Program-made: the position numbers and the translations under genes | Source: a virus | IMG/VR virus record: IMGVR_UViG_3300006810_000019 | Span: 1-31,984 of that record | DNA length: 31,984 nt | Reading direction: 5' to 3' (one strand) | The notes under the pieces: generated by a model | What the model saw: only the letters and a program-made list of their open reading frames with translations | Told to the model about the DNA's origin: nothing | Database searches by the model: none | Shown here: piece by piece, positions 1 through 31,984 of the stretch | Position numbering within the stretch: position 1 is the first letter of the stretch | Layout of the letters: each line of letters begins with the position of its first letter

Positions 1-123
1 ATGCCGATCATCACAGCATTACGCGCCGCAGGCCAGAGCCTACGCGCAATCGCGTCAGCACTTAACACCGCTGACATTCCTACCGCTATGGGCGGCAAAT
101 GGCACGCATCCAGCGTGCGTAAC
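1..123. repeat. Terminal direct repeat, left copy
   Basis: This segment is identical base for base to 31862-31984. It lies inside one open reading frame, the 3' end of the serine recombinase, which continues in frame from the right end. The simplest reading is an assembly overlap on a circular or circularly permuted genome. A true packaged terminal repeat of 123 bp cannot be excluded from sequence alone. Confidence 0.97.
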
Positions 124-135
124 CTAATCGCATAA
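1..135 (+). CDS. Serine recombinase, C-terminal part (continues from the right end)
   Basis: The frame enters at base 1 and stops at TAA 133-135. Joined with 31373-31984 across the repeat it gives one 207-aa recombinase. These last 44 codons encode a compact helical DNA-binding tail with the pattern G-x-S-x-R-x-I-A-x-x-L-N, then I-P-T and GGKW, then a final V-R-N-L-I-A. That pattern is typical of the recombinase DNA-binding region, which reads the crossover site. The in-frame ATG at base 1 is an internal methionine (residue 164 of the joined protein), not a start. The stop overlaps the ribosome-binding sequence AAGGGAGA of the next gene, so the two are probably co-transcribed. See 31373-31984 for the catalytic domain. 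Confidence 0.9.
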   Translation: MPIITALRAAGQSLRAIASALNTADIPTAMGGKWHASSVRNLIA

Positions 136-147
136 GGGAGAAATTTC

Positions 148-279
148 ATGCGTGACATAATCATCGACTTCATCGGAGCAATGGCAATCGCGCTGTTTGC
201 TGTTTGTTTTTTAACCAACGCAGTGACTGACATCTATAACGTATGGGCCTTGATGGCTCGCTTTGGGGGAGCAGTATAA
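148..279 (+). CDS. 43-aa single-span membrane peptide
   Basis: The ATG follows AAGGGAGA (134-141) at good spacing, the same ribosome-binding sequence used by the first two genes of this rightward operon. The 43-aa product has one hydrophobic stretch at about residues 7-23 (I-G-A-M-A-I-A-L-F-A-V-C-F-L) and a short polar tail, so it is probably an inner-membrane peptide. Its TAA shares its last base with the ATG of the exonuclease gene, which implies translational coupling. I do not recognise the family. Position suggests a role in the recombination or immunity unit rather than lysis, because the lysis genes lie in the other unit. Confidence 0.6.
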   Translation: MRDIIIDFIGAMAIALFAVCFLTNAVTDIYNVWALMARFGGAV

Positions 280-1235
280 TGGTCGGCAAGTTAACCAGAG
301 ATGACGCCCTGTCAGCGTCCCGCATACCAGTGCTGCTAAACGCTTCACCGTATGCAACGCCCAACGAGTTGCTGCAAGAAATGCTGGATATCGATGCCGG
401 TGGTCAGCCAGTGCGTATTCCTCAGAATGAGCCAATGTTTTGGGGCGATACGTTAGAAGAAACCATATTGCGTGAAGCTGCCCGGCGTCTTGGCCTGACA
501 GATCTGGAAACAAATTTCACAGAGCCATTTGAGCATCCAACCCTGCCGCTTGGCGCGTCACTAGATGGCCGGGCAAAGGGTAGTGGCACGTTTGTTGATG
601 ATCCATCCAACGGCATTTACTTGCCGAATGATGACAGCATCACGCTAGATGGACCGATACTGCTTGAGGCGAAAAACACAAACGCCTACCCGGCTGAACG
701 CCCAGCCTTGTGGCGCGGCCCATTGCAGATGCAGGCCCAGATGATGTGTACTGGTATAGCACGCGGCGCAGTCTGTGTGTTGCACCAAGGCAACCAGCTT
801 CGCATTTACCTTTATCGCAAGGATAACATTGTGCAGTCACAGATCACTGATGCTGTGCTTAATTTCGAGGAAAGGCGAAAGACGCGGGAGTTTTATCCGG
901 CCTACTCTATCCACGATGCAACCATAGTACATTCGACAACCGACACATCAGCGCGTCCTGTTGAGATTGATGACGAGGATGCCAAGACTGCGCTGGAAGA
1001 TTTAGTCCACGCACAAAAGCACAAGGCAATGGCCGAGGAAGACATTCAGCAAGCCAGTCTCTGTTTGATGAACCTAATGGGCGATGCGGAGGTTGCCTAT
1101 GGGTTGGTCGGCAATCAAAAGTATATGGTTAAGTGGCCGTCCCGACACTACAAGGCGCAGCCGGAGAAAGTAACGCCTGCCAAGCCAGCCAGATCGATGC
1201 GATCAAAAACCCTAGTCATAAAGGAAACAGACTGA
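279..1235 (+). CDS. YqaJ-like PD-(D/E)XK exonuclease
   Basis: The 318-aa protein resembles YqaJ/lambda-exonuclease type viral recombinases, which resect dsDNA 5' ends to prime recombination. Motifs in order are an N-terminal SRIPVLL-NASPYATPNE stretch (about residues 14-30), WGDTLEE with E60, ASLDG with D96, LLEAK with E130 and K132, and a Q-rich motif (Q150, Q152, Q154) after the lysine. This is the E/D/ExK/Q set of the family. I chose ATG 279 because it overlaps the upstream stop (TAATG). An in-frame start 36 bp upstream lies inside the upstream gene and adds residues with no match to the motif pattern. No RecT, Beta or Erf-type annealing partner is recognisable nearby, which is unusual. 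A Cas4-like RecB nuclease is the main alternative, but the Q motif favours YqaJ. Confidence 0.85.
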   Translation: MVGKLTRDDALSASRIPVLLNASPYATPNELLQEMLDIDAGGQPVRIPQNEPMFWGDTLEETILREAARRLGLTDLETNFTEPFEHPTLPLGASLDGRAKGSGTFVDDPSNGIYLPNDDSITLDGPILLEAKNTNAYPAERPALWRGPLQMQAQMMCTGIARGAVCVLHQGNQLRIYLYRKDNIVQSQITDAVLNFEERRKTREFYPAYSIHDATIVHSTTDTSARPVEIDDEDAKTALEDLVHAQKHKAMAEEDIQQASLCLMNLMGDAEVAYGLVGNQKYMVKWPSRHYKAQPEKVTPAKPARSMRSKTLVIKETD

Positions 1236-1441
1236 TGCCGAACAGAAGAGAAACTTCAGTTGATGGCCTGCGCCATCACAAGGAATACATCGAAAGTCAA
1301 AAAAAGGCTTGGGCGAAAGCTACAGCTAATCTTCCCGACAATGCTTTTGCCGATGATGTTAAGCTGCCAGATCCTGTCGGCACGTTTAAGACAAAGCCAA
1401 CGCACGTTGTAACTGCGACAAGTGGGTACGAGGATGGATAA
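1235..1441 (+). CDS. 68-aa hypothetical protein
   Basis: The ATG overlaps the exonuclease stop (TGATG), so it is translationally coupled to it. The protein is polar and mixed-charge, with a basic N-terminal half (RRETSVDGLRHHKEY, KKAWAKA) and an acidic, proline-containing middle (DNAFADDVKLPDP). There is no membrane segment, signal peptide or cysteine motif. I do not recognise a family. Its place directly after the exonuclease makes an accessory or inhibitor-binding role possible, but nothing in the sequence proves this. A longer in-frame reading from 1133 would run through the exonuclease gene and is not credible. Confidence 0.6.
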   Translation: MPNRRETSVDGLRHHKEYIESQKKAWAKATANLPDNAFADDVKLPDPVGTFKTKPTHVVTATSGYEDG

Positions 1442-1652
1442 GGAACACGCATCAGCGGCGCTCACGCCAGCGCAGGAGGCTGTCTACGATGCCATCTCTG
1501 TGTTCCAGCGGGAATATAACTACACGCCGTCCACACGCGAGCTAGGGCGATTTATGGGCAGGGGCCAGAAAACCGTCCAGATCCACATTTGTGCGATAAT
1601 TGATAAGGAAAGGGCTAGACGCATCAATGATCGTCACATAGAGTTATTGTGA
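1434..1652 (+). CDS. LexA-type winged-helix DNA-binding protein
   Basis: The 72-aa protein matches the N-terminal DNA-binding domain of LexA: LTPAQEAVYDAI at residues 10-21, then YTPSTRELGRFMG (30-42, matching the LexA 'PS-x-RE' element), then the recognition helix region and a C-terminal RRINDRHIEL. The LexA dimerisation/autoprotease domain is absent, so it would bind DNA without RecA-dependent self-cleavage. ATG 1434 overlaps the previous stop by 8 bp; an in-frame GTG at 1422 is an alternative start. As last gene of the rightward unit it is a candidate repressor of that unit or of the divergent lytic promoter. Direct regulation is inferred. Confidence 0.8.
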   Translation: MDKEHASAALTPAQEAVYDAISVFQREYNYTPSTRELGRFMGRGQKTVQIHICAIIDKERARRINDRHIELL

Positions 1653-1681
1653 TCTTTGAAAGATCTTTTCTCCCTCCACAG

Positions 1682-1709
1682 CCCCAGCGTTAACGCGCTG
1701 GGGTTTTTT
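1682..1709 (+). terminator. Rho-independent terminator of the rightward unit
   Basis: A perfect 8-bp stem, CCCCAGCG (1682-1689) with CGCTGGGG (1696-1703), has a 6-nt loop and is followed by TTTTTT (1704-1709). It sits 29 bp past the LexA-like stop and abuts the stop of the convergent holin gene. Read leftward the hairpin has no U-tract, so it terminates mainly rightward transcription. A smaller AT-rich dyad, GATCTT-TGA-AAGATC at 1651-1665 followed by TTTTC, lies just before it. Confidence 0.9.
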
Positions 1710-2067
1710 ATTTCTTGGCCTTTAGACTGTCAACGACACCGCCGCCAAAATAAAATCCGAGGATAATCAGCATCGAATAGTTTATTGTGAACTGATCCAT
1801 AACCTTGGTGACTGCGTCCGGGTCACCCCGGCCAGTGATCGTCATGCCAAGCACCAGCATATAGCTGCCCAAGAACGTGGCCCCAAACATCAGCGCGAGG
1901 TAACGCTGCGCGATCTTGAATGGTGCGTATGCTGCCATCAGATCTATCTTGGCCTTGCTCTTGGCTGCGATGGCCTCTTCATCACTGGTGTGCATATCAT
2001 CAATCAGCTTCATGCCCTGACTGATAACGTCACCCGATCCTAATATTTTTGCTAAAGCTCCAAGCAT
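1708..2067 (-). CDS. Holin, GTA_holin_3TM-like
   Basis: The 119-aa protein has a polar N-terminal half with an Ala/Lys-rich segment (residues 30-45). Two clear membrane segments follow at about 57-77 (LALMFGATFLGSYMLVLGMTI) and 95-114 (INYSMLIILGFYFGGGVV), and it ends in SLKAKK. This resembles the three-span holins of phages and gene transfer agents (GTA_holin_3TM), which form membrane lesions at the end of infection. The ATG at 2067 overlaps the upstream stop (TAATG); an upstream in-frame start would run through the previous gene. It is the last gene of the leftward unit, four coding frames after the endolysin counting the doubtful ones. Only two spans are obvious, so topology is uncertain. 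Confidence 0.7.
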   Translation of the reverse strand: MLGALAKILGSGDVISQGMKLIDDMHTSDEEAIAAKSKAKIDLMAAYAPFKIAQRYLALMFGATFLGSYMLVLGMTITGRGDPDAVTKVMDQFTINYSMLIILGFYFGGGVVDSLKAKK

Positions 2068-2252
2068 TACTCTGTCCTCATTGCTATATCTGTTGCTAGG
2101 CAAACCATTTCCTTGTTCACCGGCATTCTCTCTTCCCAGCTTATTCGCGTCCCGGCAACGTGGCACCCAGCCATTGTATCATGCTGGCTCAAAATGTGTG
2201 GCGTTATACTGCCATCAGCCGACACGATAATCATCAGTAGTAACCACTGCAT
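2067..2252 (-). CDS. Small exported two-cysteine protein
   Basis: The 61-aa protein starts at ATG 2252 behind GGAGGAACAGAG, a strong ribosome-binding site. Its hydrophobic N-terminus (MQWLLLMIIVSADG) looks like a short signal peptide or anchor. The remainder is polar with two cysteines (C30 and C51) that could form a disulfide in the periplasm. The layout, hydrophobic start, then C-x-V-A-G-x-R, then VC near the C-terminus, resembles the 65-aa protein at 3581-3778. I do not recognise a named family. Position between lysozyme and holin suggests a lysis accessory, but spanin function is not supported because there is no lipobox or long coiled coil. Confidence 0.6.
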   Translation of the reverse strand: MQWLLLMIIVSADGSITPHILSQHDTMAGCHVAGTRISWEERMPVNKEMVCLATDIAMRTE

Positions 2253-2304
2253 CTCTGTTCCTCCTCGCCTGCTCCTCGGTGGTGCGGTTGTGCATATCCC
2301 ACAT
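2215..2304 (-). CDS. Candidate 29-aa peptide (weak)
   Basis: An ATG at 2304 lies 2 bp after the lysozyme stop (TGATCATG) and opens a 29-codon frame rich in charged residues (NRTTEEQARRNRD). It overlaps the next gene by 38 bp, and the region also has to supply that gene's ribosome-binding site. Spacing fits the tight packing of this operon, but there is no clear ribosome-binding site and the peptide is too short for composition to decide. It may be only a leader. Confidence 0.2.
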   Translation of the reverse strand: MWDMHNRTTEEQARRNRDAVVTTDDYRVG

Positions 2305-2306
2305 GA

Positions 2307-2726
2307 TCACGGCCACTCTCCACTGATCATCATCCCAGCCATATCATCGGCACGTTTGCCGACCTGATCAGCCCAGCGGCTGTCAAGCATCTGCGCCGCA
2401 GCTTCGCCGTAGTCTCCAGCCTCAATCGCCGCTTGAGCCTTCTTGAACTTGTCCCAGCGCGGCTTGCCTAGATTGAACAGGAGTGAGATTACAACGGCCT
2501 GACGCGGCTCGTTAAGCCCAGCAAACCACCCATACGTCTCAGCCTCTGCCTGACACCTCTTTAGATCGTTATCCAGCAGGTAGTCAACCTCATCGTCTGA
2601 CAGACCGCCGCCCAGTTCCTTGTCGATCAAGCGACCCACGCCAATCGTCAGATATCCACGGCTGTCTTGATAGGCGTGTTTAACCACACCCTCGTGGTGC
2701 TTAATCATCTCAATTAGTTTATTCAT
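2307..2726 (-). CDS. Endolysin, T4-type lysozyme (GH24)
   Basis: The 139-aa protein is a muramidase that cleaves the glycan backbone of peptidoglycan. The GH24 catalytic triad is visible: E12 in IKHHEG, D21 in AYQDSRGY, and T27 in LTIGVG, matching T4 lysozyme E11/D20/T26. A second family signature, ALISLLFNLG-like (here VVISLLFNLG), lies near residue 87. There is no signal peptide, so it should depend on the holin for release. I chose ATG 2726 (GGAGACCCGGA just upstream) over a start six codons earlier; it overlaps the previous stop by 8 bp. Confidence 0.95.
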   Translation of the reverse strand: MNKLIEMIKHHEGVVKHAYQDSRGYLTIGVGRLIDKELGGGLSDDEVDYLLDNDLKRCQAEAETYGWFAGLNEPRQAVVISLLFNLGKPRWDKFKKAQAAIEAGDYGEAAAQMLDSRWADQVGKRADDMAGMMISGEWP

Positions 2727-3168
2727 TCCGGGTCTCCATAACAATTTGGACGGCCTTTTCCCAAGACCTTTGCTCTAGGTCGTCCTGATAAAACCAACTT
2801 GGTGGTCTTCGTTGAGTGTACTGGTTCACCGAACAAGCCGCTGTAAAATGTACCTTGCGGTCATTGATGGCGCAATGCGCCAAAACATCAAACTGCTCAA
2901 GCGTTGGTAAGGTTTTTTTGTTCCGGCCAGATGCGTTCTGAAACTGGTATCCAATCGCACGATCTCTTTGTTTGTGAATTTGCGCCGATTTCACTTGGAC
3001 ACGCATGAAGTCTTGACCACTCCAAGCCACCAGATCAACCGAATCCTGCTGAGACATAGAGACACGCCAGCCGAGGCCAAGCAACGCGGCTGCTGTAATG
3101 TATTCTCCGGTCAACCCGGTTGTGGTGGCAGTGATGTTTATATTTGGCCCCTCATCCACAAACCCCAA
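2719..3168 (-). CDS. PD-(D/E)XK endonuclease-like protein, unusual start
   Basis: The protein has the layout of small resolvase/homing-type PD-(D/E)XK nucleases: TGLTGEY (E22 counted from TTG 3168), a hydrophobic helix, QQDSVDLVAW with D45, then MRVQVKSAQ with Q58-x-K60 in place of E-x-K. The C-terminal half is conserved-looking but unassigned. The start is unclear. There is no ATG; TTG 3168 and GTG 3159 both lie inside the upstream gene (stop 3138-3140). An ATA overlapping that stop, preceded by GAGGGG, is another possibility. A nuclease inside a lysis cassette is odd and could be a late-acquired gene or a DNA-processing enzyme. The Q-for-E change may lower or alter activity. Confidence 0.65.
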   Translation of the reverse strand: MGFVDEGPNINITATTTGLTGEYITAAALLGLGWRVSMSQQDSVDLVAWSGQDFMRVQVKSAQIHKQRDRAIGYQFQNASGRNKKTLPTLEQFDVLAHCAINDRKVHFTAACSVNQYTQRRPPSWFYQDDLEQRSWEKAVQIVMETRNE

Positions 3169-3581
3169 GCAATCAGGGCTGCGACAACACTGACAAGCAA
3201 GGCGACGACAATGCCGACACCTATTTTTTCCTGTAGTTTTGCCCTGCGCTTTGCGGCACGTTTTGCTGCGTCTGCCCGGCCTGTTTTTGCTTCTTTGCAG
3301 AAACGCTCATAATCTCGCCACATTCCGGCACGACCAGCATATATCATCAGTTCCTTGAGTTGCTTTTCTTTTTCCCTGATTTGCTCAAGAGCCATAAACT
3401 CTTCAAGGTCAGAGCCGCCAACGCCACGCGCACGTTTTTTGTTGCCTTCGCGCTGCAACTCTTCCTTGCAAGACAAGAACTTATTGATGGCCTTGCCAGC
3501 CTTCGCAATATCGTGGCCGTTATTCACGACCTGTTTGATAACCGCAAAAGCGGCGTTTGCTGCGGCGAGTTCAGCTAACAT
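3138..3581 (-). CDS. Coiled-coil protein with C-terminal membrane anchor
   Basis: The 147-aa protein has an Ala-rich N-terminus (MLAELAAANAAFAVIKQ) and a long charged helical middle (about residues 58-118, rich in E, K, R and A). One strong membrane span sits at 121-143 (GVGIVVALLVSVVAALIAWGLWM), ending in RGQI. This architecture is common in uncharacterised proteins of aquatic phages beside the lysis genes. The ATG overlaps the previous stop (TGATG). A tail-anchored, cytoplasm-facing protein is the likely topology. It could act as a holin partner or inner-membrane lysis factor, but it is not a recognisable spanin. Confidence 0.65.
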   Translation of the reverse strand: MLAELAAANAAFAVIKQVVNNGHDIAKAGKAINKFLSCKEELQREGNKKRARGVGGSDLEEFMALEQIREKEKQLKELMIYAGRAGMWRDYERFCKEAKTGRADAAKRAAKRRAKLQEKIGVGIVVALLVSVVAALIAWGLWMRGQI

Positions 3582-3778
3582 CAGTCATACACCTTTTGGT
3601 CTGGTCCAACGATGACGGGGATGCAGACGGAAGTTACATCGCCGCCCTGCTTGTGCAGCCGCTGGGCAAAATAAACGCAGCGGTCCACTGATCTGAAATA
3701 CATATCGCTTGAGACTTTGCGCTTGTCCTCACCAACACCAAGCCAAACGGTCAACAGGAAAGCGTGAAAAATATCCAC
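3581..3778 (-). CDS. Small N-terminally hydrophobic two-cysteine protein
   Basis: The 65-aa frame starts at GTG 3778, one base after the stop of the upstream gene. The ATG at 3780 opens a different frame that stops after 9 codons. The N-terminus (IFHAFLLTVWLGVG) is signal- or anchor-like. Two cysteines follow, C34 in SVDRC and C52 in VTSVC. This pattern resembles the 61-aa protein at 2067-2252, and both flank lysis genes. The family is unknown. Tight stop/start spacing implies translational coupling. Confidence 0.55.
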   Translation of the reverse strand: MDIFHAFLLTVWLGVGEDKRKVSSDMYFRSVDRCVYFAQRLHKQGGDVTSVCIPVIVGPDQKVYD

Positions 3779-3779
3779 A

Positions 3780-3944
3780 TCAGTCGCGCCCCGTGATCCG
3801 CTTGACAGTCTCGGTTTCCCATATTCGGATCAGCACCCAAATACCAGTGATGATAGCTACCGCATTCGGTGCCATATCCATAAAAGCAGCGGCAGTCCCC
3901 GTACCCGCCGCGACATCAACAAATATTTTCTGATCTTCTGGCAT
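3780..3944 (-). CDS. 54-aa single-span membrane protein, holin-like
   Basis: An ATG at 3944 behind AAGAGGCGTAA opens a 54-codon frame ending at TGA 3780-3782. The product has an acidic N-terminus (MPEDQKIFVDV), Gly/Ala/Thr-rich middle, one span at about residues 28-42 (AVAIITGIWVLIRIW) and a basic tail (ETVKRITGRD). Size and topology fit small class III or pinholin-like proteins. It is the first gene after the tail fibre and opens the lysis cassette. A second holin-type protein lies at 1708-2067, so one of the two may be an antiholin. Function is inferred from position and topology. Confidence 0.55.
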   Translation of the reverse strand: MPEDQKIFVDVAAGTGTAAAFMDMAPNAVAIITGIWVLIRIWETETVKRITGRD

Positions 3945-3953
3945 TTACGCCTC

Positions 3954-6599
3954 TTAACAAGCCATCAAGACGCAAGGCACGAGGAACGTACCGTCGTCGT
4001 ATGTATGTGAAACTGTTGTGCTAGTGACTTTCGCAATTGTTTTTGACCGCACGATGTCATCGCCTTGTGGCTTGGCTGTACCGTCACCAGCAGACATTAA
4101 CAAGTCTCCTCGCGCCACTGTTGTGCCTTGTGCAATGCGGATGACCATATCGCCAGTCATTGCAATATTCATATCAGCAGTGTGGTCAGTATCGTCATCA
4201 TCGTAGTTCACAAACACGCCAGCTACGTTTGCGTCACCCTCAACTGATGATACAGCCATACAGTTAAGCTGTTCGTTGTCTTCATCGTAGGCATCAACAG
4301 CCGGTGTCTTTTCATCACCAACCGACACGCCTTCTGGCAATTCATCACCTTCCTCATAATAGGTGGCAGCTTGTGCCTCGTGATGCCAGACCGCCATTTG
4401 GTCGAGGTTGGTCATCACGGTGCCTTTGACTAAGCCGTTGATACGGTTGCCGTCTGTTGCTTGTGACCAACGCGCAAGGTGTCCACCGTTGTAGCTAACA
4501 GTTGAGCCGGATACAGAGATGTTACCTTCTTGTGTTCCGTCCTGATAAAAAATTATCAAGGCACCATCGTTGCTAAGACGGTTCAGTTCCAGCGGCTCAC
4601 CGCCGCTGCGGGTGAACTGCGCTATATCAACATCCCCACGCAAAGCCAGCCCAGCAGTCCCAATACCGTCAGCCGTTTTGCCAACATTTAAATTCCCGCC
4701 TGATGTGACGCGGAGTCGTTCTGAGCCACCAGTGTTGACAGCCAACCTGTTCTGCGGGTCGAGGATGATATTACTAGAGGCACCGCCACTGGCAGAAATG
4801 TAGTTGTCACCGTTTCTGTTGAAGGTGACATTGCTGCCAGACGTTCCTAAAACTAAATTTGCATTTGTTCCTGTGACGGTTACCCCATCAGCCGTCACAG
4901 TGCCAGTGACATCCACGCCTGTGTTGGTGGTGGCGAGTTTCTTTGAGCCATCATAATACAAATCAACTGCGCCATTTGATGCCGCTTGAATGTAACTTTC
5001 AGCACCATTGCCTTTGCCCATCTCAAGATTAGACGCCCAGATTCGTAAGTTGCCTGTTCCACCATCATCTTTAATGTAACTGTGGCTTCCATCGTGATAA
5101 ATCTGCAAGTCAGACCCAGCACCGAAGATGCACTTATCTGAATCTGCAAATAGAATATCGTTGCCGTTGCTTTGTAAATCACCGCCAAGCTGGGGTGTGG
5201 TGTCGCCAGACAATTCAGTAGCCGCAGCAATGCTAAGTGTCTCGTTGCCGCCATCACTGCCCTCTGTCAGCGTGACGTTTGTGCCTGCTGTCAGCTTGCC
5301 ATTAAGATAACCGGCGGTGGTGTCGTTTGACGATACAGCCACAAGCACATCGGTGTCAGCATCAATCGACACCCAAGCCGAACCGTTGTAAACCTTTAGC
5401 GTATTTGATGTCGTGTTAAAGAACAGATCCCCTGCATCAAGCGATGATGTCGGATCGCTAGAGCCAATCCGATAGCGCACTGCAAATGTGTTCACATCGG
5501 TTATGTTCGCGGCTGTAGTGTTGACGTTGGCTATTGAACCGGCAGTGGTATTGATGTTTGCTATCGATCCGGCTGCTGTGTTGACGTTACCTATTGAACC
5601 AGCAACGGTTGTAACATTTGCCGAAACCCCAGCCACAGTAGTCACGTTAGCCGCAATATCCTCAACAGCAGAAACATCTGATGCAATGTCAGCAACAGCA
5701 GTTATGTCAGATGATATGTCTGCAAGAGCGTCCATATCAGCAACAATGGCTGCTGTCCCTAATGTGTTCATATCAGCAACAGCATCAGCCGTACCAAGCC
5801 GACCTATCTCAGTAGTTTTGCCAGCCACCGCACCAATGTCCGTGGCATCAGCCGCCACGGCATTGATATTAGAGGCATTGCCATCCACAGCGGTTACATT
5901 GCTTGAAATGCCAGCGACAGTCGTGACGTTGCTGCTAATTCCTGCCACCGTAGTGACGTTGGCCGAGATCCCGGCAGTGGTCGTGATTGCGTTGGTAGCC
6001 GTTGTACCGTCTTGGATGTCAGCCAAAAGCGCAATGTCAGCCGCCGCCGCAGATACTGTTGTAACGTCAGACACGGTTGGCCCGACCTCTGGGTTGCCGG
6101 TGCTGCTGTTAAATGCAAGATACTTCCCAGCGCGGTCTGCCTTGGCTGGCAACGTCATGTCTAGCGTGCCGCCATCAGCCACAAGCGCTGGGTCAAATAC
6201 AGGCGCACGCATTGTGCGCTCGCCTTCCTCGGCAAGCTGCTGATCAAAGATAGTCAGGCTGTCTAGCTGTTCATTCAAGCTGGACGCCAACAGATCGCCA
6301 GCAGTCACAAAATCTGTGGTGCGCTCAATGTCTCTTGCGCCAACTACAATCACAGTGTCGTTGCTGTCTGGCGTCTCCGGCACATTGCCGCCAACATTAA
6401 CCACCAGCGTCACAGAGCCGGTGCCGTTGGCATTGATTGTTACGTTGTAGTCAGTGGTCTTTGTCAGCTTGGTTGTGTTGAAATAAACCGCCAGATCATC
6501 ATCGTCTAGGATCTCAAATGTAAACGCATATGGCCCGGTGCCAGCCGAGCCGGTAAAAACCTTGCGCCGCGTCACCGCGTTAATATTATAGTCAGCCAT
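3954..6599 (-). CDS. Tail fibre protein, T7 gp17-like N-terminus
   Basis: The 881-aa protein begins with a domain like the T7 fibre N-terminus that docks on the tail (about residues 1-150: FTGSAGTGPYAFTFEIL, TTDYNVT, then DIERTTDF). Residues about 196-375 are degenerate 11-14-residue repeats of the type N-V-T-T-V-A-G-I/S-S, low in charge, expected to form a trimeric shaft. Next come a beta-rich segment (LQIYHDGSHSYIKDD near 500, DLYYDGSKKLATT near 550) typical of aquatic phage fibres, and an acidic C-terminal domain (from about 735, with YDEDNEQLNC and NYDDDDTDH) that probably binds the receptor or chaperones trimerisation. The gene has a good ribosome-binding site (GAGGCACAGAT). There is no reverse transcriptase or template repeat, so no BPP-1-style fibre diversification. 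Confidence 0.88.
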   Translation of the reverse strand: MADYNINAVTRRKVFTGSAGTGPYAFTFEILDDDDLAVYFNTTKLTKTTDYNVTINANGTGSVTLVVNVGGNVPETPDSNDTVIVVGARDIERTTDFVTAGDLLASSLNEQLDSLTIFDQQLAEEGERTMRAPVFDPALVADGGTLDMTLPAKADRAGKYLAFNSSTGNPEVGPTVSDVTTVSAAAADIALLADIQDGTTATNAITTTAGISANVTTVAGISSNVTTVAGISSNVTAVDGNASNINAVAADATDIGAVAGKTTEIGRLGTADAVADMNTLGTAAIVADMDALADISSDITAVADIASDVSAVEDIAANVTTVAGVSANVTTVAGSIGNVNTAAGSIANINTTAGSIANVNTTAANITDVNTFAVRYRIGSSDPTSSLDAGDLFFNTTSNTLKVYNGSAWVSIDADTDVLVAVSSNDTTAGYLNGKLTAGTNVTLTEGSDGGNETLSIAAATELSGDTTPQLGGDLQSNGNDILFADSDKCIFGAGSDLQIYHDGSHSYIKDDGGTGNLRIWASNLEMGKGNGAESYIQAASNGAVDLYYDGSKKLATTNTGVDVTGTVTADGVTVTGTNANLVLGTSGSNVTFNRNGDNYISASGGASSNIILDPQNRLAVNTGGSERLRVTSGGNLNVGKTADGIGTAGLALRGDVDIAQFTRSGGEPLELNRLSNDGALIIFYQDGTQEGNISVSGSTVSYNGGHLARWSQATDGNRINGLVKGTVMTNLDQMAVWHHEAQAATYYEEGDELPEGVSVGDEKTPAVDAYDEDNEQLNCMAVSSVEGDANVAGVFVNYDDDDTDHTADMNIAMTGDMVIRIAQGTTVARGDLLMSAGDGTAKPQGDDIVRSKTIAKVTSTTVSHTYDDGTFLVPCVLMAC

Positions 6600-6636
6600 A
6601 TCTGTGCCTCATTTCGTTGCGCGTATTGTACATCAT

Positions 6637-9492
6637 TCACTCAGTATTTAACACCCGCTTGCGTAAATCGGGATATTCCATCAACACCGCATCGGTGCCA
6701 ATTTTCTTGTACGCTGATGCAACATTGCGTAGCTGTGTCAGCTTTTGATCATCTAGCGGCAACGACCTGTAGTCGCTGGAGTAAATCATCGTGTTCATCG
6801 CCTCAAGAAATGTGGGCTGGCCGGGCCGCTTTTTGTTCATCGCCTCAATCATGTAATTGTATTGATCCGCGTTTAGCAAAACCCCATCAATTTTTTTGCT
6901 TGGCATCGTAATGCCATCTCCGAGCCGCATCATTTCCCGATCAACCCCGGCATATTTTGCGTTAGTAATCCTGATTGGCGACCACATCTCATAGCCAGCG
7001 CCTGTACCTTGCGTCCGTTTTTCTCCCCACAAGTTGAGGGACGGTGGCACGCTATCGCTAAAAATTGGGTTGCGAGATTTTGCTTTTTGCAGCGCAGTGT
7101 AAAACCCCTGCATAAACACTGGCAACTCAGTAATCGGCACGCCAGCCAAATCACCAGCAGGCAGCATTGTGTTTGATGCGTATGGATCTACCTGACGCTC
7201 AATAGCTGCCCCCATTGACGACACTGTGGGAATAGCAGTCAACAATGCCGTTGTCGCTCTCTCAGACATATGTTTTTGCAGCTTGTTGAAAACAACTTCC
7301 CCATCAGTGCCGCTTAATATGCTGCCCAATTCTGCCGCGCCCTGTAGAAATGGCATTTCCATAGAGTAGTTATAAAGGCCCAAGCCAGCAGCGGTGGTAA
7401 GGCTTTCGAGAACATCGGCATCATCCTCATATTGAGCATAGTACGCAAAATCAGCAGACATAGCCAACATCCCAGAAAGCGGGTCAAGACGCGAATAAGT
7501 TATGCCTTTGTATGTGCCGTCCTCTTGACGCACATTAATCGTGTACGGCTTTAGCCCCAAACGATCCATAGCTTGCCGCGCCTGCGGATCTGTGGGGCCA
7601 GCGCCCATAATGATAACTTGGTTGCGCGGCCCAGAAAGCCCCGACGCCGTATAGGCAAAGGTCGCCATAATTCCGCTGCCAAGCGTGAGTTTGGCAAGAG
7701 CCATATCAGCCCTACGACCGCCAGCCCTTATGTCTGATATGAACTTGGGGTGAACCATAACCAGCGGCGTTCTAGCGCCAACTTGTTTTACGACATTAGT
7801 AGGCGTCTTAAAAAATGCTGTGCCAAATATCTTCACGGCTGGGTGTGACATAACTGGTTGCAGCTTTCCCATAAACCCATCTAAGTCGCCTTGGAACGTC
7901 AATTCACGCGCTGCCTCGCGTGCGGTTTCCACCACTGTTTCCGGCGGCTCGTTGAGGATGCGTGCGTGTTCTGCCGCTGCCAATTCATTTGCTTCATCTG
8001 CACTTTTCCCAGACAAGATTAGTTCATCATAAAGCGCAAGAGATCTTGTCAACGCTGCTTTTTTAACAGCGGCGCGAAATGCTATCCCCTTAAAGAACTC
8101 GTCTTCAGCAAGCAAGAAGCGGCCAGACATTCTAACAGAGGAACCGAGAATGTTTACGGCCCCAGCGCCATAGTTGCCTTCGCGGATTTGCTTGTAAATC
8201 TCTGTCACATCGCCAGTTGTGCCAATGGCGCGGCGATTTCTTACATCAATCTTTGACGTAAAGTCTGTGGCCTCTTCTTTAACAAAAGATTTTCCGGCAA
8301 CAATCAGAGCATCAAGAAAGCCAGCGCGTATGCTGTCAAGCTGGATTAATCCCTCACGCACATAAACGCGATCACGGTTCCCGGTAATTGCTGATCTGGC
8401 AGCGCCAATGCCACCAGCCACCATTTCTTCCACGCCTTTGTACATAGCAAACATACCGTTTCCGGCTACGTTTACAGCGTGCGTTGCGGGGCCGGAAAGA
8501 ATTGCATTGATATAAATCTCAGTGATGACATCAGCGCCCTTGCTCCACAAACTTTGCGTCATCTCAGGTCTAGCGGCGGCTGGCAGTGACAGGTACAACT
8601 CGCCTAAATGCTCAACGTCAACGCCTTCCTGCTCTAAAATCTTTAACAGTTCATCGCCGCGCCTTGTGTCCACGCCAATCTTTTGCGCTTGCTGCATTGC
8701 GTAAAGCAAGCGGCCAGCCTCACTGGTCGCGCCGGATAGGTTGGAATAAAGACTGAACTCTATAGTCATGTACTGTGCGGCATTTGCAAATAACTTTTTC
8801 CGCACCTCTGGATCATTAGCAATACGCGCCTCTTCAAACGCTTTAGTCGTTTGCCGTGTTAGGTCGCGTGCCAAGATTAATGCAGCAAGAACATCCTCAG
8901 CTGTCTCGCCACGGCCCGGCTCTCGCGTTAGCCACTTTTGCAAAACGCGGTCTGTGCCTTGCTGCTCTGCCAGTTCTAGCAGGCTGTCATAGTTTAGCGT
9001 GCCACGGCGAGCGCGCTCAAACAGATCGCTGTTAAGGGCCTTAACCTTCTCCATATACCCGGCCAAGTCAAAGTCGCCGGATGCAGTCATAATTGCCGGT
9101 AGGTTTAGACCGGCTGTATAGTCACCTTCAATAATGTCATCTAGCGCCTTGATGTCTGCTGGGTCAGCTTGGCGAATAACTGTAGCGCCGCCAATTTTTT
9201 GAATGTCCTGATCGGGGATGCCGGGTGTGATGCGCTTCTCAGCCTCTGCAACCCTCGTCTTAACCTTCCCAGCAACATCGCTCACGATCTTGCCGCCTGT
9301 TTGAATAATGTCACTCAGCGCGGCAACTTGCACCGGCTCATCGTCACCAATAGCGATAGGCTGGTATTCCTCAATGATCTCTATTGGCTGCGGGTCTGGT
9401 TGCGGCACTTCACCGGGCGCAACGGTAGACTGCATATCTAATGCAGCAGCCACCTGCATTTCATCAAGATCTTCTGTGATATCACGCGCCAT
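6637..9492 (-). CDS. Large internal virion / DNA-ejection protein
   Basis: The 951-aa protein occupies the place of T7 gp16, between the other internal virion proteins and the fibre. The N-terminal 110 residues are acidic and proline-rich with many IxE/PxP repeats. The rest is mainly helical, with characteristic patches DVITEIYINAILSGPATHAVNVAGN (about residues 320-344, given in part) and hydrophobic helices such as LTLGSGIMATFAYTASGLSG near 600. Such proteins are ejected with the DNA and build a channel across the envelope. No lytic transglycosylase motif (E-S-x-x-x) is evident near the N-terminus, unlike T7 gp16. The start has a strong ribosome-binding site (GGAGGAATAAACA). Specific function is inferred from order and size. 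Confidence 0.7.
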   Translation of the reverse strand: MARDITEDLDEMQVAAALDMQSTVAPGEVPQPDPQPIEIIEEYQPIAIGDDEPVQVAALSDIIQTGGKIVSDVAGKVKTRVAEAEKRITPGIPDQDIQKIGGATVIRQADPADIKALDDIIEGDYTAGLNLPAIMTASGDFDLAGYMEKVKALNSDLFERARRGTLNYDSLLELAEQQGTDRVLQKWLTREPGRGETAEDVLAALILARDLTRQTTKAFEEARIANDPEVRKKLFANAAQYMTIEFSLYSNLSGATSEAGRLLYAMQQAQKIGVDTRRGDELLKILEQEGVDVEHLGELYLSLPAAARPEMTQSLWSKGADVITEIYINAILSGPATHAVNVAGNGMFAMYKGVEEMVAGGIGAARSAITGNRDRVYVREGLIQLDSIRAGFLDALIVAGKSFVKEEATDFTSKIDVRNRRAIGTTGDVTEIYKQIREGNYGAGAVNILGSSVRMSGRFLLAEDEFFKGIAFRAAVKKAALTRSLALYDELILSGKSADEANELAAAEHARILNEPPETVVETAREAARELTFQGDLDGFMGKLQPVMSHPAVKIFGTAFFKTPTNVVKQVGARTPLVMVHPKFISDIRAGGRRADMALAKLTLGSGIMATFAYTASGLSGPRNQVIIMGAGPTDPQARQAMDRLGLKPYTINVRQEDGTYKGITYSRLDPLSGMLAMSADFAYYAQYEDDADVLESLTTAAGLGLYNYSMEMPFLQGAAELGSILSGTDGEVVFNKLQKHMSERATTALLTAIPTVSSMGAAIERQVDPYASNTMLPAGDLAGVPITELPVFMQGFYTALQKAKSRNPIFSDSVPPSLNLWGEKRTQGTGAGYEMWSPIRITNAKYAGVDREMMRLGDGITMPSKKIDGVLLNADQYNYMIEAMNKKRPGQPTFLEAMNTMIYSSDYRSLPLDDQKLTQLRNVASAYKKIGTDAVLMEYPDLRKRVLNTE

Positions 9493-9495
9493 TGT

Positions 9496-12021
9496 TTATT
9501 CCTCCAAGCCAAGAGCGCGGCGGCTCACAGGATCTAACGATTCGAGTTCAGATATTCCTCGTTGAAGGCTGGACCCCATACCTCGTCTATCATCTCCCAA
9601 GCCCCCTCGATTTGCTCCGGCGTCACTTGGTCCGCTTGGCCGTTGTTGTGCATCAAGGCCCGACCCAGTGCCTTGTCCAAGATTCCTTCTTGCGGTGGCG
9701 ACAACCCCAAGAGACGGTCCCCCAAGACTTCCGCTACCTTCTGCGATAAAGCGTTCAGTTGCTGTTGATCGAACATTTTCATTCCCCTTCCATTTCATGA
9801 TCACAAGGTCTGGATTGCCAAGACTCTCATCCCACCCTGACGCTCTCCATTGCCTTGTAACCTTTTTATAATTTTCTTCGCTACCACCAAACTCAGGGTC
9901 GCGCAAGAATTTTTCATTATATGGTATTCTATCAACCTCTTCAAATCCAAACTGAGCATAATAGTCTGGCAAAAAACCGTTTTTGTTTTTTGCTGTCGGC
10001 ACAGCGTATGCGTCAAGCGCAGTCGCGCCCTCTTGCAAAGCCTTTAGAATAGACGCGGAGCCAACGCCCTTGCCGACATTTCCGGCCTCGTTATTCATAA
10101 CGCCTACAATCGACACTTCATTTGGCGTTAGTTCTGGGCTTGTTGCGCCATACTTTTTCGCATAGTCAGTGTTTTTATTCAGGCCAAAATAAACTGATCC
10201 GGCTGTGTCGCCCTTACCCTGTCTGCCCAAAGCATAGAACACCAGTTCACCCGACTTGGCCTTTCGGTCAAGCTCTGACTTTGTGTAAGTGGACAGTGTG
10301 GCTGACATTGAGTTTTCCCTCACTGCCTTAATAATCTCAGCGGAGCCAAGACCATCCGGGTTTGGATTTGATTTAGGCCCAACAGGGTTTGTGGTCATGC
10401 GCCAATTGCCTTGCTTTACGTCTTGTAAAAGCAACGCCTGTCTCTTGCTCTTAACAAAGCCCGGCTTTGCTGTAGGTATTTTGGCAAGCCTCTCTGGCGT
10501 TAACTCTGCAACTGGCAATTGCATTGCTATTGATCTAGCCGCATTTGCCCTTGTGCTTCCACCAGCCAGCTTTTCGTTAATAGCCTTGTCAAAAATGTCG
10601 TCTGCCTTAACGCCAAATGGCACTTGTGCGACAGGGTCGCCGAACAATCCTATCGGATAGGATGGGTGGGCCACCCCGCCTTCTATTTCTCTGATGTCAA
10701 CTGGCGGCTTAGTCTTGTCAATTTTGACAAGCACAGAACCTTGGCCGATCTCATAGCCAGCCTCAGTCGGGTTGATTGTCTCTCTAATAAGCCGCCCTAT
10801 TGGCGGTGCGCCAAGCTCTTGATATGCGGCTTGGTCGAGCTTGTCGGCAATTGCGGCGCGGTACTCAAATGATTTGCTTTCCAAGTGCGCCAGACCTTCG
10901 GGGCTAAAAATGTCCGGTAAGTCGGGGAATGCTGGATCATTTGATAGCTTTTGTGCAATTGCTATTTTGTTTTCTGGAGTAATAAACCCCTCGTCTGCAT
11001 ATGCGTTTAATTGGCGGTGTAGAATGTTGGCAAAGTCTATGTTTGATCTGTGCGCCCTTGGCGACATAGTTGAGACAAGCATATAATCAGCACCACTGTT
11101 TTGGATGCGCTTTGCAATCTTAGGGTCAAGTGACGCAAACCCAAGCCCTTGGTCGCGTGAAGTCTTTAGCGTTCCATATCCAGACCCGCCCATAAGGGCG
11201 CGTCCTTTAATTGGTGCTTCTGAAAGACCTTCGTATGTGCGGCCAAAGTCAAGCATATCGGCTGGCACAAAAACTACTTTTTTACCAGCAATACTTTTAA
11301 GAGGGAACTCAGTAGATCCGACTGTTGGCAATTTTACTGCAACCTCTGTAAGAACTTCATTCGCAACCTTTCCACCATCCATCAGTTTCTGCCCGGCGAC
11401 AATAGCCTCATCAACAATGGCTGTCGGGTCAACATTTGCCCCAAGCATTGTGCCGGATGTGCGGTCTGCAATACGGCCCGGCGCACCAGCGGCATAGTCT
11501 GCGACAGCCTTACCGACAGCACCAGCCATCTTTGGCACAGCCTTGGCAACCGGCTTGACTGCTGCCGCCGCACCCGGCAACCCGGTCACTTCGCCAACCA
11601 ATGCTGCATCTTTAGCCAGAAACTTGTACGGCTCTGGGATGTCTAACGTATCGACAAAGTCAAAGAACGTCTGCCGCCAAGCCTCGGTGCCGTAGTTTTG
11701 CTGCAACCTATCAACCGCGTCTTGTGAAGCCGGGCCAGCGCCCATTGCAAGTAAATCAGGAATAAGGCCCATTATCCCAGCCCCTGCTCCTCCAGTCATG
11801 CCTAGTAAAGTAGAGCCACCAGCAGCAGCTACCTTTGCCGGGTCTCCTGTCACACCAAGTTCACGCATTGTCGGCGCATCTGCGCCAGTGTAAAAACCTT
11901 TTGGCTCTGGGATGGAAACTTCCGATCTAGTCAAGCCGTCATCGCCAACTACCGTCTGCAACTTTACGCCGTTCTCTAGCGCAAGCTGTGTGTTCATCAT
12001 CTCTCGCTCTAGCGCGTTCAT
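9496..12021 (-). CDS. Internal virion protein with C-terminal GNAT-like domain
   Basis: The 841-aa protein starts at an ATG overlapping the previous stop (TAATG). The N-terminal 200 residues hold glycine/alanine-rich hydrophobic stretches (STLLGMTGGAGAGIMGLI; VTGLPGAAAAVKPVAKAV) that could insert into membranes. The middle has a large polyvalent-protein style (SGYGTLKTSRDQG, DYMLVSTMSPRAHRS). Around 600-745 it resembles a GNAT acetyltransferase: NNEAGNVGKGVGSASILKAL for acyl-CoA binding, then LPDYYAQFGFEEV. The last ~95 residues become Gly/Ser/Arg-rich with AGA, CGA and GGG codons unusual for this genome, exactly where another frame (9534-9782) is open. It is probably packaged in the head and ejected. 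Confidence 0.7.
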   Translation of the reverse strand: MNALEREMMNTQLALENGVKLQTVVGDDGLTRSEVSIPEPKGFYTGADAPTMRELGVTGDPAKVAAAGGSTLLGMTGGAGAGIMGLIPDLLAMGAGPASQDAVDRLQQNYGTEAWRQTFFDFVDTLDIPEPYKFLAKDAALVGEVTGLPGAAAAVKPVAKAVPKMAGAVGKAVADYAAGAPGRIADRTSGTMLGANVDPTAIVDEAIVAGQKLMDGGKVANEVLTEVAVKLPTVGSTEFPLKSIAGKKVVFVPADMLDFGRTYEGLSEAPIKGRALMGGSGYGTLKTSRDQGLGFASLDPKIAKRIQNSGADYMLVSTMSPRAHRSNIDFANILHRQLNAYADEGFITPENKIAIAQKLSNDPAFPDLPDIFSPEGLAHLESKSFEYRAAIADKLDQAAYQELGAPPIGRLIRETINPTEAGYEIGQGSVLVKIDKTKPPVDIREIEGGVAHPSYPIGLFGDPVAQVPFGVKADDIFDKAINEKLAGGSTRANAARSIAMQLPVAELTPERLAKIPTAKPGFVKSKRQALLLQDVKQGNWRMTTNPVGPKSNPNPDGLGSAEIIKAVRENSMSATLSTYTKSELDRKAKSGELVFYALGRQGKGDTAGSVYFGLNKNTDYAKKYGATSPELTPNEVSIVGVMNNEAGNVGKGVGSASILKALQEGATALDAYAVPTAKNKNGFLPDYYAQFGFEEVDRIPYNEKFLRDPEFGGSEENYKKVTRQWRASGWDESLGNPDLVIMKWKGNENVRSTATERFIAEGSGSLGGPSLGVVATARRNLGQGTGSGLDAQQRPSGPSDAGANRGGLGDDRRGMGSSLQRGISELESLDPVSRRALGLEE
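9534..9782 (-). CDS. Candidate overlapping gene in the +1 frame
   Basis: An 82-codon frame lies wholly inside the C-terminal coding region of the 841-aa virion protein, shifted +1. It has two possible starts (ATG 9782 and ATG 9776) behind GGAAGGGGA. The protein is balanced and soluble-looking, MKMFDQQQLNALSQKVAEVL at the N-terminus, amphipathic helices, then TPEQIEGAWEMIDEVWG and NEEYLNSNR. Its arginine codons are CGT/CGG, as in neighbours. The overlapping frame uses AGA, AGG and CGA and encodes low-complexity G/S/R sequence. The small frame therefore looks like the constrained one. It could be an independent gene or reached by frameshift, or the longer frame could have overprinted an older gene. 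Confidence 0.45.
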   Translation of the reverse strand: MKMFDQQQLNALSQKVAEVLGDRLLGLSPPQEGILDKALGRALMHNNGQADQVTPEQIEGAWEMIDEVWGPAFNEEYLNSNR

Positions 12022-13730
12022 TACATATCCCCCAGAGCATTATTAATTTCTTTTATTCGAGCAATGGCATCCATCAATTTAAGGTGGTCATCAGCATAAG
12101 ATTGATTTGTTTGTTGGAGTGACGTTGATGCAGTAGCCACTGCACTAAGATCGCTTGTGTCTGAAATATCCAAGTCCTCTATGGCTATTTCATTGACAAT
12201 GGTTTCAAGCTCACTGCGCTCTTTCTTTAACAGTTTTTGCAAATTGCCCTTGGCAATAAATGTGTCGGCCAAAGCAATGCGATCAAGATTAGGGTCAATC
12301 TTTTCTGCGCGAATAAGCTCACTCTGGAATTGTGCCACAAACCTTAATGCCTCTGTGCGTTTTCCAGCGGCGTCAATAGTAAACAGCCCCGCATCCGGGA
12401 TGCCAAACGCGCCTCGCACCAGCTTCATTGCCTGCTGATGCTCAGTGTTGTTTTGAGACTGCAACGCATTGAAAAATGTGCCTGACGAGGTCTTGCTAAT
12501 TTTTCTGTTGACGATTGCGTCTAGGATAACACTTTCGGTCAACTCTCCGCGTGACGACAAAAGCTGCAAACTAAACACAGTTTCCTCATCATCGACAGCA
12601 GTGCTGTCAGTGTAGAACGCATCTCGGTAGGATTTTGCAACGCTGGCGTCCAGTGGGTTCAACAATGCGAACACACGATCTGCATCCATATGATTGCCAT
12701 TAATCAGCACTTTATTAAACTCACTAGAAAGGCGCTCAACTTCAGCCTTTCTGTCTCTTTCCTTGACTGTCTCTTGCTGTGATTGCCTTGTGTAGAAACC
12801 CGCCTCGGCCTCGCCAATCGCAACAAACGCGCTTCGCCTTTGATCGGCTGTCATCAGAGAGACTACATTTGCAACAGCCGGGTCAGTAATTTTTTTATCA
12901 AGCCACTGCTGCCGGTTTGCAATAGGATCTGTCAAAGCCCAATCGGAAACAATGCCAATCATTGCGCTGTCAACTTTTTGCTGGAAATCTCCTAAATACT
13001 GCGCCAGTTTTGCATCGTCATCAATGATATCACTTAGCTGCTCAATTCTATTTCTTTCGGATGTGATTAGAAACGAAATCTCATCTGCGCCCTTTGGGGC
13101 GGCAGTAAAAATTCTTTCCCCAATCCCCGCCACAACATTCTCCAACCCAATAGTAACATCAACTTCTGCCTGTTTTTTGGCAGCGTTTGACATAATTGTG
13201 CTGTGGGCCACAGCCGCGCTGTTACCAACGCTAGACAAAGATGCGCGAAACTGCGGCGCAGCCGCTGGCGAAATGTCATAAAGCGCCCCGCTGTAACCGT
13301 TAATGATGCCATCTATTTCTGACTGTAATTCAGATATTGGTGTAAAATCATTTTCTGCTTTTATACGCGCCGCTGATATTTCATTGCGTGCGGCAGTTTC
13401 TAAGTTCAAGCTAATTGTACGCATTGCAGCATCACGCGCTGCGCGGTCATACACTGTGCCAGTGCCGCCGGGCGTCAGTGCTTCGCGGCGCTCTTCAGTC
13501 TGAGCGTCCAAAAGTTGTTTTGCAGACGGCGCATTAGCCGCGCCATATTCAGCGCCTTCAATTCTGGCCTGCACCTCTGCCTCTCTAAACGCGGCGCTGG
13601 ACATCCTGTCTAACTGATCAGAAATAGTCGCAGCAACACGCGCCTGTGCGCGTGCTGTGCCAGCATAGTCAACTGTTGGCAGGCTGCTTATCTGTACGCC
13701 TAGTGGGCGATACTTAGGTAATTTAGCCAC
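12021..13730 (-). CDS. Internal virion protein, gp15-like
   Basis: The 569-aa protein is highly helical and rich in Ala, Glu, Gln and Arg. Coiled-coil-like stretches include ARAQARVAATISDQLDRM (about 26-43) and RDRKAEVERLSSEFNKVL (about 322-340). Position between a gp14-like and a gp16-like protein matches T7 gp15, the internal core protein that spans the periplasm during DNA entry. It starts at GTG 13730 behind GGAGGGCCAA. The N-terminal PLGVQISSLPTVDYAGTARA is a pattern I associate with podovirus internal virion proteins. No enzyme motif is visible. Function is inferred from gene order and composition. Confidence 0.65.
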   Translation of the reverse strand: MAKLPKYRPLGVQISSLPTVDYAGTARAQARVAATISDQLDRMSSAAFREAEVQARIEGAEYGAANAPSAKQLLDAQTEERREALTPGGTGTVYDRAARDAAMRTISLNLETAARNEISAARIKAENDFTPISELQSEIDGIINGYSGALYDISPAAAPQFRASLSSVGNSAAVAHSTIMSNAAKKQAEVDVTIGLENVVAGIGERIFTAAPKGADEISFLITSERNRIEQLSDIIDDDAKLAQYLGDFQQKVDSAMIGIVSDWALTDPIANRQQWLDKKITDPAVANVVSLMTADQRRSAFVAIGEAEAGFYTRQSQQETVKERDRKAEVERLSSEFNKVLINGNHMDADRVFALLNPLDASVAKSYRDAFYTDSTAVDDEETVFSLQLLSSRGELTESVILDAIVNRKISKTSSGTFFNALQSQNNTEHQQAMKLVRGAFGIPDAGLFTIDAAGKRTEALRFVAQFQSELIRAEKIDPNLDRIALADTFIAKGNLQKLLKKERSELETIVNEIAIEDLDISDTSDLSAVATASTSLQQTNQSYADDHLKLMDAIARIKEINNALGDM

Positions 13731-13739
13731 TTGGCCCTC

Positions 13740-14180
13740 CTATGCTATGCTGCTCTGCATCTGATAGCCGCGACCCAGACTGCCAATAGCAGAAGCAAAG
13801 CCAGCTTGGCGTGCTGCCGTAGCCTGCAATCCATATTGCTGCTCCTGCATCCTGCCGCCAGCCAGCGCAATAATTTCGCCATCTTGCAGCGTGTACAGTT
13901 CTTGTGCGCCCTTTGCCATTGCGTATTCACGCAACGCTTGGGCAGACCCGCTGAATGGATCAATGCCACCCATACCGGCTCTAGCTGTAATGCTGGCCGA
14001 GGTTTGCAAGATGTTGTCCAATACCGTGATTGCGTTCTGTTTGTATTTCAAGCTCTCCTGCTTGGCCTGCAACTTGGCGTAAGCGCCTTGCGCTGCTAAA
14101 CCACGCGCTTGTGTTTGCGCCGCCTGTAGCCCCATAAAAGCTGACGCCGCCATCAATGGCATTGCTGCACCCGCACCCAT
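13740..14180 (-). CDS. Internal virion protein, gp14-like
   Basis: The 146-aa protein is Ala/Gly/Gln-rich and helical: MGAGAAMPLMAASAFMGLQA, then QARGLAAQGAYAKLQAKQESLKYK, then ALREYAMAKGAQELYTLQDG. This composition and its place right after the tail-tube genes match T7 gp14-type proteins, which leave the virion first and insert into the outer membrane. I chose ATG 14180, two bases downstream of the upstream stop; the longer reading needs a TTG start inside the previous gene without a ribosome-binding site. The family assignment rests on position and style, not on a catalytic motif. Confidence 0.65.
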   Translation of the reverse strand: MGAGAAMPLMAASAFMGLQAAQTQARGLAAQGAYAKLQAKQESLKYKQNAITVLDNILQTSASITARAGMGGIDPFSGSAQALREYAMAKGAQELYTLQDGEIIALAGGRMQEQQYGLQATAARQAGFASAIGSLGRGYQMQSSIA

Positions 14181-14181
14181 A

Positions 14182-16389
14182 TTACTGCCCCACACTAACT
14201 TTATAATCGATGCCAAGCAGTGTCATTTTTAGTGGCACCTCTTGACCGATTGTGATTTGACCATCGTAAGTATAACCTAAAACGCCGTGTAATGTCTTGA
14301 TGCCGGTAAACTCACTGACAGCACTGCCGAACACATTCTCGCCAAACTTGCGAAATGGGATTTCCTTGCCATCAATCGTCATCGCTTGTGTTTCAAAGAT
14401 CTCAGCGTTGATTTCAAATATTCGCTTCTTAAACCCCTTTAGAGAGCCGCTGGACAGGTTTGGCTCAACCGGCAGTGTCTTTACCTCTGGAGTAAAGTTA
14501 AGCCCGACCTGATAGCTGCTAGACGCCGCTGTGGCGAATGTAATCGTGTATGGTGATCCGGGTACAGTTTGGTCAGGCTCAATAATTCCATCACGCACGA
14601 TGTTGACCGTTTTACCTTGCAGATGATCCATTGTCACCGAACTGGCGGCACCACCTGTTTTGGCGCTATCAAGCAGCGTATCTGCATCGAACAACTCCAC
14701 ATAGTAAACTGTTGCGCTGTTAACAGTACGCTTGACCACCGTATAGATGTCGTCAACGTCAACGCCAATGTTTAGGAACTCACCATCTGTTGTCCACTCT
14801 GTTGGCGCGATGACGTTCTGACTACGCAGTAACGTATAGCACGCAATACTGCCATCATCGCCATTGACGATCATTAACCTGTCGCCCTCGTCTGTAGATG
14901 TAGCAACACGCACTGCCATCTCTTCTGGGCTTTTGAGAAGGTGCGATGATAGCAACGAGATCTTGGCAGACGTATAGGCTTGCACAGTGTCGCTAAAGAC
15001 GAACTCTTGCAGCGCCTTACCTTGCCGCTGGATAAACAGTGTTGAGCCGTCCACGTTTTGCAACCGGATACCGGGCTTCATCCCAAACGCGGTTTGTTGC
15101 TTAACAATCAGGTTGGTTGGTGTGATAGGCTCATCTAAGGTTTGCGGCACATAAAACTCTGCGCCGGTTGTAAAGATCTGCAAATTGCGCCCAGAGTAAA
15201 TATCCACTACCGCATTAAATGTGCCGGTGTCCAAAGTGGCCTCAACGCCATCATCGGCCAATGCCTCACCGGGGTTAAAATTAAAGAAATCGGATACGCG
15301 AGAGCCAAACAATGTTGACGGCCTGCTTTTAGTCCCGCCAAAGAATAAACGGCCTTCGTGGAATGTAACTGAACGCGGATATCCCCTAGCCGCAGACCAC
15401 ACATCCTCATAGCCGTGTTCACTGTTCCAGCTTCCGGCAGCGATTGCGCTAGTATCGAAAAACGGTATATCGACAAAAGCCTTCATTTCTGTGGCGCTTA
15501 CAAATTCCACATACCTAGCCCGGCCAAAGCCACTGCTGACATTTGCATATTCATTGACAGCCGCTGAATTGAACGCTTTGACTTCGTAGTGGCTGGTCGC
15601 ATCCGGCGCTGTGTCCCACGCTGGAAAAACAGTAAGCACTTTTGTTGATCCAACGTAATCCTCAACATGACGCTTTTGCCCAGATCCTGTACCGCTTGTA
15701 AGCTCAATAAACATACCATTGGGCTGATCGTCAGCAGTAAAACTAGATGCTGATTTTAGCGTAATAGTGTCAGCGCCTCCGGCTTGGGCTACGCCTGTAT
15801 CTGTCGTAACTGATGACGCAGTTATTGTAATGTTGCCAGACACCGCTGACGGCGTGATTGTAAACTGTGGATTGTGAAAATCTATTGCATATGCAAAAGA
15901 CGGCACATGATCAAATTCAATAACGCTGGCAGTCCAAGTTGCATCTGTTGCACCGCGCACAATCTTGGTTGGCGGGAGATCCTCATGCACCACGATGACG
16001 GTGTCGGCAGACTGCACCCAATTCATCTCAGGCAGTATGGCCGATGTCAGGCTGGCTATGCTTAAAAAAGCATTCCCGGTGCCGTTGATGTTGGTGATCT
16101 GTGCGCCGTCCTTAAACACATACATTTTGCCCGGCGTGAACACCAGCATATAGCTGTCTGAAATGCTAAACTCAAACGACACCATCCGCACAGCCGTACC
16201 AGCGCCGCTGTCTAACGCGGCGACAAACTTAGTGCCATCACGCCGCTTTGCCCCGCCCTGCGGCTGAATGCTGACGTTCCTTGCTGTGGTTAATCCAGAC
16301 TTGTACTGTGCAATGTCAGTACGCGCACGCAGCTTTGGATCTAACTCACCGCTGGTGAAATCATTCTGGATCTGAATGATGCGGCTCAT
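14182..16389 (-). CDS. Tail tubular protein B (T7 gp12-like nozzle)
   Basis: The 735-aa protein forms the tail nozzle in T7-type podoviruses. Its N-terminus is diagnostic: NDFTSGELDPKLRARTDIAQYKSG, then ARNVSIQPQGGAKRRDGTKFVA (residues about 9-58), the conserved opening of gp12-like proteins. Further family-like stretches are HEGRLFFGGTKSRPSTLFGSR (near 343) and a beta-rich remainder. The ATG lies one base after the stop of tail tubular protein A, the usual adjacent pair, so the two are likely produced together and assemble sequentially at the portal. Confidence 0.93.
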   Translation of the reverse strand: MSRIIQIQNDFTSGELDPKLRARTDIAQYKSGLTTARNVSIQPQGGAKRRDGTKFVAALDSGAGTAVRMVSFEFSISDSYMLVFTPGKMYVFKDGAQITNINGTGNAFLSIASLTSAILPEMNWVQSADTVIVVHEDLPPTKIVRGATDATWTASVIEFDHVPSFAYAIDFHNPQFTITPSAVSGNITITASSVTTDTGVAQAGGADTITLKSASSFTADDQPNGMFIELTSGTGSGQKRHVEDYVGSTKVLTVFPAWDTAPDATSHYEVKAFNSAAVNEYANVSSGFGRARYVEFVSATEMKAFVDIPFFDTSAIAAGSWNSEHGYEDVWSAARGYPRSVTFHEGRLFFGGTKSRPSTLFGSRVSDFFNFNPGEALADDGVEATLDTGTFNAVVDIYSGRNLQIFTTGAEFYVPQTLDEPITPTNLIVKQQTAFGMKPGIRLQNVDGSTLFIQRQGKALQEFVFSDTVQAYTSAKISLLSSHLLKSPEEMAVRVATSTDEGDRLMIVNGDDGSIACYTLLRSQNVIAPTEWTTDGEFLNIGVDVDDIYTVVKRTVNSATVYYVELFDADTLLDSAKTGGAASSVTMDHLQGKTVNIVRDGIIEPDQTVPGSPYTITFATAASSSYQVGLNFTPEVKTLPVEPNLSSGSLKGFKKRIFEINAEIFETQAMTIDGKEIPFRKFGENVFGSAVSEFTGIKTLHGVLGYTYDGQITIGQEVPLKMTLLGIDYKVSVGQ

Positions 16390-16390
16390 G

Positions 16391-17005
16391 TTAGTACCTT
16401 ATATCGCTAATCGGGAACTCTTGGATGTTCTGGGATGGCTTATCTGCGCCGTCAATGTTAATCGCAACGCGCACTAAACCGCCACGCATATTCTCCGACA
16501 GCGAGCCATACGCCTTGGTGTAATAGTAATCAGCCTTGGTAATCTGGTCTGTGATTGGCTCGGCAAACTCAGCCGCCAGCGCAGTCTTTAGCAGGCGCAC
16601 AAAATATGGCGGGAATACGGCAGGCTCTGGCCGGTACTGGTAATCAATCCACACCTCTTCCAGATTTGTGTACAGGCCACCGGCATAAAACTCATAGTCG
16701 CGCACAGTGTTTGAGCCAACAGAGCCTGATGCAAACACAGCCTTGGGGTTGCCAAGCACATCGCCGGGGATCTGATATTTGTATTTCCATTCATTAATGG
16801 GTGTGTCGGCAAGCTGTGCCAGCTTCACCTTTTTTAACGTCCAACTGTATGGGTACTGCATTAGCAGTGTGTCGCGCACATCGTCATACAAACGATCCGC
16901 AACCTGTGCCTCATCGGTGCCAGTAGCAAACGATGAAAGCGGAGCAGCGCCAAGCATGATCAGTGCGTCCGAACATATTGATAGTTTGGTATCACCAGAC
17001 GCCAT
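16391..17005 (-). CDS. Tail tubular protein A (T7 gp11-like adaptor)
   Basis: The 204-aa protein matches the size and motifs of gp11-like adaptor proteins that join portal to nozzle: an N-terminal helix with CSDALIMLGAAPLSSF, then YDDVRDTLLMQYPYSWTLKK (about 39-58), YQIPGDVLGNPK, and a C-terminal helix AEFAEPITDQITKADYYYTKAY. It starts at ATG 17005 behind GGAGTAGCGCA. It lies directly downstream of a terminator-like hairpin (17022-17051), so it is probably expressed from capsid-gene read-through at a reduced level, consistent with lower copy number in the virion. Confidence 0.93.
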   Translation of the reverse strand: MASGDTKLSICSDALIMLGAAPLSSFATGTDEAQVADRLYDDVRDTLLMQYPYSWTLKKVKLAQLADTPINEWKYKYQIPGDVLGNPKAVFASGSVGSNTVRDYEFYAGGLYTNLEEVWIDYQYRPEPAVFPPYFVRLLKTALAAEFAEPITDQITKADYYYTKAYGSLSENMRGGLVRVAINIDGADKPSQNIQEFPISDIRY

Positions 17006-17021
17006 TGCGCTACTCCAAAAT

Positions 17022-17051
17022 GAGAAAAGATGGGGCCGGTTGCCCGGCCCC
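17022..17051 (-). terminator. Attenuator-like terminator after the capsid genes
   Basis: Leftward transcripts carry a perfect 8-bp GC stem, GGGGCCGG/CCGGCCCC (17044-17051 with 17032-17039), closed by a GCAA tetraloop and followed by ATCTTTTCTCATTTT. It sits 7 bp past the stop of the 92-aa decoration-like gene and 17 bp before the tail adaptor gene. The interrupted U-tract suggests partial termination, which would give more capsid mRNA than tail mRNA. Confidence 0.8.
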
Positions 17052-17058
17052 TATCCGA

Positions 17059-17337
17059 TTAGTCGCCGTCTGTGTTAGCCAGAACTGTGCCGTCAGTTAC
17101 GTCAACAACGCCAGAAGCGTTTGTCAGAACGTAGTTTAGAGACACAACTTGCGTGCCGCCTGTTGACGAGCGCACAACGATTACATCACCAACCGCCAGA
17201 GTGTCTGACAGGTCATTAAAGTAACCTTCGGTGTTAACATCTGCAACGGCGTCTGTCGTTGCGTAAGAGTACAAGCTAGGTGCTACACCCTTTTTAGAAG
17301 CGCCAATTACGCCCCATCCATCTGCTGAAAAAGCCAT
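17059..17337 (-). CDS. Probable head decoration protein
   Basis: The 92-aa protein is short, beta-rich and neutral to acidic: WGVIGASKKGVAPSLYSYATTD, then a Gly/Val/Ser-rich C-terminal half with VGDVIVVRSSTGGTQVVSL. Small proteins of this build commonly lie next to the capsid gene in T7-like aquatic podoviruses and are thought to decorate or stabilise the head. It has a strong ribosome-binding site (GAGGAGACTGACAA) and follows the capsid stop by 15 bp, so it should be expressed highly from the capsid promoter. Decoration is an inference from position and fold style. Confidence 0.6.
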   Translation of the reverse strand: MAFSADGWGVIGASKKGVAPSLYSYATTDAVADVNTEGYFNDLSDTLAVGDVIVVRSSTGGTQVVSLNYVLTNASGVVDVTDGTVLANTDGD

Positions 17338-17352
17338 TTGTCAGTCTCCTCT

Positions 17353-18186
17353 CTATTCAGTCGCTGAGATTTTGACAATGCCATCGTCATCAATAGCAAC
17401 CGCACCAGCGGAGAACATTGAAGAAACGAGGAATGACGTTTTCTCAGGAACATAGTTGATTTCTGACTTTTGGTTCATGCCGATGCCCATACCAACTGCA
17501 TCGCGGTGGAACGCAAAGCAGGTGCGAGTTGACGGCAGTGGCAGGCCACCCTCGTCACGATCACCAAGGGTGATGAACTTGAAGCCGAGGAAAGTGTCGA
17601 TCTCACCTGTAGACAGAGCCTTAACAGTAGCAAAATCACTAGATGTTAACTCAGTCTCGTCAAGCAATGCTGACAATCCATTTGCATGAATTACCATACA
17701 ACGGCCCTCTGATGGCACGTTCTTTGTATCCAGAGCCTTTTTAGCTGCAAGCAGCTTGGCAAGGTTCATATTAGTGCCTGCGCCACCAACTGATGTGGCA
17801 ACGGTTGATGGTGAGGAAGCTGCATTGAGCGCATCAATAACTAGCTGATCCATACGACGCCCGATTGCGTTTGACACGACTTGTACCAATTCACGGCGCT
17901 CATCAAAGTTGACTTTTTGCTGTGAGAAGATATCGCTATATTCCGCAGCAATGTAGTCGCTCATTGTGGCTGTGATCTGTGAATAGGTCACGTTAAGTGG
18001 TGTTACGTCAGTTTGCGGTACGCGAACTGTTGCGGTGCCTTTTCCAATTTTAGGAAACTTCACCTGATTGCCTTCAACATTTGTCCGTTCGCGGGTTACG
18101 CCAGCCAGCTTACGAGAAGCCTGATATGCCTGCTTAACCTCGGCATCGAACAACTGTACAAAAGCGTTGGAAATGCCTACTGCCAT
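17353..18186 (-). CDS. Major capsid protein
   Basis: The 277-aa protein lies between scaffold and decoration-like genes and has its own promoter and long leader. The sequence reads like a HK97-fold phage capsid protein: N-terminal FVQLFDAEVKQAYQASRKLAG, then GNQVKFPKIGKGTATVRVPQTDVTPLNVTYSQ (given in part, about 39-70), a spine-helix region QVVSNAIGRRMDQLVIDALNAA (about 102-123), and the C-terminal FHRDAVGMGIGMNQKSEINY patch typical of this group. It has no obvious protease-cleaved delta domain, as in T7-type heads that use a separate scaffold. The ribosome-binding site is AAAGGAATAGGAAA. Confidence 0.9.
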   Translation of the reverse strand: MAVGISNAFVQLFDAEVKQAYQASRKLAGVTRERTNVEGNQVKFPKIGKGTATVRVPQTDVTPLNVTYSQITATMSDYIAAEYSDIFSQQKVNFDERRELVQVVSNAIGRRMDQLVIDALNAASSPSTVATSVGGAGTNMNLAKLLAAKKALDTKNVPSEGRCMVIHANGLSALLDETELTSSDFATVKALSTGEIDTFLGFKFITLGDRDEGGLPLPSTRTCFAFHRDAVGMGIGMNQKSEINYVPEKTSFLVSSMFSAGAVAIDDDGIVKISATE

Positions 18187-18251
18187 TTTCCTATTCCTTT
18201 TGAAAAGTTAAAACACGATTTAGCGCCTAGCAGGTATCCTTTCGGGCTGCG

Positions 18252-18280
18252 GCTTGGGCATATACGCTACGCCCCCAAGC
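18252..18280 (-). promoter_or_regulatory. Hairpin in the capsid mRNA leader
   Basis: The predicted capsid transcript carries about 125 nt before its start codon. Within it GCTTGGG (18274-18280) pairs perfectly with CCCAAGC (18252-18258) around a 15-nt loop, and a CCCC-GCTT-GGGG alternative hairpin competes for the same G-run. Long structured leaders can protect highly expressed capsid mRNA or control its translation. No known riboswitch class is recognised. Confidence 0.5.
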
Positions 18281-18319
18281 GGGGTTGACAGGTCGCAAAG
18301 CGGGTGTCCGTCAAGGGGG

Positions 18320-18348
18320 ATTATATGACAAAAAACGGGGACTGTAAA
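18320..18348 (-). promoter_or_regulatory. Sigma70-type promoter for the capsid gene
   Basis: On the minus strand TTTACA (18343-18348) is separated by exactly 17 bp from TATAAT (18320-18325), one mismatch from the consensus pair. It points toward the capsid gene and would start transcription near 18313. It is superimposed on the terminator that follows the scaffold gene, so the same bases end upstream transcription and start capsid transcription. A host-type promoter fits the absence of a phage RNA polymerase gene. Confidence 0.75.
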
Positions 18349-18357
18349 CAACCCCCG
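18330..18357 (-). terminator. Terminator after the scaffold gene
   Basis: Leftward transcripts form CGGGG (18353-18357) paired with CCCCG (18336-18340) with a 12-nt loop, followed by TTTTTT (complement of 18330-18335). It begins 9 bp past the scaffold stop. The stem is short but GC-only with a clean U-tract. It shares its bases with the capsid promoter. Confidence 0.7.
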
Positions 18358-18365
18358 CCCCAATG

Positions 18366-19169
18366 CTAGATGGCGCTGTATTCTTGTGAGCCATAAGCCT
18401 TTTCAAATGCCTTTTCGACCTTGGCGCGGAACGCCGGATCGGTCTGATACTCAGGCTTGCCAACCATCGACATTAGCTCATCCTTGGACGGCGCACCGTC
18501 TACCGGGCCAATGTCAACCGGGATTGGCTTGTCACCATAGTAGCTGCGAACCTTTTGCAGCGCCTTAATGACTTGTGCTGTCCCGCCCATAATCTTGAAC
18601 TCTTCAAAATCATCCGGCCCCCACACGCCTTTGTTGACTAGGCTCTGCGCCCACGTTGTCATTGACTTAATAGTTGCGTCAGCATTTGGGCCTAGCTTTT
18701 TGTATTCCTCGTCATGCGAGATAGCAGCCTCTTCATTTTGTAGGCCAGCCATTTCGATAAACTTTTCAGCCAGATCATTAAACGCTGACTGGCTGACCCC
18801 ATTGCTTTTGGCCCATTCCCGGTACGTTGAATAAAGCTCATCGTCCTCTGGAATGCCAGCATCTGTGAAGACAGACTGATCATACTCATCTGGTACCTTA
18901 TGCTGACCTTGCGAAAATTTCTTTTGCAACTCAGTGTAAGACTTAACCAAATTTTCAAGATCAGGGCCATCTTCATCGTTCCAAAATTTTTCTGGGAAAT
19001 AATCTGGCCGGGTAAACTCGACCTCGTCATCTTCTGACGCCACAGTAACGCTATCAACCGATGGCTCTGCGTCTGGTTGTAAGTGTGGAATAGACTGCTC
19101 TTCTGTTTGCTGCTGGTTATCGTCACCCTCTGCTGTGGCATCGGCCAGTAGCCCTTCAGTTTCGCTCAT
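18366..19169 (-). CDS. Scaffolding (capsid assembly) protein
   Basis: The 267-aa protein sits directly before the capsid gene. It is strongly acidic at the N-terminus (EGDDNQQQTEEQ, ASEDDEVEF), then helical with PDYFPEKFWNDEDGPDLENLVKSYTELQKKF (given in part, about 55-85), a pattern seen in T7 gp9-like scaffolds. The C-terminus is helical with a basic patch (FRAKVEKAFEKAYG) that could bind the coat, as in other scaffolds. Its ATG overlaps the previous stop by 4 bp (ATGA). The scaffold guides procapsid assembly and leaves before DNA packaging. Confidence 0.85.
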   Translation of the reverse strand: MSETEGLLADATAEGDDNQQQTEEQSIPHLQPDAEPSVDSVTVASEDDEVEFTRPDYFPEKFWNDEDGPDLENLVKSYTELQKKFSQGQHKVPDEYDQSVFTDAGIPEDDELYSTYREWAKSNGVSQSAFNDLAEKFIEMAGLQNEEAAISHDEEYKKLGPNADATIKSMTTWAQSLVNKGVWGPDDFEEFKIMGGTAQVIKALQKVRSYYGDKPIPVDIGPVDGAPSKDELMSMVGKPEYQTDPAFRAKVEKAFEKAYGSQEYSAI

Positions 19170-19435
19170 AGTTCTCTCGCTCTTTTAATGCGTCGCTCAA
19201 TTTCTCGAACCAGACTATTCTGGCCCTCTCTGGCATAGCCGTGACTTGCTTCCTCGCCGGGATACCAAGTCGGCTGCTCTATTGTCATAGAACGCAAATG
19301 GGTGAGCAACTTTTGCCCATCGTCACTGCCAAACACGCGCAGATACAAACGATCTACGTCATCCTTGTCTACCTGTTGTTTTTTGCCGATCTCAGGGTTT
19401 GCGTCCTGTAGACCGTCCCAACCTTCTGGGTTCAT
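19166..19435 (-). CDS. Bbp19-like phage protein
   Basis: The 89-aa protein shows the family core LYLRVFGSDDGQKLLTHLRSMTIEQPTWYPGE (given in part) and REGQNSLVREIERRI near the C-terminus, which I recognise as the Bbp19-type domain from phage BPP-1 relatives. It lies between portal and scaffold, the position seen in that group. Its biochemical role is not known; position suggests head assembly or DNA packaging. The family match is one of the better clues to the phage's relatives. Confidence 0.75.
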   Translation of the reverse strand: MNPEGWDGLQDANPEIGKKQQVDKDDVDRLYLRVFGSDDGQKLLTHLRSMTIEQPTWYPGEEASHGYAREGQNSLVREIERRIKRAREL

Positions 19436-19438
19436 TGT

Positions 19439-21001
19439 CTATATTCCTTCTGGTGGTGCTTCTTGCGGTGCTGCGCCTTGTGCTTGCGCCTGCGCTTGCA
19501 TCTGCATCATCTGCTGCGCCTGCTCCATCATTTGTTGACGCTCCTGCGGTGTTGTTCGCAGATCCGCTGGGATGCCCAGCTTGTCAGAAACATAGTCTGG
19601 GATGCTGCCGGTCTTCACCGCCATCTGGCCTTCCGGGCCAAGCGCCGATGACATCTGCACCCACTGCATAATCTTCTCGATGTCGCCCATATTCTGTGCC
19701 TGCGCAATAGGGCTGATGGGGATAACCTTTACCTCAAGGCCATTGACCTTCAGCGGCATTTCAATCAAGCCGCGATCATCCATCACATACAGGATGCGCG
19801 ATATCATTGGCACCATAGTCTCGGTGATTAGACGACCAAACGCAGACCCAAGGTTCTGGGCCAACTCTTTCATGCGCTCTGCAATCTCTGTTGCAGACCG
19901 GGCCGACATATTGTCTGGCGGCAGTGTGTCATCTAGCAGGATCTTTTTGATGTTCATACGCAGATCATTAATCACAATCTGGCTGACATTGAAATCGCCA
20001 GATCGCGGCATCTGCCGCAAGCTCTCACCCTGCGGCCCACCATTACGCGCAACCGGGATGATTGCACCCGGCGCAATGCGAATGGTCTGCGGGTTCAACA
20101 CACCATCGTCAGCCGCTGTGTAAACGCCAGCAATCGACAGGCTGGCATTCTTTAGCAGCAACTCTAGCGTCTTGTTCAGCGTCTTGATGTCTGGGATGGC
20201 TGTGACCAGCGGCCCCCGGCCATACACCTCACCGGCTACCTTCATATAACGCGCAACAATCCACGGCGATGATTTCATGCGGCGCATCAGTAGACCGGCT
20301 TTGCCCTCGGCCCAGATGACATGATAACAAAAATCGCCCTTTTCGATGTCATACAGTGTGGCCTCAATCAGATCAATCTCTTCAGTAGGCTTCTCATCGA
20401 TCATACGTTGCAGGCGGTCAGGGATCTCTGCGTCAGTCCAGTGCTGCTGGATAGCCTCGCCCTTGAGCCGCATCCGGCGATAAACATTATCGACCTTGCC
20501 GTGTGCGCCCTCTTCAATGCTGACCAGATATTGTGGCACTGCTGTAAACCTAATCGGCGTCATATCATCGCCATCTTGGATTAGCATCACGGCAGTGCCA
20601 ACTGACAGATCCAGCAGAAACTCACCCATAGCCAAATCAAAATTTGATTGGCGCAAAACCGAAAACATTTTTTCAGAATATACATCTAGCGCAGCTTGCG
20701 CCTCAATCCTGCGGTCTTCTGGTATGTCAGCACCCGGCTCTAGGCGGCACCAATTTGCATACGGCGGGAACAGGCCAGACTGGATGCGGTTGGCAAAACG
20801 CTGCGTTGCATTGATCGCGGTGCTGTCGAACACGCGAGCCATTTTGTTTTGCCCCGGAGATCCCCCGCCCTCGTAATAGCCATCGTAAAGATTGCGTTGC
20901 GGCAAACCGAACTCATAACAATCTTCATAAATTTGACGCCAGTTGTCCTTGCGGCGCTGCGCGGCATCGTGCCGCTTTAGGATTTGCTCAACACTATGCA
21001 C
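19439..21001 (-). CDS. Portal (head-tail connector) protein, T7 gp8-like
   Basis: The 520-aa protein has the length and motifs of the podovirus connector: an N-terminal helix with RRKDNWRQIYEDCYEFGLPQ, then KMARVFDSTAINATQRFANRIQSGLFPPY (about 54-82), LDLSVGTAVMLIQ, WIVARYMKVAGEVYGRGPL, and LDDTLPPDNMSARSATEIAERM near 360. The dodecameric ring is the DNA entrance and exit and docks terminase and tail adaptor. The C-terminus is Gln/Met/Ala-rich low-complexity (MMEQAQQMMQMQAQAQAQG), as often in this family. The start is GTG 21001, overlapping the previous gene by 8 bp. Confidence 0.95.
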   Translation of the reverse strand: MHSVEQILKRHDAAQRRKDNWRQIYEDCYEFGLPQRNLYDGYYEGGGSPGQNKMARVFDSTAINATQRFANRIQSGLFPPYANWCRLEPGADIPEDRRIEAQAALDVYSEKMFSVLRQSNFDLAMGEFLLDLSVGTAVMLIQDGDDMTPIRFTAVPQYLVSIEEGAHGKVDNVYRRMRLKGEAIQQHWTDAEIPDRLQRMIDEKPTEEIDLIEATLYDIEKGDFCYHVIWAEGKAGLLMRRMKSSPWIVARYMKVAGEVYGRGPLVTAIPDIKTLNKTLELLLKNASLSIAGVYTAADDGVLNPQTIRIAPGAIIPVARNGGPQGESLRQMPRSGDFNVSQIVINDLRMNIKKILLDDTLPPDNMSARSATEIAERMKELAQNLGSAFGRLITETMVPMISRILYVMDDRGLIEMPLKVNGLEVKVIPISPIAQAQNMGDIEKIMQWVQMSSALGPEGQMAVKTGSIPDYVSDKLGIPADLRTTPQERQQMMEQAQQMMQMQAQAQAQGAAPQEAPPEGI

Positions 21002-21293
21002 TAGCTTTGTTCCTTTTGCTTATGGCTGCTGCCTTCTTTTTGGCGTCTTCCTTGGAGCTTGCGCCCCAAGCGCGAAGCGACAAGAGCAAGCGCGTTGGCT
21101 CACCATTCTTTTTTTCTGGCCCCGGCATATTACCCATACGCGCCAAGAAAGAGGCGCGGCGCGGATTGTCGCCAGCCTTTACTGGTGCTTTTAGGTTCAT
21201 CCCCTCGGCCTTGGCAGACGCTCGGCCTTTGGCGTTTAGACCGCCCTTCGGGTTTTTGCCCTCAGATCTTTGCCAAGCCGGTGACCTAGCCAC
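20994..21293 (-). CDS. DUF6321-like small basic protein
   Basis: The 99-aa protein begins at GTG 21293 and has the family pattern MARSPAWQRSEGKNPKGGLN, then GDNPRRASFLARMGNMPGP, EKKNGEPTRLLLSLRAWG, and a Lys-rich tail, recognisable as the DUF6321-type proteins of many phages. It is very basic and lacks membrane segments or cysteines, so it is probably a nucleic-acid-associated or head protein. It overlaps the previous gene by 8 bp (GTGGCTAG) and precedes the portal. Function is unknown. Confidence 0.75.
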   Translation of the reverse strand: MARSPAWQRSEGKNPKGGLNAKGRASAKAEGMNLKAPVKAGDNPRRASFLARMGNMPGPEKKNGEPTRLLLSLRAWGASSKEDAKKKAAAISKRNKASA

Positions 21294-21447
21294 GCGCCGC
21301 CCTCATATTATCAATTAGATTGGGGTATGGACGACCAGCTTTAGCAGCCGCACGCATAGCCGCACGCTTTTTAGCTGGCGACAATCCCTTTGGCTTGCCC
21401 AAACCCTTGGGACGCTTTTTGTCCCAGACCTGTTTAGGCTTTTCCAT
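21286..21447 (-). CDS. 53-aa very basic protein
   Basis: This frame is below 60 codons but is well supported: it starts with ATG 21447 inside the end of the previous gene (14-bp overlap) and its TAG overlaps the GTG of the DUF6321-like gene. The product is packed with Lys, Arg and Pro: MEKPKQVWDKKRPKGLGKPK, then SPAKKRAAMRAAAKAGRPYP and NLIDNMRAARG. It is likely to bind DNA or a negatively charged virion surface. I do not recognise a named family. It forms a run of three consecutive small basic proteins before the portal. Confidence 0.7.
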   Translation of the reverse strand: MEKPKQVWDKKRPKGLGKPKGLSPAKKRAAMRAAAKAGRPYPNLIDNMRAARG

Positions 21448-21601
21448 AACTGCTACCCTTCTTTTTCATCATCTTGGTTTTCATGCTGACGTTGGTGACA
21501 CTGCCACCAGTTTGCCGGGCATACTCTTTTGCCGCCTTCATGCCAGCCTTGCTGTATGCAAAGTGACGAGATTTACCATCTTTGGAAACTACCTTTGGCA
21601 T
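21434..21601 (-). CDS. 55-aa basic protein (MPKV family style)
   Basis: ATG 21601 overlaps the previous stop (TAATG) and the frame ends at TAA 21434-21436. The protein, MPKVVSKDGKSRHFAYSKAG then MKAAKEYARQTGG and a Lys-rich end (KTKMMKKKG), matches the style of small phage proteins with an 'HFAY-x(3)-G-x-x-A-A-K-x-Y' core found near head genes. It is basic and probably helical in the middle. Function is unknown. Overlap on both sides indicates translational coupling with its neighbours. Confidence 0.7.
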   Translation of the reverse strand: MPKVVSKDGKSRHFAYSKAGMKAAKEYARQTGGSVTNVSMKTKMMKKKGSSYGKA

Positions 21602-22197
21602 TATGATGCTCCTAATGTGTCAGCGGTGAACCTATCGCCACTCAATAGCGAGCGCGATCCTAAACGCCGCAAACCAGCCAAACGGCGGCGGCGGTTTTCT
21701 TCTTCCATTTTTTTAACAAACTCTGTTCGCTTAACTGTGGCAGGCCCACCAGCATCAGGCCCACCAGCATCAGGCCCACCAGCATCAGGCCCACCAGCAT
21801 CTGCGCTTGTTGGGCCTTTCATCAGTAAGCGGGGGTCGGCCTCTTCGGCACCCGCGCCACGCACTTCCGGCACTGTCAGGTTACGGCCAAAGTATTTACC
21901 GGCTGGCGTGCGAACACCCATCATCATGCCTCTTTCGTAGACAGGTGTGCCGCCAGCTTCTAATTCTTTAATTACCTTGGCACGCGTTGCAGTGCCAATG
22001 CCTGACAGTATTGCCGCAAAAGGACTCGGAACCCCGCTTAGACTTTCATCAGATTGGGTCTGACGCGCCTGCACTTGCTTAATTGCTTGGCTGCGGCTGA
22101 TCTGGCTGTTGTATGTTGGCGACTTGCCAGCGGCAGCAGCCATTGCTGTGTAACGTGATGCGGCTGCGGATTGGCCTCTTGTTCTAGGTGGTGCCAT
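21601..22197 (-). CDS. 198-aa hypothetical protein with DAGGP repeats
   Basis: The protein has a basic, Ala/Ser-rich N-terminus (MAPPRTRGQSAAASRYTAM), a middle domain with ERGMMMGVRTPAGKYFGRNL (about 89-108), then four exact DAGGP repeats (21741-21800), and a basic C-terminal helix (EEENRRRRLAGLRRLGSRSLL). The ending resembles that of the neighbouring 71-aa protein (RARMIGGRRMLLS), which suggests a shared short motif. No known family. Position between gp13-like and portal-side genes suggests a minor virion or assembly protein. Confidence 0.65.
   Translation of the reverse strand: MAPPRTRGQSAAASRYTAMAAAAGKSPTYNSQISRSQAIKQVQARQTQSDESLSGVPSPFAAILSGIGTATRAKVIKELEAGGTPVYERGMMMGVRTPAGKYFGRNLTVPEVRGAGAEEADPRLLMKGPTSADAGGPDAGGPDAGGPDAGGPATVKRTEFVKKMEEENRRRRLAGLRRLGSRSLLSGDRFTADTLGAS
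21741..21800. repeat. Four exact 15-bp tandem repeats
   Basis: CAGGCCCACCAGCAT occurs four times with no mismatch, encoding four DAGGP units on the minus strand within the 198-aa protein. The repeat is in phase with codons, so copy-number changes would lengthen or shorten a proline/glycine linker without breaking the frame. Exact identity at the DNA level points to recent slippage. Confidence 0.98.
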
Positions 22198-22201
22198 CTC
22201 T

Positions 22202-22417
22202 CTATCCTAATGTTTCTTGGATGCCTGTTTCGGCGTTTTCACGTTCTGGCGACAGCAACATACGCCGACCACCAATCATCCGGGCGCGGCGGCGTGCCGC
22301 AATTTGCGCCATCTTGCTGCGCTCTTGCTCAGTCAAACGCGCCTCTTGACGCTCTTGCGCCTCTGTGATTTCGGGGTCTGGCGGCGGCGGTGCCGGGGAT
22401 CTCATTAAAGCGCCCAT
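22202..22417 (-). CDS. 71-aa proline-rich/basic hypothetical protein
   Basis: The ATG at 22417 overlaps the stop of the gp13-like gene (TGATG) and is preceded by GAGGT. The protein starts MGALMRSPAPPPPDPEITEA, has a charged helix (QERQEARLTEQERSKMAQIAARRRARM) and ends GGRRMLLSPERENAETGIQE. Similar short proteins with a PPPP start and a GGRR-LLS motif are common beside gp13-like genes in aquatic podoviruses. Function is unknown; a minor head or connector protein is plausible. Confidence 0.7.
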   Translation of the reverse strand: MGALMRSPAPPPPDPEITEAQERQEARLTEQERSKMAQIAARRRARMIGGRRMLLSPERENAETGIQETLG

Positions 22418-22878
22418 CAAAAATACCTCGCAAACATTACATAGTCGGCGCTGTCAGCACCGTAATTGTGCAGAACGCCCTCGCGGTTGAATTTTAACGC
22501 ATCTGCCCACCTTAACGCAAGGTCATGTTTTGCGTTTACAGTGATCTGCAACCGCTTCAGATTGGCATCGGATGCAACGTGGTTGATGTATCGTTGTGCG
22601 GATCTTGTAAGCGCAACCGGATGTGACGCAATCTGGTTGTCTGTCAGCATCCACATCTCAGCAACGCTGGGCCACATCAACACATAACCAAAAGAACATA
22701 GGATCTTGCCACCCACAACCGCGCTGCGTGCGTTGCCGGTTTCCTGATATTGGCGCAGCATTTCCCGAAAGTTAGGAACCGCATCAAAATAGTTAGCGTC
22801 AAACGGCCTAAGATCCATCGCGTAGGCGTGGCCCCAATGAAACGGCACAATCTGAACGCCGGGGTGGTTAACAAACAT
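22417..22878 (-). CDS. T7 gp13-like protein (DUF2833, GNAT-like fold)
   Basis: The 153-aa protein resembles the gp13/DUF2833 group: ARSAVVGGKILCSFGYVLMWPSVAEMWMLTD (about 51-81, given in part), then an RYINHVASDANLKRLQITVNA strand-helix and ALKFNREGVLHNYGADSADYVMFAR at the end. The 'G..REGVLHNYG...DY.MFAR' ending matches the GNAT C-terminal pattern. In T7 gp13 is needed for proper virion assembly. Its ATG shares one base with the terminase stop. Whether it has acetyltransferase activity is unknown. Confidence 0.78.
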   Translation of the reverse strand: MFVNHPGVQIVPFHWGHAYAMDLRPFDANYFDAVPNFREMLRQYQETGNARSAVVGGKILCSFGYVLMWPSVAEMWMLTDNQIASHPVALTRSAQRYINHVASDANLKRLQITVNAKHDLALRWADALKFNREGVLHNYGADSADYVMFARYF

Positions 22879-24431
22879 TAAAACACGCTGAAATCAGAAT
22901 TGGCCGATAGCTGACTAAACTGCTTGCTAAACTGGCTGTTGCGCGTAATCGCCCTAACCTCACCGGCACCAAGCATCAAATAGCCAAACGCATCACCAAC
23001 GTGCGAATGCTCGTTCTTATTCGGCGCATCCTTAAACCTCTCATAGCCAGAGCCAACCGCAACGCGCTTGAAATGATACCCGCCAGCTAACGCCTTGCGC
23101 GTCTTTAGGCACTTGTTGCTAACATACAGGCCCGGCTTGCCATCAATCATCCTATTCATCGGCATAGCACCAGCCTCACGCCGCACCATAAAATCATTCG
23201 ACTGTGTTGGCCGGGCATGAAGGCCAAGCGTCCGCATATGCTCAAACGCCGTCACCTCAAAAATCTCATCGCGCTTCACACCAGCCGGGTCACCCCAGAT
23301 TAACACATCACTCTTAGGAAAATGCTGCTGAATGTCCGACACAAGATGATGACAAAATCGCTCCAAGCCCATATCAAACGCCACAAGCTCATGCACAACG
23401 TGCCACCGCCCATTCGCCATCTTCTGCCCAAACACCGCCGCAGGGGTCAAACCAAAGTCAAGCCCGATATGCACCGGCCACCCCGGCTCAATCTCAACGC
23501 TAGACGACATCACGCTGTCGCTAAACTCCGGCCATACCGGCTTGCCATCCTGCACATAGACATACTGCGCCCCAGCATAGCACTGTATCCAATCCAGAGA
23601 TTTACCGGCAAGCTGCTGCTCATAATAGCCCGGCGGCAGATTGTTGACGTTCTCGGCCAGTGGGTTGTTGATCCACCATTTCTCAGCCGCAAAGATCGCG
23701 TCCTCATGCTCGGCAGTGCCTTCAACCACGCCGCCCGGCTGCTTGTAAAACTTCCAAGGGTATCTGCCCTTGATCGGGTTCTTCTCAGCTAAACCCGGCC
23801 ACCAATGATCGCTATCCATCGGGTTGGTACTCATCCACACGCCGCGCCAAGTGCAACCGCCATTCGCCTTGGTCGGGAAACGCCCGACACGCGATGTCAG
23901 GCCATCAACAACCGCCTTTGGCAACTCACGCGCTTCGTCTATGAAACCCCCGGTTAATTCTAAGGAAAGCAACTTCCGAACATCGCGGGGTTGATCCAAC
24001 GCCAAGAAGATCACCTCACAATCAAGCCCAGCCGCGCCATCACGCGGCGGCAGCTTGATGTGATGGGTGATAGGTGGCGACCAGCGCATCGGCCCCCAAA
24101 CATTCTCCGGGAATAACTCTTGCCACGTTTTAATCGTGGTCGTCCGCAACTCCGGGTAGATGTTTCGTATTACTGCAAATCTGGTATATCTGATCCCATC
24201 TATCGGTGAAGGCTCTTGCTTCACGGCTCGCAGCATCACCTCCGCTAATGAAGCAAACGTCTTGCCAGACCCGACTGGCCCCATTAATCCACGCACGAAA
24301 CTGTCGTCTTGCAAAAACTGCCATACTGTAGGACTTTCCGAAAAATTAAGGTTCAAACCAGCCAACGCCTCAGTGGTCGGCTGCTTGCGCCTACGCGGCG
24401 ACCTATCAGTCGCTCTTGATGACCTAGACAT
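22878..24431 (-). CDS. terL: Terminase large subunit
   Basis: The 517-aa protein is the packaging ATPase-nuclease. Visible motifs are Walker A GPVGSGKT (51-58), Walker B GGFIDEARE (161-169), a coupling region WMSTNP (about 199-204), and a RuvC/RNase H-type nuclease with D325 (IGLDFG), D381 (IWGDPAG) and D480 (HVGDAFGY). I chose ATG 24431 because GAGGAGGAGCCGG lies just upstream; a longer TTG start sits in that site. It overlaps the zinc-ribbon gene by 8 bp. The N-terminus is Ser/Arg-rich. The gp13-like gene next to it is the usual T7-type neighbour. Confidence 0.95.
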   Translation of the reverse strand: MSRSSRATDRSPRRRKQPTTEALAGLNLNFSESPTVWQFLQDDSFVRGLMGPVGSGKTFASLAEVMLRAVKQEPSPIDGIRYTRFAVIRNIYPELRTTTIKTWQELFPENVWGPMRWSPPITHHIKLPPRDGAAGLDCEVIFLALDQPRDVRKLLSLELTGGFIDEARELPKAVVDGLTSRVGRFPTKANGGCTWRGVWMSTNPMDSDHWWPGLAEKNPIKGRYPWKFYKQPGGVVEGTAEHEDAIFAAEKWWINNPLAENVNNLPPGYYEQQLAGKSLDWIQCYAGAQYVYVQDGKPVWPEFSDSVMSSSVEIEPGWPVHIGLDFGLTPAAVFGQKMANGRWHVVHELVAFDMGLERFCHHLVSDIQQHFPKSDVLIWGDPAGVKRDEIFEVTAFEHMRTLGLHARPTQSNDFMVRREAGAMPMNRMIDGKPGLYVSNKCLKTRKALAGGYHFKRVAVGSGYERFKDAPNKNEHSHVGDAFGYLMLGAGEVRAITRNSQFSKQFSQLSANSDFSVF

Positions 24432-24621
24432 CCGGCTCCTCCTCAAACGTCACAACAACAACCCCAAAATAATCAGACGGCGCAATCACAACCAACGGCC
24501 CACCGCACTCAGTACAAAGCACCGCCTCACCACTATCATACACGCGGCCCCGCGTCTCTTGCTCACAATGCCCACACACAACATCCTCGGAAAACCACCG
24601 TATGCTGACATAGTCGCGCAT
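24424..24621 (-). CDS. Small zinc-ribbon protein
   Basis: The 65-aa protein carries CGHC (about residues 16-19) and CTEC (about 36-39), a four-cysteine zinc ribbon, and ends in an acidic tail (VTFEEEPDV). I prefer ATG 24621 because GAGGT lies 8 bases upstream; ATG 24639 in the same frame is possible but has only a weak site. It lies between the terminase subunits, which suggests a packaging accessory or a DNA/RNA-binding factor. No named family is recognised beyond the zinc-ribbon pattern. Confidence 0.7.
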   Translation of the reverse strand: MRDYVSIRWFSEDVVCGHCEQETRGRVYDSGEAVLCTECGGPLVVIAPSDYFGVVVVTFEEEPDV

Positions 24622-24631
24622 ATCAATTACC

Positions 24632-25030
24632 TCACCCATCGCCGTCAACATCAACAATAGTGGCCTTCGGGCCGGTAATATTAATGCCAATCATGCTCGG
24701 CTTCTGATCGTTAGCATTAGGCTCCAGCAAACCACGATGCTTCGCCAACAGACGCAACGCGGCAATCTTATCGTGCATCTCAACCTCAATAGTATTGCCA
24801 AACTGATTGGGCGTAACCTTAACCTTCTTAATACTACGCTTGGCACGCTCTGGAAGCGCAGCAGACGGCGTTAACGTAATCTGCCCCATTGCATCCCACT
24901 GGATAACATCAGTCGCCTCGCCAGCACCAATGGCCTCCAACTCCTGCACAACGGCCTCACGCCGCACATCATCAGCAGCAGCGAGATCCGCACGCTTCTG
25001 CCTAACCGTTGTCGGCTTTTTGTCGCTCAT
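24632..25030 (-). CDS. terS: Terminase small subunit
   Basis: The 132-aa protein has the features of phage small terminases: an N-terminal helical DNA-binding region (TTVRQKRADLAAADDVRREAV), then IQWDAMGQITLTPSAALPERAKRSIKKVKVT, and the C-terminal core EVEMHDKIAALRLLAKHRGLLEP, which matches the 'LHDKxxALxxLGKHxGLF' element of the family. It would recognise the packaging site and load TerL. ATG 25030 is chosen because the longer reading adds a Cys/Arg-rich stretch lying within the previous gene. It overlaps that gene by 29 bp. Confidence 0.85.
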   Translation of the reverse strand: MSDKKPTTVRQKRADLAAADDVRREAVVQELEAIGAGEATDVIQWDAMGQITLTPSAALPERAKRSIKKVKVTPNQFGNTIEVEMHDKIAALRLLAKHRGLLEPNANDQKPSMIGINITGPKATIVDVDGDG

Positions 25031-25283
25031 GCAAACACTCCGATCCTGTCGCCGCATAGCCAGCCAGATCTGTCCAGCTATCCTGATGATCCCTGTTCTC
25101 AGACAACCGCGCAATCTTCATCGCCGCTAAACACAGAGCGACCTGCTCCGGCTCAAACTCAATGCCCATAATCGCAGTCCACATCACAGCAATGCGCTCG
25201 TGGTTCTGCCACGGTGGGCCGTATTCCTCGCCGCGATCCTTAACAGCATCCATCGCCGCACCCAATAAATCAAACCTGTTCAT
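25002..25283 (-). CDS. DUF6378-like phage protein
   Basis: The 93-aa protein contains VKDRGEEYGPPWQNHERIAVMW (about 14-35), then EPEQVALCLAAMKIARLSENRDHQDSWTDLAGYA (given in part), the pattern of the DUF6378 group common in phages. The helical D/E-rich 'WTDLAGYAA' ending resembles all-alpha nucleotide-pyrophosphatase-like folds, so a nucleotide-related role is possible but unproven. ATG 25283 has a good ribosome-binding site (AAGGAGAGTGACG) and overlaps the zinc-ribbon gene by 14 bp. Confidence 0.75.
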   Translation of the reverse strand: MNRFDLLGAAMDAVKDRGEEYGPPWQNHERIAVMWTAIMGIEFEPEQVALCLAAMKIARLSENRDHQDSWTDLAGYAATGSECLHERQKADNG

Positions 25284-25443
25284 CGTCACTCTCCTTAAAA
25301 TCAACAACCCTCATCCTGCAAGCAATGCAACGGTAAATCTTGCACCCACTTATATCCCTTTCCCTGCGCATCTTGACCTTGCACTTCGGGCAACATTCCC
25401 AATTAAGCCATTTTGCAAATTCGCCGTCACCCTTGTCAATCAT
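25270..25443 (-). CDS. 57-aa zinc-ribbon protein
   Basis: The start ATG 25443 follows TTTGGAGGTTAGC, one of the strongest ribosome-binding sites in the genome. The protein carries CCPKCKVKM (first CxxC pair, about residues 16-19) and CIACRMRV (second pair, about 37-40), a rubredoxin-knuckle zinc ribbon, then an acidic tail (DFKESDDEQV). It may bind nucleic acid or be a late regulator. A longer in-frame reading to 25572 is proline-rich and probably untranslated leader. Confidence 0.7.
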   Translation of the reverse strand: MIDKGDGEFAKWLNWECCPKCKVKMRRERDISGCKIYRCIACRMRVVDFKESDDEQV

Positions 25444-25590
25444 GCTAACCTCCAAATGTGGGGAAAATTTTGTGTGAGACACCCCCCTATAGCGCGCAGG
25501 GGTCGGGGGGCAAGGGGTCGCCTTTTTTTCTGGCGCAGAATTGACGCCTTTTCCCGGCCTGTACAAAAGCAAACCAACGTATGCGTTGCG

Positions 25591-26256
25591 CTACACACCG
25601 CCTAGCTCCCTTGCAACGTCAGCCAAAGCTGGCACCCCTGCCCTGCGTGCAAGCGCCTTGTCGCATACGTCCAGCGTTGCTGCCATTACATCATCGGGCG
25701 TGTGGCCTACCACAGCCAGACGCCGGGCGTGCGCTATCTCATTGTCGAACAGACGCACCTGTCCGGTCGCTTGCTGTACGGCGCGGATGTAAGAATGGCA
25801 GATCGCCGCCGCTGTGCCATCAGATGTGTGTGGGTTTGGTTGTCCATCCCCCAGACCCCCTATTCCTTCTGGCGCATCCTCTTGATCCCTGACAAGCTGC
25901 AACGGTTTTGCAATGTGTACATCCTCAAACGTAGGCAGCGGCTCATCGCCATCCCACAGCACTTGGTAGCGGTTGCTTTTCCACCCGCTTGTTGTTTCTT
26001 GATAGTCCTTTGCTTGAAGCTGCCTCACATACTTGCGTTTCTTCAGCACCTTCAGCGCGTCATGCACGCTCTTACGTTCTGCATAGCCACTGACCTCACA
26101 CAGCGTAACCATTGACGGCCAGCATACGCCAGCCCTGTTGGTAAACGAACACAGCGCACCCAGCACTCTAAACTCTCGCTCTTTCAACTGCCGGTCAGCG
26201 TAGGCTCTCATTGGCGTCACTGACCAAGGCCGCTTGTTTTCAGAAAGGGATTTCAT
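25591..26256 (-). CDS. Helix-turn-helix replication protein
   Basis: The 221-aa protein has an N-terminal winged-helix domain of the HTH_36/phage replication O type: LKEREFRVLGALCSFTNRAG, then CWPSMVTLCEVSGYAERKSVHDALKVLKKRKYVR (about 24-78, given in part). The C-terminal half is a separate helical domain (ICHSYIRAVQQATGQV, then DDVMAATLDVCDKALARR). Such proteins bind the origin and recruit the helicase. It is adjacent to the primase-helicase block and overlaps the SSB-tail gene by 17 bp. Helicase-loader activity is inferred. Confidence 0.75.
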   Translation of the reverse strand: MKSLSENKRPWSVTPMRAYADRQLKEREFRVLGALCSFTNRAGVCWPSMVTLCEVSGYAERKSVHDALKVLKKRKYVRQLQAKDYQETTSGWKSNRYQVLWDGDEPLPTFEDVHIAKPLQLVRDQEDAPEGIGGLGDGQPNPHTSDGTAAAICHSYIRAVQQATGQVRLFDNEIAHARRLAVVGHTPDDVMAATLDVCDKALARRAGVPALADVARELGGV

Positions 26257-26821
26257 CGTTCAGCAATTCCTCTGTCTTTGTTCTGCTCTTTACTGTTTCC
26301 ACAACTGCGCCGGGGAACATTTCCTTGATGTCGTTGACCAGCGGCGCTTTATCTTTTTCAAACTTGCTTACAATCATAGCCAGTTCATCCACACTATACA
26401 CCACCAATTCGCGGTTTTCGCGTTTGACCTTCGCCACATCATAGTTGGTCTTCACCACAGCCATCACTCTGCCATCGGGCATAGCCGCTTCAAAGTATTC
26501 ACCACTCAGCGGATCTGCCCCATTAGCGATAGCTGCCTTTTCCAACGCGACCAGCCCCCGCTTTGTGACCTCAACCTGATGCTCTATGTCTGACCGGCTA
26601 TCGATAGCTTTGTTGAGCTTATCCATTTGCGCTTCAAACTTCTCTCGCAGTTCACCGCCTGCCAACCAAGGCAATCGGTCAACGCCCCACTTTAGCTCCA
26701 GCTTGCTCACCGCCTCATCGTAGTCAACCAGCGACTGTTGCATACGGCGCTCGGCTGGCGCACTAGGCGCATAGTAAGGGCGGTTTTGTTTAGTCGGTCT
26801 TTTAGTCACTCTTCTAGCCAT
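26240..26821 (-). CDS. Replication-region protein with SSB-like C-terminal tip
   Basis: The 193-aa protein starts with a basic segment (MARRVTKRPTKQNRPYYAPS), continues as a long charged helical region (RRMQQSLVDYDEAVSKLELK; EKFEAQMDKLNKAIDSRSD) and a beta-rich domain, and ends in NDEIPF. That ending matches the acidic DDIPF tip by which bacterial SSBs recruit helicases, primase and repair enzymes. No OB-fold motif is obvious. It sits between primase-helicase and the HTH replication protein. It may be an accessory that docks replication partners, or an SSB mimic. The family is unrecognised. Confidence 0.6.
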   Translation of the reverse strand: MARRVTKRPTKQNRPYYAPSAPAERRMQQSLVDYDEAVSKLELKWGVDRLPWLAGGELREKFEAQMDKLNKAIDSRSDIEHQVEVTKRGLVALEKAAIANGADPLSGEYFEAAMPDGRVMAVVKTNYDVAKVKRENRELVVYSVDELAMIVSKFEKDKAPLVNDIKEMFPGAVVETVKSRTKTEELLNDEIPF

Positions 26822-26860
26822 TCTTTTGTCTCCCTGACGTTGCCCATCTACTATGAGAAA

Positions 26861-26884
26861 GAGATCCCCTATAGTGGGGATCTC
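26861..26884. repeat. 9-bp inverted repeat GAGATCCCC/GGGGATCTC
   Basis: Perfect arms GAGATCCCC (26861-26869) and GGGGATCTC (26876-26884) flank a 6-nt TATAGT loop. Read leftward it is followed by TTTCT, so it could act as a weak terminator after the primase-helicase gene. It is also the left part of the GAGAT cluster and may be a protein-binding dyad. Confidence 0.85.
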
Positions 26885-26944
26885 ATCTCAGTCATAGTGA
26901 GATGCGGTATGAGATTTAGTATGAGATTGCATTATTTTGATCTC
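26861..26944. repeat. GAGAT/ATCTC cluster: candidate origin or operator
   Basis: Seven copies of GAGAT occur in 84 bp: direct at 26861, 26899, 26911 and 26923, inverted at 26880-26884, 26885-26889 and 26940-26944. The last three direct copies lie exactly 12 bp apart as TGAGAT-N6 units. The cluster fills the 110-bp gap between the primase-helicase stop and the next gene, and its last copy overlaps the end of the helicase gene. Iterons of this spacing are typical of replication-initiator binding sites. An operator for the downstream genes is the alternative. Confidence 0.6.
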
Positions 26945-28758
26945 ATATTTTCGTTCAAGCCTTTGTTAACCCACACTTTACCGTCATCTATGAAAATCGC
27001 ACCCTTGCTTTGCAGCGCCGCCCGGTCATCAGCACGCCGTCTTGACGTAAAGTCGGGTGCTTTTGCCTTGTGCAGATCGTGCCAACGCGCCACAGATATG
27101 CGTGGTGTCCCAGCATCCACGGCACCATTTTTAAGTGCTTGCAGCGCCAGCATCTGCCCTGTTGTTAGTTTTGTGCTGCGCCGTTTCTCTTCGGTCTGCA
27201 CCGGCTTGATCACTGCGCTGCTGTCTTCTAGCAATGCGATTGGCACCATTTCATAGGTTGTGTCGTCTATAGGTTCTGCGTCTTTCATCTTCTCCATCTT
27301 CAGCGTCAGGATGCCTTCACTGGCTGACAGGGCCAGCACAGTGTCGCTTAAACCCATTAAAGAACTGCTGCCTCGCATTCCCCTCGCAGCATCCTTCCCG
27401 GAGTGATGCACAGCCAACACAGCGCATTTAGCGTGCCGCTGCACAACGCCGCACATCTCGCCAAACTGGCCCATCGCCGTTGCGTCATTCTCGTCTGATC
27501 CGGTTGATGCCAGTGTCCGGGCAACCGTATCAATGACAATCAGACTAAACTGCGTCTTAAAGTTGTCGATTGTGCGTAGCAGCTTGTCCAAATCTGGCGC
27601 GTCCAGCATCTTCACTGCCATTGGCAGTACATACATCGGCACATCCTCGTCCACGCCATAGTGTGCCTTCCACGCCCTTACACGCTTGCCCAAGCCCCCA
27701 ACGCCCTCTGCGGCTATATAAAGCACCGCACCCTGCCTTGTGTCCCTGTCGTGCCACGCTCTGCCGCTTGCGATGGACAGCGCCCAATCAATGCTGATGA
27801 AGCTCTTGCCAATGCCCGGCGCACCATATAGCACGCTAAAACCGTGTTGCGTTAGGATGCCGTCCAATGCCCAGCTTACCGGCGGCATATTCATCAGGTA
27901 GTCAACATCGAACGTCTCGAATACGTCTGGCCGATCTTCCGGCTCTGCTGGCTCTGGCTCCTGCGATATGACCGGCGCTTGCTTTGCCAGTTCCATTAGT
28001 TGCCGCTGATCGCCGCCCTTAAACAGCCAATCGACAACATCATCCTTGTCAGCGCCGCCAAGCTCAACCCGCTTGATGGCCTTGGCCGTACTGTATAGCT
28101 GGCTGACCACAATGTCAGCGTGCGCTTGCCCGGCCTCGTCATTGTCGGGGATCACGATCACCTTGCGGCCTTTGAAATACTGGTTAATCTCCGGCTTCCA
28201 ATTCTTGCTGCCACCGTGGTTAGTGGTTGCGACTAGGCCCAGATTTATCAGCCTTTCGGCGCATTTCTCGCCTTCTACAATAAACACTGGCGCGTCCGGG
28301 TTCTGGATCATGCCCACCAGATTGTACGGCAACGCCTCTACACCATCCATATTGTACAGCCAGCCACCCTTGTCGTCCGGTCTGCGCTGTCTAAAGGTCT
28401 TAGGCTCGAACCGTTGGATCTGATAGCGCAGCACGCCGTCCTCATCGATGTAGTCGTACTGCTTGGACAGGTATTTGCTTGGCTGTAGTGATTTCTGTGT
28501 GCGCTTTGGTATCCCAAAATTCTTTTCTAGTATATCTGGGATGCTGCCATCAAAGCTGGCTGGCTCGTATAGGCGCACCAAGTCTGTCAAACCGCCGCCG
28601 GAATTGGTCTCGTGGCAATAGAAAGTGGCCTTTGACAGATCCACACTGGTGCTGCCGTGTGTGCCAAACCGCAACTGCTTTGAGTTAGACAGCTTTGCGT
28701 TTGGCTCTCCGAGGTAGTGCCGAGCCACCGCTTCCATATAACTGCTAAAATTTGTCAT
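26932..28758 (-). CDS. Primase-helicase with TOPRIM and RepA-type ATPase
   Basis: The 608-aa protein joins a primase-like N-terminal region, with CHETNSGGG (about 48-56) recalling the zinc/CHC2-linked segment, to a TOPRIM domain (FIVEGEKCAERL with E162; VIVIPDNDEAG with D205/D207), then a hexameric RepA/DnaB-type ATPase with Walker A GAPGIGKS (312-319), Walker B LIVID (406-410) and VHHSGKD (450-456). The C-terminus holds a helical DNA-binding-like segment. It should unwind and prime DNA at the fork using host polymerase, as no phage DNA polymerase is present. It starts at ATG 28758 behind AAGGGGTTAAACA. Confidence 0.9.
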   Translation of the reverse strand: MTNFSSYMEAVARHYLGEPNAKLSNSKQLRFGTHGSTSVDLSKATFYCHETNSGGGLTDLVRLYEPASFDGSIPDILEKNFGIPKRTQKSLQPSKYLSKQYDYIDEDGVLRYQIQRFEPKTFRQRRPDDKGGWLYNMDGVEALPYNLVGMIQNPDAPVFIVEGEKCAERLINLGLVATTNHGGSKNWKPEINQYFKGRKVIVIPDNDEAGQAHADIVVSQLYSTAKAIKRVELGGADKDDVVDWLFKGGDQRQLMELAKQAPVISQEPEPAEPEDRPDVFETFDVDYLMNMPPVSWALDGILTQHGFSVLYGAPGIGKSFISIDWALSIASGRAWHDRDTRQGAVLYIAAEGVGGLGKRVRAWKAHYGVDEDVPMYVLPMAVKMLDAPDLDKLLRTIDNFKTQFSLIVIDTVARTLASTGSDENDATAMGQFGEMCGVVQRHAKCAVLAVHHSGKDAARGMRGSSSLMGLSDTVLALSASEGILTLKMEKMKDAEPIDDTTYEMVPIALLEDSSAVIKPVQTEEKRRSTKLTTGQMLALQALKNGAVDAGTPRISVARWHDLHKAKAPDFTSRRRADDRAALQSKGAIFIDDGKVWVNKGLNENMRSK

Positions 28759-28790
28759 TGTTTAACCCCTTTCCCTATCCCTAATTAGTG

Positions 28791-28822
28791 AGGCGGCACC
28801 GCTAGGGAGAACAGTGCCGCCT
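28791..28822. repeat. 9-bp inverted repeat between SSB-like and primase genes
   Basis: AGGCGGCAC (28791-28799) and GTGCCGCCT (28814-28822) are perfect complements around a 14-nt loop. Read leftward no U-run follows, so it is not a typical terminator. A second dyad CTAGCC-TC-GGCTAG at 28831-28844 overlaps the stop of the SSB-like gene. The pair could stabilise mRNA ends or mark a protein site. Confidence 0.8.
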
Positions 28823-28840
28823 CTACCACCCTAGCCTCGG

Positions 28841-29479
28841 CTAGAAAATGTCATCACTCGCAGCAGCGGCAGAAGGAGGGGCTGTCGCTGGTGCTGGGAC
28901 ATCGGGGGTGGATTGTGTTGCTGTGTCTAGCATTTCTGGGCGGTCAATCCAGCCTGACAATTCCCAGCGCGGCACGCGCCAAGTCTGGCTGCTGCCATCG
29001 TTGAGTTGCTGCGTCACACGGTCTGTGCCGGTGATCTCAATGACCGGCACCTTGCCAGCGTTGGCGGCTTTGCCTGCCTCAAACGCCTTGTAGATCGGGA
29101 CCATTCGGTCATACACATTTTTGGATGAGCTAGACAACTCTCTAAGACCAATATCTTTGTTTGCCAGCACGACCCGGAAGCCCCATTTATAAAGCGGCTT
29201 GCCTTGTGCGTCCATCTCGTCTGGACGCTCTGGGCGCGGCTCACCGGCCTTTACCATTACAAAATGCGGCGCAGGCTTGAAGGCCATCCAGCCCATCTCC
29301 AGCACAGCCAAATCCATCACAACCTTGGTTGGTGTCTCTAGCTCAGTCTCTTTTGACTGCCACATTCCATCAACCTGTTCGCGGTCAACAGCAATGAAGC
29401 TGCCGTCCTTGGCTGAGAACTTAATGATTGGGGTGCGATCCCCGCCTGTACCGCCACCGGCACCTTGATAATCAAACAT
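28841..29479 (-). CDS. Single-strand-DNA-binding-like protein
   Basis: The 212-aa protein has a beta-rich core (IIKFSAKDGSFIAVDREQ; KPAPHFVMVKAGEPRPERP; WGFRVVLANKDIGLREL), then a basic segment, then a Pro/Ala-rich linker ending in SDDIF. The acidic tail resembles the SSB C-terminal tip that binds replication partners. Placement just upstream of the primase-helicase fits an SSB role, and similar phage proteins are commonly treated as SSBs. It is not a classical OB-fold sequence, so identity rests on tail and context. It could instead be the missing annealing partner of the exonuclease at 279-1235. Confidence 0.6.
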   Translation of the reverse strand: MFDYQGAGGGTGGDRTPIIKFSAKDGSFIAVDREQVDGMWQSKETELETPTKVVMDLAVLEMGWMAFKPAPHFVMVKAGEPRPERPDEMDAQGKPLYKWGFRVVLANKDIGLRELSSSSKNVYDRMVPIYKAFEAGKAANAGKVPVIEITGTDRVTQQLNDGSSQTWRVPRWELSGWIDRPEMLDTATQSTPDVPAPATAPPSAAAASDDIF

Positions 29480-29500
29480 ACGTTTTCCTTTTTCTACGTT

Positions 29501-29926
29501 TTACGTTTTGTGGCTGATAACTTTCAGCCTGTCGATTGAGTAGTACGCGCAAACATCCAGATCCTGCGGATCATTCCTGTCTGCACGCCCACCCGGATTA
29601 ACCGTGAATGGCTCGTTAAAATCCAAACGAGCAAGCCCATCACGGTATAGCAACACAAGGTAAGCTGGCAAGCCAGTGGCTTCGCTCAACATTCTTGCGT
29701 GTAACACTTTCGACAGTGATATCATCACTGTCGGGTATTGTTTCATCAGGCACGTTCTGGCCTTTACCTCGGCAAAACCTATCGGCTGACCATCCCGGCG
29801 CAGCAACCAGTCGAGCCGGTACTGCACCGGCAGCTTGTACACCTCGACGCCGATGTTCTCTAGTGCGTTAGCTACCAGCCGTTCATTCGACAAATCTTTT
29901 TCGGTTTCGTATTTAGGTCGCGCCAT
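29501..29926 (-). CDS. PD-(D/E)XK nuclease-like protein
   Basis: The 141-aa protein shows the core of the nuclease fold: helix SNERLVANALENIGVEVYKL with E15 or E23, YRLDWLL with D39, and GFAEVKAR with E53-V-K55. A C-terminal region follows with ISLSKVLHARMLSEATGLPA and Val/Leu strands. This suggests a VRR-NUC or resolvase-like enzyme acting on branched or damaged DNA. I chose ATG 29926; a longer reading from 30034 overlaps the neighbouring gene by 106 bp and is rich in Arg/His without family resemblance. Confidence 0.65.
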   Translation of the reverse strand: MARPKYETEKDLSNERLVANALENIGVEVYKLPVQYRLDWLLRRDGQPIGFAEVKARTCLMKQYPTVMISLSKVLHARMLSEATGLPAYLVLLYRDGLARLDFNEPFTVNPGGRADRNDPQDLDVCAYYSIDRLKVISHKT

Positions 29927-29928
29927 AT

Positions 29929-30147
29929 TTATGTGCCGATCTTTTCTTTCATGCACTTGATGTTTGCAACGACCGCGTCGGTCGTTTTGCTTTGTAATTG
30001 ATAAATCAAATCTTCTTCGTAAGAATAAGCCCACGCCTCACACAGTGAAAAATTGTCAAACACCTCACCCTCTTCGATAAAGCATTTGTTCACTGGCAAA
30101 CCGGTCATGTTTGCGGCAAAACAAACCGCGATCAACGATTTAATCAT
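29929..30147 (-). CDS. 72-aa small exported cysteine-containing protein
   Basis: The N-terminus (MIKSLIAVCFAANMTG) looks like a signal peptide. The rest is acidic with cysteines at about residues 22, 36 and 64 (KC; SLC; KC), pointing to periplasmic disulfides or metal binding. It lies among early nuclease genes and overlaps the resolvase-like gene by 8 bp. I do not recognise the family. Early placement and predicted export make a superinfection or host-envelope function conceivable, but this is only inference. Confidence 0.55.
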   Translation of the reverse strand: MIKSLIAVCFAANMTGLPVNKCFIEEGEVFDNFSLCEAWAYSYEEDLIYQLQSKTTDAVVANIKCMKEKIGT

Positions 30148-30577
30148 GTGAAATCATTTCCCTAATCAGCATCATCGCGGTGCGCGTGTCCATCTCGACC
30201 GCATAGTTCCAGTCATACTCCGCGCCGACCTTTGCGCCGCGATAGTTAATCCCGGCCCCCAGATCCACCAGCATCTGCGCTGGCACACCCCACCGCCAGT
30301 CTGCCCGGTCATAACGATAGACCAGCAAAGGCCACTTGCCTGCCGCTGTCGCCGCCTTGCACACCTGATCCCACCAAGCAGGCCGCGCCTGTACGCCCTT
30401 GGCGTATCTCTTCACCTCAATGGTTGCCGGGAAATCCATTTCATCACACAGCAAGTCGCCGCGATCAGCGGATCTATATTGTTCGAGATCACGCTTGAAG
30501 GTCAGTCCAAGCTCTGAGAACAGGATCTTGGCGACCTCGCGTTCTGCCGAACTTCCCTTCGCCCTCCCATTAGTCAT
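30140..30577 (-). CDS. Holliday-junction-resolvase-like nuclease
   Basis: The 145-aa protein has the Hjc-type order of motifs: GSSAEREVAKILFSELGL with E12/E14, YRSADRGDL with D41, then ATIEVKRYAKG with E54-V-K56, the E-D-ExK set of PD-(D/E)XK resolvases. Position at the start of the early operon fits resolution of recombination or replication intermediates before packaging. Size and motif spacing are close to archaeal/phage Hjc-like enzymes. A VRR-NUC-type nuclease is the main alternative. It overlaps the ribbon-helix-helix gene by 8 bp. Confidence 0.75.
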   Translation of the reverse strand: MTNGRAKGSSAEREVAKILFSELGLTFKRDLEQYRSADRGDLLCDEMDFPATIEVKRYAKGVQARPAWWDQVCKAATAAGKWPLLVYRYDRADWRWGVPAQMLVDLGAGINYRGAKVGAEYDWNYAVEMDTRTAMMLIREMISHD

Positions 30578-30770
30578 TGCGCTTAACCAGACTGGATAGC
30601 ACCTGCGCAGCGCCGTCTTGCTCGCTCGCCAAACGCTTGTTTAAGCCCTCTTCCAACACCTCATCAGCCAAAGATGACAGGCTGCGGTGCGCCGAAAGCT
30701 CCAACGCAGCCCTTAATTTATCATGCGTAGACCGCCGCAAACGTAGGTGTACATTAGGATTTATAGACAT
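30570..30770 (-). CDS. Ribbon-helix-helix DNA-binding protein
   Basis: The 66-aa protein has a short beta strand (PNVHLRLRR) followed by helices (STHDKLRAALELSAHRSLSSLADEVLEEGL), the Arc/MetJ-type ribbon-helix-helix pattern. It starts at ATG 30770 behind AAGGTG; a longer reading from 30842 would run through the control region. As first gene of the leftward unit beside the divergent promoters it is a candidate autoregulator or switch protein that opposes the LexA-like protein. The target site is unknown; the two dyads at 30800-30848 are candidates. Confidence 0.8.
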   Translation of the reverse strand: MSINPNVHLRLRRSTHDKLRAALELSAHRSLSSLADEVLEEGLNKRLASEQDGAAQVLSSLVKRND

Positions 30771-30799
30771 TTGGCACCTTTTTTGTAAAAATAATACAC

Positions 30800-30823
30800 A
30801 ACCACTCTTGTAACATAGTGGTT
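30800..30823. promoter_or_regulatory. Operator-like inverted repeat 1
   Basis: AACCACT (30800-30806) and AGTGGTT (30817-30823) are perfect inverted arms separated by 10 bp. They span the -35 and spacer of the rightward promoter, where a bound dimer would block RNA polymerase. Either the LexA-like or the ribbon-helix-helix protein could bind here. Confidence 0.65.
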
Positions 30824-30836
30824 GGATATATATATT
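30808..30836 (+). promoter_or_regulatory. Candidate sigma70 promoter of the rightward unit
   Basis: TTGTAA (30808-30813) and TATATT (30831-30836) are separated by 17 bp and point to the 85-aa gene, whose ATG lies 37 bp downstream. It overlaps inverted repeat 1 and is followed immediately by the palindrome at 30837-30848, a typical layout for a repressible promoter. Confidence 0.6.
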
Positions 30837-30848
30837 ACTCATATGAGT
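30837..30848. promoter_or_regulatory. Operator-like palindrome 2
   Basis: ACTCATATGAGT is a perfect 12-bp palindrome placed at the expected transcription start of the rightward promoter. Its sequence differs from inverted repeat 1, so the region may be read by two different regulators. Confidence 0.6.
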
Positions 30849-30872
30849 TAGTTAACAAAGGGAGACAGACAG

Positions 30873-31130
30873 ATGACCAACAAGTTTCAAATCGGCGATC
30901 AGGTTCGCGAACAAGTTGTGGTTGTAAAGCGTGACGCCGACGGCAACCCGATTTATCGCCGCACCCAGCACGGCAAAATTCCAGTCGAAACAAAAGTCTG
31001 GAGCGATCACACCCTTGAAGTTGTGGCTGTGCCAGACGGCAAGAAAAAGCGGTATTCGGTGCGTGTCACATTTCCTGACGGCGACATCCGCACCAGTTAC
31101 TACGGCGAAAAAGCACTGGCGTGGGCCTAA
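30873..31130 (+). CDS. 85-aa hypothetical beta-rich protein
   Basis: ATG 30873 follows AAAGGGAGACAG. The protein is charged and beta-rich: MTNKFQIGDQVREQVVVVKR, then GNPIYRRTQHGKIPVETKVW, and VPDGKKKRYSVRVTFPDGDI. The 'IGDQV' start and alternating Val/charged strands recall SH3/KOW-like or small barrel folds, but this is only a visual impression. It is the first gene of the rightward unit, so it would be made first under the divergent promoter. No family is recognised. Confidence 0.65.
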   Translation: MTNKFQIGDQVREQVVVVKRDADGNPIYRRTQHGKIPVETKVWSDHTLEVVAVPDGKKKRYSVRVTFPDGDIRTSYYGEKALAWA

Positions 31131-31161
31131 CGGCCCCGCCTCAACTAAGGGAGACAGCTTA

Positions 31162-31380
31162 ATGACTAACTGGAACAGAAACGTAGATGACATTTTGGAA
31201 TGGGCTGACGGCTCTTTCGATGCGGTCTACACCAACGAAAACACTGGCGACACAGAGTTTGTGCCAGCAACAGCAAACCAGATAGCCGCTTACAAGCGGT
31301 GGGTTGAATGGGTTGAAGCTGGCCAGCCTTCGGTCACGATTTCTTTGTCCTCTTTTGTAAATGGTGTGAACAATGACTAA
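31162..31380 (+). CDS. 72-aa acidic hypothetical protein
   Basis: ATG 31162 follows AAGGGAGACAG, identical over these bases to the ribosome-binding sequence of the preceding gene. The protein is acidic with aromatic residues: MTNWNRNVDDILEWADGSFD, then TGDTEFVPATANQIAAYKRWVEWVEAGQPS. No membrane span or motif is visible. An acidic small protein ahead of a recombinase may be a DNA mimic or regulator, but nothing proves this. It overlaps the recombinase start by 8 bp (ATGACTAA). Confidence 0.65.
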   Translation: MTNWNRNVDDILEWADGSFDAVYTNENTGDTEFVPATANQIAAYKRWVEWVEAGQPSVTISLSSFVNGVNND

Positions 31381-31984
31381 ATACATCGCTTATTACCGTG
31401 TATCAACGCAGCGTCAGGGCCAGTCCGGCCTTGGCCTTGAGGCACAACGCGCAGCCGTTGCCGGTTACAACATCGCCGCCGAGTACACTGAGATTGAAAG
31501 CGGCAAGAAAAGCCAGCGCCCACAGCTTGCCGCCGCACTGGCAGAGGCCAAGCGCACTGGCGCGACACTGTTGATCGCCAAGCTCGACCGGCTGGCGCGT
31601 AACGTCCACTTTATCACCGGCTTGCTTGAGGCTGGCGTTCCTATGCTTTGCGCCGATATGCCAGAGGCTGACCGCACCTTCTTGCAGATGGCCGCTGTCT
31701 TCGCTGAATGGGAAGGTCGCCGCATTTCCGAGCGCACCAAGGCAGCACTAGCCGCAGCTAAACAGCGCGGCACCCGGCTCGGCTCGCCTGATCCGGCAAA
31801 GGGTGGGTCTGCTACCGCCGGTATTCGCCGCGACGCGACTGCCAAGGTTGCACCGCAGGCAATGCCGATCATCACAGCATTACGCGCCGCAGGCCAGAGC
31901 CTACGCGCAATCGCGTCAGCACTTAACACCGCTGACATTCCTACCGCTATGGGCGGCAAATGGCACGCATCCAGCGTGCGTAAC
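31373..31984 (+). CDS. Serine recombinase, catalytic part (continues at base 1)
   Basis: The frame starts with ATG 31373 overlapping the previous stop and is still open at the window end; joined to 1-135 it encodes 207 aa. The N-terminal resolvase domain is clear: YYRVST with nucleophile S11, TEIESGKKSQRPQL, KLDRLARN with R73 and R76 (about 70-77), and FAEWEGRRISERTKAAL, the E-helix link. A DNA-binding tail follows from about 160. Small serine recombinases of this type act as integrases, invertases or resolvases. No attachment site or invertible segment is recognisable here. It would be the phage's only integrase candidate, so temperate growth is possible. Confidence 0.92.
   Translation, partial: MTKYIAYYRVSTQRQGQSGLGLEAQRAAVAGYNIAAEYTEIESGKKSQRPQLAAALAEAKRTGATLLIAKLDRLARNVHFITGLLEAGVPMLCADMPEADRTFLQMAAVFAEWEGRRISERTKAALAAAKQRGTRLGSPDPAKGGSATAGIRRDATAKVAPQAMPIITALRAAGQSLRAIASALNTADIPTAMGGKWHASSVRN
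31862..31984. repeat. Terminal direct repeat, right copy
   Basis: This is identical to 1-123 and joins in frame with it inside the serine recombinase gene. It supports a circular or permuted genome of 31,861 unique bases rather than two genes. Confidence 0.97.

Follow-up and report, generated by a model that had tools for sequence, protein, structure and literature searches.

The repeat cluster at positions 26861–26944 very probably constitutes the replication origin of the phage, its iterons being putatively bound by the predicted winged helix at the C-terminus of the primase-helicase. The window analysed, that is, the whole stretch of DNA, comprises 31,984 nt (positions 1–31,984 of IMG/VR virus record IMGVR_UViG_3300006810_000019). 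In related phages, an array of short repeats occupies the same place between the primase-helicase gene and the gene that follows it; the repeated word turns over from lineage to lineage, and it covaries with residues on one face of a single helix of the primase-helicase. On these sequence comparisons, the reading of the cluster as an origin is well supported, and its putative binder is reassigned from the 221-aa HTH protein, favoured in the original prediction, to the helicase.

A recount of the cluster gave the seven copies of GAGAT/ATCTC in 84 bp that had been claimed (26861+, 26880-, 26885-, 26899+, 26911+, 26923+ and 26940-). The three copies at 26899, 26911 and 26923 are indeed 12 bp apart, so that the phased array of at least three short repeats that is a general feature of iteron origins is present. 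The 9-bp dyad (26861–26869 and 26876–26884, with a loop of 6 nt) is perfect, but it sits within the cluster and not beside it. The cluster does not lie wholly in the gap between the two genes, the exception being the outermost copy (26940–26944), which is located in the last codons (M-R-S) of the primase-helicase gene.

The gap itself, which we regard as the intergenic origin candidate, measures 110 bp from the primase-helicase stop to the start of the 193-aa gene (26822–26931, minus strand), and has a G+C content of 44%, compared with 52% for the window. Read on the minus strand from the helicase end towards the 193-aa gene, the order of elements is GAGAT, ATCTCATAC, ATCTCATAC, ATCTCAC, GAGAT GAGAT, CCCCACTATAGGGG, ATCTC, where ATCTCATAC is the longer word common to copies. 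The first element is the outermost iteron already mentioned, and a copy overlapping the helicase stop is also found in many relatives. It is followed by three direct iterons, ATCTC(A), with the 12-bp spacing (26899–26927), two of which are the longer word. Then come two inverted iterons (26880–26889) abutting one side of the core palindrome CCCCACTATAGGGG (26866–26879), and, beyond the core, a single iteron (26861–26865). This last iteron, the core and positions 26880–26884 together make up the 9-bp dyad (26861–26884).

When the whole 32-kb window was shuffled 300 times with preservation of dinucleotides, the maximum number of GAGAT/ATCTC copies per 84 bp never exceeded 4, and it was 2 in 234 of the shuffles. 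The top three 6-mers of the cluster have 15 matches inside it, whereas a 130-bp stretch elsewhere in the window has 3 at most, and nowhere else in the 32 kb do its words occur densely. The densest repeat stretch of the window as such is coding (21721–21850), and corresponds to a GGPDA peptide repeat in a 198-aa ORF (21601–22197). A T7-like promoter reading of CACTATAGGG was discarded, as this sequence occurs only once in the window and none of the genes scanned encodes a single-subunit RNA polymerase. The GC skew, which the original prediction had proposed as a check, was computed but proved uninformative: it stays below zero over almost all of the window and cannot locate the origin, because nearly all genes point one way.

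Related phage contigs were fetched using the helicase and the 193-aa protein as queries, yielding 214 related loci with 98 distinct sites. The distance from the helicase stop to the 193-aa start ranges from 90 to 153 bp in the 214 loci, and a repeat array lies between the two genes in all 98 distinct sites (median z = 10 for repeat excess over dinucleotide shuffles). The lowest repeat scores belong to the CTCCC-type sites, for which shuffles are a weak control because of their low complexity. The absence of repeats from the syntenic place, which the original prediction had named as counting against it, was therefore encountered in none of the relatives examined, and the candidacy of the cluster as an origin is supported. 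No true prophage relative was present among 100 pattern matches in the genome collection.

While position and layout are constant, the word switches as a set across the copies of a site. The words found in the different lineages include ATCTC, ATCACA, ATCGCA, CCCCAC, CGCACG, CCGAAC, GTCCG, TCGGAA, GTCGCA, CCGACC, GGTTATA, TCGTACGA and CTCCC, and by our own count there are about 15 word classes. This turnover as a set within a constant layout suggests that all copies answer to one reader, and that this reader is encoded by the phage. In most families, a palindrome lies between inverted words, with centres of the CCCTATAGGG, CCTTAGG, CCCTAAGGG and CCCTAGGG kinds, and TA-centred cores recur in most relatives while the words differ. 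It should be noted that this statement rests partly on reading of the sites by eye, because the automatic centre-finder picked a palindrome without CTA/TAG in 19 of the 98 sites, often another iteron dyad. An obvious AT-rich unwinding stretch is absent in some relatives, which are GC-rich throughout. In two loci (L215, position 8927, and L221, position 7280), extra CGCACG words occur about 1.1 kb past the site in coding sequence resembling the HTH gene; these probably reflect codon usage.

The 608-aa primase-helicase (26932–28758, minus strand) comprises an N-terminal primase region, assigned from PHROG/NCBIfam similarity, a RepA-type AAA_25 helicase domain (aa 282–457, the sole Pfam match of the protein) and a C-terminal winged helix, so that primase, helicase and a predicted DNA-binding domain appear to be joined in one chain. 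The helicase matches the solved RSF1010 RepA in the PDB (1g8y, E = 2.7e-8, positions 290–469), and this profile match places it in the RepA family of hexameric helicases, the hexamer being predicted. The winged helix, our proposed iteron reader (aa 503–608; 26935–27252, minus strand), was predicted by AlphaFold2 from a protein alignment, without any DNA information, as an H-E-H-H-E-E fold with pLDDT above 90 over the core. Its recognition helix, helix 3, spans aa 572–584 (27007–27045, minus strand). Comparison of the model with known folds returned mostly winged helices, headed by the Orc1/Cdc6 origin-recognition domains (Z about 10 over 74–85 residues); because winged helices are common, these matches support the fold and not the function. 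P4 alpha is not among the fold matches listed, which excludes nothing. Upstream of the helicase, a 212-aa protein ending in SDDIF is encoded (28841–29479, minus strand), whose position matches that of a gene annotated as ssDNA-binding in phage CRP-811.

The association of the word with protein regions was scanned in 15-residue windows, controlling for distances over helicase residues 1–500. Along the helicase, the strongest association was found at aa 565–585 (partial Mantel r 0.44, permutation p = 2e-4), a typical window giving about 0.07. The best four of the 608 helicase columns were, in order, 580, 576, 584 and 573, and since AlphaFold2 puts helix 3 at 572–584, all four map to a single face of the recognition helix. 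Loci with ATCTC words have R573 and A/S576 (6/6 loci), and those with ATCAC/ATCGC words have A/G/S573 and R/K576 (19/19 loci). In triples of loci in which helix and motor are discordant, the word follows the helix 603 times and the motor 418 times, so that the excess is modest; the same test of the helix against the 193-aa protein is clear (2215 versus 466).

The covariation sample is phylogenetically structured, that is, relatives are alike in both word and helix, and linkage also contributes, because the site adjoins the end of the gene that encodes the winged-helix domain. However, pure linkage is disfavoured, since the signal is highest at the helix and declines toward the codons nearest the site, and since the neighbour on the far side, the 193-aa protein, shows no positive association in any window. 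Pure phylogeny is likewise disfavoured: the nearest recognition helices to that of the window (L164, L175 and L178) have the same word, whereas its nearest helicase motors and nearest 193-aa proteins are found mainly with other words.

The same arrangement can be followed into named phages. In the Roseobacter phages CRP-811, CRP-823, CRP-831 and CRP-822, in which the site sequence was read, the order of helicase, gap and 193-aa homologue is the same and the primase region has diverged; CRP-821 matches by homology. The word is TTTGTAG in CRP-811/823 and TTTATAC in CRP-831/822, with an identical core, AAACCCTTTAGGGTTT. The helicases of the two pairs are 86% identical, and the differences fixed between the classes are concentrated in the last 110 residues. 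CRP-822 and CRP-823 have their host strain in common but differ in their words, and therefore the host does not set the word. The description of the CRP-822-type family states that members without a polymerase gene rely on the host (PMC12629253), and the word 'repeat' was not retrieved by a search of its text. A literature search found no paper in which 'iterons' occurs together with 'roseophage'.

In Rhizobium phages 16-3 (CGTGACA, 14 copies), RHph_N65 (GCGGAGA, 12 copies) and RHph_Y3_1 (GTTCCCA, 9 copies), the AAA_25 helicase is likewise followed by an array with a TA-centred palindrome, and in ct3Oc712 eight copies of TGGGACA accompany the core CACACCTATAGGGTGTG in the same place. Because the primases of phage 16-3, ct3Oc712 and, weakly, RHph_N65 are of the Prim-Pol type, the type of primase seems to be exchangeable. 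In ctyzp037 (MW202711), a GGGACA array precedes the 193-aa homologue, away from the helicase. A separate dense array (ACGTTCA, 7 copies) was observed within the RepA coding region of ctyzp037 (L235, about 2800–2975), the GGGACA array being further downstream. In Caulobacter phage GB2A, Vibrio phage 1.210.O, ct76p945 and Microcystis phage Mae-JY30, no array was noted downstream of the helicase, and the rule is therefore not valid for all AAA_25 helicases.

Outside the replication genes, the large terminase of the window (22878–24446) is 63% identical to that of Methylophilales phage MEP301, which has no annotated helicase, while the contigs matched by the window's replication genes have different terminases; the replication module seems to travel from one type of virion to another. 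Near this module, the window encodes a DUF6378 protein (25002–25307; PHROG name 'phosphofructokinase'), and CRP-811 has a gene annotated as phosphofructokinase at a similar place.

The 193-aa protein (26240–26821, minus strand), whose gene adjoins the site in nearly all relatives, belongs to no known family, and its model gave no significant fold match. It ends in an SSB-like acidic tip, NDEIPF, and the protein ends in DEIPF/DDIPF in the relatives aligned. It could recruit host replisome factors, although this is a guess. On the covariation data, it was rejected as the reader of the word.

Binding of the winged helix may alternatively, or additionally, control transcription of the 193-aa gene. 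That the site is solely an operator, through which the winged helix controls the 193-aa gene and its operon while replication starts elsewhere, seems unlikely to us. The site does lie just upstream of the gene start, and there is one weak promoter-like match on the minus strand; however, 0.5 such matches are expected, each locus has one dense site, and the reader is fused to a primase-helicase. In addition, the arrays of ct3Oc712 and phage 16-3 have no obvious 193-aa homologue beside them.

The reader named in the original prediction, the 221-aa lambda-O-like HTH_36 protein (25591–26256, minus strand), would bind the GAGAT iterons, deliver the helicase and open the origin. It matches HTH_36 and PHROG replication-initiation profiles, and its gene is located two genes downstream of the site. 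However, of the 98 distinct loci, all of which have the repeats, only 44 yielded the gene; 44 is a lower bound, because some loci are fragments. Three loci (L005, L006 and L009) share one repeat word, yet the recognition regions of their HTH proteins all differ, and in 21 nonredundant loci with HTH_36, the C-terminal helix of the helicase gave a partial Mantel r of 0.594, compared with 0.107 for the best HTH_36 window. HTH_36 was consequently rejected as the reader, a role we regard as very improbable. Of the lambda O-type features, iterons read by an O-like HTH protein are thus not what is seen, nor is there a repeat array inside the HTH gene, whose best 9-mer occurs twice. As the original prediction claimed, the phage has no polymerase among those of its genes that were compared with Pfam and PHROGs.

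There is only a very slight chance that the dyad is an intrinsic terminator or another RNA element of the helicase transcript. Its 9-bp stem is followed on the minus strand by TTTCT, with a terminator-like score, and the single strand folds strongly (z = -5.2), but the T-run is not conserved in relatives (e.g. GGGGATCACAATCACAC and GGGATCGCCTCATCGC), which do keep the direct repeats lying outside the dyad, and no known RNA family was matched in Rfam. Dyad-bearing repeat arrays also occur at partition- and packaging-type sites, but it is barely credible here that the same domain binds the array for partition, packaging or another kind of DNA marking, as no computed result points there, the covarying reader is a replicative primase-helicase and not a terminase, and the array accompanies different virion modules.

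If the cluster is an origin read by the primase-helicase, initiation of replication there may be envisaged as follows. The winged helix would bind the iterons, and the inverted iterons flanking the core would hold helicase subunits face to face, so that the motor loads inward. The RepA-type motor would then open the DNA at or beside the core, the primase domain would lay the first primers, and the host polymerase would take over after priming. Direct repeats spaced by about one helical turn, together with inverted repeats around a core with a TA step, suit such an assembly; the role of the core in opening is a guess.

The helicase of P4 alpha is SF3-like, whereas the motor here is of the RepA/AAA_25 type and not of the SF3 type. 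P4 alpha combines primase, helicase and an origin-repeat-binding winged helix in one polypeptide (PMC4234260), as does the present protein with its predicted winged helix. Differences from P4 are that the array here is directly 3' of the gene, that it has a TA-centred palindrome and that words vary by lineage. The protein would therefore work like P4 alpha without being a member of that group, because its motor matches AAA_25 only in Pfam, and RSF1010 RepA in the PDB. In RSF1010, whose RepA the helicase domain resembles, iterons, helicase and primase act together (PMC4234260), but RepA, RepB' and RepC are separate and RepC reads the iterons; here, primase and covarying DNA-reading domain are in the helicase chain. 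The multifunctional ORF904 of pRN1 has a C-terminal winged helix and an origin directly downstream of its gene, conserved, like the sites described here, in layout and not in sequence (PMC4234260). However, the pRN1 origin is a 100-nt stem-loop without iterons, the helicase is SF3, and the primase is of the archaeo-eukaryotic type.

Covariation of an initiator DNA-binding domain with the origin, working only in cognate pairs, is known from PLE (PMC8263062), and PICI Pri-Rep combines an initiator with iterons beside the rep gene (PMC6092414). Both are satellites and not autonomous phages; moreover, PLE RepA is a RepA_N protein and not a fused primase-helicase, and in PICI origins an AT-rich stretch lies between two sets of iterons. 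Short virus-specific words read by a cognate Rep, differing between close relatives as the words do here, are described for geminiviruses (PMC12548392), but these have ssDNA genomes and use a nicking Rep for rolling-circle replication.

We consider the chances even that these phages represent a widespread and undescribed replicon class, with a RepA-type helicase, an interchangeable primase and a fast-evolving origin-reading winged helix, and with the origin directly after the gene, where the TA-centred core is kept while the word switches in all copies along with a few residues of the helix face. If this is true, many orthogonal origin/initiator pairs would exist, and their specificity code could be read. 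Rivalry with co-infecting phages or satellites may be what drives the switching.

For most marine phages, no origin of replication has, to our knowledge, been described. The rule of looking directly 3' of the AAA_25 primase-helicase locates a candidate origin in cultured Roseobacter phages and in Rhizobium phage 16-3. The word classes, taken with the recognition-helix sequences, form a natural data set on how initiator/origin specificity changes, and might provide replicons that are mutually exclusive; the change of word from CRP-811/823 to CRP-831/822 lends itself to a direct test.
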